Source of the DNA: Streptomyces puniciscabiei
GTDB taxonomy: Bacteria > Actinomycetota > Actinomycetes > Streptomycetales > Streptomycetaceae
Length of the DNA stretch: 64,000 nt
Direction of reading: 5' to 3'
NCBI RefSeq assembly: GCF_006715785.1
Contig: NZ_VFNX01000001.1
Span: 1,564,501-1,628,500 of the forward strand
The translations under genes and the position numbers were made by a program. This document shows, piece after piece, positions 1-64,000 of this stretch (its first letter is position 1; each line of letters starts with the position of its first letter). The notes beneath the pieces were generated by a model. It did no database searches and was not told where the DNA came from. It worked only from the letters and a program-made list of their open reading frames with translations.

Positions 1-454
1 GGCGGGCAAGGCGCCGCAGCGACGGCGGCCGACCTACACCCCAGCAGTCCGGTGCCCGCGCGCCACGAAGCCCAAAGGGTCGTACAGTCACGGCGGGCAA
101 GGCGCCGCAGCGACGGCGGCCGGCCTACGCCCCAGCAGTCCGGTGCCCGCGCGCCACGAAGCCCAAGGGGTCGTACGGTGACGGCGGGCAAGGCGCCGCA
201 GCGACGGCGGCCGGCCTACGCCCCAGCAGTCCGGTGCCCGCGCGCCACGAAGCCCAAGGGGTCGTACGGTGACGGCGGGCAAGGCGCCGCAGCGACGGCG
301 GCCGGCCGACGCCCCAGCGGCCGGGAGGCCACACGCCGCGATGCCCGAGGGGTCGTACGGTGAGGCAGGGCCCGGGGCCGCAGCGACGGTGGCCGGCCTA
401 CACCCCGGCGGTCCGGTGCCCGCGCGCCACGAAGCCCAAGGGGGCGTACGGTGA
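1..454. repeat. 91-bp tandem direct repeats, about five copies
   Basis: Five head-to-tail copies begin near 1, 92, 183, 274 and 364. The first four spacings are 91, 91, 91 and 90 bp. Each copy contains the strings GGCGCCGCAGCGACGGCGGC, GTGCCCGCGCGCCACGAAGC and GTCGTACGGTGACGG. Copies 2 and 3 are nearly identical; copy 4 has diverged in its second half and copy 5 at both ends. The last copy ends exactly at the GTG start of the ABC transporter, so every copy repeats a GGTGA start/stop context. The array may extend upstream of the window. Because 91 is not a multiple of three, the frame shifts in each unit, so repeated protein domains are unlikely. Confidence 0.9.
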
Positions 455-2232
455 CGGTGGGTGAGGGGCTGCTGCCGGTGGCAGGGCCGGCCCGGGTGCG
501 GCGGGCCGCGCTGCGGCTGGTGCGGGCCGACGGGCGGGCGTTCGCCGCCGCGCTGCTGCTGAACACGCTGGCGGCGGGGGCCGGGCTGGTCGGGCCGTGG
601 TTGGTCGGGCGGATCGTGGACGAGGTGCGGGGCGGGCAGGGGACCGGCGCGGTGGACCGGCTCGCGCCGTGGATCCTGGTGTGCGCGCTGGCCCAGCTGC
701 TGCTGGCCCGCTGGGCGCGTTACGTCGGGTACCGGTTCGGGGAGCGGACGCTGGCCCGGGTGCGCGAGGAGTACGTCGAGCGGGTGCTGGCGCTGCCGGC
801 GTCCGTGGTGGAGCGGGCCGGCACCGGCGATCTGACCGCGCGCGGCACGGCGGACGTGGCGATCGTCGGCACCACCCTGCGGGACGTCGGCCCGGAGCTG
901 CTGGTCAGCGCCGTGCAGGCACTGTTCGTCCTGGTGGCGGTGTTCGCGCTCGACCCGCTGCTGGGGGCGTTCGGGCTGCTCGGGCTGACCCCGATCTGGC
1001 TGGCGCTGCGCTGGTATCTGCGGCGGGCCCGGGACGGCTATCTCGCCGAGGGCGCGGCCACCTCCCAGGTCGCGGAGATCATCGCCTCGACGGCGGCCGG
1101 CGCCCGGACGGTCGAGGCCTTCGGGCTGCGGGGGCGACGGGTGGCGGCGAGCCGGGACGCGCTGGAGGAGGCCCGCCGTACCCGTCTGTACACGCTGTTC
1201 CTGCGCACGATGTTCTTCCCGGCGGTCGAGGTGACGTACACCGTGCCCGTGGTGGGCGTACTGCTGCTCGGCGGCTGGCTGCACCAGCGGGGCGCGGTCG
1301 GCGTCGGCGCGGTGGTGGCGGCGGCACTGTACCTGCGGCAGTTCACCGAGCCGCTGGACCAGATCCTGATGCGCGTGGAGCAACTGCAGAGCAGCAGCGC
1401 CTCGTTCGCCCGCGTGGAGGGGCTGGCGCAGGCCCCGCGCGGGGAGAGTCCGGCCGGGTCCCCGGTTCCGGCGGACGACCGGATCGACGTGCGCGGGGTC
1501 CGGTACGCCTACGAGCGCGGCGGCGAGGTGCTGCGCGGGGTGGACCTGACGGTACGGTCCGGGGAGCGGCTGGCGGTGGTGGGCCCCTCCGGCGCCGGGA
1601 AGACGACCCTCAGCCGGCTCCTCGCGGGCATCGACCGGCCCGGCACGGGCGAGGTGACGGTGGGCGGGGTGCCGGTGGCCGAGCTGGCGCCGGAGCTGCT
1701 GCGCCGCCAGGTGGTCCTGGTGACACAGGAACACCATGTGTTCCACGGCACGGTCCGCGACAACCTGCTGATCGCCGAGCCGGAGGCCACGGACGAGGAG
1801 CTGTGGGCGGCGCTCGCGACGGTCGGGGCCGACGACTGGGTCCGGGCCCTGCCGGACGGCCTCGGCACCCGGCTGGGCGCGGGCGGCCGCGCAACCGACG
1901 GCTCCCAGGCGCAGCAACTCGCCCTGGCGCGGGTGGTGCTGGCCGACCCGCACACGCTGATCCTGGACGAGGCGACCGCGCTGCTGGACCCCACGACGGC
2001 CCGGCACGCCGAACACGCCCTCGCCGCCGTCCTCCAGGGCCGTACGGTCATCGCCATCGCACACCGGCTCCACACCGCCCACGACGCCGACCGGGTGGCG
2101 GTCATGGAGGACGGCCGTCTGACGGAACTGGGCACCCACGAGGACCTGGTGACGGCCGGCGGCGCCTACGCGAACCTGTGGCGGACCTGGCACGGGGATA
2201 CCGGCGAGGCTCCCAACTCCCTTGTCGGGTAA
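451..2232 (+). CDS. ABC transporter half: fused permease and ATP-binding protein
   Basis: This 593-residue protein has the ABCB-type exporter layout: a six-helix membrane domain (about residues 25-320) followed by a nucleotide-binding domain (about 350-580). The NBD shows Walker A (GPSGAGKTT), Walker B (LILDEATALLD) and the switch histidine (IAIAHRLH). The family signature LSGGQ is replaced by TDGSQ, followed by AQQLALAR, so one composite ATP site may be weakened; this is common in heterodimeric actinobacterial exporters. A partner half-transporter would be expected just upstream, outside the window. The GTG at 451 sits in a GGTGA context identical to those in the upstream repeats, which suggests translational coupling to a preceding frame. 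The substrate cannot be told. Confidence 0.9.
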   Translation: MTVGEGLLPVAGPARVRRAALRLVRADGRAFAAALLLNTLAAGAGLVGPWLVGRIVDEVRGGQGTGAVDRLAPWILVCALAQLLLARWARYVGYRFGERTLARVREEYVERVLALPASVVERAGTGDLTARGTADVAIVGTTLRDVGPELLVSAVQALFVLVAVFALDPLLGAFGLLGLTPIWLALRWYLRRARDGYLAEGAATSQVAEIIASTAAGARTVEAFGLRGRRVAASRDALEEARRTRLYTLFLRTMFFPAVEVTYTVPVVGVLLLGGWLHQRGAVGVGAVVAAALYLRQFTEPLDQILMRVEQLQSSSASFARVEGLAQAPRGESPAGSPVPADDRIDVRGVRYAYERGGEVLRGVDLTVRSGERLAVVGPSGAGKTTLSRLLAGIDRPGTGEVTVGGVPVAELAPELLRRQVVLVTQEHHVFHGTVRDNLLIAEPEATDEELWAALATVGADDWVRALPDGLGTRLGAGGRATDGSQAQQLALARVVLADPHTLILDEATALLDPTTARHAEHALAAVLQGRTVIAIAHRLHTAHDADRVAVMEDGRLTELGTHEDLVTAGGAYANLWRTWHGDTGEAPNSLVG

Positions 2233-2320
2233 GGGCGTTGCGGGTACCGCCGAGCCCCCCTGTCCCCTGCCCTGGTGACCGGATCCGTATATCGAACATG
2301 AACATCCGGTCAACGGACCA

Positions 2321-2379
2321 TTTCCGGCCAACTTTATGACGCGGTCCTGACAGGAATGGTGATCCCCTGTCACTCTTCC
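2321..2379. promoter_or_regulatory. Upstream module shared with the second metalloprotease, copy A
   Basis: This 59-bp stretch aligns with 4677-4735 upstream of the paralogous protease. Shared blocks in order are TTTCCGGCCAAC, CCTGACA, CCCCTG, TGTCAC and CTTCC. It lies about 150 bp before the protease start. Conservation of non-coding blocks in both copies suggests a common promoter or operator duplicated with the gene. No confident -10 box was identified. Confidence 0.5.
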
Positions 2380-2529
2380 CAGGCCGACTCACAGCAACCC
2401 CACCATCACGTCTGCTTCGTGTGAGCCGGCCTGCACGTGGTTCCGCGTACCGCCCTGTTCTGCCCGGACGCCCCAACCCACCGTCCGGTCTCCCCGGCCG
2501 CGCGACCCGCGGTCACGCAGAAGGAGTCA

Positions 2530-4578
2530 GTGTTGAGAAGCAGTTCCTCTCGCAGACGCACCCCCCACGCGTCCCACCGGCGCACCGCCACCGTCGCCCT
2601 CGCCGGCGTCGCCGCCCTGATCGCCGCCGCCGTCCAGTCGGGCGCGGCCAGCGCCGCACCGGCGAAGCCCGGGCCCGGAAAGACCGACAAGGCCCATGTG
2701 GCCGTGCGGCTCACCCCCTCGCAGCGCGTCGAGCTGATACGCCACGCCGACGCCACCAAGGCCGCCACCGCCCGGTCCCTCGGCCTCGGCGCCCAGGAGA
2801 AGCTGGTCGTCAAGGACGTCGTCAAGGACGCCGACGGCACCCTGCACACCCGCTACGAGCGCACCTACGCCGGCCTGCCGGTGCTCGGCGGCGACCTGGT
2901 CGTGGACAGCGACAAGTCCGGAAAGACCATGGACGTCATCAAGGCCACCCGAGCCTCCGTGAAGGTCGCCGCTCTCACCCCGGCCGTGTCGAAGGCCACC
3001 GCCGAGAAGCAGGCCGTACAGCGCGCCAGGGCCCGGGGCGGGACGAGGTCCGCCGCGGACACCGTCCGCAAGGTGATCTGGGCGGCGACCGGAAGGCCCG
3101 TCCTCGCCTACGAGACGGTCGTCGGCGGCCTCCAGGACGACGGCACCCCCAGCCGGCTGCACGTCATCACCGACGCCACCACCGGCAAGAAGCTCTACGA
3201 GTACCAGGGCATCGAGACCGGCGTCGGCAACACCCAGTACAGCGGGCAGGTGCAGCTCACCACGACCCAGTCGGGCTCGACGTACACGCTGACCGACGGG
3301 GCGCGCGGCGGCCACAAGACGTACAACCTGAACCACGGCACCTCGGGCACCGGGACGCTGTTCTCGCAGAGCAACGACACCTGGGGCAACGGCAGCACGT
3401 CCAACGCGGCCACCGCGGGCGCCGACGCGCACTACGGGGCGCAGGAGACCTGGGACTTCTACAAGAACACCTTCGGCCGCAGCGGCATCCGCAACGACGG
3501 GGTCGCGGCCTACAGCCGCGTCCATTACAGCAGCAACTACGTCAACGCCTTCTGGGACGACAGCTGCTTCTGCATGACCTATGGCGACGGCTCGAACAAC
3601 AACGACCCGCTGACCTCGCTCGACGTGGCCGGCCACGAGATGAGCCACGGTGTCACCGCCAACACCGCGGGCCTGGACTACAGCGGTGAGTCCGGCGGCC
3701 TGAACGAGGCCACCAGCGACATCATGGGCACCGGCGTGGAGTTCTACGCCAACAACGCCAAGGACCCCGGTGACTACCTCATCGGCGAGAAGATCAACAT
3801 CAACGGCGACGGCACCCCGCTGCGCTACATGGACAAGCCCAGCAAGGACGGCGGCTCCGCCGACTACTGGTCCTCGTCGGTCGGCAACCTGGACGTCCAC
3901 TACTCGTCCGGCGTCGCCAACCACTTCTTCTACCTGCTGAGCGAGGGCAGCGGCGCCAAGGTGATCAACGGCGTCAGCTACGACTCGCCGACCGCGGACG
4001 GGCTTCCGGTCACCGGCATCGGCCGGGACAAGGCCCTGCAGATCTGGTACAAGGCGCTCACCACCAAGTTCACCTCCACCACCAACTACGCGGACGCCCG
4101 CACCGGCACCCTCGCGGCGGCCGGCGAGCTGTACGGCACCTCCAGCACCGAGTACAAGGCGGTGCAGGACGCCTGGGCGGCCGTGGCGGTCGGGTCGCGC
4201 TCCGACGGCGGCGGTGGCGGGGGCGGCGGCACGACGTACGAGAGCAACACCTCCGTCGCCATCCCGGACAACGGGCCGGCCGTCACCTCCGGCATCACGG
4301 TCTCCGGCAGGAGCGGAAACGCGCCGGGCAACCTCCAGGTGTACGTCGACATCACGCACACCTGGCGGGGGGACCTGGTGATCGACCTCGTCGGCCCCTC
4401 GGGCACCGCCTACCGCCTGAAGAACTTCAGCTCCTCGGACTCGGCGGACAACGTGAAGCAGACCTTCACGGTCAACGCCTCCGCCGAACCGGCCAACGGA
4501 ACCTGGACGCTGAGGGTGCAGGATCAGGCCACCTACGACACCGGAACGATCAACGGCTGGAAGCTGACGTTCCCGTAA
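2530..4578 (+). CDS. Secreted M4 (thermolysin-like) zinc metalloprotease with C-terminal P domain
   Basis: The 682-residue preproenzyme starts with a Ser/Arg-rich signal peptide that ends near an Ala-Ser-Ala motif. An FTP/PepSY propeptide follows (about residues 60-225). The catalytic M4 domain has HEMSH at 369-373 and the third zinc ligand Glu393 in GLNEATSD, with the same 24-residue spacing as thermolysin. A run of eight glycines then leads to a P/Homo-B domain (about 575-682), which in convertases and some M4 enzymes aids folding or substrate binding. AAGGAG at 2521-2526 serves either GTG 2530 or TTG 2533; an upstream in-frame GTG at 2437 is rejected because it would precede the signal peptide. 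A hairpin terminator follows. The role is extracellular protein degradation. Confidence 0.93.
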   Translation: MLRSSSSRRRTPHASHRRTATVALAGVAALIAAAVQSGAASAAPAKPGPGKTDKAHVAVRLTPSQRVELIRHADATKAATARSLGLGAQEKLVVKDVVKDADGTLHTRYERTYAGLPVLGGDLVVDSDKSGKTMDVIKATRASVKVAALTPAVSKATAEKQAVQRARARGGTRSAADTVRKVIWAATGRPVLAYETVVGGLQDDGTPSRLHVITDATTGKKLYEYQGIETGVGNTQYSGQVQLTTTQSGSTYTLTDGARGGHKTYNLNHGTSGTGTLFSQSNDTWGNGSTSNAATAGADAHYGAQETWDFYKNTFGRSGIRNDGVAAYSRVHYSSNYVNAFWDDSCFCMTYGDGSNNNDPLTSLDVAGHEMSHGVTANTAGLDYSGESGGLNEATSDIMGTGVEFYANNAKDPGDYLIGEKININGDGTPLRYMDKPSKDGGSADYWSSSVGNLDVHYSSGVANHFFYLLSEGSGAKVINGVSYDSPTADGLPVTGIGRDKALQIWYKALTTKFTSTTNYADARTGTLAAAGELYGTSSTEYKAVQDAWAAVAVGSRSDGGGGGGGGTTYESNTSVAIPDNGPAVTSGITVSGRSGNAPGNLQVYVDITHTWRGDLVIDLVGPSGTAYRLKNFSSSDSADNVKQTFTVNASAEPANGTWTLRVQDQATYDTGTINGWKLTFP

Positions 4579-4608
4579 ACCGACGGCCAAAAGCCCGGGA
4601 ACTGGGGT

Positions 4609-4637
4609 CCGTCCGAGGGTCCGGCACCCTCGGACGG
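4609..4637. terminator. Hairpin terminator after the first metalloprotease
   Basis: A perfect 12-bp stem, CCGTCCGAGGGT pairing with ACCCTCGGACGG around a 5-nt loop, lies 31 bp past the stop codon. There is no T-tract, as is usual in Streptomyces. Confidence 0.75.
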
Positions 4638-4676
4638 CACCGGTTAACACCCCTGAAATGTTTCCCGGACAGTCGC

Positions 4677-4735
4677 TTTCCGGCCAACATCACTTCAGGG
4701 ACCTGACATGTACGCGCCCCTGATGTCACCCTTCC
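4677..4735. promoter_or_regulatory. Upstream module shared with the first metalloprotease, copy B
   Basis: This is the counterpart of 2321-2379, with the same blocks in the same order and the same 59-bp length. It ends about 80 bp before the GTG of the second protease. Confidence 0.5.
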
Positions 4736-4815
4736 TTCACCCGCCGCAGAGCTTCACCCCACCTCTCCGGCCAGTAACCCCACGCTGACCGGACTCCCCA
4801 CGAGAAGGAGCTTGC

Positions 4816-6471
4816 GTGACCCCCCGCTACACGCGTCACAAGCGCGCCACCCTGGCCATCGCCACCGCCGTCGCCGCCGGAGCCCTGCTCTCCACGGGTC
4901 TGACCACGACCGCCACCGCGGCCGGCGCCGGCAAGAGCGGCGCGACCCTCGCCGCCGCCCCCGCCGCGCTGTCCGACTCGGCCCGTGTCTCCCTGATACA
5001 GAAGGCGCAGGCCGACGCCGACCGCACGGCGCAGCAACTCGGCCTCGGCGCCAAGGAGAAGCTGGTCGTCAAGGACGTCGTCAAGGACGTCGACGGCACC
5101 GTCCACACCCGTTACGAGCGCACCTACGCCGGCCTGCCGGTGCTCGGCGGCGACCTGGTCGTCCACACGGCCAAGTCGGGCAGGACCGAGGGCGTCACCA
5201 AGGCGAACCAGGCGGCCATCAAGGTGGCCTCGCTCAAGCCGCAGATCACCGCCGCCAAGGCCGAGAAGCAGGCGGTGTCCGCCGCCAAGACCCTCGGCTC
5301 CGCCAAGTCCACCGCGGACGGCGCGCGCAAGGTGATCTGGGCCGGTTCCGGCAAGCCCGTCCTCGCCTACGAGACGATCGTCGGCGGCCTGCAGGACGAC
5401 GGCACCCCGAACCAGCTGCACGTCATCACCGACGCCGCCACCGGCAAGAAGCTGTTCGAGTACCAGGGCATCGAGAACGCGACCGGCACCGGAAAGACCC
5501 TGTACTCCGGCACCGTCAGCCTCACCACCACGCAGTCGGGCTCGTCGTACAACCTGACCGACGCCACGCGCGGCAGCCACAAGACCTACAACCTGGCCCG
5601 CAAGACGTCCGGCAAGGGCACGCTGGTCAGCAACTCGACCAACACCTTCGGCACCGGCACCGCCTCCACCTCCTCCTCCGACCAGACCGCGGCCGCCGAC
5701 GCCGCCTACGGCGCGCAGGAGACCTGGGACTTCTACAAGTCCACGTTCGGCCGCAGCGGCATCAAGAACGACGGTGTCGGCGCCTACTCCCGCGTCCACT
5801 ACGGCAGCTCGTACGTCAACGCCTTCTGGGACGACAGCTGCTTCTGCATGACCTACGGCGACGGCCAGGGCAACGCCGACCCGCTGACCTCGCTGGACGT
5901 GGCCGGCCACGAGATGAGCCACGGTGTCACCGCCAACACGGCGGGCCTGGACTACAGCGGTGAGTCCGGCGGCCTGAACGAGGCCACCAGCGACATCATG
6001 GGCACCGGCGTGGAGTTCTACGCCAACAACGCCAAGGACCCCGGTGACTACCTCATCGGCGAGAAGATCAACATCAACGGCGACGGCACCCCGCTGCGCT
6101 ACATGGACAAGCCCAGCAAGGACGGCGGCAGCGCCGACTACTGGTCCTCGTCGGTCGGCAACCTGGACGTCCACTACTCGTCCGGCGTCGCGAACCACTT
6201 CTTCTACCTCCTCTCGGAGGGCAGCGGTTCGAAGACGATCAACGGGGTGACGTACAACTCGCCCACCTCCAACGGCTCCACGGTCACCGGCATCGGCCGG
6301 GACAAGGCGCTGCAGATCTGGTACAAGGCGCTGACCACGTACTTCACGTCGACGACGAACTACAAGGCGGCCCGCACGGGCACCCTGAGCGCGGCGGCGG
6401 CGCTGTACGGCTCCAGCAGCACCGAGTACAAGGCGGTGGCCGCGGCCTGGTCGGCGGTCAACGTCAACTAG
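4816..6471 (+). CDS. Secreted M4 (thermolysin-like) zinc metalloprotease, paralogue without P domain
   Basis: The 551-residue protein has the same order as its neighbour: signal peptide (about 1-35), FTP/PepSY propeptide (about 55-215) and M4 catalytic domain (about 240-551). HEMSH is at 365-369 and the third zinc ligand is Glu389. From HEMSH to the catalytic histidine region (VHYSSGVANHFF) it is almost identical to the first copy; the propeptide and substrate-side regions differ more. It stops directly after the M4 domain, so the P domain is absent. AGAAGGAG at 4803-4810 precedes the GTG at 4816 with good spacing. The pair looks like a local tandem duplication that includes the promoter region. 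Confidence 0.93.
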   Translation: MTPRYTRHKRATLAIATAVAAGALLSTGLTTTATAAGAGKSGATLAAAPAALSDSARVSLIQKAQADADRTAQQLGLGAKEKLVVKDVVKDVDGTVHTRYERTYAGLPVLGGDLVVHTAKSGRTEGVTKANQAAIKVASLKPQITAAKAEKQAVSAAKTLGSAKSTADGARKVIWAGSGKPVLAYETIVGGLQDDGTPNQLHVITDAATGKKLFEYQGIENATGTGKTLYSGTVSLTTTQSGSSYNLTDATRGSHKTYNLARKTSGKGTLVSNSTNTFGTGTASTSSSDQTAAADAAYGAQETWDFYKSTFGRSGIKNDGVGAYSRVHYGSSYVNAFWDDSCFCMTYGDGQGNADPLTSLDVAGHEMSHGVTANTAGLDYSGESGGLNEATSDIMGTGVEFYANNAKDPGDYLIGEKININGDGTPLRYMDKPSKDGGSADYWSSSVGNLDVHYSSGVANHFFYLLSEGSGSKTINGVTYNSPTSNGSTVTGIGRDKALQIWYKALTTYFTSTTNYKAARTGTLSAAAALYGSSSTEYKAVAAAWSAVNVN

Positions 6472-6497
6472 CCGGATCCGGACGGCATTCGGTGATC

Positions 6498-6535
6498 GGG
6501 CGGTACCCGGGCGGAGGGCGTCCCGGGTACCGCCC
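6498..6535. terminator. Strong hairpin terminator after the second metalloprotease
   Basis: A perfect 14-bp stem, GGGCGGTACCCGGG with CCCGGGTACCGCCC, encloses a 10-nt loop and begins 26 bp after the stop codon. It ends only 14 bp before the next gene, leaving almost no room for a leader there. Confidence 0.8.
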
Positions 6536-6549
6536 TACCCTTGTGACCC

Positions 6550-7071
6550 ATGTCCCCGGCGCCCTTCACCTACGAGCCGGTCGGCGCGACCCGCGACGAC
6601 CTGACGTACTGCCCGCCCGGCTTCCACCCCATGCTCGTCCGCACCCGCCTCGGCGAGGGCCAGAAGCTCTTCCACCGGGCGGCCGAGGCAGTCCTCACCT
6701 GGGAGATGCACCGCGCCATGGGCGTGGGCATCACCGCCACCGCCGACCGCGCGGCCCCCGGCACCGACGTCACGGTCACCCTGGCGGGCCTGATCAAGGC
6801 CCCCTGCCGCATCATCTGGACGGTGGAGGAACCCCGCCGGGCCGGCTGGGCCTACGGCACGCTGGAGGGCCACCCCGAATGCGGCGAGGAGGCCTTCGTG
6901 GTCGACCGCACCGGCGACGGCACGGTCTGGCTGACGGTGGCGGCCTTCAGCAAGCAGGCCAAGTGGTACGCGAAGGCCGGCGGCCCGGCGACCCGGGGCC
7001 TGCAGCACGCGTACGCCCGCCGCTGCGGGGCGGTGCTGCGCAGGCTGTGCGAGGGGCTGTCCGAGGTATGA
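6550..7071 (+). CDS. DUF1990 family protein
   Basis: The 173-residue soluble protein matches the DUF1990 pattern, with an N-terminal FTYEPVGATR segment, the motif WEMHRAMGVG in the middle, and a C-terminal FSKQAKWYAKAGGP segment. The function is unknown; a SRPBCC-like ligand-binding fold has been suggested for the family. No ribosome-binding site precedes the ATG. A TACCCT -10-like box at 6536-6541 lies 8 nt before it, so the transcript may be leaderless. The stop codon overlaps the start of the next gene (ATGA), so the two are probably cotranscribed and coupled. Confidence 0.75.
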   Translation: MSPAPFTYEPVGATRDDLTYCPPGFHPMLVRTRLGEGQKLFHRAAEAVLTWEMHRAMGVGITATADRAAPGTDVTVTLAGLIKAPCRIIWTVEEPRRAGWAYGTLEGHPECGEEAFVVDRTGDGTVWLTVAAFSKQAKWYAKAGGPATRGLQHAYARRCGAVLRRLCEGLSEV

Positions 7072-7406
7072 CCCGCAGAGCACTCCTCGTCCCCCTGCAG
7101 ACAGCAGCGGCCGCCGTACTGCTGATGGCCCACCTGGCCTGGAGTTCCGACACCTTCCAGCACTGCCGGTACCTGGGCCCCTCGACCCGCATGTACCTCA
7201 CCTCGTGGGCCGGCCTCACCTGCGCCCTGGGCTCCCTGCTGCTCTTCACCACCCTCCCCCGGACCGAACGCCGCGGCCTCGCGGCGGTGTCCGCGGTGCT
7301 GGGCGTACTGCTGGCATTCGCGCTGCTGATGACCACCTACTGGCTGTACGCCCCGGACCCGTCCGGCGGGTACGACTGCTCGGGGCTGCACCTGCTCGTG
7401 CGGTAG
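7068..7406 (+). CDS. Small integral membrane protein
   Basis: The 112-residue protein has three predicted membrane segments: about residues 8-25, 43-62 and 72-92. There are polar connectors and a Cys-containing C-terminal tail, with cysteines near positions 32, 51 and 103. The ATG overlaps the DUF1990 stop by 4 bp, which fixes the start. I do not recognise the family. Coupling to the DUF1990 gene suggests a joint function, but none can be assigned. Confidence 0.7.
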   Translation: MTRRALLVPLQTAAAAVLLMAHLAWSSDTFQHCRYLGPSTRMYLTSWAGLTCALGSLLLFTTLPRTERRGLAAVSAVLGVLLAFALLMTTYWLYAPDPSGGYDCSGLHLLVR

Positions 7407-7487
7407 TCCCACCCGCCGGGGTTGGAATTCGGCCGTCCCGCCCGGCGCCTCACCGTTCCCCGTTGCGATGCGCAATGTGCTGATGTG

Positions 7488-8057
7488 ATGATCCGAGACA
7501 TGTTCGAAAACGGGGGCGCTGCCGAACAGTCGGCGCGAATACGCAGGTCAAGGCTGTACGACTATGTGGACCTGCCCCACGCTGAACAGCAGGAGACGGC
7601 CGGGCCGGAGGCATCCGAGGGAGCGGGTTCGCCTGAGCAGGCAGCGACCTCAACCGATGCCTTGGATGCTGTCGAGCGCCGGCGCCGCGAATTCGCCCTG
7701 CTGCTGGGCGAGTTCCGCCGAACTGCCGTACTCGTCCCTCTCGACGCGGAGAACAACGGACTGCTCACGGTCGACTTCGGTGGCGTGCGCTGGATCTACG
7801 CCTTCTCCAACGAGCACACCATGGCCCGTTTCGCGCTCGCCCGCGGCGAGGCGGGCCGGGAGTGGGAGTACCAACGGTGGCTCGGGGCGCGGCTGCTGGA
7901 TGCGGCGGTTCCGGCGGTGGGGGTGCCGTGCGGGGTGGCGCTGGATGTGGGATCCGAGGATGAGGGCGCGCTGTTTCCGCCGGTGCGCGGGATCGTGCCG
8001 GACGCAGTGGCGGTGGACATCGAGGCACGGGCGACAGCGACGGGGGATGCGCGGTGA
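7488..8057 (+). CDS. SseB-family N-terminal domain protein
   Basis: The 189-residue protein has an acidic, low-complexity N-terminus (about 1-60) and an SseB-like domain (about 65-185). Typical segments are GEFRRTAVLVPLD, GGVRWIYAFSNE and ALDVGSEDEGALFPP. In Streptomyces, SseB-like proteins often sit beside ESX/T7SS-type or polymorphic toxin genes, though their role is not established. The stop overlaps the next gene (GTGA), so it leads the toxin operon. The start is uncertain: ATG 7488 and ATG 7500 are both possible and neither has a clear ribosome-binding site; an ATG at 7422 gives a non-conserved extension. Confidence 0.75.
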   Translation: MIRDMFENGGAAEQSARIRRSRLYDYVDLPHAEQQETAGPEASEGAGSPEQAATSTDALDAVERRRREFALLLGEFRRTAVLVPLDAENNGLLTVDFGGVRWIYAFSNEHTMARFALARGEAGREWEYQRWLGARLLDAAVPAVGVPCGVALDVGSEDEGALFPPVRGIVPDAVAVDIEARATATGDAR

Positions 8058-8698
8058 CCGGTGAACGCGGCAAGGACCTGAAGACGGAAGGTCTGGCGCT
8101 GATCGCCAAGGGCCTGACCGATGCCCTGGCGGAATTGAAGGACATCGGCATGATCGGCGAGGCCGGCGCCGGGCGTGGGTTCAACGAGATCGCCCTGTCC
8201 GGCATGGAGTTGGGGCACGAGGGGCTGACCGGCGAGTTCCAGTCGTTCTGCGACCGCTGGGAGTGGGGCGTGCGGACGCTGATCATCGAGGGCAACAACT
8301 TCGCCCACGACACGGGACTTGCGGCTGGTACCTACTACGAGACCGATCAGTATGTCAGCGGCGCGTTGAAGGTCGGTGCGAACTCGCTGGTAGGCAACCC
8401 GCATGCCTCCGAAGCAGACGTCGAGAAGATGAGCTGGGGCCAGTGGGCCGACAGCACGGCGGACGCCTACACCCACCCGGACTACAGCGAGAAGTCCTTC
8501 GACAAGGCGTGGGACACCAGCAAGCAGGCCTGGATGGCCAACGGGCGGGACTTCATGCACTCGCAGGCAGCCGAGAACATGGGCGTCCGGCCAGCCGGTA
8601 TCTCGGATGCCGAGTGGAACAAGTACGTCGACACAGTCTTCCCCGCCTCTCCACAGGCCGGCGCCCAGGGCGCCGGGCAGCAGGGCGGTGAGGGCTGA
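8054..8698 (+). CDS. Putative ESX/T7SS-associated helical protein upstream of RHS toxin
   Basis: The 214-residue protein is helical and Ala/Gly/Glu-rich, with repeated Trp-containing motifs (DRWEWGVRTL, MSWGQWADS, KQAWMANG) and no signal peptide or membrane segment. In actinobacteria, proteins of this kind precede WXG/RHS toxins and probably act as secretion partners or chaperones. That role is inferred from position, not from a recognised domain. The GTG overlaps the SseB-like stop by 4 bp, and its TGA shares one base with the ATG of the toxin gene, so translation of all three is coupled. Confidence 0.65.
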   Translation: MTGERGKDLKTEGLALIAKGLTDALAELKDIGMIGEAGAGRGFNEIALSGMELGHEGLTGEFQSFCDRWEWGVRTLIIEGNNFAHDTGLAAGTYYETDQYVSGALKVGANSLVGNPHASEADVEKMSWGQWADSTADAYTHPDYSEKSFDKAWDTSKQAWMANGRDFMHSQAAENMGVRPAGISDAEWNKYVDTVFPASPQAGAQGAGQQGGEG

Positions 8699-11600
8699 TG
8701 GGGTGGGGCAAGGTCGCCAACTCGATCGTGGGCGGTGCCGAGCACCTCTACGACCAGGGCAAGAAGAAGCTCGGTGAAGGCGTCGACTACGTCACCGACG
8801 AGGTCGGCAAAGGCCTCGACCACGTCGGGCTGCACGACTGGGCGAACGCGGTCGAGGACTGGGGCGACGGACTGGCCTCCGACCTGGGCGCCACCCCGGG
8901 CGAGAAGCAACTCGGCCAGAGCGACGACGCGAGCCAACTCCTCCACGGCAGCCCCCACAGCATCCGCGAGAGCGCCAAACACCTGCGGAAGTTCCACGAT
9001 GCCTTCGACAAGGTCGGCCAGGGCCTGAGGAAGGTCGACTCCTCCGGCTGGCAGGGCGAGGGCGGGGACGCCTTCCGCAAGAAGTTCGGGGTCCACCCGG
9101 CCAAGTGGGCTCAGGCGGCCGACGCCTGCCACACGGCTTCGGCCGCCCTGGAGTCCTACGCCGACACCGTCCAGTGGGCGCAGGGCCAGGCCAAGGAGGC
9201 CATCGCCCTCTACGACAAGGGTGTGAAGGCCTCCAAGGACGGCACCGACGCCTACAACAAGAAGGTCGACGCCTACAACGCCAAGGTGAAAGCAGGGCAG
9301 GACCCGGGCCCCAAACCCGGCCCGTTCCACGACCCGGGCAAGGCCGACATCACCGAGGCCGTCCACAAACTCGCCGCGGCCCGCAAGCAGCGCAACACCG
9401 CCGCCGCCGAAGCCCAGGGCAAGGTCAAAGCGGCCCTCGCCCACGCACCCGCCGAGCCCCCGCCACTGCAACGCCTGGAAAGCGACTTCGGCGACCTCCT
9501 TCTGGCCGACACCACCGAAGCGGTCCACTTCGGCGGCGGCGTGATCAAGGGTGCGGCCGGCCTGATCGGCTTCGTCCGCAGCGTGGACCCCACCGACCCG
9601 TACAACGTCACACATCCCGCCGAGTACCTCCAAGGCCTGAGCATGACCCTGGCCGGCCTCGTCTCCGCGGACATGCACCCCGACCGGGCCCTGAAGGACA
9701 TGTGGAACCAGGCCCGCAAGGACCCCGCCGAGTTCGAAGGCCGCATGTTGTCCCAGCTCCCCGTCGGCGACGGCGCCGGAATGGAACTCGGTCTGGCGCG
9801 GGACGCGGCGGAAGCGGGACTGACCCGACAGGCGGCGGAAGCAGCGGCACGGAGCGAGGCCCGGACCGGGGCGGAGGGCGCGGGCAGAACGACAGCCCGG
9901 CACGAGGTCAACGAGGACCCGGCGCAGCACTCGCACGACGAGAGCAGTACGGAGAGCGGCGGCACGGACCCGATCAATCTGGCCACCGGCAAGATGTACC
10001 TGCCGCAGACGGACGTCTCGCTCCCCGGCGCACTGCCGTTGGTCCTGACCCGTCGAGTGGAGTCGGGCTACCACTTGGGCCACTGGTTCGGCCCGTCCTG
10101 GTCCTCAACGCTGGACCAGCGCCTGGAGATCGACGCGGAGGGAGTCGTCTACGTCACGGAGGACGGCCTGCTCCTGTCGTACCCGCATCCGGCACCGGGC
10201 GTGCCCACCGTGGCGAGCCACGGCCCACGCCTCCCCCTGGACCGGGTGGACGGTGGCTACACGATCACCGACCCGCACACCGGCCAGGTGCGGCACTTCG
10301 CCGATCGAGGCGACAGCCTGGCGGTCCTGGAACAGATAGACGACCGCAACGGCAACTGGATCTCCTTCGAGTACGACGTCGAGGGCACCCCTGTAGGCGT
10401 GTTCGCGGGCTCCGGCCAGGGCGTCCGCATCACCACGGATGCGGGCCGCGTCACGGCGTACCACTTGACCGCGACAAGCGAGGAACTGAAACGCTTCGCG
10501 TACACGGACGGCAACCTCACCGAGGTCTTCAACTCCTCCGGCCTCCCCCTGCGTTTCACCTACGACGAGCGAGGCCGGGTCACTTCCTGGACGGACACGA
10601 ACGACCGCAGCTACAGCTACGAGTACGACGACCAGGACCGCTGTGTCGCTGAGGGCGGCTCGGCCGGCCACATGACCCTGCGCCTGACCTACGAGGGCCC
10701 GAACCCTGCGACAGGCCTGCGCACCACGACGGCCACGACCGGCGAGGGCCGCACCCGCCACTACCTGGTCAACGACACCTGGCAGGTCGTCGCAGAGACA
10801 GACGCCCTGGGCGCGCCGACCCGCTACGTCCGCGACCGCCACCACCGCCTGCTCTCCACGACGAACCCGCTGGGCCACACGACGACCTTCGAGTACGACG
10901 ACGCAGGCAACGTCACCCGAGTGGTTCGCCCGGACGGCCGCGAAGCCCGGGCGGAGTACAACTCCCTGGGCCTGCCGGTGAAGCTGCTGAACCCGGACGG
11001 CACGATCATCCGCCAGACGTACGACGACCGGGGCAACCGCACGACGGTGACGGACCCGGCGGGCCAGACGACCCGGTTCACGTACAACGAGGCCGGCCAC
11101 CTGACGTCGGTCACGGACCCGCTGGGCAACACGACGAGCCTGGTCTGCGACCCCGCGGGCCTCCCGCTGGAGGTCAGGGACCCCCTGGGCGCGGTGACCA
11201 GCTACGAACGGGACGCCCTGGGCCGCCCAACCGCGATCAACGACCCCACCGGCGCGACAACCCGCCTGGAATGGTCACTCGAGGGCCACCTGACCCGCCG
11301 CACGGCCCCCGACGGCACGACGGAGACGTGGGCGTACGACGGCGAGGGCAACTGCACCAGCCACACCGACCCCCTGGGCGGCGTCTCCCGCTTCGAATAC
11401 ACCCACTTCGACCTGCTGACGGCCCGCACGGGCCCGGACGGCGTCCGCTACGAGTTCGCCCACGACGCGGAGCTCCGCCTGACGAAGGTCACCAACCCGC
11501 AGGGCCTGACGTGGACATACGAGTACGACGCGGCAGGCCGCCTGGTGAGGGACACGGACTTCGACGACCGCACACAGAGGTACGAATACGACGCCGCGGG

Positions 11601-13413
11601 TCGTCTGATCTTCCGCCGCGACCCCCTCGGCCAGGTCACGTCTTTCGAACGCAACGAACTGGGCCAGGTGCTCCGCAAGGACACGGCAGGCCAGGTGACG
11701 ACGTACGCATACGATTTCACGGACCGACTCGCCCAGGCCACAGGCCCGGACGGCACCACCCTGACCTTGCTGCGCGACCGCCACGGACGCCTCGTCTCGG
11801 AGACGGTCAACGACCGCACGGTGACGTACACGTACGACACCCTGGGCCGCCGCACGGGCCGCACCACCCCAACCGGCGCGGTTTCCACTTGGTCGTACGA
11901 CGCGGCAGGTCGTCGTAACGGCTTGGTGGCATCAGGCCGTTCGATCGACTTCACGTACGACGAAGCGGGCCGCGAGCTGACCCGTCACATCGCCGAAACG
12001 ATCACTCTCGAGCACACCTTCGACGCGCTGGGCCGCCTGACGACGCAGTCGGTGACCGGCGCGCAGGGCCGCACGCTCCAGCACCGGGCGTACACCTACC
12101 GAGCCGACGGCAACGTCAACGGTATCGCCGACCACCTGAACGGCGAGCGCCGCTTCGACCTGGACGCGACGGGCAGGGTGACGGCAGTCCACGCGGCAGG
12201 CTGGACGGAGCGATACGCGTACGACGAGGCAGGCAACCAGACCCAGGCGTCCTGGCCGTCGGACCACCCGGGCCAGGAGGCAACGGGCCCACGCACCTAC
12301 ATGGGCACCCGCATCACCCGAGCCGGCAACGTGCGCTACGAACACGACGCACTCGGCCGCATCACCCTCCGCCAGAAGACCCGGCTGTCGAGAAAGCCGG
12401 ACACATGGCGCTACGAATGGGACGCCGAGGACCGCCTCACGTCGGTGACGACACCGGACGGCACCCGCTGGCGCTACACCTACGACCCCCTGGGCCGCCG
12501 CACAGCAAAACTCCGCATGGCCGCCGACGGCGAAACGGTCGTGGAACGGGTGGACTTCACCTGGGACGGCACCACCCTCTGCGAACAGACCACAACTTCT
12601 TCCGACCTCCCCAACCCGGTCACCCTCACCTGGGACCACCAGGACCTACGCCCCCTGACCCAAACGGAACGCATCACCGCGGCCGACGCGCCCCAAGAAG
12701 AGATCGACTCCCGCTTCTTCGCCATCGTCACCGACCTCGTCGGCACCCCGAACGAACTCATAGACGAACAGGGCGACATAGCTTGGCGCACGAGAGGCGC
12801 CCTCTGGGGAACGACGGCGTGGTCGACGAACAGCACCACCTACACACCCCTACGCTTCCCAGGCCAGTACTACGACCCCGAAACGGGCCTCCACTACAAC
12901 TACTTCCGCCATTACGACCCAGAGACTGCCCGCTACCTCACCCCCGACCCCCTCGGGCTCGGGCCAGCACCCAACCCGTCGACCTATGTGTCAAACCCCC
13001 TGTCGTGGACGGACTACCTGGGTCTGGCGCCGGACTACATTTCGATCTACCGGACCCCTAAGGGAGCCCATGCGGAATACGAACTTGCGAACGGCCCAAA
13101 TCCGGCCAACCACCAGCCTGGAGTAGACATCGGCGGCGGCATCATTTCCGATGGGAAGATCTACTTTGGCGAACGGGATGTCGCAGCCGAGTACGCCGGA
13201 CCGACGGGCGTCAACTTCGCCAAGGGAATGGTCAAGTACGACATGCATCCGTCGTTCCTTGAGGAATTCGGCGAGCATGCAAAGATTCACGACTACAATG
13301 GCCCCAACGGAGCGCCACGTCTGGAGTTCGAGATTCCAGTGGAGAAACTCGATCGCTTCAACGAGCTAACCCATGGCCGCAGCTGGGTTTCCATATTCGG
13401 AGGACCGAAATGA
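8698..13413 (+). CDS. WXG/RHS-repeat polymorphic toxin
   Basis: The 1571-residue protein has an N-terminal helical T7SS-type module (about 1-270) with a WQG (WXG) turn at 118-120. A DUF6531 region follows from about 422 (DPINLATGKMYLPQTDVSLPG). Then come about 900 residues of YD/RHS repeats and the RHS core box near 1395-1440 (GLHYNYFRHYDPETARYLTP). The last ~130 residues are a distinct C-terminal tip starting near 1440, which contains IYRTPKGAHAEYE, GKIYFGERDVAAEYAG and RSWVSIFGG. RHS shells encapsulate and release such tips as toxins. The YRT...IYFGE...AAEYAG pattern loosely resembles ADP-ribosyltransferase-fold toxins, but this is a guess. GC falls to about 56% in the tip (134 of 240 bases in 13141-13380). 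The next gene overlaps its stop, as an immunity gene would. Confidence 0.88.
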   Translation: MGWGKVANSIVGGAEHLYDQGKKKLGEGVDYVTDEVGKGLDHVGLHDWANAVEDWGDGLASDLGATPGEKQLGQSDDASQLLHGSPHSIRESAKHLRKFHDAFDKVGQGLRKVDSSGWQGEGGDAFRKKFGVHPAKWAQAADACHTASAALESYADTVQWAQGQAKEAIALYDKGVKASKDGTDAYNKKVDAYNAKVKAGQDPGPKPGPFHDPGKADITEAVHKLAAARKQRNTAAAEAQGKVKAALAHAPAEPPPLQRLESDFGDLLLADTTEAVHFGGGVIKGAAGLIGFVRSVDPTDPYNVTHPAEYLQGLSMTLAGLVSADMHPDRALKDMWNQARKDPAEFEGRMLSQLPVGDGAGMELGLARDAAEAGLTRQAAEAAARSEARTGAEGAGRTTARHEVNEDPAQHSHDESSTESGGTDPINLATGKMYLPQTDVSLPGALPLVLTRRVESGYHLGHWFGPSWSSTLDQRLEIDAEGVVYVTEDGLLLSYPHPAPGVPTVASHGPRLPLDRVDGGYTITDPHTGQVRHFADRGDSLAVLEQIDDRNGNWISFEYDVEGTPVGVFAGSGQGVRITTDAGRVTAYHLTATSEELKRFAYTDGNLTEVFNSSGLPLRFTYDERGRVTSWTDTNDRSYSYEYDDQDRCVAEGGSAGHMTLRLTYEGPNPATGLRTTTATTGEGRTRHYLVNDTWQVVAETDALGAPTRYVRDRHHRLLSTTNPLGHTTTFEYDDAGNVTRVVRPDGREARAEYNSLGLPVKLLNPDGTIIRQTYDDRGNRTTVTDPAGQTTRFTYNEAGHLTSVTDPLGNTTSLVCDPAGLPLEVRDPLGAVTSYERDALGRPTAINDPTGATTRLEWSLEGHLTRRTAPDGTTETWAYDGEGNCTSHTDPLGGVSRFEYTHFDLLTARTGPDGVRYEFAHDAELRLTKVTNPQGLTWTYEYDAAGRLVRDTDFDDRTQRYEYDAAGRLIFRRDPLGQVTSFERNELGQVLRKDTAGQVTTYAYDFTDRLAQATGPDGTTLTLLRDRHGRLVSETVNDRTVTYTYDTLGRRTGRTTPTGAVSTWSYDAAGRRNGLVASGRSIDFTYDEAGRELTRHIAETITLEHTFDALGRLTTQSVTGAQGRTLQHRAYTYRADGNVNGIADHLNGERRFDLDATGRVTAVHAAGWTERYAYDEAGNQTQASWPSDHPGQEATGPRTYMGTRITRAGNVRYEHDALGRITLRQKTRLSRKPDTWRYEWDAEDRLTSVTTPDGTRWRYTYDPLGRRTAKLRMAADGETVVERVDFTWDGTTLCEQTTTSSDLPNPVTLTWDHQDLRPLTQTERITAADAPQEEIDSRFFAIVTDLVGTPNELIDEQGDIAWRTRGALWGTTAWSTNSTTYTPLRFPGQYYDPETGLHYNYFRHYDPETARYLTPDPLGLGPAPNPSTYVSNPLSWTDYLGLAPDYISIYRTPKGAHAEYELANGPNPANHQPGVDIGGGIISDGKIYFGERDVAAEYAGPTGVNFAKGMVKYDMHPSFLEEFGEHAKIHDYNGPNGAPRLEFEIPVEKLDRFNELTHGRSWVSIFGGPK

Positions 13414-13670
13414 CGTTCCGGAATCATCAAGAGCTCGACGTCACCGTGGTCGCAGTGGCCCCCGTCGGGTCAAAGGTCGACGCCGATGGTGAGACCGGTT
13501 TTATCGATCAGGTGAAGCATCCCTCCTGGTGGGATGACAGCACCGCACCACCTCAGGTTGGAGATCAGCTGCATGTCGTCGTCCTCGACGCAAGCCGGGA
13601 GCCGCCCCGGCTCAGCGCGCTTCAGCGGGACATTGACATCGCACGTCGACTACGGGACACCGACACGTAG
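13410..13670 (+). CDS. Candidate immunity protein, S1/OB-like
   Basis: This 86-residue protein overlaps the toxin stop by 4 bp (ATGA), the usual position of the cognate immunity gene. The sequence has the spacing of an S1/OB-type beta barrel: VTVVAVAPVGSKVDADGETGFID, a WW-containing linker, then VGDQLHVVVLDASREPPRLS. No known immunity family was recognised. Either it neutralises the RHS tip directly, or it is an RNA-binding S1-like protein that protects the toxin's target. Codon use is less GC-rich than in core genes, matching the toxin tip. Confidence 0.65.
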   Translation: MTFRNHQELDVTVVAVAPVGSKVDADGETGFIDQVKHPSWWDDSTAPPQVGDQLHVVVLDASREPPRLSALQRDIDIARRLRDTDT

Positions 13671-13865
13671 AAGGCTCCTTGAGAAATACCTCACGGCCAA
13701 CACACGGCCACCGGCGCCAAAATTCGGCCGACCTGTTCGCCCGTTCCGCGTTCCTGGAACCGGGACCCGCTAGAGACGCAGGATGATTCACTCTAAGTCA
13801 GATAGCGTCTTGAGGTGAAACTCCTGCAACAGCACGAGAACAGAAAAGAGAGGTCAGCGAGTCTC

Positions 13866-15122
13866 ATGTCGTTCGGTCCGCCACCCGCTGGAATCGAATC
13901 TGCGGCACCCCCTGCCTGGACACCACCAACGCAGATCGAGCAGGCGTTGTTCGAGGCCAAGATGCGTGGGGACTGGGTGGCGTACTTCGCGCGGCTTGCG
14001 GAGAACAGGCTGTTCTTCGAGATACAGAAGGACAAGGCAGATGCCACGCCCAGCGCCACGTACGCCGTCTTCGGGCACGATCCGCGTGTCATCGGCGGAC
14101 GTATCTGGGCCGTCTACACCGAAGGCATGCTGCCGACGCCGGAACCTCACCGAGTGTTCGACTGGAACTTCGTTGAATGGTTCCCCAAGGTGTGGAAGCC
14201 GACCGATCCACCGTTCATCGTTGTAAACCCGGGCAGTCCTTGCGAGGCGTTCCTTCCCTCCGCACCGCCACACTCGGCGGCTTGGGCACAGTTCGGCGAG
14301 CAGGCTCCGGATCGGAAGCGGTCACAGCAGCTGCACACCCTCCGCTTCGGCGGCCCCCTGCACGGCACCGTCGCCCACGGCCTCGCCTGTGGTGCACTCC
14401 TGTGTGTCCACAACGGCTCCTTCTGGAACGCCATGGCCTGGCACGGCATGGGATACCCGGGTGAGCGGAAACGGCTTCGCGAGTGGTGGGGCATTACCAC
14501 CCGCGAGGAGTGGCAGTACTACCTCCGCGACCTCCTTGCCTGCGATCAGCACAGCTCGGTCTGGGACTTCGCCCTCCGGCTGCGCAGGACCATCGCCCGG
14601 GACTTCGGCGGTTACGTCGACGTGGGGTACTGGCGGCAGGCCGCCACCAACGTCATCCGGGCGACCTCCGAAGGGACGGTTGTCGTCAGCGAAGAGGGCG
14701 TCACGAAGACAGAGCCCCGGCCCGAGTCCGAGGTGCAGGCCCGGATCGAGGGCGTGCACCGGCTCATCGGGCGCATCACCCGCTATGAGGCCCGCATGCG
14801 TGCCGACGGCGTGCTCGATGAGAACCGGTACGTCTTCTCCGTTGACGCCTGGGACCTCGGCCGTGCATCGAAGATGGCCCGGTGGGGACTCGGAGCCCGG
14901 TTCGGAACGCTCGAGGAGGCCGAGTCCGCCGTCATCCAGGCCGGCCGTGCCGCCGCTCGGTCCTACAAGTCGTGGCGCGACTTCTCCGCCGGCTACATCC
15001 TCGGCCGCTCCCTCCACTTCGACGAGGAGGAATTCGGTCCCTGGTACGAGGACATGGTCAGCGCCCACCGGATCCTGATGTCCGACCCCGACAGCCCCTG
15101 GCTCACCATCCCCTTCCGCTGA
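13866..15122 (+). CDS. DUF1266 domain protein
   Basis: The 418-residue protein has an N-terminal segment about residues 15-110 that resembles SseB-like proteins (IEQALFEAKMRGDWVAYFARL) and a C-terminal DUF1266 domain (about 200-410), seen in WGITTREEWQYYLRDLL and WDLGRASKMARWG. DUF1266 proteins are of unknown function and often lie near secreted toxin loci. The gene stands alone, about 195 bp after the immunity candidate. I chose ATG 13866 because homologous N-termini begin near there; a GTG at 13815 is an alternative. The intervening 13671-13865 shows no other gene. Confidence 0.7.
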   Translation: MSFGPPPAGIESAAPPAWTPPTQIEQALFEAKMRGDWVAYFARLAENRLFFEIQKDKADATPSATYAVFGHDPRVIGGRIWAVYTEGMLPTPEPHRVFDWNFVEWFPKVWKPTDPPFIVVNPGSPCEAFLPSAPPHSAAWAQFGEQAPDRKRSQQLHTLRFGGPLHGTVAHGLACGALLCVHNGSFWNAMAWHGMGYPGERKRLREWWGITTREEWQYYLRDLLACDQHSSVWDFALRLRRTIARDFGGYVDVGYWRQAATNVIRATSEGTVVVSEEGVTKTEPRPESEVQARIEGVHRLIGRITRYEARMRADGVLDENRYVFSVDAWDLGRASKMARWGLGARFGTLEEAESAVIQAGRAAARSYKSWRDFSAGYILGRSLHFDEEEFGPWYEDMVSAHRILMSDPDSPWLTIPFR

Positions 15123-15365
15123 CCGCATCGGGACGCACAGCCGACGCGACAAATGGCAGTCTTGGGCTGCCTGGAAGCCCCGATCACCAGCCGGGCCTGC
15201 GCGTTTACTCACCCCCCTGGCACGCATCTTCCACTTCTGGCATCACCCACCGACCGCAAGCCGCTGAGCCCGCCCCTTGCACGCGCGCCGGGACCGCCCG
15301 CTGGCCGACAGCACGCGCCCGGCCCACGGATGCCCGCAGGCACCGGTGAGGGCCATTGCCCTTCC

Positions 15366-15502
15366 GGGCCGCTCGCTCGCTTCTTCCCCGTGCTGGAGCG
15401 AGGTGTGTCAAGGGTGGCCCGGAGGGCCATCGGCGCAGCCGACGCGCAGCGCCCTTGACTCACCTCGCGGAGGCACGAGAATCGCCGAGAAGCGAGCGGC
15501 CC
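15366..15502. repeat. 137-bp foldback element with nested hairpins
   Basis: This intergenic block is an extended inverted repeat. The outer arms are GGGCCGCTCGCTCGCTTCT (15366-15384) and AGAAGCGAGCGGCCC (15488-15502). Next come CGTGC with GCACG, then GCGAGGTGTGTCAAGGG (15398-15414) with CCCTTGACTCACCTCGC (15452-15468). The centre holds two small hairpins, GGCCCGGAGGGCC and CGGCGCAGCCG. The whole would fold into a long arm ending in a branched tip. It looks like a dispersed palindromic element known to me in many Streptomyces intergenic regions; this recollection has not been checked. The rest of the gap 15123-15515 shows no gene. Confidence 0.7.
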
Positions 15503-15515
15503 AACGGTCACTTGC

Positions 15516-16400
15516 TCACTCGTCGGCGAACAACTCCGTCGCGTCCGTGGCGTGTACGGCGCGCTGGGCCCATGCCTCCAGTTGGTCCAGGTCCGTGCAG
15601 GCCAGCACGCGCTCCCGGACGGTGTCGGGGACCGGGATGTCACGCCATTCCAGGACGCGGAGCACCATCTCGGCCTTGGCCTCAGCCCGGCCCTGTTCCC
15701 TGCCTTCCGCGCGTACCTGCTCGGCCAGCGGGTGTCGCCAGAAGTACTGGATCGCCGTCATCAGGTCCCTCCACATTTGCTTCGCCTGGGGGTCGGCCAG
15801 GCAGGAGTCGACGAACTGCACGAAGACTGCGGCACTGTCTGGGTCGATGGTCCGCAGGGCAGCGGCCAGCGATTCCAGTATGGCCGGAGCCTGCGGTCCA
15901 CGCCCGTGTGTCATGGCCGACAGCACCGCAAGGGGGACGTCCTTCTCGGCCTGCCGCTCGTCCGCGATGACCGGCACGTTGTCCGGACCCAGCACCAGCG
16001 GCCGTACGGTCAGCGACTCCCAGCCCGGGAAGCCGAGCCGGATCGGGCGGCACGCCCACTTGGCCGTGCGGCTGCTCTGGGTGATGACGATGAGCACCGG
16101 CTCGCAGCGGTACTTCTCGTACAGGTAGCTCAGGTAGTACGGCCAGCTGCCCCGCTTGCGCCCGTCCACCTTCCCCTGCGACTCCACCACCAGCAGATAC
16201 GTGCCCTCGTCCGTCTCTGCTCGCAGCAGCGTGTCCACCCGGCGCTCGACCGGTTCGATCTCGGTCAGGTCGATGTTCAGCGCCGCGATCTCCCTGGGCT
16301 CTGGGAACGGCACGTGCAGGACCTTCTGTAACGCCTTCGTCAGCAGCGTCGGATCCTTCTGGAAGATCCGGTGCAACGCCTCATGCGACGAGCCGACCAT
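15516..16400 (-). CDS. Rpn/YhgA-like PD-(D/E)XK nuclease family protein
   Basis: The 294-residue protein carries the Rpn/transposase-like nuclease signature. ERRVDTLLRAE supplies the Asp, and LLVVESQGK supplies a Glu-x-Gln variant of the catalytic E-x-K. A Tyr/Leu-rich segment (YYLSYLYEKY) follows, as does a charged C-terminal helix rich in Glu/Arg (AEGREQGRAEAKAEM). E. coli Rpn proteins are DNA endonucleases that promote recombination; activity here is inferred. Its ATG shares a base with the TGA of the upstream anti-sigma-type ATPase gene (TGATG), so the two are translationally coupled. Such genes are frequent and variable in Streptomyces. Confidence 0.75.
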   Translation of the reverse strand: MVGSSHEALHRIFQKDPTLLTKALQKVLHVPFPEPREIAALNIDLTEIEPVERRVDTLLRAETDEGTYLLVVESQGKVDGRKRGSWPYYLSYLYEKYRCEPVLIVITQSSRTAKWACRPIRLGFPGWESLTVRPLVLGPDNVPVIADERQAEKDVPLAVLSAMTHGRGPQAPAILESLAAALRTIDPDSAAVFVQFVDSCLADPQAKQMWRDLMTAIQYFWRHPLAEQVRAEGREQGRAEAKAEMVLRVLEWRDIPVPDTVRERVLACTDLDQLEAWAQRAVHATDATELFADE

Positions 16401-16834
16401 CACGCCACTCCCAGCTCGCACCACACGAACTTCCCCCGGTCCCCGAACCGGGCCGTCGGCTGCCACCCCCAGTACTCCGCGCACGCCCTCACCAGCCCCA
16501 GCCCCCGCCCGTCCTCCAGCTCCAGGTCCGCCACCTGCTCCAGCGGGCGCGGAGGGTCCGGTGGGGCCGGGTCCGTGTCCCACGCCCCGATCCACACCAT
16601 GCCCTCCGGGGTACGGCGGACCCTCAGCGCGGCCGGCCCCTTCGTGTGCCGCACGGCGTTCGACACCAGCTCCGCCGCCAACAGCTCCGCCGTGTCGACC
16701 AGGCCGATCAGACCGTGCAGGGTCAGGATCAGGCGCAGAGTGCGGCGGCACACCGTCACCGCTCTGAGGTCGTTCGGGACGTAGAGGGTGTAGTCCCAGG
16801 ACTCAGGAGACTCGGAGGGCTCGTTTTCGGGCAT
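16400..16834 (-). CDS. Anti-sigma-factor-type ATP-binding protein (HATPase_c_2)
   Basis: The 144-residue single-domain GHKL ATPase is of the RsbW/SpoIIAB-like type. The N-box is ELLAAELVSNAVRHT, and the G2 lid is EDGRGLGLVRACAEYWGW. In Streptomyces such orphans cluster with XRE/DUF5753 regulators and DUF397 proteins, exactly as here with the divergent genes at 17016 and 17858. They probably act as kinases or binding partners in developmental or metabolic switches. The gene is first in an operon with the Rpn-like nuclease. A divergent promoter region (16835-17015) separates it from the regulator. Confidence 0.85.
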   Translation of the reverse strand: MPENEPSESPESWDYTLYVPNDLRAVTVCRRTLRLILTLHGLIGLVDTAELLAAELVSNAVRHTKGPAALRVRRTPEGMVWIGAWDTDPAPPDPPRPLEQVADLELEDGRGLGLVRACAEYWGWQPTARFGDRGKFVWCELGVA

Positions 16835-16951
16835 GCGTCATCACCTCCGGTGAGTGAGTGGGTGCTTGCTCGCACGGTGGCCTGCCGCAGCCGTCATGGC
16901 AGGACGGAGCGGTGCACTTCCTCTGCGTGTGCGCTACGTCACCGACGGTAG

Positions 16952-16967
16952 GGGTAATCTGTTACCC
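16952..16967. promoter_or_regulatory. Candidate operator of the XRE/DUF5753 regulator
   Basis: A perfect inverted repeat, GGGTAA-TCTG-TTACCC, sits between the divergent ATPase and XRE genes, about 50 bp upstream of the regulator ATG. It is a plausible autoregulatory or shared operator. Confidence 0.45.
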
Positions 16968-17015
16968 GTGGCAAGCTGATCGCGTGATCCGCCCCCGATA
17001 GAGCAGGAGCAACTC

Positions 17016-17849
17016 ATGGTCCAGAGGCGCGAACCAACGGCACGTCAGTTGCGCCTGGGGCTCGAACTGCGCAGGCTCCGCGAGGCGGCCGGACTCACAG
17101 CCATCCAAGCGGCAGCACTACTCGGGATGAACAGGGCCCAGATCAGCCACATCGAGTCGGGGCTCATCGGAGTGAGCGAGGAGCGGCTGCGTCGACTCGC
17201 CTCCCATTACGCCTGTGCGGACGGTGAGTTCGTCGAGGCTCTGGTCGAGATGGCCACTGACAGGACACGCGGCTGGTGGGAGGCGTACCGGGGGCTCCTT
17301 CCCACGTCCTTCCTGGACCTGTCCGAGCTGGAGTACCACGCCCGGTTCCTGCGCCACGTGGCAATCCTGTACGTGCCGGGCCTGCTGCAGACGGAGGACT
17401 ACGCCCGTGCCGTCTTCTCGTCGAGGTTGCCTGAACTCACCGAAGAAGAACTTGAGTTGCGCATTCGACACCGAAAGGAGCGCCAGAAGATCACCATCCC
17501 ATACAAGGCGCTGATCCATGAGGCGGCACTTCGCATCAGGGTCAGTGGCCGAGCCACCTCGAAGGCACAGCTCGCCAGGCTCCTTGAGCTCTCCGAAGCA
17601 GACCACGTCACCCTGCGCGTCATCCCCTTCGACCTGGACGGCTTTGCCGCGTCAAGCGCGATGACATACGCCAGCGGCCCCTTGCCCCAGCTGGACACGG
17701 TGGTACGAGACGCGCCCCATGGCACAGTCTTCATCGATTCCGAGGCTCAGCTCAACATTTATCGAACGCGCTTCCGTATGGTGGAGGCTGTATCACTCGA
17801 ACCGGTCGAGTCCCGTGGCTTCATCCACCGGCTGGCAAAGGAGCTGTGA
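17016..17849 (+). CDS. XRE helix-turn-helix regulator with DUF5753 domain (WhiJ-like)
   Basis: The 277-residue protein has an N-terminal Cro/CI-type HTH (about residues 12-70; REAAGLTAIQAAALLGMNRAQISHIESG). A C-terminal DUF5753 domain follows (about 100-270), with the usual YVPGLLQTEDYARAVF and GFAASSAMTYA segments. The family includes S. coelicolor WhiJ; members typically pair with a DUF397 protein, and that gene follows 8 bp after this stop. AGGAG at 17005-17009 precedes the ATG at 17016. The palindrome at 16952-16967 may be its binding site. Confidence 0.9.
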   Translation: MVQRREPTARQLRLGLELRRLREAAGLTAIQAAALLGMNRAQISHIESGLIGVSEERLRRLASHYACADGEFVEALVEMATDRTRGWWEAYRGLLPTSFLDLSELEYHARFLRHVAILYVPGLLQTEDYARAVFSSRLPELTEEELELRIRHRKERQKITIPYKALIHEAALRIRVSGRATSKAQLARLLELSEADHVTLRVIPFDLDGFAASSAMTYASGPLPQLDTVVRDAPHGTVFIDSEAQLNIYRTRFRMVEAVSLEPVESRGFIHRLAKEL

Positions 17850-17857
17850 GGCACCCC

Positions 17858-18037
17858 ATGGACAACTGGCGGAAATCCTCTTACTCGGGCGAGGGCGACG
17901 GCAACGAGTGCCTCGAGATCGCCAACACCCGCACGCACGTCGCCGTCCGCGACTCCAAGGACCCGGCCGCCGGCACCCTCACCGTCCCGGCCGGGTCCTT
18001 CGCCCTCTTCATCGAGGCCCTGAAGAAGACGCCGTAA
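17858..18037 (+). CDS. DUF397 protein, partner of the XRE regulator
   Basis: The 59-residue protein opens with the diagnostic NWRKSSYSG motif and continues with ECLEIANT and VAVRDSKDP, typical of DUF397. In WhiJ-type systems the small protein is thought to antagonise the adjacent XRE regulator. It starts 8 bp past that gene's stop. A GTG at 17846 overlapping the stop would add four non-conserved residues. Confidence 0.85.
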   Translation: MDNWRKSSYSGEGDGNECLEIANTRTHVAVRDSKDPAAGTLTVPAGSFALFIEALKKTP

Positions 18038-18052
18038 CCCGCGGACCGCGGG
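18038..18052. terminator. Short palindrome between convergent DUF397 and glgP genes
   Basis: CCCGCGG-A-CCGCGGG fills the 20-bp gap between two convergent genes, and may act as a bidirectional terminator. Confidence 0.4.
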
Positions 18053-18057
18053 AGTCG

Positions 18058-20676
18058 CTACCGCAACAAAACCCCCGCCCCCTCCACCCCCTCCTCCGAA
18101 GGCACCGCCACCAGACCCATCTCCGCGGCGGAGGAGAGCAACCGGTGGGCCGGGAGGATGCGGACCGTGTAGCCGTACGGACCCGTGCGGTCCAGGGCCA
18201 GCGGGCCCTCGTACAGCAGGCGGCCCTCCAGGTCCGGAGCGCCCGCCGGCTTCAGCGGGACCACTGTCGCGTCCGTGATGCGGTCCTCCGCGTCCACCCG
18301 GCCCGACACCGCCTGGACCTCGACGTCGTCGGGGGTCAGCGAACCGAGGGCCACCCGCACCCGCAGGCCCACCGTCGTGCCCAGCTCCGCCGTGGCCGTC
18401 GGCGCCGTCGTCTCCACGTGGTCCACGCTCACCCCTGCCCAGGCCGCCCGCACCCGGGCCTTCCAGGCGGCCAGGTCGCTCGCCGTGTCCGGGGTCAGGG
18501 CGCGGTGCGCGTGCGCGGCGGGGACGTAGAGGCGGTCGACGTACTCGCGGACCATGCGGCCGGCCAGCACCTTCGGACCCAGCAGACTCAACGTCTGGCG
18601 GACCATCGCGATCCAGCGGTCCGGCAACCCGCCCCGCCCTCGCTCGTAGAAGCGCGGGGTCACCCGCTGCTCCAGCAGGTCGTAGAGCGCCGCCGCCTCG
18701 ATGTCGTCCCGGCGGTCCGGGTCCGTGCCCGCGCCGTCGGCCGTCGGGATGGCCCAGCCGAAGTCCGGCTGGAACCATTCGTCCCACCAGCCGTCCAGGA
18801 CGGAGAGGTTGAGGCAGCCGTTGAGCGCCGCCTTCATGCCGCTCGTCCCACACGCTTCCAGGGGCCTGAGCGGGTTGTTCAGCCAGATGTCACAGCCGGG
18901 GTAGAGCTTCTGCGCCATCGCCATGCCGTAGTCGGGGAGGAAGACGATGCGGTGGCGGACCCGTGGGTCGTCGGCGAAGCGGACCAGCTCCTGGACCAGG
19001 CGTTTGCCGCTGTCGTCCGCCGGGTGTGCCTTGCCCGCCACGACGATCTGGATCGGGTGGTCCGGGTGGAGCAGCAGCTCCATCAGGCGGTCCCGGTCCC
19101 TCAGCATCAGCGTCAGGCGTTTGTACGACGGCACGCGGCGCGCGAAGCCGATCGTCAGGACGTCCGGGTCCAGGACCCCGTCGATCCAGCCCAACTCGGC
19201 GTCTCCGGCACCGCGTTGACGCCATGACGCCCGCAGTCGCTCCCGTACCTCCAGCACCAGCTGTTCGCGCAGGGTGCGGCGCAGCTCCCAGATCTCCTGG
19301 TCCTCGATCTCCGCGACCGAGTCCCAGCGCTCGGAGCCGCCCACGGTCAGCGCGTCCTCGGCCCGCTCCGAGCCGACCTGGCGGGCGCCCAGGCGCAGCA
19401 CCTCCGGGGCGACCCAGGTCGGCGCGTGCACCCCGTTGGTCACGGAGGTGATCGGCACCTCGTCGGGGTCGAATCCCGGCCACAGGCCCGCGAACATCTC
19501 CCGGCTGACGTGCCCGTGCAGCAGGGACACGCCGTTCGCCCGCTGGGCCAGCCTGAGCCCCATCACCGCCATGTTGAACAGGTTCGGCTCGCCACCCGGG
19601 TACGTCTCCATACCGAGGGTGAGGATCCGCTGCACGTCGATGCCGGGGAGCTCGGCGTCCGCCCCGAAGTGCCGGGCGACCAGCTCCCGGTCGAAGCGGT
19701 CGATGCCGGCCGGGACGGGAGTGTGGGTGGTGAAGACCGTGCCGCCGCGCACCGCCTCCAGGGAGGAGTCGAAGTCCAGTCCGGCGGCGCAGAGTTCGGC
19801 GATCCGCTCCAGCCCGAGGAAACCCGCGTGTCCCTCGTTGGTGTGGAACACCTCGGGGTGCGGGTGGCCGGTGAGGCGGCAGTAGGTCCGTACCGCCCGG
19901 ACACCCCCTATCCCCAGCAGCATCTCCTGCAGCAGCCGGTGCTCGCTGCCGCCGCCGTAGAGCCGGTCGGTCACCCCGCGTTCGCCGAGGTCGTTCTCCT
20001 CCACGTCCGAGTCCAGGAGCAGCAGCGGCACCCTGCCCACCTGGGCCAGCCAGATCCGGGCGTGCAGCGCCCTGCCGCCGGGCAGCGCGAGGGAGACCTG
20101 GGCCAGGGTGCCGTTGGCCTCCTTCAGCTGGGTGAGGGGCAGTTCGTTGGGGTCGAGCACCGGGTAGTGCTCCTGCTGCCAGCCGTCGCGGGACAGGGTC
20201 TGCCGGAAGTACCCGTGCCGGTACAGCAGGCCGACACCGATCAGGGGTACGCCCAGGTCGCTGGCGGCCTTGAGGTGGTCGCCCGCCAGGATGCCGAGGC
20301 CGCCGGAGTACTGGGGCAGCGCGGCCGTGATGCCGAACTCCGGGGAGAAGTAGGCGATGGCCGCGGGCATGCCGGCCGCCTGGGTCTGGTACCAGCGATC
20401 GCCGGTCAGATAGTCGTCGAGGTCGTCGGCGACGGCGGTGAGGCGGCGCAGGAACCGCCGGTCCCCGGCCAGCTCGGCCAGCCGCGCCGGTCGCACCCGG
20501 CCCAGTATCCGCACCGGGTCGCCCCCGGCGGCGGCCCATGCCTCGGGGTCGACGGACTGGAACAGATCGCGCGTTTCCGCATGCCAGGACCAGCGCAGAT
20601 TGCGCGCCAGGTCACTCAGCGGCCGGAGGGGTTCGGGGAGAACGGGACGGACGGTGAACCGACGGATCGCCTTCAC
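18058..20676 (-). CDS. glgP: Alpha-glucan (glycogen) phosphorylase
   Basis: The 872-residue enzyme releases glucose-1-phosphate from the non-reducing ends of alpha-1,4-glucan using PLP. It is the actinobacterial short-N-terminus type, with an N-terminal domain starting RFTVRPVLPEPLRPL and the glucan phosphorylase core. The PLP-binding lysine lies in GTSGMKAALNG near residue 610. A C-terminal extension of about 100 residues is beta-rich (DUF3417 is at the N-terminus in this family). The GTG at 20676 has GAGGTGG six bases upstream. It is divergent from glgE, so degradation and GlgE-dependent synthesis of the same glucan are encoded back to back. Confidence 0.93.
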   Translation of the reverse strand: MKAIRRFTVRPVLPEPLRPLSDLARNLRWSWHAETRDLFQSVDPEAWAAAGGDPVRILGRVRPARLAELAGDRRFLRRLTAVADDLDDYLTGDRWYQTQAAGMPAAIAYFSPEFGITAALPQYSGGLGILAGDHLKAASDLGVPLIGVGLLYRHGYFRQTLSRDGWQQEHYPVLDPNELPLTQLKEANGTLAQVSLALPGGRALHARIWLAQVGRVPLLLLDSDVEENDLGERGVTDRLYGGGSEHRLLQEMLLGIGGVRAVRTYCRLTGHPHPEVFHTNEGHAGFLGLERIAELCAAGLDFDSSLEAVRGGTVFTTHTPVPAGIDRFDRELVARHFGADAELPGIDVQRILTLGMETYPGGEPNLFNMAVMGLRLAQRANGVSLLHGHVSREMFAGLWPGFDPDEVPITSVTNGVHAPTWVAPEVLRLGARQVGSERAEDALTVGGSERWDSVAEIEDQEIWELRRTLREQLVLEVRERLRASWRQRGAGDAELGWIDGVLDPDVLTIGFARRVPSYKRLTLMLRDRDRLMELLLHPDHPIQIVVAGKAHPADDSGKRLVQELVRFADDPRVRHRIVFLPDYGMAMAQKLYPGCDIWLNNPLRPLEACGTSGMKAALNGCLNLSVLDGWWDEWFQPDFGWAIPTADGAGTDPDRRDDIEAAALYDLLEQRVTPRFYERGRGGLPDRWIAMVRQTLSLLGPKVLAGRMVREYVDRLYVPAAHAHRALTPDTASDLAAWKARVRAAWAGVSVDHVETTAPTATAELGTTVGLRVRVALGSLTPDDVEVQAVSGRVDAEDRITDATVVPLKPAGAPDLEGRLLYEGPLALDRTGPYGYTVRILPAHRLLSSAAEMGLVAVPSEEGVEGAGVLLR

Positions 20677-20702
20677 ATGCCACCTCGGACGCGTCGCGGA
20701 GT

Positions 20703-20726
20703 GAGACGCACGGCGCTGTACGTCTC
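20703..20726. promoter_or_regulatory. Imperfect palindrome upstream of glgP
   Basis: The arms GAGACG and CGTCTC flank a near-symmetric centre (20 or more of 24 positions match the reverse complement), about 27-50 bp upstream of the glgP start. It could be an operator. The rest of the 331-bp glgP/glgE divergent region (20677-21007) must hold both promoters, but no clear -35/-10 pair was seen. Confidence 0.35.
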
Positions 20727-21007
20727 GTCGTCAACCTCGACGGTAGTGGTTACCGGAGGGTCGGTGGGGAGGCTCCCGGCGGGGGTGTCGGGGGCGTCAA
20801 GGAGCGGCGCGCGGGCACCCGGAAAAAGGGGGCCGGTCTTGTGGGTGGACATACGCGGGAGTAGTTAACAAAGTTCCGGATTGCCCACCCGAACAGGGTG
20901 GGAAGGCTCCTCCGGTACGGCCCCACAGGCGTCCCACAGCACCTCCGCAGGACCCACCTCCCCATATCCATCCGCCCACACCCACGTTGACGCGGACAGG
21001 AGCGGTC

Positions 21008-23214
21008 ATGCCCGCCACGCACCATTCGTCAGCACCCCCGAACAGCAGCGACACCACGGCAGCTGCAGCGAAGGCCGCGAAGAAACCGGCCAAGAAGACA
21101 ACGGCCAAAAAGACAACGGCCAAGAAGGCAGCTGCCAAGAAGACAACGGGCAAGAAGGCGGTGAAGGCCGTCGCCGACTTGCCCGGCCCGCCCGGCCCGC
21201 CGGGCGGCCCCGCCGATCCCCCAGCCGTCTCCGGGGCGGCCACGCTCGGCCGTATCCCCGTCCTCGACGTACGGCCCGTGGTCCAGCACGGGCGCAGGCC
21301 GGCCAAGGCGGTGACCGGTGAGTCGTTCGAGGTGTCCGCCACCGTCTTCCGGGAGGGGCACGACGCCGTCGCGGCGAACGTCGTGCTGCGCGATCCGGCC
21401 GGCCGGCCCGGACCCTGGACGCCGATGCGTGAACTCGCGCCGGGCACCGACCGCTGGGGCGCCACCGTCACCGCGGGCGAGCCCGGCCGCTGGACGTACA
21501 CGGTGGAGGCCTGGTCCGACCCGGTCGCCACCTGGCGGCACCACGCCGGCATCAAGATCCCGGCGGGCATCGACACCGAGCTGGTGCTGGAGGAGGGCGC
21601 GCGGCTGTACGAGCGCGCCGCCGCCGGAGTCCCGGACGGCCAACGGCCCGTCCTCGACGAGGCGGTGGCGGCCCTGCGCGACGACGACCGCCCCGCCGCC
21701 TGGCGCCTCGCGGCGGCGCTGGCACCTCAGGTGCAGGACCTGCTGGCCCGCCATCCCTTGCGGGAGTTGGTCACCGCCTCCGACCCGATGCCGCTGCTGG
21801 TGGAGCGCGAACGCGCCCTGTACGGCTCCTGGTACGAGTTCTTCCCGCGCTCGGAGGGCACGCCCGAGCAGCCGCACGGCACCTTCCGCACGGCCGCGCG
21901 CCGGCTGAAGCCGATCGCGGAGATGGGCTTCGACGTCGTCTACCTCCCGCCCATCCACCCCATCGGCACCACCTTCCGCAAGGGGCCCGACAACACGCTC
22001 ACCGCCGGGCCGGACGACGTGGGCGTGCCCTGGGCGATCGGCTCCCCCGAGGGCGGCCACGACGCCGTCCACCCGGACCTGGGCACGATCGAGGACTTCG
22101 ACTGGTTCGTGGCCCAGGCGCGCTCCCACGGCCTGGAGATCGCCCTCGACTTCGCCCTCCAGTGCTCCCCCGACCATCCCTGGGTGCAGAAACACCCCGA
22201 GTGGTTCCATCACCGGCCCGACGGCACGATCGCGTACGCGGAGAACCCGCCGAAGAAGTACCAGGACATCTACGCGATCGCCTTCGACGCGGACATGGAC
22301 GGCCTGGTCGCCGAGACGGTACGGATCCTGCGGCACTGGATGGACCACGGCGTGCGGATCTTCCGCGTCGACAACCCGCACACCAAGCCGGTCGTCTTCT
22401 GGGAGCGGGTCATCGCCGAGGTCAACGGCACGGACCCGGACGTGATCTTCCTGGCGGAGGCGTTCACCCGGCCGGCGATGATGCACACCCTGGCCCAGAT
22501 CGGCTTCCAGCAGTCGTACACGTACTTCACCTGGCGCAACAGCAAGCAGGAACTGACCGAGTACCTGGGCGAGCTGTCGGGGGAGGCGGCGGCCTACATG
22601 CGGCCGAACCTCTTCGTCAACACCCCGGACATCCTGCACGCCTACCTCCAGCACGGCGGGCGCCCGGCCTTCGAGGTGCGGGCCGTGCTCGCCGCGACCC
22701 TCTCCCCCACCTGGGGCGTCTACAGCGGCTACGAACTGTGCGAGAACACCCCGCTCAGGGAGGGCAGCGAGGAGTACCTCCACTCGGAGAAGTACCAGCT
22801 CAGGCCACGCGACTGGGAGGCGGCCGCACGCGAGGGCCGGACCATCGCCCCGCTCATCACCCGGCTCAACACCATCCGGCGCAGCAGTCCGGCCCTGCGC
22901 CAACTGCGCGATCTGCACTTCCACCACACCGACAAGGAGGCGGTGATCGCCTACTCGAAGCGGAGCGGATCGAACACGGTTCTCGTGGTCGCCAACCTCG
23001 ACCCCCACCACACCCAGGAGGCCACGGTCTCGTTGGACATGCCGCAACTCGGCCTGGACTGGCACGAGTCCGTGCCGGTGCGCGACGAGCTCACCGGCGA
23101 GACCTACTACTGGGGCAGGGCCAACTATGTGCGCCTCGAACCGGGCCACAGGCCCGCGCACGTTCTCACCGTCCTGCGACCGTCCAACCCGCAGATCGGA
23201 GGGTCACCCACAAT

Positions 23215-23218
<4 letters not shown>
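21008..23218 (+). CDS. glgE: Alpha-1,4-glucan:maltose-1-phosphate maltosyltransferase with extra Lys/Ala-rich N-terminal tail
   Basis: This GH13_3 enzyme (736 residues) transfers maltosyl units from alpha-maltose-1-phosphate to alpha-1,4-glucan. The nucleophile is Asp455 in FRVDNPHTK and the acid/base is Glu484 in FLAEAFTRP. These equal Asp394 and Glu423 of S. coelicolor GlgE, each shifted by 61. The offset comes from an inserted tail (about residues 18-75) with repeated KKTTAKK and KKAAAKK units, then a Pro/Gly-rich linker. It resembles a histone H1 tail. The usual fold starts near [15 protein letters not shown] precedes the ATG at 21008. It overlaps treS by 4 bp. Confidence 0.95.
21087..21165. 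repeat. 15-bp coding repeats for the GlgE Lys/Ala/Thr tail
   Basis: Near-identical 15-bp units (AAGACAACGGCCAAA/G, with one AAGGCAGCTGCCAAG variant) run in tandem and encode KTTAK and KAAAK blocks. They are richer in A than the flanking coding sequence, consistent with recent expansion inside an otherwise conserved gene. Confidence 0.8.
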
Positions 23219-24915
<1,697 letters not shown>

Positions 24916-25001
24916 ACCCCTGTGGTGGGGCGGTTTCCACCGCCCCACCCGGGGCACGCATCAGTAACACCCCGACGACCCGGGGAAAGGACGTGACGCC
25001 C

Positions 25002-26375
25002 ATGGCGGAAACGGTCACCTCTTCCAGCACCACCGTTCCTCTCCTCGCCTCGCTCGACCCCTTGTTGCGTGAGTGGCTGCCGAGGCAGCGCTGGTTCGCC
25101 GGCAAGGGGCGCCCGGTCACCGGGTTCACCCCCGTGGCCGTCACCGAACTGCTGCCGCCCGACGGCCGGCTGGGCCTGTACCACCTGCTGCTGCGCGTCC
25201 ACCAGCCGTCCGCGCTCGGCGCCGAGACCCACCCGGGCGACTGCTACCAGCTGCTCATAGGCGTGCGCGAGGCGCTGCCGCCCCGGCTGGCGCCCGCGCT
25301 GATCGGGCATGTGCAGGACGGGCCGCTCGCCGGACGCACGGTGTACGAGGCCCTGTACGACCCCCGGCCCGCCGAGGTGCTCCTGGAGGCCCTGCGCACC
25401 CGGGCCCGCATCGGCGGACTGTGCTTCGAGCGGGACCCGCGCCAGGAGATCCGCGAGGGTCTCGTGGCCCGGCTGATGACCGCCGAGCAGTCCAACTCGT
25501 CGATCGTCTACGGCGATACGTTCATCCTGAAACTGCTGCGCCGGGTGGTGCCCGGCGTCAACCCCGACCTGGAGATACCCCTGGCGCTGGCCCGCGAGGG
25601 CTGCCCCCGGGTGCCCGCGCCGACCGCCTGGCTGCACGCCGAGCTGGACGAGGAGTCGTATGTGCTGGCGGTGCTCCAGCCCTTCGTGAGCGGGGCGAGC
25701 GACGGCTGGGAGCTGGCGCTGCGCGAGCTGGCCAAGGGCGAGGACTTCGCCGCCGAGGCGCGGGCACTGGGCCGGGCCACCGCCGAGGTGCACACCGCGC
25801 TCGCCCACGCCCTGCCGACGGTCACCCTCGGCCATGTGCAGCTGCAGTCGCTGGCCGACGGGATGACCGAGCGGCTCCAGGCGGCGGTCCAGGCGGTGCC
25901 CTCCCTACGGCCGTACGAGGACGGACTGCGCTCGGCCTACTCGGCGCTCGCGTCGCTCGCCACCGAGGGCCGTACCTGGACCGCGCAGCGGATACACGGC
26001 GATCTGCACCTGGGCCAGTGCCTGCGCTCCCCTTCCGGGGAGTGGTCGCTGATCGACTTCGAGGGCGAGCCGGCCCGGCCGCCCGCCGAACGGCGGATGC
26101 CGCAGCCGCCGGTGCGGGACATCGCGGGGATGCTCCGCTCCTTCGACTACGCGGCCCACTCCGTGACCCCGCCCGCGCCGGACTGGGCGCGCGTGTGCCG
26201 GTCCGCCTACTGCTCGGGGTACGCGGAGGTGGCCGGCCGCGATCCGCGCACCGATCCGGTGCTGCTGCGGGCCTACGAGACCGACAAGGCGGTCTACGAG
26301 ACCGTCTACGAGGCCCGCCACCGCCCCGACTGGCTGCCCGTACCGCTCTCGGCGATCCGTCGCCTCGCCGCGTGA
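25002..26375 (+). CDS. pep2: Maltokinase (Pep2/Mak)
   Basis: The 457-residue enzyme phosphorylates maltose at the reducing end, giving alpha-maltose-1-phosphate for GlgE. The protein-kinase-like fold has an N-terminal maltokinase cap domain ([18 protein letters not shown]), the catalytic IHGDLHLGQ with Asp334, and the metal-binding DFEGEP with Asp352. An ATG at 25002 is preceded by GAAAGG about 10 bases upstream; a GTG at 24993 lies too close to that site. The stop is 19 bp before the glgB start, indicating one operon. Confidence 0.92.
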
Positions 26376-26394
26376 AGACCCAGGAGGCTCGTCC

Positions 26395-28677
26395 GTGACA
26401 CCGAAGGGCAAGAAGCACACCAAGAGCAGGGAGAAGACGGTCCCGAAGCAGCAGGTGCCCAGGCACGACAGCGTCGCGGAGGGGGCGCGGCCGGGGGCCG
26501 CCGTCGCACCCGAGGACCGCGCGCGGCTGCTGACGGGAACCCATCACGACCCGCACTCCGTCCTGGGGGCCCATCCGGTGCCCGGCGGCGTGGCCTTCCG
26601 GGTCTTCAGGCCGTACGCGCTGTCCGTCACGGTCGTCACCGGCGAGGTGCGGGCCGAGCTGCACGGCGACGGCGACGGGTTCTTCTCGGGCCTGCTGCCG
26701 TTCGGTGACGTACCGGAGTACCGGCTGCTGGTGGCGTACGAGGGGAACGTCCTGGACACCGAGGACCCCTACCGCTTCCTGCCCACCCTGGGCGAGCTGG
26801 ACCTGCACCTGATCGGCGAGGGCCGGCACGAGCAGCTGTGGCAGGCGCTCGGCGCGCATGTCACCAGCCATCAGGGAGTGCCCGGCACCCGGTTCGCGGT
26901 GTGGGCGCCCGACGCCCGGGGCGTGCGGATCGCGGGCGGCTTCAACTTCTGGGACGGAACCGGCTTCCCCATGCGCTCGCTGGGCTCCTCCGGGGTGTGG
27001 GAGCTGTTCGTGCCGGGGATCGGCGCGGGCGAGGCGTACAAGTTCGAGATCACCCGCCCGGACGGCTCGCGCACCCTGCGCGCCGATCCGCTGGCCCGCC
27101 GTACCGAGGCGCCGCCCGCCACGGCGTCGATCGTGGACGTCTCGCGGCACGAGTGGGGCGACGCGGAGTGGCTGGCGCACCGGGCCGACCTCCCCGTGCA
27201 CGAGGCGCCCTTCTCCGTCTACGAGGTCCACCTGCCCTCCTGGCGGCCGGGCCTAACCTACCGTCAGCTCGCCGACCAACTCACCGCTTATGTGCGGGAG
27301 ATGGGCTTCACGCACGTGGAGCTGATGCCGGTCGCCGAGCACCCCTTCGGCGGGTCCTGGGGCTACCAGGTCACCGGTTTCTACGCGCCGACGGCCCGGC
27401 TCGGCACCCCGGACGACTTCAAGTACCTGGTGGACCGGCTGCACCAGGCCGGGATCGGGGTGCTGATGGACTGGGTGCCGGCCCACTTCCCGCGCGACGA
27501 CTGGGCGCTGGCCGAGTTCGACGGGCGCCCGCTGTACGAGCACCACGATCCGCTGCGGGCCGCGCATCCCGACTGGGGCACGCTGGAGTTCGACTTCGGC
27601 CGCCCGGAGGTGCGCAACTTCCTGGTGGCGAACGCCGTGTACTGGTGCGAGGAGTTCCACATCGACGGGCTGCGCGTGGACGCGGTCGCCTCGATGCTCT
27701 ACCTGGACTACTCGCGCGAGCCGGGCCAGTGGACCCCGAACGAGCACGGCGACCGGGAGAACCTGGACGCGGTCGCCTTCCTCCAGGAGATGAACGCCAC
27801 CGTCTACCGGCGCTGCCCGGGTGTGGTGACCATCGCCGAGGAGTCGACGGCCTGGGACGGCGTCACCCGGCCCACCCACCACAAGGGCCCGAGCGGCTTC
27901 GGCGGGCTCGGCTTCGGCCTGAAGTGGAACATGGGCTGGATGCACGACTCGCTGCAGTACATGGCCCACGAGCCGGTCCACCGCAAGTACCACCACCACG
28001 AGATGACGTTCTCGATGGTGTACGCGTACAGCGAGAACTACGTCCTGCCCATCTCCCACGACGAGGTCGTGCACGGCAAGCGGTCCCTCGTGTCGAAGAT
28101 GCCCGGCGACTGGTGGCAGCAGCGCGCCAACCACCGCGCGTACCTGGCCTTCATGTGGGCCCACCCCGGCAAGCAACTGCTCTTCATGGGCCAGGAGTTC
28201 GCCCAGGGCGCCGAGTGGTCCGAGGCGCACGGCCCGGACTGGTGGCTGCTCGACCCGTCCTACGGCGCCGAGGCCGACCACCGGGGCGTGCGGGATCTCG
28301 TACGGGACCTGAACGCGCTGTACCGGGCGAGCCCGGCGCTGTGGCAGCGGGACACCGACCCGGCGGGCTTCCAGTGGATCATCGGGGACGCGACGGACGA
28401 CAACGTCTTCGCGTTCCTGCGGTGCGCGGCCGACGGCTCCCCCGTGCTGGCGGTGTCGCACTTCTCGCCGGTCGTCCGGCACGACTACCGGCTCGGGGTC
28501 CCGGACGACGTACCGGCCTGGCACGAGTCCCTGAACACGGACGCCGCCCGGTACGGCGGCGGCGATGTCACCAACCCCGACATCATCAAACCCGAGCCCC
28601 AGGGCTGGCACGGCCGCCCGGCGAGCATCCGGCTGACCCTGCCTCCACTGGCGACGGTGTGGCTGCGGCCTGCCTAG
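26395..28677 (+). CDS. glgB: 1,4-alpha-glucan branching enzyme
   Basis: The 760-residue GH13_9 enzyme creates alpha-1,6 branches in the GlgE-made glucan. It has a long charged N-terminus (about 1-35; Lys-rich at residues 2-20), two CBM48 domains and the catalytic barrel. The catalytic residues are Asp429 ([11 protein letters not shown]), Glu482 (TIAEESTAW) and Asp556 ([10 protein letters not shown]). AGGAGG at 26382-26387 supports the GTG at 26395. It is the last gene of the glgE-treS-pep2-glgB operon. A hairpin lies downstream. Confidence 0.95.
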
Positions 28678-28732
28678 CGCTCGTACGGTGCGGGGTCACA
28701 GGTACCCGGGCCGGCGACGGCCACGGCACGCC

Positions 28733-28754
28733 GGGCACCGGCGCCTCGGTGCCC
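28733..28754. terminator. Hairpin between convergent glgB and helicase genes
   Basis: GGGCACCG-GCGCCT-CGGTGCCC forms a perfect 8-bp stem 55 bp after glgB, within the 175-bp convergent gap (28678-28852). It could terminate from both sides. Confidence 0.55.
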
Positions 28755-28852
28755 AGCGCTCCGCGCCCGTGTGTCACGGCCGTGTGTGCGGGAGCCCCTG
28801 TGCTCCCCGCTGCACCCCGGCCACCCGCCGCCGTCGCCCGACGGGAGTCCCG

Positions 28853-31123
28853 CTACGGCCCGGTGACGCCCGCGGCCAGCGCCTGGGGGAGCTCGTCCGT
28901 GTACAGCACCCCGAGCCGCTGGGTGGCGCGGGTCAGGGCGACGTAGAGGTCGCTGGTGCCATAGCCGCCCGGCTCCACCACCAGGACCGAGTCGAATTCG
29001 AGACCCTTGGCCTGGCGGGGGTCGAGGAGGACGACCGTGCGGGTCAGGTCGGGCTCGGCGCCCGCCGTGACGCCGTCCAGCCGGGTGGCCAGCCGGCGGT
29101 GCAGCGCGCGCGGGGCGATGACCGCCAGCCGGCCCTCGGCCGGGGTGAGTTCGGCGACCGCCTTGGCCACGGCCTCGGGCAGGTCGCCGTCGGCCCGCCG
29201 CACCCAGGGCCGTACGCCCGTGGAGCGGACCGAGCTGGGTGGCTCGAAATCGGGGTTCTGGGCGCGGACCACGGCCGCGGCCAGGTCCATGATCTCGGCC
29301 GGGGTGCGGTAGTTGACGCCGAGGCGGGTGTGCTCCCAGCGTTCCTCCACATAGGGGGCGAGGATGTCCGCCCAGGAACCGACACCGGCCGCCTCCGCGG
29401 TCTGGGCGGGGTCGCCGACCAGGGTCATCGAGCGGGTGGGGCTGCGCCGCATCAGCAGCCGCCAGGCCATCGGCGACAGCTCCTGCGCCTCGTCCACGAT
29501 GATGTGCCCGAACGCCCAGGTCCGGTCGGCCGCGGCGCGCTCGGCGGCGCTGCGGTGGTCCGCCTCCTCGTGCCGCTCGGCGAAGCGTTCGGCGTCGATG
29601 ATGTCGTGCGCGGACAGCACCTCGGACGCGTCCGGGTCACCGTCCTCCTTGTCCTCGAACTCGTAGGTCCGGGAGGCGTAGGAGACGTCCAGCACGCCCT
29701 GGGCGTAGGCGATCTGGGTCTCTCGTTCGCGCTCGGCACGGGCCCGTGCCGAGCGCTCGTCCTCGCCGAGGAGTTCGGCCGCCTCGTCCAGCAGGGGGAC
29801 GTCGGCGACGGTCCATGCCCGGGTCACCGGGCGGCGGATGGCGGCGGCGTCCTCCTCGGGGAGGTAGCCGTCGGGCTCCGCGAGGAAGTCGGCGACCAGC
29901 CGCTGCGGGGTGATGCGGGGCCACAACTGGTCGATCGCGCCCCAGACTTCGGGATTCTCGGCGAGCTCGTCGCGGATCTGGGTGATGTCGGAGGCGTCGA
30001 GCAGGCTGCTGCCGTCGTACGGATCGGTGCCGACGCGTTCGGCGTACAGCTCGGTGAGGGTGTTGAGGATGTGCCCCTCGAAGTACTCGCGGGCGGCGTT
30101 GTGCGGCAGCTTCGCGGCGCGGGTGCGCTCGCGGGCGACGCTCACCAGGCCGTCGTCGAGCATCAGCACCTCGCGGTCGTGCTCGATCGCGATGACCGGG
30201 TCGGGCAGGGCCTGCCGGTCGCGTACGACGGCGGCGAGCACGTCGGCCATGCCGGCGCGGCCCTTGACGGCGGCCGCCTCGGGAGTGTCGGTGGCGGTGG
30301 CCTTCACCCCGGGGAACAGCTCGCCGACCGTGGCCAGCAGCACCCCGGTCTCGCCGAGGGAGGGCAGCACCTCGCCGATGTAGCCGAGGAAGGCCGGGTT
30401 GGGGCCGACGATCAGCACGGCCCGGCGGGCCAGCAGCTCGCGGTGCTCGTACAGGAGGTAGGCGGCGCGGTGCAGCGCGACCGCCGTCTTCCCGGTACCG
30501 GGGCCGCCCTCGACCACCAGCACCCCCCGGTGCGGCGCCCGGATGATCCGGTCCTGCTCGGCCTGGATGGTCTGCACGATGTCGGTCATCCGGCCGGTGC
30601 GCGCCGAGTTCAGCGCGGCCAGCAGCACGGCATCCCCGTTGTGGTCCTCGTACCCGGTGCGGGTGGCGTCGCCGAGGTCGAGGATCTCGTCGTGCAGGGC
30701 GGTCACGGTGCGGCCCTCGGTGCTGATGTGCCGGCGGCGGCGCAGGCCCATCGGGGTGTGACCGGTGGCCAGGTAGAAGGGGCGGGCGACGTCGGCCCGC
30801 CAGTCGATGAGGACGGGGGTGCGCTCGGCGTCGTCCTCGCGCAGCCCGATCCGGCCGATGTGGTGGGCGGTGCCGTCGGCGAGGTCGATCCGGCCGAAGC
30901 AGAGCGAGCCGTCGACGGCGTTCAGCGCGGCGAGCAGCCCCGAGCGCTCGGCGACCAGGATGTCCCGCTCCAGCCGGGCCTGCATGGGCTTGTCGCCCTG
31001 GGCGAGCGCGTCCGCGACCGAGGTCGCGGCCTCGCCGCGCAGCACGTCCACGCGCGCGTACAGTCCGTCGATGAATTCCTGCTCGCGCCGCAATTCATCG
31101 TTCGGAAATTCGGTGTTTGACAA
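28853..31123 (-). CDS. HelD-like UvrD/Rep-family helicase
   Basis: The 756-residue SF1 ATPase belongs to the HelD group, which binds RNA polymerase and frees stalled complexes. An N-terminal coiled-coil region (NDELRREQEFIDGLYARV) is followed by Walker A (VVEGGPGTGKTA, about residue 215), Walker B (IIVDEAQEL) and the C-terminal helicase motifs GLEFDSVLVV and LYVALTRAT. In actinobacteria some members confer rifampicin tolerance; none of the known rifampicin-associated element was seen upstream. TTG 31123 is chosen because GGGAG lies 5-6 bases upstream. It is divergent from the small-RNA candidate, with overlapping upstream sequence. Confidence 0.85.
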   Translation of the reverse strand: MSNTEFPNDELRREQEFIDGLYARVDVLRGEAATSVADALAQGDKPMQARLERDILVAERSGLLAALNAVDGSLCFGRIDLADGTAHHIGRIGLREDDAERTPVLIDWRADVARPFYLATGHTPMGLRRRRHISTEGRTVTALHDEILDLGDATRTGYEDHNGDAVLLAALNSARTGRMTDIVQTIQAEQDRIIRAPHRGVLVVEGGPGTGKTAVALHRAAYLLYEHRELLARRAVLIVGPNPAFLGYIGEVLPSLGETGVLLATVGELFPGVKATATDTPEAAAVKGRAGMADVLAAVVRDRQALPDPVIAIEHDREVLMLDDGLVSVARERTRAAKLPHNAAREYFEGHILNTLTELYAERVGTDPYDGSSLLDASDITQIRDELAENPEVWGAIDQLWPRITPQRLVADFLAEPDGYLPEEDAAAIRRPVTRAWTVADVPLLDEAAELLGEDERSARARAERERETQIAYAQGVLDVSYASRTYEFEDKEDGDPDASEVLSAHDIIDAERFAERHEEADHRSAAERAAADRTWAFGHIIVDEAQELSPMAWRLLMRRSPTRSMTLVGDPAQTAEAAGVGSWADILAPYVEERWEHTRLGVNYRTPAEIMDLAAAVVRAQNPDFEPPSSVRSTGVRPWVRRADGDLPEAVAKAVAELTPAEGRLAVIAPRALHRRLATRLDGVTAGAEPDLTRTVVLLDPRQAKGLEFDSVLVVEPGGYGTSDLYVALTRATQRLGVLYTDELPQALAAGVTGP

Positions 31124-31146
31124 TTCCGCTCCCGCCCGGATATACT
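31117..31146 (+). promoter_or_regulatory. Near-consensus vegetative promoter (TTGACA-N18-TATACT)
   Basis: TTGACA (31117-31122) and TATACT (31141-31146) are separated by 18 bp. This is an unusually strong HrdB-type promoter for Streptomyces. It reads rightward, away from the helicase, and overlaps the helicase ribosome-binding region on the other strand. No annotated protein gene on the + strand follows; a structured 90-nt segment with a terminator does. Confidence 0.8.
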
Positions 31147-31152
31147 GTGCCC

Positions 31153-31246
31153 AGTGAACTTCTCCGTGGCTTCTTGTAAATGAAGTCACGAACCACTGAA
31201 TATACGCACAGAAATCCCCCGAGCGCAATTGCTCAGGGGATTTTTT
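31153..31246 (+). ncRNA. Candidate small RNA (about 94 nt) between the helicase and trxA
   Basis: Transcription from the promoter at 31117 should start about 31153 and end in the T-tract at 31241-31246. The 5' part folds into an 8-bp hairpin, GTGGCTTC (31166-31173) with GAAGTCAC (31182-31189). An outer CAGTG/CACTG stem also forms. The 3' part is the intrinsic terminator. A nine-codon frame, GTG 31154 to TGA 31183 (MNFSVASCK), begins at the predicted transcription start, so a leaderless mini-peptide or attenuator is possible. I know of no named family it matches. Confidence 0.6.
31212..31246. terminator. Intrinsic terminator of the small RNA, shared with trxA
   Basis: A 10-position stem (9 pairs, one C-A mismatch), TCCCCCGAGC with GCTCAGGGGA around a GCAATT loop, is followed by six T on the + strand. 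The flanking AAA/TTT can extend the pairing. It lies 16 bp past the trxA stop on the other strand, where it would also terminate trxA, more weakly. Confidence 0.85.
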
Positions 31247-31262
31247 GATGGGCGGCCGCGCC

Positions 31263-31595
31263 TTACAGCACGTCGGCCAGCTCTTCCATGAGGCGCCGCT
31301 TGGGCCGCGCCCCGACCATGGACCGCACCGGCTCACCGTCCCGGAAGACCATCAGGGTCGGCGTGGACAGCACCCCGTAGGCGACCGTCGTCTCCGGATT
31401 GCGGTCGACGTCGAGCTGTACGACCTTCAGCCGGTCGCCCTCCTCGAAGGCGATGTCCTTCAGCACCGGCGCGAGCTGCCGGCACGGGCCGCACCAGTCC
31501 GCCGTGAACTGCACCAGGACCGGAAGGCCGGCGCCTATCACCTCCGCCTGGAAATCCGCGTCCGTCACCTCGTCCAGTCCGCTCACCAAGCTCAT
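31263..31595 (-). CDS. trxA: Thioredoxin
   Basis: The 110-residue thioredoxin has the active site WCGPC (Cys35, Cys38) and the cis-Pro loop STPTLMVF. It reduces protein disulfides in the cytoplasm. Its ATG overlaps the TGA of the upstream MerR gene (ATGA), so redox regulator and thioredoxin form one operon. Followed by the bidirectional terminator. Confidence 0.95.
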   Translation of the reverse strand: MSLVSGLDEVTDADFQAEVIGAGLPVLVQFTADWCGPCRQLAPVLKDIAFEEGDRLKVVQLDVDRNPETTVAYGVLSTPTLMVFRDGEPVRSMVGARPKRRLMEELADVL

Positions 31596-32020
31596 CGCGA
31601 AAGCCCTCCCAGCTCGCACACGGGCTCCGGACCTCCCGGAACCAGCGCCTCGGCGGCCAGCGCGTCCCGGGCCAGCTCGGCCCGCCGCAGCTGCCCGGCG
31701 ACCGTCTCCCGCACGGACTGCAGCTGCCCGATGAGCGCGTCCAGCTCGCCCAGCTTGCGCCGGTAGACCTGGAGCGAGGCCGGGCAGGAGTCGCCCTCCG
31801 GGTGCCCGGCGCGCAGGCACTCCACGAAGGGCCGCGTCTCCTCCAGCTCGAAGCCGAAGTCCTGCAAGGTCCGGATCTGCTCCAGCAGCCGCAGATCGCC
31901 CTCGTCGTAATGGCGGTGCCCGTTGCCGTCGCGCCGCGCCGGCAGCAGCCCGCGTGCCTCGTAGTACCGCAGGGTGCGGGTGGTGGTCCCGGCCCGTGCG
32001 GCCAGCTCGCCGATTCGCAT
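31592..32020 (-). CDS. MerR-family regulator of the trxA operon
   Basis: The 142-residue protein has an N-terminal MerR winged helix-turn-helix (RIGELAARAGTTTRTLRYYE) and a dimerisation coiled coil. Cysteines are in GDSCPAS and near the end in PVCELGG, which may sense redox or electrophile stress. The ATG at 32020 is 7 nt past the -10 box of a MerR-type promoter, so the message may be leaderless; a GTG six bases upstream is the alternative. It probably activates its own operon with trxA, to which it is coupled. Confidence 0.88.
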   Translation of the reverse strand: MRIGELAARAGTTTRTLRYYEARGLLPARRDGNGHRHYDEGDLRLLEQIRTLQDFGFELEETRPFVECLRAGHPEGDSCPASLQVYRRKLGELDALIGQLQSVRETVAGQLRRAELARDALAAEALVPGGPEPVCELGGLSR

Positions 32021-32027
32021 GCCCACG

Positions 32028-32058
32028 ACCGTAGGGGTTGACGTCGGCGTCAAGGCAA
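32028..32058 (-). promoter_or_regulatory. MerR-type promoter with 19-bp spacer and embedded operator
   Basis: On the reverse strand, TTGCCT (32053-32058) and TACGGT (32028-32033) are separated by 19 bp, the overlong spacing typical of MerR-activated promoters. The spacer holds the palindrome TTGACG-N4-CGTCAA (32038-32053). It drives merR-trxA. Confidence 0.7.
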
Positions 32059-32089
32059 GCGGTCGTCCGGCGGGTGACCGGGGGACTCC

Positions 32090-32623
32090 TCAGCGGCAGA
32101 GCCGGTCGAGTTCCCCGGCGAAGGAAGGGAACTCCGCCGCGGCCGCGGCGACGATCTCCGGGGCCGGGCGGCGCGGGGTGGTGGCGTGCCGGGTGGCGAG
32201 GTCCGCCAGTACGGCGTCGGGGCGGGCCGTCCACTCCTCCTCGGGCCACAGGGCCTCCCGTGGGCCGTAGCCGTCGGCCAGCACCCACAGGAAGTCGGAG
32301 AGGTTCCCGGCCACCACTCCGGCCTCCCCCTCGGAGCCCAGGAACACCACCGGCTGCTCGGGCAGGGTCCGCCCCGGCCGGACACACCACACCGCGGCGA
32401 GGCCACCGGTGCCGTGCTTGCCGAAGACCCGGTAGGCGCCGCCGTCGGCCTCCGGGTTGCCGGTCCACCGCCGGAGCCAGTCGGTGGTGTCCTCGGCGGA
32501 GTCGAAGGCGTCGTACGGCTCGAAGTCGACGCCGTCGCCGTGGTCGTACGCGAACTCCACGCGGGCCACCTCGGCCAGGGCCGGCGGGAGGCGGCGGCCG
32601 TCCTCGGTCCCGGCGGACGTCAC
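32090..32623 (-). CDS. SMI1/KNR4 (SUKH)-like protein
   Basis: The 177-residue cytoplasmic protein has the segments FGKHGTGGLAAVWCV, PVVFLGSEGEAGVVAGNLSD and FLWVLADG, typical of SMI1/KNR4-like proteins. In bacteria many such proteins are immunity proteins of polymorphic toxins; no toxin partner is nearby, so the role here is open. The GTG overlaps the stop of the upstream DUF2127 gene (GTGA), so the two are coupled. Confidence 0.6.
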   Translation of the reverse strand: MTSAGTEDGRRLPPALAEVARVEFAYDHGDGVDFEPYDAFDSAEDTTDWLRRWTGNPEADGGAYRVFGKHGTGGLAAVWCVRPGRTLPEQPVVFLGSEGEAGVVAGNLSDFLWVLADGYGPREALWPEEEWTARPDAVLADLATRHATTPRRPAPEIVAAAAAEFPSFAGELDRLCR

Positions 32624-33384
32624 ACGGTCACCCCCGCCGACTCCTCCACCTCCATCAGGGAGGCGCTGTGGCGCTCCTCCTCGAACTTGCGGCGGCCGCC
32701 GCGCAGGCCGAACAGGCGCTTGGCCAGGGCGATGTAGAGGACGGCGAGGATGTTGAGGACCAGCGTGGCGATCTTCAGGTAGCTGACCTTCTCGGTGAGC
32801 TCGTAGATCTCCAGGGGGAGGAAGGCGGCGGTGGCGACCACCGTCAGGTACTCCGCCCAGCGCTTGGCGTACCAGAGGCCGACCGCCTCGACCAGCTCGA
32901 TCAGCGCGTAGGCGAGCAGCAGGGCGGCGACCAGCAGGAGGGTGTTGTGCTTGTAGCCGAACGCCTTCTGGATGGAGCCGACGACCGGGGAGTGGTCGAG
33001 GTCGTAGTGGAAGTGGCGGAACACCGGGCGGAAGACGTCCAGGTTCTCGTTGAAGAGCTTGCGCACGGCGTCCTGGCTGTTGCTGAACTTCCACACCGCC
33101 ACCGCGACCAGCACGATGAACACCCCGCGCACGGCCCGCTCGATCGCGAGGAAGCGCAGGATGAACAGGTCGCGGAGCACCTTGCCGCGCGGTACGAGCG
33201 GCGCGTCGGCGGCCGGGCCGGAGCCGTGCGGCTCACCCAGCACGAAGTCACCGCAGCGCAGGCAGCGCCACACCTCCCCGAGCGCGGTCTCGGCGTGCAG
33301 CCGGACCCGCAGCCGGGGGTCGTCCGGCGCGTACGTGATGTGGCCCTTGCGCGCGCAGGTCCGCCGGTCCCAGTCGATCTTCAT
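32620..33384 (-). CDS. DUF2127 family membrane protein
   Basis: The 254-residue protein begins with a short Zn-ribbon-like segment (two cysteines in WRCLRCGDFVLGE) and continues with about four membrane helices in about 100-235, consistent with the DUF2127 family of putative integral membrane proteins. The C-terminus is charged. The ATG at 33384 has GGAGG 8-9 bases upstream; two further upstream ATGs are less likely. Function unknown. It is coupled to the SMI1/KNR4-like gene. Confidence 0.75.
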   Translation of the reverse strand: MKIDWDRRTCARKGHITYAPDDPRLRVRLHAETALGEVWRCLRCGDFVLGEPHGSGPAADAPLVPRGKVLRDLFILRFLAIERAVRGVFIVLVAVAVWKFSNSQDAVRKLFNENLDVFRPVFRHFHYDLDHSPVVGSIQKAFGYKHNTLLLVAALLLAYALIELVEAVGLWYAKRWAEYLTVVATAAFLPLEIYELTEKVSYLKIATLVLNILAVLYIALAKRLFGLRGGRRKFEEERHSASLMEVEESAGVTV

Positions 33385-33493
33385 CCCCCGTGCCTCCATC
33401 GCACTTACTGATTCACCTGTACGGACGCCGGGCACGAACGTGCCGTTCCGGTCGGTCCGGAGCGGCACGTTAGCGGATGGAGGCGGGAAACGG

Positions 33494-35167
33494 TCAGCCG
33501 ACCGAGCTGTCCACCAGTTCCTTCTCCTCGGTCTTCACCTCCGGCGCGGCGGCTTCACGGCGCGGCAGCAGGACGCCCACGAGGACCGTGCCGATGCCGA
33601 GGACCACCGCGCCGACCAGGCTGGTGTGGGCGACGGCGGAGGAGAAGGAGGAGCCGACCGCGTCGGCCATCTGCCCGGCGCCCGTGGCGAGTTCGGCGGC
33701 CTGCTGCTTGAGCTGTGCGGCCTGCTGGGGGTCCTTGGCGTGGGCCGCCTGCGCGGCCAGCGCGTGCGCCTTGTCGCCGATGCCCTGGGCGACGGCGTAC
33801 CCGGCGCCGACGGAGTCCCGGGCGGTGTCCAGGGCGCTCGCCGGGAGCCTGCTGCCGGCGGTGGCGTCGCTCAGGTGGTTGCCGTACGACGTGGCGAGCA
33901 GCGAGCCGAGGATCGCGATGCCCAGGGAGCCGCCGAGCTCCAGCGAGGTGTCGTTGACCGCGCCGCCGACGCCCAGCTCGGACTCCGGGAAGGCGCCCAT
34001 GATGGCGTCGGTGCAGGGCGAGAGCGCGAGGCCGATGGCGAGACCGAGGATGATCAGCGGGGCCAGGAAGTCGGTGTAGGTCGAGGCCCCGTCGACCCGG
34101 GTCAGCAGCGCCAGGGCCGTCGTACCGCCGATCATGCCCGCCGTGACGGTCCACTTCATGCCCACGCGCGGGGTGAGCCAGCCGGTCAGCGCCGAGCCGA
34201 CGAAGACCGCGCCGGCCAGCGGGAGCATGCGTACGCCGGTCTCCAGGGCGTCGTAGCCGAGGACGAACTGCAGGTGCTGCGTGAGGTAGTAGAAGGCGCC
34301 GAAGACGGCCAGGAAGAACAGGGCGACGGCGAGGTTGGAGCCGGCGAAGCGGCGGGTGGTGAAGCGGCGCACGTCGAGGATGGGTCGGGGGTGGCGCAGC
34401 TCCCAGGCCACGAAGGCGACCAGGCCGATGCCCGCGACCACCGCCGCCGTGACGGCCTTGACGCCCCAGCCGAAGTGCGGGCCCTCGATGATCATGTAGA
34501 CCAGCGAGCCGGTCCAGATCACCGACAGCAGTCCGCCGACGTAGTCGATGCGGTCGTGGTGACCGGCCTTGGAGGGCGGGACCAGGACGAAGGCGGCGAC
34601 GCTCGCGACGGCCGCGATGGGCACGTTGATCAGGAAGGTCGAGGACCAGCCGTGGTCGCGCAGCAGAGCGCCGGCGACCACCGGGCCGGCGGCGATGGCG
34701 AGGCCGGCGGTGGCGGTCCACAGCGTGATCGCCTTGGCCCGCTCGGCGCGCGGGAAGGTCGCGGCGAGCAGGGAGAGCGTGGCGGGCATGATCAGCGCCG
34801 CGCCGACGCCCATCACGGCGCGGGCCGCGATGACGGTCGCCGCGCTGTCGGCGAGGTAGCCGAAGACGGCACCGCCGCCGAAGACGAGGAGGCCGAGGAC
34901 GAGGGCGCCGCGCCGGCTGTACTTGTCGCCGATGGCGCCGAGCAGCAGCATCAGGGCGGCGTAGGGGACGGTGTAACCGTCGATCACCCACTGCAGGTCG
35001 GCACTGGAGAGCCCGAGGTCCTTCGTCATGTCGGGCGCGGCGACCGTGAGAGCGGTGTTCGCCATCACGATGATCAGCAGGCTCAGGCAGAGCACGAGCA
35101 GTGCCCACCAGCGCCGGGCGTAGGGGCGCTCCATCTTCTCGACCGGTTCGGTCATGACGAGTCGCAT
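33494..35167 (-). CDS. MFS drug efflux transporter, DHA2 (EmrB/QacA-like) type
   Basis: The 557-residue protein has about 14 transmembrane helices with the MFS motif A as GAIGDKYSRRG between helices 2 and 3. A soluble Ala/Gln-rich segment (about 455-515; AAQLKQQAAEL) precedes the last helix. It likely exports cationic drugs or antibiotics by proton antiport. The gene is divergent from a TetR regulator across a region with three 18-bp operators. ATG 35167 has GGAAGG about 10 bases upstream; ATG 35155 is an alternative. Confidence 0.9.
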   Translation of the reverse strand: MRLVMTEPVEKMERPYARRWWALLVLCLSLLIIVMANTALTVAAPDMTKDLGLSSADLQWVIDGYTVPYAALMLLLGAIGDKYSRRGALVLGLLVFGGGAVFGYLADSAATVIAARAVMGVGAALIMPATLSLLAATFPRAERAKAITLWTATAGLAIAAGPVVAGALLRDHGWSSTFLINVPIAAVASVAAFVLVPPSKAGHHDRIDYVGGLLSVIWTGSLVYMIIEGPHFGWGVKAVTAAVVAGIGLVAFVAWELRHPRPILDVRRFTTRRFAGSNLAVALFFLAVFGAFYYLTQHLQFVLGYDALETGVRMLPLAGAVFVGSALTGWLTPRVGMKWTVTAGMIGGTTALALLTRVDGASTYTDFLAPLIILGLAIGLALSPCTDAIMGAFPESELGVGGAVNDTSLELGGSLGIAILGSLLATSYGNHLSDATAGSRLPASALDTARDSVGAGYAVAQGIGDKAHALAAQAAHAKDPQQAAQLKQQAAELATGAGQMADAVGSSFSSAVAHTSLVGAVVLGIGTVLVGVLLPRREAAAPEVKTEEKELVDSSVG

Positions 35168-35214
35168 GGCAGGGGTCGCCTTCCTCGGTGCGCGACGGGA
35201 CGGACGGAGTGGAT

Positions 35215-35277
35215 TTGCATAGCACCGTGCAATTGCACAACACTGTGCAATGTACGTCATTGCACAGTGCTGTGCAA
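35215..35277. promoter_or_regulatory. Three 18-bp TetR operators in the efflux/regulator divergent promoter
   Basis: Three related palindromes occur: TTGCATAGCACCGTGCAA (35215-35232), TTGCACAACACTGTGCAA (35233-35250) and TTGCACAGTGCTGTGCAA (35260-35277). All share TTGCA and GTGCAA outer arms. The first two abut; the third follows a 9-bp gap and ends 20 bp before the tetR start. They most likely bind the adjacent TetR regulator and shut off both genes. Confidence 0.85.
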
Positions 35278-35296
35278 GTCGACCGGGGAGGGCACA

Positions 35297-35938
35297 ATGT
35301 CGGCCATGACCACGGGTAACACCAGCCGCGCCGACGCCAACCGGCGCCGCATCCTCGACGTCGCCCTCGCCGAACTGCTGCGCGACCCCGACGCCTCCAT
35401 GGACCAGATCGCGCGCGCCGCGGGGGTCGTACGGCGGACGGTGTACGGCCATTTCCCCAGCCGCGAGGCGCTGATCAGCACCCTCGTCGACGAGGCGGTG
35501 CAGGCGCTGACGGACGCGGACGCGGAGGTACGCGCCGGGGTGGCGGACCCGGTGGAGGCGGTGGCCCGCTCGGTGCTCGCGATCTGGGCGACCGCCGACC
35601 GCTACCGCCTGCTGATCGCGCTCGCCCAGCGCACGGTCACCGTCCAGGGCATCCGCGAACGCCTCGCCCCGCTGCGCGCCGCCAAGGTCCGGCTGCTCCA
35701 ACAGGGCCTGGACGAGGGTGTGTTCAGCTCCCCGCTGCCGGCGCCGGCGCTGGCGTACGTGCACGAGCAGCTGCTGTTCGCGGTGATGGAGGCGGTGAAC
35801 GACGGCCTCGTGACAGCACAGGAGGCGGGCCGCTCGGCCACGGTCACGGTCCTGACCGCGGCGGGCGTACCCGCCTCGACGGCCACCGCGCTGGTGGCCA
35901 GGGTGAGCGAGGAGAAACGCGAGAAGCCGGGCGGCTGA
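35297..35938 (+). CDS. TetR-family repressor of the MFS efflux gene
   Basis: The 213-residue protein has a TetR HTH (MDQIARAAGVVRRTVYGHFPSREALI, about 30-62, with the typical Tyr-x-His-Phe) and a ligand-binding C-terminal domain that is not assignable by sequence. GGGGAGG lies 5-6 bases before the ATG at 35297. It is divergent from the DHA2 transporter and separated from it by the triple operator, the classic arrangement for drug-induced derepression. Confidence 0.9.
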   Translation: MSAMTTGNTSRADANRRRILDVALAELLRDPDASMDQIARAAGVVRRTVYGHFPSREALISTLVDEAVQALTDADAEVRAGVADPVEAVARSVLAIWATADRYRLLIALAQRTVTVQGIRERLAPLRAAKVRLLQQGLDEGVFSSPLPAPALAYVHEQLLFAVMEAVNDGLVTAQEAGRSATVTVLTAAGVPASTATALVARVSEEKREKPGG

Positions 35939-35954
35939 GGTACGGGGGAACCTC

Positions 35955-35972
35955 AACCGCCCGGCGGCGGTT
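35955..35972. terminator. Hairpin terminator after tetR
   Basis: AACCGCC-CGGC-GGCGGTT forms a 7-bp stem with a 4-nt loop 16 bp past the tetR stop. Confidence 0.6.
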
Positions 35973-36039
35973 CCGGATGCCCGGCCCGGGTTCAGGCGGG
36001 GCCGGACATCCGGAGTATTGGGTGCGCTTTTTCAGCGAG

Positions 36040-36131
36040 GCGGAGGGACTGCGCCCCGTAAGGGGCGCGGGGAACTGCGCGACAAGCCACATCAGACCCG
36101 CGCCCGCGCACCGGCAGATCCCCGCAGACGC
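36040..36131. repeat. Dispersed Streptomyces-type intergenic element
   Basis: This stretch has a strong hairpin, GCGCCCC-GTAA-GGGGCGC (36051-36068), followed by GGGGAACTGCGCGAC. From memory, this hairpin-plus-GGGGAACTGCGCGAC string recurs in many Streptomyces intergenic regions. Here it sits directly before the dctA stop (convergent side) and may act as its terminator. Confidence 0.6.
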
Positions 36132-37511
36132 CTAGGCCTTGGCCAGCTCTCCCTCCCGCGGCTCAGGAACATCGGCAACCGAGCCCCGGCCCTCGTCCAT
36201 CAGCGTGGTCTCGTCGAACGGCAGCTCACCGGCCAGCACCTGCCGCACCCGGACCTTGTCGATCTCCTTGGTCCACGTACCGATCAGCACCGTGGCGACC
36301 GCGTTCCCCGCGAAGTTCGTCAGCGCCCGCGCCTCGCTCATGAACCGGTCGATGCCGACGATCAGCCCGACCCCGTCGACCAGCGCGGGCTTGTGCGACT
36401 GCAGACCGCCGGCCAGGGTGGCGAGCCCCGCGCCGCTGACACCCGCCGCGCCCTTGGACGCCAGCAGCAGGAAGAGCAGCAGCGGGATCTGCTCGCCGAT
36501 GGACATCGGCGTACCCAGCGCGTCCGCGATGTACAGCGACGCCATGGTCATGTAGATCATCGTGCCGTCGAGGTTGAAGGAGTACCCGGTCGGCACGGTG
36601 ATGCCGACGACCGGCCTGCTGACGCCCAGGTGCTCCATCTTCGCGATCAGCCGCGGCAGCGCGGACTCGGAGGAGGAGGTCGACAGGATCAGCAGGAACT
36701 CCCGCCCCAGGTACTTGAAGAGGGAGAAGACGTTCAGGCCCGCGACGACCCGGAGGATCAGGCCGAGCACCACGAAGACGAACAGCACACAGGTGATGTA
36801 GAACCCGAGCATCAGCACGGCGAGGCTCTTCAGCGCGTCGATGCCGGCCGAGCCGACCACCGCCGCGATGGCGCCGAACGCGCCGATCGGCGCGGCCCAC
36901 ATGACCATCGACAGGATGCTGAAGACGAGCCGCTGGATGTGCTCGATGCCGCGCAGCACCGGCTGCCCGGCCGAGCCCATGGCCTGCAGCGCGAACCCGG
37001 CGAGCAGGGCGACCAGCAGCGTCTGGAGGACCTGGCCCTCGGTGAAGGCGGAGACGAACGTGGTCGGGATGATCGACAGCACGAAGTCGACCGGCGGCAG
37101 GGCGTCGCTGGACACCTGGGCGTGGCCGGTCTGCTTGATCGCGTTGGTCAGGTGCAGCCCGTCACCGGGGTGCAGCACGTTGCCGACCACCAGCCCGATG
37201 GCCAGGGCGACCAGCGACATGACCAGGAAGTAGCCGAGGGCGATACCGCCGACGGCGCCGACCTTGGCGGCCTTGCGTACGGATCCGATCCCGAGCACGA
37301 TCGTGCAGAAGATGATCGGCGAGATCATCATCTTGATCAGGTTCACGAATCCGGTGCCGAGCGGCTTCAGCTGGACCGCGGCGTCGGGCCAGATGAGGCC
37401 CACGGCGATGCCGAGCGCGACCGCCACGATGACGGCGATGTACAGGTAATGGGTCCGGTCCCGCTTCACGCGGGGTGCGGCAGGTGCCGTATCGGGGGTA
37501 GTGGCGGCCAC
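36132..37511 (-). CDS. dctA: C4-dicarboxylate:cation symporter (DctA family)
   Basis: The 459-residue DAACS protein has about eight membrane segments plus re-entrant loops. Typical motifs are the serine-rich STSSSESALP and the region NLDGTMIYM. DctA-type carriers import succinate, fumarate and malate with sodium or protons. GTG 37511 has AAGGAGG six bases upstream. It is divergent from the DcuS/DcuR-type pair at 37667, which probably activates it in response to external dicarboxylates. Confidence 0.92.
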   Translation of the reverse strand: MAATTPDTAPAAPRVKRDRTHYLYIAVIVAVALGIAVGLIWPDAAVQLKPLGTGFVNLIKMMISPIIFCTIVLGIGSVRKAAKVGAVGGIALGYFLVMSLVALAIGLVVGNVLHPGDGLHLTNAIKQTGHAQVSSDALPPVDFVLSIIPTTFVSAFTEGQVLQTLLVALLAGFALQAMGSAGQPVLRGIEHIQRLVFSILSMVMWAAPIGAFGAIAAVVGSAGIDALKSLAVLMLGFYITCVLFVFVVLGLILRVVAGLNVFSLFKYLGREFLLILSTSSSESALPRLIAKMEHLGVSRPVVGITVPTGYSFNLDGTMIYMTMASLYIADALGTPMSIGEQIPLLLFLLLASKGAAGVSGAGLATLAGGLQSHKPALVDGVGLIVGIDRFMSEARALTNFAGNAVATVLIGTWTKEIDKVRVRQVLAGELPFDETTLMDEGRGSVADVPEPREGELAKA

Positions 37512-37666
37512 GACTGCCCTCCTTGACGTCTTCGTCGGCGAACAACCGGCGTGCGGCTCACGTCCGGGCGTTGTTTGGGGAATGCCGTGACTATCTCCCG
37601 ACCTGTGAGGGCGGTCACCCTTCCGTTCATTTAGTTCACGCTTAACCGGAGAGGCACACTGCTGAC

Positions 37667-39298
37667 ATGCGCCTCCCGTCCCTCCCCCGGCCCCGCAGCC
37701 TCGCCGGCCAGCTGTTCGCCATGCAGGCGGTGCTGATAGCGGTGGTCGTGGCCGGGTACGCGCTGTTCACCTACGTCAGCGACCGGCACCAGGCCGAGGA
37801 CGCGGCGGTCCGCCAGGTCACCGCGGTGGCCCGCTCGATCGCGGACGCCCCCTCGGTGCGCTCGGCGATCCACACCTCCCGCCCCACGACGGCCCTGGAG
37901 CCGTACGCCCTGCAGGTCATGCGGGACGCGGACGTCGACTTCGTGACGATCATGAATCCGGAGGGCATCCGCTGGACCCACCCGGACCGCAACCAGATCG
38001 GCAAGCGCTTCCTCGGCCGTATCGGCCCCGCCGTGCACGGCCACACCTTCACCGAGACCTACACCGGCACCCTCGGCCCCTCCGTCCGCGCGGTGACCCC
38101 GGTCGAGGAGAACGGCCGCGTCATCGGCCTCGTCAGCGCCGGGATCAAGGTCGAGGCGATCAGCGCCCGGGTGCAGGACCAGGTCACCGCCCTGCTCGGC
38201 GTCGCCGGCGCCACCCTGCTGCTCGGCGCGGTCGGCACCTACGTGATCAACGCGCGCCTGCGCCGCCACACCCACGGCATGAACGCCACCGAGCTCAGCC
38301 GGATGCACGACTACCACCAGGCGGCGCTGCACGCGGTCCGCGAGGGCCTGCTGATGCTGGACGGGCAGTACAGGGTGGCCCTCATCAACGACGGCGGGCG
38401 GGAGCTGCTGGGCCTGGGTGCTCCGGACACGGAGCTGATCGGCCGCTCGGTGGCGGACCTGGGCCTGCCCGCCCCCCTGACCGGCGCGCTGCTGTCCTCG
38501 GAACCCCGGGTGGACGAGGTGCACCTGACGGCCGCCCGGGTGCTGGTGGTGAACACCTCCCCGGTGTCGGGCGGAGAGCGCCGGGGCACGGTGGTCACGC
38601 TGCGCGACGTGACGGAACTGCAGTCCCTGATGGGCGAGTTGGACTCCGAGCGCGGCTTCACCCAGGCGCTGCGCTCGCAGGCGCACGAGGCCGCCAACCG
38701 GCTGCACACGGTGGTGTCGCTGATCGAGCTGGGCCGGGCCGAGGAGGCGGTGGAGTTCGCCACGGCGGAACTGGAGCTGGCCCAGGCGCTGACCGACCAG
38801 GTGGTCGCGGCGGTCGGCGAACCCGTGCTCGCCGCCCTGCTGCTCGGCAAGACGGCCCAGGCCAACGAGCGGGGCGTGGAGCTGGTGGTCTCCCCGGACA
38901 GCCGGCTGGACGACGGCCTGCTGCCGGACGACCTGCCCGCGCGGGACCTCGTCACCATCCTCGGCAACCTGATCGACAACGCGGTGGACGCGGCGCAGGG
39001 CAGCGTACGGGCGAGGGTGACGGTGACCGCGTACGCCTCGGACACCGAGGTGGTCCTGCGAGTGTCGGACACGGGTCCGGGGGTCGACCCGGCCCATGCC
39101 GACCTGGTATTCCAGCGGGGGTTCTCGACGAAGCCGGCCGGTCCGGGCGGTCGGGGTCTCGGGCTGGCCCTGGTCCGGCAGGCGGTGAGCCGCCACGAGG
39201 GCACGTTGACGGTGGCGGAGTCCGACGAGGATGGCGAGGGCGGAGCGGTGTTCGAGGTGCGGTTGCCGCTGCGTACACCCACGGGTGGCGGCAGATGA
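37667..39298 (+). CDS. Sensor histidine kinase, DcuS/CitA type
   Basis: The 543-residue kinase has two membrane helices (about 15-38 and 178-198) around a periplasmic sCache/PAS sensor, followed by a cytoplasmic PAS domain (about 220-320). Its phosphoacceptor is in a SpoOB-type segment, QAHEAANRLHT (His340). The HATPase domain shows ILGNLIDNAVDAA, VSDTGPGVD and GGRGLGLALV. GGAGAGG lies upstream of the ATG. It overlaps the regulator gene by 4 bp and is divergent from dctA. The ligand is probably a C4-dicarboxylate or citrate. Confidence 0.92.
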   Translation: MRLPSLPRPRSLAGQLFAMQAVLIAVVVAGYALFTYVSDRHQAEDAAVRQVTAVARSIADAPSVRSAIHTSRPTTALEPYALQVMRDADVDFVTIMNPEGIRWTHPDRNQIGKRFLGRIGPAVHGHTFTETYTGTLGPSVRAVTPVEENGRVIGLVSAGIKVEAISARVQDQVTALLGVAGATLLLGAVGTYVINARLRRHTHGMNATELSRMHDYHQAALHAVREGLLMLDGQYRVALINDGGRELLGLGAPDTELIGRSVADLGLPAPLTGALLSSEPRVDEVHLTAARVLVVNTSPVSGGERRGTVVTLRDVTELQSLMGELDSERGFTQALRSQAHEAANRLHTVVSLIELGRAEEAVEFATAELELAQALTDQVVAAVGEPVLAALLLGKTAQANERGVELVVSPDSRLDDGLLPDDLPARDLVTILGNLIDNAVDAAQGSVRARVTVTAYASDTEVVLRVSDTGPGVDPAHADLVFQRGFSTKPAGPGGRGLGLALVRQAVSRHEGTLTVAESDEDGEGGAVFEVRLPLRTPTGGGR

Positions 39299-39987
39299 CG
39301 AACGAGCAGCAGCCCATCCGCGTCCTGGTGGTGGAGGACGACCCGGTGGCCGCCGACGCGCATGTCATGTACGTCGGCCGGGTGCCGGGGTTCGTCGCGG
39401 TCGGCAAGGCGCACACGGGCGCGGAGGCCCGGCGCTTCCTGGACCGTACCCCCGTCGACCTCCTGCTCCTCGACCTGCACCTGCCGGATGTGCACGGGCT
39501 GCAGCTGGCCCGTTCCCTGCGCGCGGCCGGGCACCACGCGGACGTCATAGCGGTGACGTCGGCCCGGGACCTGGCGGTGGTCCGCGAGGGCGTCTCCCTG
39601 GGCGTCGTCCAGTACGTGCTGAAGCCCTTCACCTTCGCCACGCTGAGGGACCGGCTGGTCCGGTACGCCGAGTTCCGTGCGGCCGTGGGCGAGGCGAGCG
39701 GCCAGGACGAGGTCGACCGGGCACTGGCGGCCCTGCGCGCGCCGTCGCCCGCAGCGCTGCCCAAGGGGCTGAGCGGGCCGACGCTGGAGCGGGTGACGGG
39801 GGCCCTGCGGGAGGCTTCCGAGGGGCTCACCGCGGCCGCGCTGGCCGAGACGGTGGGGATCTCCCGGATCACGGCCCGACGGTATCTGGAGCACCTGGTG
39901 GCGGCGGGCCGGGCGGGCCGGAGTCCGCTGTACGGGCAGGTGGGCAGGCCGGAGCTGGTGTACCGGTGGGTGGTGCAGGGGCGGTGA
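39295..39987 (+). CDS. Response regulator, DcuR/CitB type
   Basis: The 230-residue protein has a receiver domain with Asp60 as phosphoacceptor (LLLLDLHLPD), acidic pair Glu14-Asp15-Asp16, and Lys in YVLKPF. The C-terminal HTH (LAETVGISRITARRYLEHL) is characteristic of CitB/DcuR regulators. It overlaps the kinase gene (ATGA). The likely target is dctA. Confidence 0.92.
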   Translation: MTNEQQPIRVLVVEDDPVAADAHVMYVGRVPGFVAVGKAHTGAEARRFLDRTPVDLLLLDLHLPDVHGLQLARSLRAAGHHADVIAVTSARDLAVVREGVSLGVVQYVLKPFTFATLRDRLVRYAEFRAAVGEASGQDEVDRALAALRAPSPAALPKGLSGPTLERVTGALREASEGLTAAALAETVGISRITARRYLEHLVAAGRAGRSPLYGQVGRPELVYRWVVQGR

Positions 39988-40092
39988 CGCACCAATCCCG
40001 CGCACACTCATTGACCTGACTAGACCACTCCTCTTACCTTCACACGGCAACCACCCAAGGCCACCCCCACGTGCGCCCAGGAGGTCATGCCC

Positions 40093-41460
40093 GTGCGCCC
40101 CACCGCCGCCCTCTCCGCGCTCCTCACCGCCGTCCTCGCCGCCACGGCTCTCACCGGCTGCGGCAGCGGTTCCGGAAGCAGTCCGAACACGGTCAAGGTG
40201 TCCTACAAGCAGTCGATGGACAACTCGGTCAAGGTGATGGACACCTATCTGGCCGGGATCAAGAAGGAGTTCGAGAAGAAGTACCCGGGGAAGAAGGTCG
40301 AGTTCGTCCCCATCAAGGCCCCGGACTCCGAGTACTACACCAAGCTGCAGCAGATGCTGCGGTCGCCGAGGACCGCCCCTGACCTCGTCTACGAGGACAC
40401 CTTCCTCATCAACTCCGACATCACCAGCGGGTACTTGAGGCCTCTCGATCCCTACCTCGCCAAGTGGCCGGACTGGGGGCAGTTCATCGACACCGCCAAG
40501 GCCGCTGCCCAGGGGCAGGACGGGAAGACGTACGGCGTTCCGGACGGGACCGACACCCGGGGGTTGTGGTTCGACAAGCGGATCTTCAGGCAGGCCGGGC
40601 TGCCGCTCGACTGGCAGCCGAAGACCTGGGACGACGTCCTCGCCGCCGCGCGCACCATCAAGCAGAAGGTCCCCGGCGTCACCCCGCTCAACGTCTACAC
40701 CGGCAAACCGGCGGGTGAGCGCTCCACCATGCAGACCATGGAGATGCTGCTCTACGGGACCGGGGACGGAAAGTCCGATCCCCTGTACGACGGCGGCAGC
40801 AAGAAGTGGATCACCGGGAGCCAGGGGTTCACGGACTCGCTGAAGTTCGTCGAGACCGTCTACAAGGACAGACTCGGGCCCGACGTCTCCGACGCCCTCG
40901 ATCCCAACTACACCACCACCGTCATGGGCGAACTGCTCCCCCAGGGCAAGCTCGGCATCGACCTCGACGGCTCCTGGCTGCCGCAGACCTGGCTGCCGGG
41001 CAGCGGGCGTGAATGGCCGGACTGGTCCAGGCAGCTCGGCCTCGCCCCCATGCCCACGCAGCACGGTCAGGCGCCCGGCAAGGTGAGCATGTCCGGCGGC
41101 TGGACCTGGGCGATCCCGGCCAAGGCCGGCCACCCCGGCCTCGCCTTCGACTTCATCAGGACGATGCAGACCGAGGCGAACGCCAAGAAGTGGTACATCG
41201 CCAACTCGGGGATCTCCGTGCGCAAGGACGTCGCCGCGGATCCCTCGTACGCCACCGCCCAGCCCGGCATCAGGTTCTTCACCGATCTCGTGTCCGCCAC
41301 GCACTACCGGCCCGCCTATCCGGCGTATCCGAAGGTGTCGACGGCGATCCAGGAGGCGATGGAGAGTGTGACCACCGGTGACGCGTCCGCGCAGCAGGCG
41401 GCGCGTACGTACGACGCGACGCTCAAGGACGTCACCGGCGGCCAAGTGGTCCAGAGGTGA
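40093..41460 (+). CDS. ABC sugar transporter, extracellular solute-binding lipoprotein
   Basis: The 455-residue CUT1-type binding protein has a lipoprotein signal with lipobox LTGC (Cys23) and a mature domain rich in Trp/Tyr (YFKA..-type SBP_bac_1 fold). AGGAGG at 40079-40084 is 8 bases before GTG 40093, preferred over ATG 40087, which is only 2 bases away. It overlaps the first permease gene (GTGA). The sugar cannot be told from sequence. Confidence 0.9.
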   Translation: MRPTAALSALLTAVLAATALTGCGSGSGSSPNTVKVSYKQSMDNSVKVMDTYLAGIKKEFEKKYPGKKVEFVPIKAPDSEYYTKLQQMLRSPRTAPDLVYEDTFLINSDITSGYLRPLDPYLAKWPDWGQFIDTAKAAAQGQDGKTYGVPDGTDTRGLWFDKRIFRQAGLPLDWQPKTWDDVLAAARTIKQKVPGVTPLNVYTGKPAGERSTMQTMEMLLYGTGDGKSDPLYDGGSKKWITGSQGFTDSLKFVETVYKDRLGPDVSDALDPNYTTTVMGELLPQGKLGIDLDGSWLPQTWLPGSGREWPDWSRQLGLAPMPTQHGQAPGKVSMSGGWTWAIPAKAGHPGLAFDFIRTMQTEANAKKWYIANSGISVRKDVAADPSYATAQPGIRFFTDLVSATHYRPAYPAYPKVSTAIQEAMESVTTGDASAQQAARTYDATLKDVTGGQVVQR

Positions 41461-42320
41461 GGCGGTACCGCCGGGTCACCCGGGCGCTCCCCCTCGCCCC
41501 CGCCGTCGTCCTCATCCTGCTCTTCCTGGCCGGGCCCATCGCCTACTGCGTCTACCTCGCCTTCACCGACCTGCAGTTGACGGGGCAGGCGCACGCCTCC
41601 TTCGTCGGGTTCGACAACTTTCGCCGGGCTTTCCAGGACGGCGAGTTCCTGAACGCCGTATGGCTGACCCTCGTCTTCACCGTGCTGTCCTCGCTCGTCG
41701 GGCAGAACACCCTGGGGCTGGCCCTCGCGGCGCTGATGAAGCGGGCCTCGAAGCCGGTGCGGACCCTCACCGGCGGGGTGGTCGTGACCGCCTGGGTGCT
41801 GCCGGAAGTCGTCGCCGGGTTCCTGCTGTACGCCTTCTTCCGGCGGGAGGGCACCTTGAACGCCATCCTGGACTGGCTGCATCTGCCGCGCCAGAACTGG
41901 CTGTTCACGCTGCCGATCCTCGCCGTGTCCTTCGCCAACGTCTGGCGCGGTACGGCGTTCTCGATGCTCGTCTACTCCGCCGCGCTGGACGAGATACCCG
42001 CCGAGATCACGGAGGCCGCCGAGGTCGACGGGGCCGGCGGATGGCGGCGGATCTGGCACATCACGCTGCCGATGATCCGGCGGTCCATCGCCACCAACCT
42101 CATGCTCAACACCCTCCAGACGCTGTCCGTCTTCGGGCTGATCTGGGTGATGACCCGGGGCGGGCCGGGAAACAGGAGCCAGACCCTGCCCCTGTTCATG
42201 TACGAACAGGCCTTCCAGAACAGCATGATCGGGTACGGCACCGCGGTGGCCCTGCTCCTGCTGCTGGTCGGATCCCTGTTCTCGGTCGTCTATCTGCGGC
42301 TGTTGCGGACGGAGGTGTGA
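41457..42320 (+). CDS. ABC sugar transporter permease (MalF-like)
   Basis: The 287-residue permease has six membrane helices and the EAA loop with ITEAAEVDGAGGWRRIWHITLPMI, the site that contacts the ATPase. It is paired with the next gene as a heterodimer. No ATPase gene is nearby, so a shared one such as MsiK is probably used. Confidence 0.92.
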   Translation: MRRYRRVTRALPLAPAVVLILLFLAGPIAYCVYLAFTDLQLTGQAHASFVGFDNFRRAFQDGEFLNAVWLTLVFTVLSSLVGQNTLGLALAALMKRASKPVRTLTGGVVVTAWVLPEVVAGFLLYAFFRREGTLNAILDWLHLPRQNWLFTLPILAVSFANVWRGTAFSMLVYSAALDEIPAEITEAAEVDGAGGWRRIWHITLPMIRRSIATNLMLNTLQTLSVFGLIWVMTRGGPGNRSQTLPLFMYEQAFQNSMIGYGTAVALLLLLVGSLFSVVYLRLLRTEV

Positions 42321-42328
42321 CACACAGG

Positions 42329-43156
42329 ATGCCTCGCAAGCGTGTCTCCCGGCGGCTCGCCGCCGACGTCGCCCTGTTGCTGGTGGCCGTCGCCTTCGCG
42401 CTGCCCCTCGCCTGGGTCGTGCTGTCCTCCGTGGATCCGCACGCGAGTCTGCGGGTCCGGGTCCCGGACGGGCTGACGACGGCCAACTTCCGTGCCGTGC
42501 TCACCCCGGACATCACCTACACCCCGCTGCTCAACAGCCTGGTCCTGTGCGGCGGCGGTACCGCGCTGACCGTCGTCTGCGCCGCCCTCGCCGCGTATCC
42601 GCTCTCCCGGTTCCGCTCCCGGCTGGGCCGGCCGTTCCTGCTGTCGGTCCTGTTCGCGACGAGCCTGCCGATCACCGCGATCATGGTGCCGGTGTACGCG
42701 CTGTTCGTGCGGGTGAACCTGATCGACACCCTGCAGGGCACGATCCTGTTCTTCGCCGCCTCCCAACTCCCCTTCGCCGTCTGGCTCATGAAGAACTTCA
42801 TGGACGGGGTGCCGAAGGAGCTGGAGGAGGCGGCGTGGACCGACGGGGCGTCCTCGCTGCAGTCCCTGGTCCGGATCGTGCTGCCGCTGATGGGACCGGG
42901 GCTCGCCGTCGTCACGGTGTTCTCGTTCGTGATGATGTGGGGGAACTTCTTCGTCCCGTTCATGCTGCTGCTCACCCCGGACCAGATGCCGGCCTCGGTC
43001 AGCATCAACGACTTCTTCGGCAACCGGGGCATGGTGGCGTACGGCCAGCTCGCCGCGTTCTCCGTCATCTACTCGACGCCGGTGATCCTCCTGTATGTCC
43101 TGGTCGCACGGCGACTGGGCGGCGGTTTCGCACTCGGCGGGGCGGTCAAGGGATGA
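42329..43156 (+). CDS. ABC sugar transporter permease (MalG-like)
   Basis: The 275-residue permease has six membrane helices and the EAA loop (ELEEAAWTDGASSLQSLVRIVLPLMGPG). The ATG at 42329 is chosen; a GTG at 42317 overlapping the previous stop is also possible. The operon ends here, without a glycosidase or ATPase gene. The 43157-43275 gap holds the next gene's promoter. Confidence 0.9.
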   Translation: MPRKRVSRRLAADVALLLVAVAFALPLAWVVLSSVDPHASLRVRVPDGLTTANFRAVLTPDITYTPLLNSLVLCGGGTALTVVCAALAAYPLSRFRSRLGRPFLLSVLFATSLPITAIMVPVYALFVRVNLIDTLQGTILFFAASQLPFAVWLMKNFMDGVPKELEEAAWTDGASSLQSLVRIVLPLMGPGLAVVTVFSFVMMWGNFFVPFMLLLTPDQMPASVSINDFFGNRGMVAYGQLAAFSVIYSTPVILLYVLVARRLGGGFALGGAVKG

Positions 43157-43275
43157 GCCGTAAGGGTGGTCCGTCCGTTACATACCGAACGGCCGGAACT
43201 GTGCGTTCCGACAATCCGTGATCCTGTCCGAACGGACCGTAGCCATCCCGTCACCGCGCCCCTAGGTTGTGCGAG

Positions 43276-43965
43276 GTGCGCCAACCCTCAGCTCCCCCCT
43301 TCAACGCCCCGGCGGCCCGCCGGCTGCGTGCCGCGCTCGGCATGGGCCCCGAGCACGTCGCGTACGGCATGCGGGCCTCGTACGGGCTGCCGTACGTCAC
43401 ACCCGATCTGGTGATCGCCTGGGAACGCGGCTCCGCCGCCCCCAGCCACCCCGAGCTCACCGCGCTGGCCGGCGTGCTGTGGTGTTCCCCGGGCGAACTC
43501 CTCGGCCGGCCGCAGACCCTGCGCGAGCACCGCATCGCCCGTGCCGTCGCACCCGAGGACGTCGCCCGCGCCGTCGACATGGACCTGCGCACGTATCTGC
43601 GCATGGAGGACACCGGGCAGTGGCGGGGCAACGAGCGCCAGTCGGCCGCGCTCGCCCGGGTACTGGACCTCGCCCTGCCCGACTTCGTCGCCGTCACCGG
43701 CCGCGAGGCGAAGCTCGCCGACCTGCTGCACAGCGCGGTGACCACCCGCTGGCAGGCCTATGTGCGACCGGTGCGCAAGCTGGTGCCCCTGGACGCGGGC
43801 GTCCTCGAGGGCGTGCTGGAGCAGCTCTACGAGGACTACCAGGGCCACATGGCCGCCACCCTCAGCTGGGGTGGCGGCAGCAGGAGCGCCAGCGAGTCCG
43901 GGCGGGAGTTCCTCGACCGGATCGTGCAGAACTTCTGGAACGGCGTGGAGGACAGGACGGTCTAG
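43276..43965 (+). CDS. Helix-turn-helix transcriptional regulator
   Basis: The 229-residue protein has an N-terminal XRE-like HTH (about 15-70; YGLPYVTPDLVIAWERG) and a second HTH-like unit (about 85-140). No sensor domain was recognised. A TAGGTT -10-like box at 43263-43268 lies 7 bases before GTG 43276, suggesting a leaderless message. Its stop codon overlaps the pfkA stop on the other strand by 2 bp in a TCTAGA sequence. Confidence 0.75.
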   Translation: MRQPSAPPFNAPAARRLRAALGMGPEHVAYGMRASYGLPYVTPDLVIAWERGSAAPSHPELTALAGVLWCSPGELLGRPQTLREHRIARAVAPEDVARAVDMDLRTYLRMEDTGQWRGNERQSAALARVLDLALPDFVAVTGREAKLADLLHSAVTTRWQAYVRPVRKLVPLDAGVLEGVLEQLYEDYQGHMAATLSWGGGSRSASESGREFLDRIVQNFWNGVEDRTV

Positions 43966-44987
43966 AAGACCGACTCGGCCTCGTCCATGCGGTCCTTCGG
44001 CACCGTCTTCAGCTCGGTGACCGCCTCGGCGAGCGGGACCATCACGATGTCGGTGCCGCGCAGCGCGGTCATCCTGCCGAACTCGCCGCGGTGCGCGGCC
44101 TCGACGGCATGCCAGCCGAAGCGGGTGGCGAGGACCCGGTCGTAGGCCGTGGGCACGCCGCCGCGCTGCACATGGCCGAGGATGACCGGCTTGGCCTCCT
44201 TGCCGAGGCGCCGCTCCAGTTCGTACGCCAGCGCCGTGCCGATGCCCTGGAAGCGCTCGTGGCCGTACTGGTCGATCTCGCCCTTGCCGTAGTCCATGGT
44301 GCCCTCGGCCGGGTGGGCGCCTTCGGCGACGCAGATGACCGCGAACTTCTTGCCGCGGGAGAAGCGCTCCTCGACCATCTTGACCAGGTGGGCGGGGTCG
44401 AAGGGCCGCTCGGGCAGGCAGATGCCGTGGGCGCCGGCGGCCATGCCGGACTCCAGGGCGATCCAGCCGGCGTGCCGGCCCATGACCTCGACGACCATCA
44501 CCCGCTGGTGGGACTCGGCCGTGGTCTTCAGGCGGTCCATCGCCTCGGTGGCGACGCCGACGGCGGTGTCGAAGCCGAAGGTGCGGTCGGTGGAGGAGAT
44601 GTCGTTGTCGATGGTCTTGGGCACGCCGACGACCGGGAGCCCTGCGTCGGAGAGCATGCGGGCCGCGGTCAGGGTGCCCTCGCCGCCGATCGGGATCAGC
44701 GCGTCGATGCCGAACTCCTCGACCATGTCGGCGGCGCCCTCGCAGGCCTCGCGCAGCCGGTCGCGCTCGAGGCGGGAGGAGCCGAGGATGGTGCCGCCGC
44801 GGGCCAGGATGCCGCTGACCGCGTCCAGGTCGAGGGTGCGGTAGTGCCGGTCGAGCAGACCCCGGTAGCCGTCCTCGAAGCCGATGACCTCGTCGCCGTA
44901 CTGCGCCACCGCCCGGTGCACGACCGACCGGATCACGGCGTTCAGGCCGGGGCAGTCGCCGCCTGCGGTGAGAACTCCGATGCGCAT
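43962..44987 (-). CDS. pfkA: 6-phosphofructokinase (ATP-dependent, group III)
   Basis: The 341-residue PFK phosphorylates fructose-6-phosphate in glycolysis. GGEGT (101-105, Gly104) is the ATP-type signature, while PKTIDND (123-129) has Lys124 rather than the Gly of E. coli PfkA; this combination is typical of ATP-dependent Streptomyces enzymes. Asp127 is the catalytic base. It is convergent with the regulator before it and divergent from pta, with a 198-bp gap. Confidence 0.93.
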   Translation of the reverse strand: MRIGVLTAGGDCPGLNAVIRSVVHRAVAQYGDEVIGFEDGYRGLLDRHYRTLDLDAVSGILARGGTILGSSRLERDRLREACEGAADMVEEFGIDALIPIGGEGTLTAARMLSDAGLPVVGVPKTIDNDISSTDRTFGFDTAVGVATEAMDRLKTTAESHQRVMVVEVMGRHAGWIALESGMAAGAHGICLPERPFDPAHLVKMVEERFSRGKKFAVICVAEGAHPAEGTMDYGKGEIDQYGHERFQGIGTALAYELERRLGKEAKPVILGHVQRGGVPTAYDRVLATRFGWHAVEAAHRGEFGRMTALRGTDIVMVPLAEAVTELKTVPKDRMDEAESVF

Positions 44988-45185
44988 CGTGCTGTGTCTC
45001 CTGCTCGCTGTCGTTACCGGTGAGCCAGTCTCGATTGTTCCACGTTCGCCGGGGCACTGAGCCACTTGACGGGCGCCTTATCCGGAGCCAGGGGTATTGT
45101 CAAGAGGGTTCCGCTCACCTCGGTGGGCGATTTTTGCGACCGTAGACATGACCATCGGATGATCGAGACGAATCGGAGTGCACAC

Positions 45186-47261
45186 GTGACGCGCAGCGTG
45201 TACGTGACCGGGATCGACCGCGGTGACGGCCGCCAGGTCGTGGAGCTCGGAGTCATGGAGCTCCTGACCAGGCAGGTCGACCGGGTGGGCGTGTTCCGTC
45301 CGCTCGTGCACGACGGCCCGGACCGGCTGTTCGAGCTGCTGCGCGCCCGGTACCGCCTCTCGCAGGATCCGGCGACGGTCTACGGCATGGACTACCACGA
45401 GGCGTCCGCGCTCCAGGCCGAGCAGGGTACCGACGAGCTGGTCTCCGCGCTGGTCGACCGCTTCCACCTGGTGGCGCGAGACTACGACGTGGTCCTCGTC
45501 CTCGGCACCGACTTCGCCGACACCCAGCTGCCCGACGAGCTGTCCCTGAACGCACGCCTCGCCAACGAGTTCGGCGCCTCCGTGATCCCGGTGGTCGGCG
45601 GCCGCAGGCAGACCACCGAGTCCGTGCTCGCCGAGACCCGCAACGCCTACCGGGCGTACGACGGCCTCGGCTGCGACGTGCTGGCCATGGTCACCAACCG
45701 GGTGGCCGCCGAGGACCGCGACGAGATCGCCGGGCGGCTCGCGGACCGGCTGCCCGTGCCCTGTTACGTCGTGCCCGACGAGCCGGCGCTGTCCGCGCCG
45801 ACCGTCTCCCAGATCGCCCAGGCCCTCGACGCCAGGGTGCTGCTCGGCGACGACTCCGGACTGGCCCGGGACGCCCTCGGCTTCGTCTTCGGCGGCGCGA
45901 TGCTGCCCAACCTGCTCGGCGCCCTGACCCCCGGCTGCCTGGTCGTGACCCCGGGCGACCGGGCCGACCTGGTCGTCGGCTCGCTGGCCGCGCACAGCGC
46001 CGGCACCCCGCCGATAGCCGGCGTGCTGCTCACCCTGAACGAGGTGCCGAGCGAGGAGATCCTCACCCTCGCCGCCCGCCTCGCCCCCGGCACCCCGGTG
46101 CTCTCCGTGACCGGCAACAGCTTCCCCACCGCCGAGCAGCTGTTCTCCCTGGAGGGCAAGCTGAACGCGGCCACCCCGCGCAAGGCGGAGCGGGCGCTCG
46201 GCCTGTTCGAGCGGTACGCCGACACCGCCGACCTGGCCCGCCGGGTCTCCGCGCCGAGCAGCGACCGGGTCACCCCGATGATGTTCGAGCACAAGCTGCT
46301 GGAGCAGGCCCGCTCGGACAAGCGCCGGGTCGTGCTGCCGGAGGGCACCGAGGAGCGGGTGCTGCACGCGGCCGAGGTGCTGCTGCGCCGCGGAGTGTGT
46401 GACCTGACCCTGCTCGGGCCGGAGGACCAGATCCGCAAGAAGGTCGCCGACCTCGGTATCGACCTCGGCGACACGCAGCTGATCGACCCGGCCACCTCGG
46501 AACTGCGCGACGCGTTCGCCGAGAAGTACGCCGCACTGCGCGCCCACAAGGGCGTCACGGCCGAGCTGGCCTACGACGTCGTCTCGGACGTCAACTACTT
46601 CGGCACCCTGATGGTCCAGGAGGGCCTGGCCGACGGCATGGTGTCCGGGTCCGTGCACTCCACGGCGGCCACCATCCGGCCCGCCTTCGAGATCATCAAG
46701 ACCAAGCCCGAGTCGTCGATCGTCTCGTCCGTCTTCTTCATGTGCCTGGCCGACAAGGTGCTGGTCTACGGCGACTGCGCGGTCAACCCGGACCCGAACG
46801 CGCAGGCGCTCGCGGACATCGCCATCCAGTCGGCGACCACGGCCGCGCAGTTCGGCGTGGAGCCGAGGATCGCGATGCTGTCGTACTCCACCGGCACCTC
46901 CGGATCGGGCGCCGACGTGGACAAGGTGCGCGAGGCCACCGAGCTGGCCCGCTCGCGCCGGCCCGACCTGAAGATCGAGGGCCCGATCCAGTACGACGCG
47001 GCGGTGGAGCCGTCCGTCGCCGCGACCAAGCTGCCGGACTCCGATGTGGCCGGGCAGGCGACGGTTCTGATCTTCCCGGACCTCAATACGGGCAACAACA
47101 CCTACAAGGCCGTACAGCGCTCGGCCGGCGCGATCGCCGTCGGACCGGTCCTGCAGGGACTGCGCAAGCCGGTCAACGACCTGTCCCGGGGCGCGCTCGT
47201 CCAGGACATCGTGAACACCGTCGCCATCACGGCGATCCAGGCCCAGACGCCCGCCAACTGA
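45186..47261 (+). CDS. pta: Phosphate acetyltransferase
   Basis: The 691-residue long-form Pta makes acetyl phosphate from acetyl-CoA. It has an N-terminal P-loop-like (CobB/AAA_26) domain (about 1-200, whose usual Gly-Lys-Ser/Thr loop is degenerate here), a DRTGG domain (about 215-330) and the C-terminal catalytic PTA_PTB domain (about 365-690; MMFEHKLLEQA, VSGSVHSTAATIRPAF). GTG 45186 has GGAG 9 bases upstream. The ackA start follows 11 bp after its stop. Confidence 0.95.
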   Translation: MTRSVYVTGIDRGDGRQVVELGVMELLTRQVDRVGVFRPLVHDGPDRLFELLRARYRLSQDPATVYGMDYHEASALQAEQGTDELVSALVDRFHLVARDYDVVLVLGTDFADTQLPDELSLNARLANEFGASVIPVVGGRRQTTESVLAETRNAYRAYDGLGCDVLAMVTNRVAAEDRDEIAGRLADRLPVPCYVVPDEPALSAPTVSQIAQALDARVLLGDDSGLARDALGFVFGGAMLPNLLGALTPGCLVVTPGDRADLVVGSLAAHSAGTPPIAGVLLTLNEVPSEEILTLAARLAPGTPVLSVTGNSFPTAEQLFSLEGKLNAATPRKAERALGLFERYADTADLARRVSAPSSDRVTPMMFEHKLLEQARSDKRRVVLPEGTEERVLHAAEVLLRRGVCDLTLLGPEDQIRKKVADLGIDLGDTQLIDPATSELRDAFAEKYAALRAHKGVTAELAYDVVSDVNYFGTLMVQEGLADGMVSGSVHSTAATIRPAFEIIKTKPESSIVSSVFFMCLADKVLVYGDCAVNPDPNAQALADIAIQSATTAAQFGVEPRIAMLSYSTGTSGSGADVDKVREATELARSRRPDLKIEGPIQYDAAVEPSVAATKLPDSDVAGQATVLIFPDLNTGNNTYKAVQRSAGAIAVGPVLQGLRKPVNDLSRGALVQDIVNTVAITAIQAQTPAN

Positions 47262-47272
47262 CCACAGAGAGC

Positions 47273-48493
47273 ATGACCATCACCGTGACCGCGACCCGTG
47301 TCCTCGTCCTCAACTCCGGCTCCTCGTCGGTGAAGTACCAGCTGCTCGACATGCGCGACGAAAGCCGGCTGGCCGTCGGCCTGGTGGAGCGCATCGGCGA
47401 GCAGACCTCCCGGCTCAAGCACACCTGCCTCACCTCCGGCGACACCCGGGAGTACACCGGTCCGATGGCCGACCACGACGCCGCGCTGAAGGCGGTCGCC
47501 GAGGAGCTGAGCCGGGACGGCCTGGGCCTGGACTCGCCGGAACTGGCCGCGATCGGGCACCGGGTGGTGCACGGCGGGATGTTCTTCACCGAGCCCACCG
47601 TCATCGACGACGCGGTGCTCACCGAGATCGAGCGGCTGATCCCGGTCGCCCCGCTGCACAACCCGGCCAACCTGACCGGCATCCGCACGGCCCAGGCGCT
47701 GCGCCCCGACCTGCCCCAGGTCGCCGTCTTCGACACCGCCTTCCACACGACGATGCCGGAGCCGGCGGCGCGCTACGCGATCGACCCGAAGATCGCCGAC
47801 CGGCACCGCATCCGCCGCTACGGCTTCCACGGCACCTCGCACGCGTACGTCTCGCGGGAGACCGCGCGGCTGCTGGGCAGGGACCCGTCCGAGGTCAACG
47901 TGATCGTGCTGCACCTGGGCAACGGCGCGTCGGCGTCCGCGGTGGAGAAGGGCCGCTGCGTGGACACCTCCATGGGGCTCACGCCTTTGGAGGGGCTGGT
48001 GATGGGTACGCGCTCCGGTGATGTGGATCCGGCCGTCATCTTCCATTTGGCCCGGGTTGGGGATATGTCCATGGACGAGATCGACACTCTTCTCAACAAG
48101 AGGAGCGGTCTGTTCGGTCTGTGCGGGGACAACGACATGCGGGAGATCCGCCGCCGGATCGACGAGGGTGACGAAGAGGCCGCTCTCGCGTTCGACATTT
48201 ACATTCACCGGCTCAAGAAGTACATCGGCGCCTATTACGCCGTGCTCGGGAAGGTCGACGCGGTCGCGTTCACGGCCGGGGTCGGCGAGAACGCGGCGCC
48301 CGTGCGGGAGGCGGCGATCGTGGGCCTGGAGAGCCTTGGCCTGGCGGTCGACCCGGAGCTGAACGCGGTGCGAGCGGACGGGGCCAGGCTGATCTCGCCG
48401 AAGGATGCGCGTGTCGCCGTCGCCGTGGTGCCGACGGATGAAGAACTGGAGATCGCGACGCAGACCTACGCACTGGTCGGAAAGAACAACTGA
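47273..48493 (+). CDS. ackA: Acetate kinase
   Basis: The 406-residue acetokinase interconverts acetyl phosphate and acetate with ATP. It shows VLVLNSGSSSVKY, HRVVHGG, HLGNGASASAV and the phosphate-binding GTRSGDVDP. It is cotranscribed with pta, and the pair handles overflow acetate and acetyl-phosphate. The C-terminus ends shortly after GVGENAA. Confidence 0.96.
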   Translation: MTITVTATRVLVLNSGSSSVKYQLLDMRDESRLAVGLVERIGEQTSRLKHTCLTSGDTREYTGPMADHDAALKAVAEELSRDGLGLDSPELAAIGHRVVHGGMFFTEPTVIDDAVLTEIERLIPVAPLHNPANLTGIRTAQALRPDLPQVAVFDTAFHTTMPEPAARYAIDPKIADRHRIRRYGFHGTSHAYVSRETARLLGRDPSEVNVIVLHLGNGASASAVEKGRCVDTSMGLTPLEGLVMGTRSGDVDPAVIFHLARVGDMSMDEIDTLLNKRSGLFGLCGDNDMREIRRRIDEGDEEAALAFDIYIHRLKKYIGAYYAVLGKVDAVAFTAGVGENAAPVREAAIVGLESLGLAVDPELNAVRADGARLISPKDARVAVAVVPTDEELEIATQTYALVGKNN

Positions 48494-48540
48494 ATAGCAG
48501 CACCTGAGCGGTGCGGCACTCATTTGTATCTTCCGCCAGA

Positions 48541-48552
48541 CGGAATATTCCG
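48541..48552. promoter_or_regulatory. Perfect palindrome upstream of pyk
   Basis: CGGAATATTCCG is a perfect 12-bp palindrome in the 87-bp ackA-pyk gap, 28 bp upstream of the pyk start. It may be an operator or part of the pyk promoter. A TAGGAT box at 48569-48574 could be either a -10 or a ribosome-binding site. Confidence 0.4.
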
Positions 48553-48580
48553 TAGCGAAACAAACCGATAGGATCGCCCC

Positions 48581-50008
48581 ATGCGCCGTTCGAAAATCGT
48601 CTGTACTCTCGGCCCCGCGGTCGACTCCCACGAGATGCTCGTCGCCATGATCGAGGCGGGCATGAATGTGGCCCGGTTCAACTTCAGCCACGGCTCCCAC
48701 GCCGAGCACCAGGCGCGGTACGACCGCGTCCGGGCCGCGTCCAAGGAGACCGGCCGGCCCATCGGCGTCCTCGCCGACCTGCAGGGCCCGAAGATCCGCC
48801 TGGAGACCTTCGCCGAGGGCCCGGTCGAGCTCGAGCGGGGTGACGAGTTCGTCATCACCACCGAGGACGTGCCCGGCGACAAGAGCATCTGCGGTACGAC
48901 GTACAAGGGGCTGCCGGGCGACGTCTCGCGCGGCGACCAGGTCCTGATCAACGACGGCAACGTCGAGCTGAAGGTCCTGGACGTCGAGGGCCCCCGCGTG
49001 AAGACGATCGTCATCGAGGGCGGTGTCGTCTCCGACCACAAGGGCATCAACCTGCCCGGCGCGGCCGTCAACGTGCCCGCGCTGAGCGAGAAGGACATCG
49101 AGGACCTCCGCTTCGCCCTCCGCATGGGCTGCGACCTGGTCGCGCTGTCCTTCGTCCGGGACGCCAAGGACATCCAGGACGTGCACCGCGTCATGGACGA
49201 GGAGGGCCGCCGGGTCCCCGTCATCGCCAAGGTGGAGAAGCCGCAGGCGGTGGAGAACATGGAGGACGTCGTGATGGCGTTCGACGGCGTCATGGTCGCC
49301 CGCGGTGACCTCGCCGTCGAGTACCCGCTCGAGAAGGTCCCCATGGTGCAGAAGCGCCTGATCGAGCTGTGCCGGCGCAACGCCAAGCCGGTGATCGTGG
49401 CGACCCAGATGATGGAGTCGATGATCACCAACTCCCGCCCGACCCGCGCCGAGGCCTCCGACGTGGCCAACGCGATCCTGGACGGCGCGGACGCGGTCAT
49501 GCTGTCGGCCGAGTCCAGCGTGGGCGCGTACCCGGTCGAGACGGTCAAGACCATGTCGAAGATCGTCCAGGCGGCCGAGCAGGAGCTGCTCTCCAAGGGC
49601 CTGCAGCCGCTGGTGCCGGGCAAGAAGCCGCGCACTCAGGGCGGTTCGGTGGCCCGCGCGGCCTGCGAGATCGCCGACTTCCTCGGCGGCCGGGGCCTGA
49701 TCGCCTTCACCCAGTCCGGTGACACCGCGCGCCGTCTGTCCCGCTACCGCGCGGTCCAGCCGATCATCGCCTTCACCACGGACGAGAACACCCGCAACCA
49801 GCTCACCCTCAGCTGGGGCGTGGAGCCGCACGTCGTGCCGTTCGTGAACACCACGGACGAGATGGTCGACCTGGTGGACCAGGAGGTCGCCCGGCTCGGC
49901 CGCTTCGACGCCGGCGACACGGTCATCATCACCGCCGGCTCGCCCCCCGGCGTCGCCGGCACCACCAACATGCTCCGCGTGCACCACCTGAGCACGCAGA
50001 ACAACTGA
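48581..50008 (+). CDS. pyk: Pyruvate kinase
   Basis: The 475-residue enzyme transfers phosphate from PEP to ADP. It shows the N-terminal IVCTLGPA, the active-site AKVEKPQAVEN, and the metal/substrate ARGDLAVEYPLEKVP region, with an allosteric C-terminal domain. It follows pta-ackA by 87 bp, likely with its own promoter. A hairpin terminator follows. Confidence 0.96.
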   Translation: MRRSKIVCTLGPAVDSHEMLVAMIEAGMNVARFNFSHGSHAEHQARYDRVRAASKETGRPIGVLADLQGPKIRLETFAEGPVELERGDEFVITTEDVPGDKSICGTTYKGLPGDVSRGDQVLINDGNVELKVLDVEGPRVKTIVIEGGVVSDHKGINLPGAAVNVPALSEKDIEDLRFALRMGCDLVALSFVRDAKDIQDVHRVMDEEGRRVPVIAKVEKPQAVENMEDVVMAFDGVMVARGDLAVEYPLEKVPMVQKRLIELCRRNAKPVIVATQMMESMITNSRPTRAEASDVANAILDGADAVMLSAESSVGAYPVETVKTMSKIVQAAEQELLSKGLQPLVPGKKPRTQGGSVARAACEIADFLGGRGLIAFTQSGDTARRLSRYRAVQPIIAFTTDENTRNQLTLSWGVEPHVVPFVNTTDEMVDLVDQEVARLGRFDAGDTVIITAGSPPGVAGTTNMLRVHHLSTQNN

Positions 50009-50035
50009 CAGGCCCCACAAGGGCGTTGTACGGCG

Positions 50036-50070
50036 CTGAGGGCGCACCCTGGAGCAGGGGGCGCCCTCAG
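50036..50070. terminator. Hairpin terminator after pyk
   Basis: CTGAGGGCGC (50036-50045) pairs perfectly with GCGCCCTCAG (50061-50070) around a 15-nt loop, between pyk and a convergent gene. Confidence 0.75.
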
Positions 50071-50106
50071 CTGTGTGCGGCTCCCGAACGGGCTCTGCAG
50101 GACCGG

Positions 50107-51477
50107 TCAGTCGGTCGTGTACACGTGCATGCCGGGCACGTGCAGGTTGCCGCCGAACTGTGCCGCCTGGACCACCTTGACGTTGGTGAAGTAGATCAGC
50201 GGCAGGTTCAGCGGGGGCGGGCTGTCGGGGGTGAACGTCATTGGGATCAGGCCGAAGAGGTTGCCCGAGATGCTCTCGGTGTACATCGTGGTGGCGCCGC
50301 CCCGGATGGTGGACGTCGACCCGCCCGCCGCCTGCACGTGGTAGGTCTTGCCGGAGAGCTTGTCCTTCACCGTCTGGTGCAGGTCTCCGATGTCCGTGCC
50401 GTCGGAGATGACGTACTTCAGCACCTTCTTGGTGGTGCCGGAGGCCGTCTTCACCTCCACGATGCCCTGGTAGTCGGCGCCCTTGAGCAGCAGCGAGCTG
50501 GCGCTGAGGTACCAGGGGTCGTCCGCCACCGGCACCTTGTTGTCGACACCGCCCTGGTCGGTCGTGGCCGCCGGGCAGTTCTCCGCCGAGGTGGAGGAGC
50601 TCGCCGACGGGCTCGGCGTGGCGGACGCGGCCGCGTCCTTGACGGTCTTGGTGGCGTCCCCGGCCGTCTTGGAGACCGTGTCGGTGGTCTTCTTCACCGT
50701 GTCCCCGACCGTCTTGGTGGCCTTGGAGACGGTGTCGCCCAGGGTGTCGGTGGCCTTGGAACCGGACGACGAGGTACCCGACGGGGACGCGGAGTCCGAG
50801 GACGCGCTCGCCGACGGGGTCGCGGACGGCGTCGGGCTCGCGGACGAGCTGCCGGAGTCCGAGCTGCCGCCGCCGAGGATGCCGCCGAGCGTGTCGCCGA
50901 TGGTGCCCAGCAGGCCGCCGCTGCTCTTGGACGCGGACGGGGTGGGCGTGGCCGTGTCGCCGCTGGAGGACGACGAACCCGCGGAGCCGGAGCCCGAGTC
51001 CGAGCCGGACGAGCCGGAGGTCGCGGTCGGCGTGGGCGTGGCCTTGTCGCCGGAACCTGAATCCGGCGAAGAGGTCTTGCCCGCGTCCCCGGACTGGGAG
51101 CCCTTGGAGGCGCCGGCGCTCGCCGAGGGCGACGGCGTGGCCGTGTCGGCGCTCTTCGAGGCGGACGGCGAGGGCGAGGACGAGGCGTCCTTGGAGCTGT
51201 CCAGCGCCTTGACACAGTCCTTGTACTCGTCCGCCGTCAGGCTCTTGGCCGTGGTCGACGGGGACGGGCTGCCGCCGTTGCCGGCCGCGAGGGCCAGCGA
51301 GGACGTGAAGCCCATGCCCATCAGCACCGCCGTCGGCATCGCCACGGAGGCGATCGCCTTGCCGGCCGGCATGTGGAACCTGGTGAACAGCGGCTTCCTG
51401 GGGGCCGCGTGTCGGGGCCCGGTTCTCGCGCGGGACCCGTCCACATCGGTCCCGCGGGTCACCTCGTCAGCCGGCAC
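50107..51477 (-). CDS. Secreted/surface protein with Ser/Pro/Thr-rich stalk
   Basis: The 456-residue protein has an Arg-rich N-terminus, then a single hydrophobic signal-like segment (about 38-66, ending in LALAAG). A long low-complexity stalk of Ser, Ala, Thr, Pro and Gly (about 68-300) follows, and then a C-terminal folded domain (about 300-456) with a few conserved-looking segments (VQAAQFGGNLHVPGMH). The stalk could be glycosylated and cross the cell wall. GTG 51477 has GGGAGG upstream and lies inside the end of the DUF6114 gene, so the genes are coupled. Confidence 0.65.
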   Translation of the reverse strand: MPADEVTRGTDVDGSRARTGPRHAAPRKPLFTRFHMPAGKAIASVAMPTAVLMGMGFTSSLALAAGNGGSPSPSTTAKSLTADEYKDCVKALDSSKDASSSPSPSASKSADTATPSPSASAGASKGSQSGDAGKTSSPDSGSGDKATPTPTATSGSSGSDSGSGSAGSSSSSGDTATPTPSASKSSGGLLGTIGDTLGGILGGGSSDSGSSSASPTPSATPSASASSDSASPSGTSSSGSKATDTLGDTVSKATKTVGDTVKKTTDTVSKTAGDATKTVKDAAASATPSPSASSSTSAENCPAATTDQGGVDNKVPVADDPWYLSASSLLLKGADYQGIVEVKTASGTTKKVLKYVISDGTDIGDLHQTVKDKLSGKTYHVQAAGGSTSTIRGGATTMYTESISGNLFGLIPMTFTPDSPPPLNLPLIYFTNVKVVQAAQFGGNLHVPGMHVYTTD

Positions 51478-52021
51478 TGTGCCTCCCGTTCGCCCCGTTT
51501 GCCGGGCTCGTTCCTGACAGGTCGTTCTTCTCCAGCGCGTCCGGGTACTGCGCCGGCAGCTCCGCGGTCTGCGGGGCACCGCCCTCGCCCGGGGCCACCC
51601 CGGCCGGCGGCTGCGGCTGCGGCGGCGCGCCCGGCGCCCAGGCCACGGCCATGGCTCCGCCGATCAGCGAGAACAGGAAGCCGACGATGAAGCCGCCGAT
51701 GTTGGACAGCGGAATGGACACCAGCGCCAGCAGAATCGCCGCGACACCCGCGAAGACCCGGATGTGCAGCTGGAACCAGAGGGTGATGCCGAGGACCATG
51801 AGCAGCGCACCGATGATCAGGGAACTGGAGCCGCCGGGCGTCCCCATCGTCATCGTGAGGTGGCCCAGCTGCAGGTGTGCGTACGGAAAGTACAGGATGA
51901 GAAATCCGCCGAGCATGGTGAACAGTCCGGCCCAGAACGGACGGGTGCCCCGCCAGGCGCGGAACTGCAGCCTCCGGCGGGTGAACTGGCCGGGCGCGGC
52001 GGCAGAGGTCTCGGCGCTCAT
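51467..52021 (-). CDS. DUF6114 family membrane protein
   Basis: The 184-residue protein has a basic N-terminus and four predicted membrane helices (about 28-48, 60-80, 85-105, 108-130), then a Pro/Ala-rich tail. It fits the DUF6114 family, which almost always neighbours DUF6230 in Streptomyces. Start ATG 52021. The last 11 bp overlap the next gene. It may help place the secreted partners in the envelope. Confidence 0.75.
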   Translation of the reverse strand: MSAETSAAAPGQFTRRRLQFRAWRGTRPFWAGLFTMLGGFLILYFPYAHLQLGHLTMTMGTPGGSSSLIIGALLMVLGITLWFQLHIRVFAGVAAILLALVSIPLSNIGGFIVGFLFSLIGGAMAVAWAPGAPPQPQPPAGVAPGEGGAPQTAELPAQYPDALEKNDLSGTSPANGANGRHSAG

Positions 52022-52137
52022 GGAAAACAGCTCCCTGGTGCGGCGTTGCTGTGGTGGTGATGTGTGCCGCGTGTGAAAACGCGGCCGGAGTGACACGGGC
52101 GGGGGCGCCACCGGCTCCCCCGCCCGTCACCGAGTGC

Positions 52138-52770
52138 TCAGTAGCACTCGTGCGTACCCGTCTGCAGCGACATGTGCAGGCCGCTGAGCTTGAAGGTTCC
52201 GGCCGTGGTCGCCCAGGCCGTCTGCTTCACGTCGGTCAGCGTGGCCGAGTCGGCCTGCTGGGCGAACCCGTACGGGTTGGCCTGCTCGCCGCCGCCCTTC
52301 ATGCCGGGACCCTTGCTGGCGTCCTTGCCGGCCACACCGATGTCGATGTTGTTGAAGGTGGCGTCGGCGTTGAGGTCGGCGACGTCGATGTAGAGGTTGT
52401 CAGCCTCGACCGGCTTGTCGGCGCCCGCCTTCAGGACCAGGCTCACCGAGCCGAACAGCGGGATGTTCGGCGTGACGACGGACTGGCACATGTTGCTGAT
52501 CGTGGCCGACTTGAAGCCCGAGACCGCAACCGGGTGCGCCGTCTTCTGTCCGTCGAGGGTGTACCCGCTGTCGATCGCGCCGTACTGCTCGAAGCCCTGA
52601 CCGACGAGCTTGTCCGCCGTCACCTTGAACGACTGGCCCGACACGCTGAACGACGCCGCGAGAGCGCCCTGCGCGAGGGCGACACCTATGCACGCCGTGG
52701 CGGCCACGCTGGGCACCATGACCACAGCGAACCGCTTCCATCTGGTCCCGCCACGCACCTGGGACTCCAT
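52138..52770 (-). CDS. DUF6230 family secreted protein
   Basis: The 210-residue protein has a twin-basic N-terminus and a signal/hydrophobic segment (about 13-40), then a beta-rich exported domain with two cysteines (about Cys94 and Cys209). It was once annotated as cholesterol esterase in some genomes without evidence I can see here. GAAGGAGG is 5-6 bases upstream of ATG 52770. It leads the operon DUF6230-DUF6114-stalk protein. Confidence 0.75.
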   Translation of the reverse strand: MESQVRGGTRWKRFAVVMVPSVAATACIGVALAQGALAASFSVSGQSFKVTADKLVGQGFEQYGAIDSGYTLDGQKTAHPVAVSGFKSATISNMCQSVVTPNIPLFGSVSLVLKAGADKPVEADNLYIDVADLNADATFNNIDIGVAGKDASKGPGMKGGGEQANPYGFAQQADSATLTDVKQTAWATTAGTFKLSGLHMSLQTGTHECY

Positions 52771-53149
52771 ATTTCCTCCTTCTCGGACGTACATCTCCTG
52801 GCCCGGACCTCGCCCCGGAACGGTGGCTCAGCCAGGCAGGGATGGGAGAAGTGCTACGTCCTCGGGAAGGAGAGCGCCCGCGCTCGGTGGCGCGAACCGC
52901 GCCCGAATCACCGGCGATCACCCCCGAGCGACAACCACTGGTCGCGCCTGACACGCATCACGCACAACCTTGCTGGACAGGCTTCGCCGGATGGACGAAG
53001 ACCCCCCTGCCCTAGAGCCGGCGCCACTGCCGCCGGCTCTGCTCGGTGGGGACCCAGAGTCTCCCGTTACCCGACCGGCTGCCGGGGTACGGGAATGGAC
53101 CGAGCGTCGCCGATCGTGGTGCATTCTCGGCCCGGACACAAGGGGGTTC

Positions 53150-53345
53150 GTTACTGGCTAGTAACGGCCGGATAACCGGAGTACGACCGGCCGGTCTCGG
53201 AGTGCGACGCTCGGTGGCAACCAAGGGCAGAGCAAAGCCGTTGATCCCTGGACGAAACCAGACAGACCAACGGCTTCGGTTTACTCCGAGTAACAGTTTG
53301 CGCGATTACCAAGATTTGGTAAAGGCGAGTCACCGTGACGACTCG
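53150..53345. promoter_or_regulatory. Cluster of palindromes upstream of the DUF6230 operon
   Basis: Four inverted repeats lie in 200 bp: GTTACT-GGCT-AGTAAC (53150-53165), TTACTC-C-GAGTAA (53281-53293), TTACCAA-GAT-TTGGTAA (53306-53322) and CGAGTC-N8-GACTCG (53326-53345). The last may terminate the thioredoxin-like gene. The others look like operators. The surrounding 52771-53395 gap is unusually long and AT-richer than neighbouring sequence, and no gene was found in it. Confidence 0.5.
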
Positions 53346-53395
53346 TCGGCAAACCTTTCACCCCGGCATCACAAGCCGTGGCGTTTAGCAACTGG

Positions 53396-54364
53396 TCAGA
53401 ACAGGGCGCGCGCGAGGGCCCTTCGCGCGCCCACCACGCGCGGATCCTCGGGCCCGACGACCTCGAACAGTTCGAGCAGCCTGCGCCGCACGGTGTCCCG
53501 GTCGTCACCCAGCGTGCGCTGCACGGTCTCGATCAGCCGCCCGAAGGCGTCCTCGACGTGCCCGCCGACCAGATCCAGGTCCGCGGCGGCGATCTGCGCG
53601 TCGACGTCCTTGGGCCGCTCCGCGGCCTCCTGACGGACCTTCTGCGGGTCGAAGCCCTGCACCCGCTGCAACAGCTCCGCCTGCGCCAGGCCCAGCTTGG
53701 CCTCCGGGTGGGCCGGATCCTCGGCCAGCACGTTCTTGTAGGCCTGGATGGCGCCGCCCAGGTCGCCCGCGTCCAGCGCGTCGGCGGCGGCGTTCAGCGC
53801 CGCGTCGTACGGCCCCGCCTGCTCCTGCACGGGGGCCTGGCCGGGCCGGGCGTCCGGGTCGACGGTCAGGCCGGTGATGCCGAACCGCTGCTCGGCGACC
53901 TGCACCAGCTGGTCCAGGGTCTGCCGGATCTGCTGCTCGCCGGCCGCCCCCTGGAACAGCGGCAACGCCTGTCCGGCCACAACGGCGAACACGGCCGGGA
54001 TGCCCTGCACCCCGAACTGCTGCATCAGCATCTGGTTGGCGTCGACGTCGATCTTGGCGAGGAGGAAGCGCCCGTCGTACTCGACGGCCAGCCGCTCCAG
54101 GACCGGGCTCAGCTGCTTGCAGGGCTGACACCACTCGGCCCAGAAGTCGATGACGACGGGCACTTCGGCGGAGCGCTGGAGGACGTCCCTCTCGAAGCCC
54201 GCCTCATCGACGTCGATGACGAGATCGGCCGGTGCGACGGCACCCGTGCCACCCTGCCGGGCGGCCTCGGCGCGCGTCTGCTCGGCCTTGGCCTTGGCCT
54301 CCTGGGCCGCCTTCACCGCGGCGAGGTCGACGACGCCGCTCATGGACATGTTCCGTGGCTGCAT
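53396..54364 (-). CDS. Thioredoxin-like co-chaperone (YbbN/CnoX-type)
   Basis: The 322-residue protein has a thioredoxin domain with a WCQPC active site (Cys79, Cys82) and a C-terminal TPR-like helical region (about 190-322). CnoX-type proteins protect and hand over oxidised substrates to chaperones. The N-terminus (1-45) is Ala/Lys-rich. GGGGGAGGA lies upstream of ATG 54364. Confidence 0.88.
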   Translation of the reverse strand: MQPRNMSMSGVVDLAAVKAAQEAKAKAEQTRAEAARQGGTGAVAPADLVIDVDEAGFERDVLQRSAEVPVVIDFWAEWCQPCKQLSPVLERLAVEYDGRFLLAKIDVDANQMLMQQFGVQGIPAVFAVVAGQALPLFQGAAGEQQIRQTLDQLVQVAEQRFGITGLTVDPDARPGQAPVQEQAGPYDAALNAAADALDAGDLGGAIQAYKNVLAEDPAHPEAKLGLAQAELLQRVQGFDPQKVRQEAAERPKDVDAQIAAADLDLVGGHVEDAFGRLIETVQRTLGDDRDTVRRRLLELFEVVGPEDPRVVGARRALARALF

Positions 54365-54597
54365 GCGTCTATCCTCCCCCGTTACCGCGTCGGAATGAAA
54401 AAGTGTCGTGCGCGGGCGCCGGGTCCCCACCCCACGCCCCCGTGATCACCGCTCGCGTACGCCTCGTGTACGTCCATCACGAGCCTCGGCGAGCTTTCGC
54501 TACGAGTCGTAGCGTAATGCCATGCGGACCCCCCGCGACACCACGCGCCGGTGATCTCCCTCACGACCGCACAGATCCCGCCGGTTATGGTCAAGGG

Positions 54598-55215
54598 ATG
54601 CAGAGCCGCACTCCCGCCAGCCGTACCGGACGCCCGCGCAGCGCCGCCGCGGACACCGCGATCCTGGCCGCGACCCGGGAGGCGCTGGTGGAACTGGGCT
54701 GGTCGAAGCTCACCCTGGGAGACGTGGCGACCCGGGCCGGAGTGGCGAAGACGACGCTGTACCGCCGCTGGGCCGGCAAGCCCGAGCTGGTGTGCGACGC
54801 GGTGGCGGAACTCTTCGACGAGCTTCGGCTCCCCGACCGCGGCAGCCTGGCCGCCGACATCGAGGGCGTGGTCCTGCAGTTCGCGGCCATCCTGGCCCGG
54901 CCGGAGGCGAAGAGTGGCCTGATGGCGGTGGTCGCCGAGTCCACCCGCGACGACGCCCTGCGCGAGCGCATCCGCGCCTCCATCGTGGAACGCCAGATGC
55001 GCCTGGTCCTCGAGGGCCGCGCCCGCGCCCAGAGCCGCGGCGAACTCCCCCCGGAACCCGACCCCGAGGAGTCAGCCCGCACGGTGGACCTGATCTTCGA
55101 CATGGTCGCGGGCGCGGTGGTCCACCGGACCCTGGTCAGCGGCAAGCCGGCGGACGAGGAGTGGGTACGAAGCTTCACCCGGGTACTGCTGCTGGGGCTG
55201 ACCTCGTCCGCCTGA
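54598..55215 (+). CDS. TetR-family transcriptional regulator
   Basis: The 205-residue protein has the TetR HTH (LGDVATRAGVAKTTLYRRWAGKPELV, about 40-75) and a C-terminal TetR_C_16-like domain. A TATGGT -10-like box at 54586-54591 is 6 bases before ATG 54598, so the message may be leaderless. It is convergent with icmA, only 6 bp away. The target is unknown. Confidence 0.85.
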   Translation: MQSRTPASRTGRPRSAAADTAILAATREALVELGWSKLTLGDVATRAGVAKTTLYRRWAGKPELVCDAVAELFDELRLPDRGSLAADIEGVVLQFAAILARPEAKSGLMAVVAESTRDDALRERIRASIVERQMRLVLEGRARAQSRGELPPEPDPEESARTVDLIFDMVAGAVVHRTLVSGKPADEEWVRSFTRVLLLGLTSSA

Positions 55216-55221
55216 GCCCGC

Positions 55222-56922
55222 TCAGAAGCCCGCGGGCTCCGTGTACACCCCCCACTCCTCCCGCAGCACCCCGCAGATCTCGCCCAGCGTCGCCTCGGCC
55301 CGCACCGCGTCCAGCATCGGCTCGATCATGTTGGAGCCGTCCCGAGCCGCACCCAGCATCGCCTCCAGCGCGGAGCGCACCGCGGTCTCGTCCCGCCCCG
55401 CCTTCCGCTCGCCGAGGACACGGACCTGCTCCCGCTCCACCTCGTGGCTGACCCGCAGGATCTCCAGATCCCCGGTGACCGACCCGGTGTGCACATTGAC
55501 GCCGACGACCTTCTTGTCGCCCTTCTCCAGCGCCTGCTGGTACCGGAACGCGGACTCGGCGATCTCGCCCGTGAACCAGCCGTCCTCGATCCCGCGCAGG
55601 ATCCCGGAGGTGATCGGCCCGATCGGGTGACGCCCGTCCGGGTGCGCCCGCAGCCCCCGCTCCTTGATCTGCTCGAAGATCTTCTCCGCGTCGGCCTCGA
55701 TCCGGTCCGTCAGCTGCTCGACGTACCAGGAACCGCCCAGCGGATCGGCCACGTTGGCGACCCCGGTCTCCTCCATCAGCACCTGCTGGGTGCGCAGCGC
55801 GATCTCCGCGGCCTGCTCGCTGGGCAGCGCGAGGGTCTCGTCGAGCGCGTTGGTGTGCAGCGAGTTGGTTCCGCCGAGGACCGCCGCCAGCGCTTCCACG
55901 GCCGTACGGACGACGTTGTTGTACGGCTGCTGGGCCGTCAGCGACACACCGGCGGTCTGCGTGTGGAACCGCAGCCACTGCGCCTTGTCGCTCCTCGCTC
56001 CGTACACGTCCCGCATCCAGCGCGCCCAGATCCGGCGTGCCGCACGGAACTTGGCGATCTCCTCGAAGAAATCGACGTGCGCGTCGAAGAAGAAGGACAG
56101 ACCGGGCGCGAACACGTCCACGTCCAGGCCGCGGCTGAGCCCCAGCTCGACGTACCCGAAGCCGTCCGCCAGCGTGTACGCCAGCTCCTGCGCGGCCGTC
56201 GCACCCGCTTCACGGATGTGGTAGCCGGACACGGAAAGCGGCTTGTAGGCGGGGATGCCGGCGGCGCAGTACTCCATGAGGTCGCCGATCAGGCGCAGAT
56301 GCGGCTCGGGCTGGAAGAGCCACTCCTTCTGCGCGATGTACTCCTTGAAGATGTCGGTCTGCAGCGTGCCGTTGAGCACCGACGGGTCCACGCCCTGCCG
56401 CTCCGCGGCGACCAGGTACATGCAGAAGACGGGCACGGCCGGACCGCTGATGGTCATCGACGTCGTCACATCGCCCAGCGGGATGTCCTTGAACAGGACC
56501 TCCATGTCGGCGGCCGAGTCGATGGCGACCCCGCAGTGCCCGACCTCGCCGAGCGAGCGCGGGTCGTCGGAGTCGCGGCCCATCAGCGTCGGCATGTCGA
56601 AGGCCACGGACAGACCGCCACCGCCGGCGGCGAGGATCATCTTGTACCGCTCGTTGGTCTGCTCGGCGTTGCCGAACCCGGCGAACTGCCGGATCGTCCA
56701 GGTACGCCCGCGGTAGCCGGTCGGATGGAGCCCGCGCGTGAAGGGGTACTCCCCGGGCCAGCCGATCCGCTCGAATCCCTCGTACGTGTCGCCCGGTCGG
56801 GGCCCGTACACCGGCTCCACGGGGTCGCCGGAGAGCGTGGTGAAGTCTGCGTCGCGCTTGCGCGCGGCGTCGTAGCGGGCCTGCCAGCGGCGGCGGCCCT
56901 CCTCGATGGCGTGAGCGTCCAT
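55222..56922 (-). CDS. icmA: Isobutyryl-CoA mutase large subunit (IcmA)
   Basis: The 566-residue substrate-binding subunit isomerises isobutyryl-CoA and n-butyryl-CoA with coenzyme B12. Phe80 (IRQFAGFG) and Gln198 (YIAQKEW) mark an isobutyryl-CoA mutase; methylmalonyl-CoA mutase has Tyr and Arg at these sites. The length equals that of the known S. cinnamonensis IcmA. The B12-binding small subunit IcmB is not adjacent. A near-perfect 24-bp palindrome sits just upstream. Confidence 0.93.
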
Positions 56923-56930
56923 ACCATCGA

Positions 56931-56954
56931 ATTTACTTGGACGTCCTAGTAAAT
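56931..56954. promoter_or_regulatory. Palindromic operator at the icmA start
   Basis: Arms ATTTACT and AGTAAAT flank TGGACGTCCT; 22 of 24 positions match the reverse complement. It lies 9 bp before the icmA start codon and probably overlaps its promoter. Confidence 0.65.
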
Positions 56955-56997
56955 GTCGATGGCTGACCGCCGTACGGAAGTCGTACGGCGGTGAGAC

Positions 56998-57336
56998 CTA
57001 CGCCTCGGCGACGGCCGGCGCCTGGTCGGCGACCCGGGCGTCCAGCTCGCGGGTGACCTTGCGCTCCACGAAGAAGGCGGCGGTGGGAATCGTTCCGGCG
57101 AGCAGCACCCACAGCTGCTTGCCGACCGGCCACTTCGCCTTGGAGCCCAGGTCGAAGGCGAAGACCAGGTAGATGACGTACAGCCATCCGTGCGCGATAC
57201 CGACGGCCGTCACGAAGCCCTCGGCCCCGTCCATCTCCAGGCCGTACTTGGCGATGCAACCGAGAGTCAGCAGCACCAGCAGCACACCGGTGACGTAGGC
57301 CATGACGCGGTAGCGGGTCAGCACGCTCTTCTTCAT
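56998..57336 (-). CDS. DUF3817 family membrane protein
   Basis: The 112-residue protein has three membrane helices (about 10-30, 42-62, 75-95) with the GIAHGWLYVIYLVFAFD and KWPVGKQLWVLLAG segments typical of DUF3817. Function unknown. A paralogue lies at 61405-61755. Confidence 0.85.
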   Translation of the reverse strand: MKKSVLTRYRVMAYVTGVLLVLLTLGCIAKYGLEMDGAEGFVTAVGIAHGWLYVIYLVFAFDLGSKAKWPVGKQLWVLLAGTIPTAAFFVERKVTRELDARVADQAPAVAEA

Positions 57337-57379
57337 GCCGTCGAGCGTAACCGCCTGTTCCGGTAGATCTTGGACCGGG

Positions 57380-57889
57380 TCACTCCTCGTCGAAGTCGTG
57401 GGCCGCGACCCGCAGCGGACGCAGCATCGCGAAGATCTCCGCGCACTCCTCCGCGTCGTACACGCCGAGCCCGAAGTCCATCGCCATCAGGTCCCGGGTG
57501 GCCGCGTCGACCACCTCGCGGCCCTTGTCGGTGATGACCGCGAGGGTGCCGCGGCCGTCGTTGGGATTGGGCCGCTTGGCGACCAGCCCGGACTTCACCA
57601 GCCGGTCGACGGTGTTCGTCACCGAGGTGGGATGCACCATCAGCCGCTCGCCGATCTTGGACATGGGCAGCTCGCCGGCCTTGGAGAAGGTGAGCAGCAC
57701 CAGCGCCTCGTACCGGGCGAACGTCAGTCCGTACGGCTTGACCACCGCGTCCACCTCGGCGAGCAGGATCTGCTGGGCCCGCATGATCGAGGTGATCGCG
57801 GCCATGGACGGCACGTTTCCCCAGCGCTGCTTCCAGAGCTCGTCCGCACGGGCGATGGGGTCGAAGGGGAGGCTGAGTGGCTTCGGCAC
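57380..57889 (-). CDS. MarR-family transcriptional regulator
   Basis: The 169-residue protein has a winged HTH (LPMSKIGERLMVHPTSVTNTVDRL) and the MarR dimer helices. The wing motif NPNDGRGTLAVIT is typical. GTG 57889 is chosen. It starts 11 bp downstream of the MFS gene stop, so it may be cotranscribed with that transporter. Confidence 0.85.
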   Translation of the reverse strand: MPKPLSLPFDPIARADELWKQRWGNVPSMAAITSIMRAQQILLAEVDAVVKPYGLTFARYEALVLLTFSKAGELPMSKIGERLMVHPTSVTNTVDRLVKSGLVAKRPNPNDGRGTLAVITDKGREVVDAATRDLMAMDFGLGVYDAEECAEIFAMLRPLRVAAHDFDEE

Positions 57890-57900
57890 GTCACCAGACC

Positions 57901-59169
57901 CTACCGGCCAGTCATATTCCGGGCAGCCCCGTCTCGGCTTTCGGTCGCCTCCCCGCCTTCCGCGCCCTCTTTCGTGGCCCGGACCGCCGCGGCCAGCCCG
58001 CAGCAGCACAGCACACCGGCCGCACCGGCCCCGACGACCGCCGTGCGCACACCCGCGGTCTGCGCCACCACTCCGGCCAGCGCCATGCCCACGCCCTGGA
58101 CGGTCATCAGCCCCGCGCTCAGCACGGTCATGGCCCGTCCGCGCAGCTCCTCCGGCACGGCCCGCACGAACCACTGGTCCAGGCCCAGGGTGTACGCCGA
58201 CGCGGCCCCGGACAGCAGCAGGAGCACCAGGGAGGCGGTCAGGCCGGGACGCAGGGCGTAGCCGAGGTACGGCAGCAGGGTCAGGCAGAGCAGCGGCAGG
58301 GCGACGCGCTCGCGGGCCCTCGGCCCCAGCCCGGCCCCGGCGAACAGCTCGCCGGCCACCGTGCCGACGGGCAGCGCGCACATCAGCAGGCCGAGGCCCG
58401 CGGAACCGCTGCCCAGCTCGTCGGCGTACGGCGCCGCCAGCGCCTCGGGTACGACCGAGAAGGCCGCCGGGAGCCAGGACGCGAGCAGCAGGACGCGCAC
58501 CCGGCGATCGGCCACCAGCCCGCGCAGTCCCGGCGGGGTGTCCGTGTCCCGGCACGTGCGGGCGGGGCGGTGCCGGGTGCCGCAGCGCAGCAGAGCGGCG
58601 GAGGCGAGGAAGGTGCCGACGGTGATCAGCAGGGCGTGGCGCGGGCTGACGGCGGTCAGCAGCAGGCCGCCGAGGCCGTAGCCGACGAGCAGGGCGCTCT
58701 GGGCGACGATCCGCAGCAGGGAGCGGCCGAGGACGAACAGGTCGCCGTCGCCGAGGACGTCGGCCAGCGTGGCCATGCGCGTCCCGGAGAACACCGGCGA
58801 GACGACGGCGAGCGCGCAGCGCAGCGCGAGCAGCAGGCCGATGCCGGTGCCCGGGAGCGTCATCAGGGCCACACAGCCCGCGCACACCAGGTCGCAGACG
58901 ACCAGCACGCGCCGGGCCGGGAAGCGGTCGGCGACGGGTGCGAGGAGGGTGCCGCCGACGGCGTACGGCAGGAAGCCCAGCGCGAAGGTGAGCGCGCTCA
59001 GCAGGGGCGAGCGGGTGAGGTCGTAGACGAGGACGGAGAGCGCGATCTCGCTGACGATCACGCCAAGCATGGACAGCACGTGCGCGGCGAAGACGGCGCG
59101 GAACTCGGGCACGGCGAGGACACGGCCGTAGCCGGCGCGCGCCGGGCCGGCCTGGGTGGGTGCGGACAT
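57901..59169 (-). CDS. MFS transporter
   Basis: The 422-residue protein has about 12 membrane helices with the motif VADRFPARRVLVVCDLVCAG near helices 2-3. It is divergent from an ArsR-type regulator across a perfect palindrome, so it is probably regulated by it. The substrate is not clear; efflux is likely. Confidence 0.88.
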   Translation of the reverse strand: MSAPTQAGPARAGYGRVLAVPEFRAVFAAHVLSMLGVIVSEIALSVLVYDLTRSPLLSALTFALGFLPYAVGGTLLAPVADRFPARRVLVVCDLVCAGCVALMTLPGTGIGLLLALRCALAVVSPVFSGTRMATLADVLGDGDLFVLGRSLLRIVAQSALLVGYGLGGLLLTAVSPRHALLITVGTFLASAALLRCGTRHRPARTCRDTDTPPGLRGLVADRRVRVLLLASWLPAAFSVVPEALAAPYADELGSGSAGLGLLMCALPVGTVAGELFAGAGLGPRARERVALPLLCLTLLPYLGYALRPGLTASLVLLLLSGAASAYTLGLDQWFVRAVPEELRGRAMTVLSAGLMTVQGVGMALAGVVAQTAGVRTAVVGAGAAGVLCCCGLAAAVRATKEGAEGGEATESRDGAARNMTGR

Positions 59170-59210
59170 GCCGGGCAGCGTGCCCGGGGAGGGGCGAGGA
59201 GCCGTAGAGT

Positions 59211-59226
59211 TTCGGCTCCAGCCGAA
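59211..59226. promoter_or_regulatory. Operator between MFS and ArsR-type genes
   Basis: TTCGGCT-CC-AGCCGAA is a perfect inverted repeat with 7-bp arms in the 75-bp divergent gap, 18 bp before the regulator ATG. Likely autorepressor and transporter operator. Confidence 0.65.
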
Positions 59227-59244
59227 TCTTTCCCGGGGGTGTGC

Positions 59245-60240
59245 ATGGCGTCGAGGCTTCACTTCGGCGACGACGACTTCCTGCGCTGCCGGTTCGCGAT
59301 CTCCCCGCTGTGGGAGACGCAGGAGGCGGTGCGCACCCTGAAGCGGCCCGACCGGCACGCCTACCAGGCGCCCTGGCTGCGGCGGATCAGGGACGCGGCG
59401 GCGGGGCTCGACCTGGCTCCGCTGTGGCTGCTGATGCCCCGCCGGGGGCACTCGCCGGACTGGCTGGGGGCGCCGCCGATCGGGCCGGCCGCCACGTTCG
59501 AGGAGGAGATCGCGGCCGTACGAGCGTCCGACCCGGAAGCGGCCCGCGAGGACACCGCCCTCTCCCTGGCCTGCACACCCGGCGCGCTGGACTCGCCGCG
59601 GGGCCGCGCCTGGCTCGCGGATCCGGCCCGGATGATCGAGGAACTGGCGGACGCCGTCGAGGAGGCCTGGAGGGTGCTGATCGCCCCGGACTGGCCCCGG
59701 CTGCGGGCCCTGCTGGAGGCGGACGTGGCCTTCCACTCCCGCCGCCTGGCCGAGGTGGGCCTCGGCACGCTGCTGCCGGAGCTGGACACCCGCCTGTCCT
59801 GGAACGGCCGCACGCTGACCCTCGCCCTGCACACCGAGCACGCCCGCGACCTGGCCGGCCAGGGCCTCGTCCTGATGCCGAGCGTGTTCTCCTGGCCGGA
59901 CGTGATCACCGGCTTCGAGCCCCCGTGGCAGCCGACGGTGGTGTACCCGGCCCGGGGGATCGCGGGCTTGTGGACCGAGCCGGCCGAACGGACACCGGAG
60001 GCGCTGGTACGGCTGCTGGGGCGCAACCGGGCCGAGGTGCTGACCGCGCTGGACGAACCGGCGACCACTACGGCCCTGGCCCACCGGCTGGGCCTCGCGG
60101 CATCCTCGGTCTCGTCCCACCTGACGGTTCTGCGCGACGCCGGTCTGCTGACCTCGCGGCGGTACGGGCATCAGGTGCTGTACGAGAGGACGCCACTGGG
60201 GGTGGCGCTCACGGGCTCAGGGAAGAGCGGCCGGCCTTGA
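59245..60240 (+). CDS. ArsR-type transcriptional regulator (DUF5937-like)
   Basis: The 331-residue protein has a large N-terminal domain (about 1-250, opening with RLHFGDDDFLRCRFAISPLWE) and a C-terminal winged HTH (ALAHRLGLAASSVSSHLTVLRDAGLL). The N-terminal domain type is common in Streptomyces; its ligand is unknown. ATG 59245 is chosen; no strong ribosome-binding site. It is divergent from the MFS gene. Confidence 0.82.
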   Translation: MASRLHFGDDDFLRCRFAISPLWETQEAVRTLKRPDRHAYQAPWLRRIRDAAAGLDLAPLWLLMPRRGHSPDWLGAPPIGPAATFEEEIAAVRASDPEAAREDTALSLACTPGALDSPRGRAWLADPARMIEELADAVEEAWRVLIAPDWPRLRALLEADVAFHSRRLAEVGLGTLLPELDTRLSWNGRTLTLALHTEHARDLAGQGLVLMPSVFSWPDVITGFEPPWQPTVVYPARGIAGLWTEPAERTPEALVRLLGRNRAEVLTALDEPATTTALAHRLGLAASSVSSHLTVLRDAGLLTSRRYGHQVLYERTPLGVALTGSGKSGRP

Positions 60241-60255
60241 GGGGGCGCGGGGCTG

Positions 60256-61008
60256 TCACCCGTACGCCTCGAGCCTGCGCAGCACCCGAGGCGTGCGCGC
60301 CTGAGTGACCGGCGCCCGCAGGCACCGCCGAGCCGCCGGTGTCCCCGCGGACGGGGCCTTGAACACGGCGAGCGACCCGGCGACCACCAGCACCAGCGGG
60401 CACAGATACGCCACGGTGTCCGCGAAGGAGCCGAAGAGCCGCAGCAGGGACTCCAGCCCCAGACCGGTCAGACACACCGTGAGGACAAAGGCGCGGACCG
60501 CCAGTTCGACGAGCCAGTTGACCAGGGCCCGCTCGGGGGTGATCCCCCGCTCGATCCACAACCGGAGCCGGTCGAAGGACCACCCCGTCGCCCAGCCGGT
60601 CAGCGGCCGGAGCACCAGGCGGTCGGCGACCGCCCCGAACGCGCCCCCGCGTGCGCGGTACTCGTACCCGGTGAGCAGGCGCACGCCCTGAGCGTCGGGC
60701 ACGTAACGCCAGTAGGCGCTCGCCTCGGCGATCGGGGAGAGCGGGTGCGAGGAGGAGAAACGCAGGGCGCACACGCGCGTGCCGTCGGGGCGGTCCCTCT
60801 CACCGGCGGCGACGCCGGCGCCGGGCACGGTGAAGAGCGGCAGCACGCGCCAGGCGCAGGTGAAGCGCCGCGGCTCGCCCGCCACGGGCGGCAGCGGGTC
60901 GATCGAGGCGAAGCGGAGGTCCCAGCGCAGGCGCGTGGCGGGGTCCTGGGTGCGCGCCCACAGCTCGTCGAGGTCGGCGCGTATGTGTGTCTCTCGGTAG
61001 AGACCCAT
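60256..61008 (-). CDS. SRPBCC-like protein with C-terminal membrane segments
   Basis: The 250-residue protein has an N-terminal SRPBCC/polyketide-cyclase-like domain (about 1-150; YRETHIRADLDELWARTQDP) and a C-terminal region with two membrane helices (about 168-220). GGGGGAA precedes ATG 61008. It is convergent with the ArsR-type gene. Confidence 0.7.
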   Translation of the reverse strand: MGLYRETHIRADLDELWARTQDPATRLRWDLRFASIDPLPPVAGEPRRFTCAWRVLPLFTVPGAGVAAGERDRPDGTRVCALRFSSSHPLSPIAEASAYWRYVPDAQGVRLLTGYEYRARGGAFGAVADRLVLRPLTGWATGWSFDRLRLWIERGITPERALVNWLVELAVRAFVLTVCLTGLGLESLLRLFGSFADTVAYLCPLVLVVAGSLAVFKAPSAGTPAARRCLRAPVTQARTPRVLRRLEAYG

Positions 61009-61037
61009 GGTGTTCCCCCAGGCCAGAACGTGAAGTT

Positions 61038-61049
61038 GAGCGATCGCTC
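61038..61049. promoter_or_regulatory. Palindrome upstream of the SRPBCC gene
   Basis: GAGCGATCGCTC is a perfect 12-bp palindrome 30 bp upstream of the start, resembling TetR-type operators. No regulator gene is adjacent. Confidence 0.45.
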
Positions 61050-61114
61050 GGATGATTCGGATGATCCGGAGGGGAACGTACACCTCCGCCTGCGACCGCT
61101 CAAAAGGGGGCCGA

Positions 61115-61408
61115 CTACCCCGCCAGGTGCCGTTCGACGGTCTCGACCTTGGAGGTGAGTCCGTCGGTCACGCCGGGGCGGATGTCGGCCTTGAGGACGA
61201 GCGACACGCGCGGGGCGCGCGCCTCCACGGCGGCGACGGCGCGCTTGACGACGTCCATGACCTGGTCCCACTCGCCCTCGATGGAGGTGAACATGGCGTC
61301 GGTGCGGTTGGGCAGCCCCGACTCACGGACCACGCGGACGGCGTCGGCGACGTACTCCCCCACGTCCTCGCCGACGCCGAGGGGCGTCACGGAGAAGGCG
61401 ACGATCAC
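61115..61408 (-). CDS. Thiamine-binding (MTH1187/YkoF) family protein
   Basis: The 97-residue ferredoxin-like-fold protein matches the DUF77/MTH1187 family ([17 protein letters not shown]). Members bind thiamine-like ligands. Its GTG overlaps the stop of the upstream DUF3817 gene (GTGA). Confidence 0.82.
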
Positions 61409-61755
61409 GCGTTCACGATTCCTTCCTTGCGGGCGCGGGCCGCGATCACGGCGTCCTCGGCCTCGCGGCGCAGGGCGCGCTCGATGATGAAGCCGCCGAA
61501 CGGGATGACCGAGTAGGCGAAGTAGAGGGTCGCCTTGCCCTTGTTCCACTTGGTGCGGTTCCAGGCGTCGGCCCAGAAGATCACGTAGAGGATGAACAGC
61601 ACGCCGTGGATCGGGCCCAGCACCGGGGCGACGTTGACTCCGGAGTCGACCGTGTACTTGATGACCGTGCAGGTCGCGAGAACGATCCAGGAGATGCCCT
61701 CCGGCACGGAGATGAGGCGGAGGCGGCGGATGGCGGAGGCTGTCTTGAGGTCCAC
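61405..61755 (-). CDS. DUF3817 family membrane protein (second copy)
   Basis: The 116-residue protein has three membrane helices with [17 protein letters not shown] and [17 protein letters not shown], a paralogue of 56998-57336. GTG 61755 is the likely start. It is coupled to the thiamine-binding gene. Confidence 0.82.
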
Positions 61756-61908
61756 TGGTCACCTTCGGTGGGAGAGACGTCCACAATTTGTGAACGGAAG
61801 CACAAGCGTCCCCCATTGTGGCAAACGGCGGCCCTAGGGGTCCGTTCAGGGTCCGTGTCCACCCACGGGCTCTGTTCCGTCCACCCGCGGCGCCGCTACT
61901 TTCGCTGC

Positions 61909-62547
61909 GTGGCGATGTTCCGACTGCAAGGCAGCAAGGTGCTCGCCGTCGACATGACCGGGGACGCCGTGAAGGCGAAGAACGGCTCGATGGTCGCGTA
62001 CGACGGGCAGATGAGCTTCAGGAAACTCACCGGCGGGGGCGAGGGGCTGCGCGGGATGGTGACCCGGCGGCTCACCGGCGAGCAGATGACGGTGATGGAG
62101 GTGAAGGGGCACGGCACGTGCTGGTTCGCGGACCGGGCCTCGGAGATCAACCTGGTCGCCCTCCAGGGCGACAAGCTGTACGTGGAGTCGAGCAACCTGC
62201 TGGCGACCGACGCGGGGCTGCGCACGGGCACGACGTTCACGGGACTGCGCGGCGCCTCACAGGGCAACGGGCTGTTCACGACGACCGTCGAGGGGCACGG
62301 CCAGGCGGCACTCCTGTCCGACGGGCCGGCGGTCGTGCTCCGGGTCAGTCCGCAGTACCCGCTGATCGTCGACCCGGGTGCCTATATCGCCCACCAGGGC
62401 AGCGTCCGGCAGTCCTTCCAGTCCGGCGTGACGTTCCGCACCTTTCTCGGGGAGGGCGGCGGCGAGGCCTTCCAGATCCGCTTCGAGGGCGACGGACTGG
62501 TGTACGTGCAGCCGAGCGAGCGGAACACGATCGCGGGGGATCTGTAG
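61909..62547 (+). CDS. AIM24 family protein, first of three
   Basis: The 212-residue protein is a beta-rich AIM24/TRAP-like protein (residues about 15-200; [23 protein letters not shown]). A TACTTT box at 61897-61902 is 6 bases before GTG 61909, so the transcript may be leaderless; ATG 61915 is the alternative. It is followed by two related genes with 2-bp and overlapping junctions. Confidence 0.82.
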
Positions 62548-62549
62548 CC

Positions 62550-63200
62550 ATGGCGTTCCGGGAGATCAACTCCAAGATGGTCGAGGCGGCGGTGCTGCCC
62601 GGGCAGCGGCTGTTCAGTCAGCGCGGGGCGATGCTCGCGTACAAGGGGGACGTGTCCTTCACCCCGAACATCCAGGGTGGCCAGGGCGGGCTCATGTCCA
62701 TGATCGGGCGCCGGGTGACGGGCGAGGCGACCCCGCTGATGACGGTGGAGGGCAGCGGCACCGTCTTCTTCGGGCACGGCGGCCACCACGTCCACGTCAT
62801 CCACCTCTCCGGCGACACCCTCTGCGTGGAGGCCGACCGCCTGCTCGCCTTCGAGGGCACGCTCCGGCAGGGCACGATGTTCATGGGCTCGCAAGGAGGG
62901 GTGATGGGCCTGGTCCGGGGCCAGGTCACCGGCCAGGGGCTGTTCACCACGACCCTCCAGGGTCAGGGCTCCGTCGCGGTGATGGCGCACGGCGGCGTCT
63001 TCGAGATCCCGATCACCCCCCAGCGCCCGGTCCACGTGGACCCGCAGGCCTACGTCGCCCACCACGGCGAGGTCCGCAACAAGCTGTCCGCCGCGCTCGG
63101 CTGGCGCGAGATGGTGGGCCGCGGCTCCGGCGAGGCCTTCCAGCTGGAGCTGAGCGGCAGCGGCACGGTGTACGTCCAGGCCTCGGAGGAGAAGCTGTGA
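62550..63200 (+). CDS. AIM24 family protein, second of three
   Basis: The 216-residue paralogue has the same pattern (RGAMLAYKGDVSF, GLFTTTLQGQG). Start is 2 bp after the previous stop. Stop overlaps the next GTG (GTGA). Confidence 0.85.
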   Translation: MAFREINSKMVEAAVLPGQRLFSQRGAMLAYKGDVSFTPNIQGGQGGLMSMIGRRVTGEATPLMTVEGSGTVFFGHGGHHVHVIHLSGDTLCVEADRLLAFEGTLRQGTMFMGSQGGVMGLVRGQVTGQGLFTTTLQGQGSVAVMAHGGVFEIPITPQRPVHVDPQAYVAHHGEVRNKLSAALGWREMVGRGSGEAFQLELSGSGTVYVQASEEKL

Positions 63201-64000
63201 GCGCGTACGGAACCCCGGGCGCCGGGCCGGTGGTGCACGACCCGATGACACTGCCCGCCGACGACAACGTGAACCCGTACACGTTCTGCGTCGAGCTCAA
63301 GAGCGGGCAGTGGTTCCTGCAGAAGGGGAAGATGATCGCCTACTACGGGGCGATCGAGTTCAACGGCATCGGGCACGGCCGACTCGACCGGCTCGTCCGT
63401 ACCTCGTTCCATTCGCCACTGCACGCGAGCGACTGGGTCGTGGCAGCCGGGTCGGGCAAGATGCTGCTCGCCGACCGGGCGTTCGACGTCAACTCCTACG
63501 ACCTGGACGACGGGAACTTGACCATTCGCGCGGGCAACCTGCTCGCTTTTCAGCCAAGTCTCGCGCTCAAGCAATCGATCGTGCCGGGCTTTCTGACCCT
63601 GATCGGAACCGGAAAGTTCGTGGCCGCATCTAACGGTCCGGTGGTGTTCATGGAACCTCCGATCCGGGTCGACCCGCAGGCGCTCGTCGGGTGGGCCGAC
63701 TGCCCGTCGCCGTGCCATCACTACGACCACGGATATCTGACGGGTGTACTGGGCGGTCTACGTGCAATGACGGGCCTGGGCGGGGTATCCGGGGAGGAGC
63801 ACCAGTTCGAGTTCGTGGGCGCCGGCACGGTCCTGCTGCAGTCGACGGAGACGCTCATGGAGGAGGCGGCGACGGGTGTGGTTCCGTCCGAACCGGGGGT
63901 GCCCGGAGGTGGCGGAGCGGCACCGGACGGACACGGTCGGCAACCGTCGGGCGCACCGCGCCTTCCCGGACAGCTGGGGGACCTCCAGCGCCGCTTCGGG
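63197..64000 (+). CDS. AIM24 family protein, third of three, cut by the window end
   Basis: The 268 visible codons are open to the window end. The AIM24 domain (about 20-220; KGKMIAYYGAIEFNG, GAGTVLLQSTE) is followed by a Gly/Pro-rich tail. The C-terminus lies outside the window. Confidence 0.82.
   Translation, partial: MSAYGTPGAGPVVHDPMTLPADDNVNPYTFCVELKSGQWFLQKGKMIAYYGAIEFNGIGHGRLDRLVRTSFHSPLHASDWVVAAGSGKMLLADRAFDVNSYDLDDGNLTIRAGNLLAFQPSLALKQSIVPGFLTLIGTGKFVAASNGPVVFMEPPIRVDPQALVGWADCPSPCHHYDHGYLTGVLGGLRAMTGLGGVSGEEHQFEFVGAGTVLLQSTETLMEEAATGVVPSEPGVPGGGGAAPDGHGRQPSGAPRLPGQLGDLQRRFG

Follow-up and report, generated by a model that had tools for sequence, protein, structure and literature searches.

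A widely conserved, predicted antisense promoter faces the likely helD promoter in Streptomyces

The window, a 64,000-nucleotide stretch of the Streptomyces puniciscabiei genome, carries helD on the minus strand (28853..31123), encoding a 756-residue protein from a TTG start. The product is of the class II type of RNA polymerase recycling motor; HelD frees RNA polymerase, and helD is in that sense an RNA polymerase rescue gene. Its upstream neighbour on the same strand is trxA (31263..31595), encoding a thioredoxin that scores just over the cut-off of TIGR01068, next to a merR-type gene (31592-32053, minus strand), and beyond helD lies glgB on the plus strand (26395-28677). The helD product, scored as the frame 28853-31165, did not reach the HelR family cut-offs (434 of 750 bits for NF041254 and 729 of 1100 for NF041258). 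The window genome has no HelR over the NF041254 cut-off, its best match being the window helD itself; a HelR over that cut-off is present in 30 of 41 genomes searched. The S. coelicolor protein SCO5439 is given as 755 residues in a passage of PMC8655204. At the helD leader locus, no Rfam 15 family reached its gathering score.

The start of helD overlaps a near-consensus promoter on the opposite strand. This predicted antisense promoter, P-anti-helD, reads TTGACA-N18-TATACT, with its -35 at 31117..31122 and its -10 at 31141..31146 on the plus strand. It is the sole match at up to two mismatches in the 64 kb, where 0.23 would be expected, and the sole promoter-like site listed by a scan of 26000-36000, where 0.2 would be expected. 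The original prediction, made from the same DNA, had proposed this promoter together with a hairpin and a T6 terminator, and sequence and fold confirm all three. It had also placed the promoter over the helD ribosome-binding region; both the helD Shine-Dalgarno sequence (GGGAG, 31133-31129, minus strand) and the start codon lie inside it. The -35 shares its bases with the TTG start codon of helD (31123-31121, minus strand) and with the second codon, TCA.

Promoter geometry and folding together predict a 94-nt RNA from 31153 to 31246 on the plus strand. As trxA and helD are both on the minus strand, this RNA would be antisense to the helD leader. Its minimum-energy fold consists of two hairpins (-34.9 kcal/mol, z -5.2, with none of 200 shuffles as good). 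One, at 31165..31190 on the plus strand, lies where both predicted transcripts overlap and shows covariation, described below. The other is the terminator hairpin, with T6 on the plus strand, seen in the fold and in the alignment at 31210..31246 (stem-loop 31210-31245); it is nearly symmetrical and so may also end trxA on the minus strand. A simple terminator scan did not list it (none found, 1.5 expected), probably because its stem has one mismatch. GAACTTC, conserved near the antisense start (31156-31162), and the GAAGT arm of the first hairpin (31182-31186) are complementary, so an alternative, competing pairing is possible.

Facing the antisense promoter on the minus strand is a likely helD promoter, PhelD, reading TTGCGC-N18-TATATT from 31228 to 31199, with its -35 at 31223..31228 and its -10 at 31199..31204. 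Its -35 straddles the terminator loop, taking in the last two bases of the stem and the first four of the loop. The predicted helD 5' leader would start near 31193 (31124..31193, minus strand), and with each +1 set 6-7 nt past its -10 the predicted start sites of the two promoters are about 40 bp apart. The antisense RNA is thus predicted to cross the helD promoter and end at the terminator just past the PhelD -35. Judged by sequence only, the antisense promoter at this locus matches the consensus at 11 of 12 positions and PhelD at 8 of 12, from which we infer that the antisense promoter is the stronger. Among the weaker-scoring loci described below the sense -35 is often TTGACA or TTGACG, so this strength contrast need not extend to them.

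The elements, their geometry and their conservation can be observed directly. A DNA similarity search at E 0.001 matched 205 of 392 genomes of the genus. Thirty loci with the highest similarity over the whole element (L001-L030, chosen without the sense -10 as a criterion) were pooled with 119 among the exact-pattern matches listed (L031-L149), and these 149 loci gave 136 distinct elements. The selection pattern for L031-L149 included the sense -10 and the terminator's first bases, so their agreement at both is by construction. All 136 listed elements carry TTGACA-18-TANNNT in the antisense direction, the -10 being TATACT in 118, TACACT in six, TATGCT in three, TATAGT in three, TATGAT and TATAAT in two each, and TAGAAT and TAGGAT in one each. 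The PhelD -10, TATATT, is found in 29 of the 30 best-similarity loci. Four elements could not be parsed, leaving 132 for the start-codon and sense -35 counts, and the PhelD -35 is exactly TTGCGC in 121 of these.

The four promoter elements with their spacing, used as a pattern, gave one match in the 9.1-Mb window genome and none in the control. The pattern was found in 122 of 150 Streptomyces genomes and absent from 28, the reversed control matching in 2 of 150. Thirty of the 122 matches were examined and all 30 are at a helD start; among the remainder, at least one (G069) is unlike helD by its letters. For the alignment, filters on length and 95% identity reduced the 136 elements to 112; in two the terminator could not be parsed. 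A covariance model built from these 112 matched 166 of 197 genomes from the order, each a member of the window's genus. The 31 misses comprise 15 genomes of the same genus and 16 of other genera, a genus tally of 166 of 181, and 6 of the 15 Streptomyces genomes without a model match still have a helD start with a TTGACA promoter antisense to it. The conservation that the original prediction proposed as a check is present in most Streptomyces genomes examined, and the stem covaries among the aligned elements. Its description of the promoter as an orphan does not hold: the promoter is antisense to helD, faces a conserved helD promoter, and stays with helD where trxA is absent, as in 15 of the 140 loci with at least 500 bp on the upstream side (for example L005, L008 and L025). 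It is a widely conserved, predicted promoter with a predicted RNA, and belongs to a pair of convergent promoters in front of helD.

Twenty weaker-scoring loci (L170-L189) were picked from the weaker half of the covariance-model matches. All 20 are at a helD that is 64-71% identical to the window's, with the exception of L170 (89%). Their hairpin and terminator sequences diverge widely. The TTG-TCA codons, TTGACA and TANNNT are kept in all 20, with a spacer of 18 bp in 18 and 17 bp in two. The facing promoter is likewise present in all 20, as TTGAC[AG]-19-TATATT in 16 and TTGCG[CG]-18-TATATT in four. Counted column by column in 17 of these loci, omitting L170 and the two with a 17-bp spacer (L183 and L187), the -35, T1, A2 and T6 of the -10, a G at -14 and most Shine-Dalgarno bases are invariant, and positions 3-5 of the antisense -10 are only 41-59% conserved. 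Each of the 20 can form a terminator hairpin (-18.9 to -38.5 kcal/mol over 48 nt). Between the promoters, the fold is more stable than in shuffles (z of -1.5 or below) in 13 of 20, with a mean z of -2.2, which makes the middle hairpin frequent, not universal.

These loci bear on the original prediction of a probable small RNA. A dedicated, terminated plus-strand RNA is supported by the conservation and by the stem covariation; an orphan or trans-acting RNA does not stand as the main reading. A 94-nt RNA that regulates distant mRNAs, and lies beside helD by chance or for co-regulation, would have its own promoter, covarying stem and terminator, as seen here. But in the weaker-scoring loci the promoter elements and their spacing persist where the sequence inside the RNA is poorly preserved, and each of the 30 pattern loci and 20 weaker loci examined has the element at helD. 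We regard a trans-acting role as unlikely.

The first two codons of helD are TTG and TCA in all 132 parsed listed elements and in all 20 weaker-scoring loci. TCA accounts for just 26 of 2074 later serine codons (1.25%) in 73 full helD genes. The fixation of this start codon and rare serine codon can be understood from their together forming the antisense -35. It could be argued that only the helD leader (promoter, hairpin, Shine-Dalgarno sequence and start codon) and the trxA terminator are conserved, with the plus-strand promoter incidental. The Shine-Dalgarno sequence and start codon do lie inside the plus-strand promoter, and the helD promoter is itself conserved. This reading seems very improbable given the fixed TTG and rare TCA, the restriction of changes in the antisense -10 to its degenerate positions, and three loci (L209-L211) in which helD starts ATG-TCA and TTGACA is still kept.

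The middle hairpin shows compensating changes. Across 112 sequences 96.1% of cells in its six core pairs are paired, five of the six with changes on both sides, and none of 500 shuffles reached any of five covariation measures, a result that relatedness inflates, as the tool warns. Promoter interference alone does not explain the presence of this hairpin. One alternative is that the antisense RNA acts in cis: by way of kissing hairpins it would bind the first ~40 nt of helD mRNA and affect how stable that mRNA is or how it is translated. The covarying hairpin lies within the overlap, and wobble pairs favour the plus strand (52 against 15 over the six core pairs), both of which speak for such pairing. 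However, a gap of about 20 nt would separate the antisense RNA start from the helD ribosome-binding site, which the RNA therefore cannot mask, and the overlap folds better than shuffles in only 13 of the 20 weaker loci, all of which keep both promoters. Pairing in cis therefore appears rather unlikely.

The distance between the promoters is also constrained. If +1 is counted as 7 nt after the -10, the distance between predicted start sites is 38-41 bp in 125 of the 136 listed elements, 48-52 bp in 10 and 71 bp in one; in the weaker-scoring loci they are 37-41 bp apart in 19 and 53 bp in one. The 122 pattern matches, for which up to 125 bp was allowed, are 109-115 bp long in 108 cases and 120-125 bp in 12, with none at 116-119 bp and two at 102-103 bp. 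Both the listed elements and the pattern matches fall into two spacing classes some 10-11 bp apart, with an empty gap between them. This step suggests a helical-phase constraint, but the genomes are related and the cases are not independent. Steps of this size would also hold the half-sites of an operator on one face of the DNA, and the inverted repeat between the promoters could in principle bind a protein controlling both. The arm sequences, however, vary between loci with compensating changes, and the loop length drifts by single bases as in an RNA, which makes an operator distinctly unlikely.

Mycobacteria have attenuators built on small, leaderless, cysteine-rich frames, and the original prediction had raised a similar role for a nine-codon frame with a cysteine, MNFSVASCK. 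The frame is indeed readable in the window, from GTG at 31154-31156 beside the predicted +1, a short leaderless Cys frame as in the mycobacterial cases. Neither its start codon nor its cysteine is conserved: 89 of the 136 listed elements have no start codon 4-11 nt past the -10, and 11 of 136 have the cysteine. There is no gene downstream in that direction, the antisense RNA ending ahead of any plus-strand gene, and we rejected this candidate, giving attenuation by such a peptide next to no weight.

The antisense promoter is not confined to Streptomyces. We collected 82 helD homologues from covariance-model misses and a class-wide search, a count that omits the partial or remoter matches L212-L219 and one unusable homologue of 83, and that tallies antisense promoters only. 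TTGACN-17..19-[TC]ANNNT was found antisense near the start in 36 of the 82, where Markov resampling, used as the control in place of exact shuffling, gave an expectation of 0.9. It is present in 9 of 10 homologues of one family (f1), 13 of 13 of a second (f3), 7 of 9 (f19), 3 of 4 (f20) and 4 of 8 (f21), and in none of 38 from the others; the 46 homologues without it are mostly in other families.

Taken together, the arrangement argues that transcriptional interference between two convergent promoters, some 40 bp apart, sets the level of helD expression, a reading to which we give a probability of roughly 0.7. Both transcripts, the relative promoter strengths, the interference and the signal are what we infer from the elements. 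The near-consensus antisense promoter would fire polymerases across the weaker-looking PhelD, and these would terminate just past the PhelD -35, producing the ~94-nt antisense RNA and keeping helD expression low. A stalled or drug-bound polymerase would get stuck first at the busier antisense promoter, ending the interference. Expression of helD would then rise and its product would free the polymerase. The least certain step is the signal, a polymerase stalled by a rifamycin or another inhibitor.

A comparable system is described in parts of PMC12802891 for B. subtilis, where the antisense promoter at helD is stronger than the sense promoter and 39 bp separate their start sites. The antisense RNA there is about 90 nt in vivo and 94 nt in vitro, and has two terminators, the distal one probably serving the upstream gene. 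Sub-inhibitory rifampicin induces helD through loss of interference, as supported by mutation and Northern data, and the criteria for an alarm of this type include slow escape from the sense promoter. The Streptomyces locus resembles this helD/pps alarm in its head-on promoters upstream of helD (about 40 bp predicted here, 39 bp there), its antisense RNA (94 nt predicted here, ~90-94 nt there), its long antisense spacer (18 bp here, 19 bp there), and a terminator probably shared with the upstream gene, which in B. subtilis is the more distal of the two. It differs in that B. subtilis, a Firmicute, has a class I HelD, while the present predicted system belongs to an actinobacterial class II type. 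The antisense -35 over the start codon, the sense -35 straddling the terminator loop and the covarying hairpin between the promoters also set the Streptomyces locus apart.

The same paper, in the parts concerned, states that two convergent promoters do not occur at all helD genes and that actinobacterial rifampicin-protection genes, helD included, feature the rifamycin-associated element, RAE. Its genome search discarded sites overlapping annotated regions, and so would probably have dropped the present site, where the antisense -35 overlaps the start codon. The main text of PMC3765725 does not mention the present locus; nor does the text of PMC11077062, where HelD appears only for another species. 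The parts of the literature on SCO5438, SCO5439, scr5438, scr5439, SVEN_5091 and SVEN_5092 that we searched contain no antisense transcript or facing promoter at helD, and of the papers listed on antisense or convergent promoters of Streptomyces helD, none besides PMC12802891 deals with helD, judged by title and the opening of the abstract.

That Streptomyces and several related families possess, at a class II helD, a B. subtilis-like alarm for stalled RNA polymerase is a tentative proposal, to which we give slightly less than even odds. If true, the alarm has head-on promoters whose spacing is fixed at one value or at one longer by roughly a helical turn, and has locked the start and second codons, which double as the antisense -35; it would also illustrate how an antisense promoter can lock a start codon across a wide evolutionary range. 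Such an alarm would either be an ancient device common to Firmicutes and Actinobacteria or have arisen by striking convergence. It would detect polymerase inhibitors generally, without a dedicated regulator. Rifamycins and other polymerase inhibitors are made by Actinobacteria. Were the proposal right, a mechanism reported in 2026 would also operate, in most Streptomyces examined, within a phylum whose helD was said to use RAE.

The RAE/HelR system also controls a HelD-type gene and is rifampicin-responsive in published work. RAE is a 19-bp palindrome, and it was not found at the present element. We derived the RAE sequence from Streptomyces HelR upstream regions and not from a paper, and take the palindrome to be RAE because its size, symmetry and position match the description in the part of PMC10719064 that deals with it. 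Of 28 HelR loci, 13 have this presumed RAE no more than 260 bp upstream and 24 have it, at up to one mismatch, somewhere in the ~5 kb of the locus, the partial loci L348 and L349 being omitted from these counts. The 64-kb window has no match at up to three mismatches, and the best match in 156 elements of the present type (~150 bp each) has at least seven.

For S. venezuelae, parts of PMC8655204 report that, of five helD genes, rifampicin induces only SVEN_6029, which has RAE. If SVEN_5092 carries the present element, the induction of the RAE-bearing copy alone means that rifampicin may not be the signal, which may instead be other inhibitors, general stalling or growth state. A sensor of this kind would allow a direct test of whether RAE-less helD copies respond to stalled polymerase. 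In S. venezuelae, an untagged-control ChIP gave a single peak, upstream of sven5092, which was discarded in that study (described in part of PMC3781837), and an Lsr2 site is listed at SVEN_5091-92 (in part of PMC6584129). Together these are an indirect hint of unusual occupancy upstream of sven5092.

At the core of the presumed RAE, GGGGCTTGCGGCAAGGCCC (from L320-L347), is TTGCGGCAA, which resembles a -35 in both directions, TTGCGG on one strand and TTGCCG on the opposite one; speculatively, RAE might itself be a two-way -35. Elsewhere in the window, the Rfam che1 small RNA (RF02935) matches at 52912-53013 on the minus strand, with 91.5 bits against a gathering score of 54.1.
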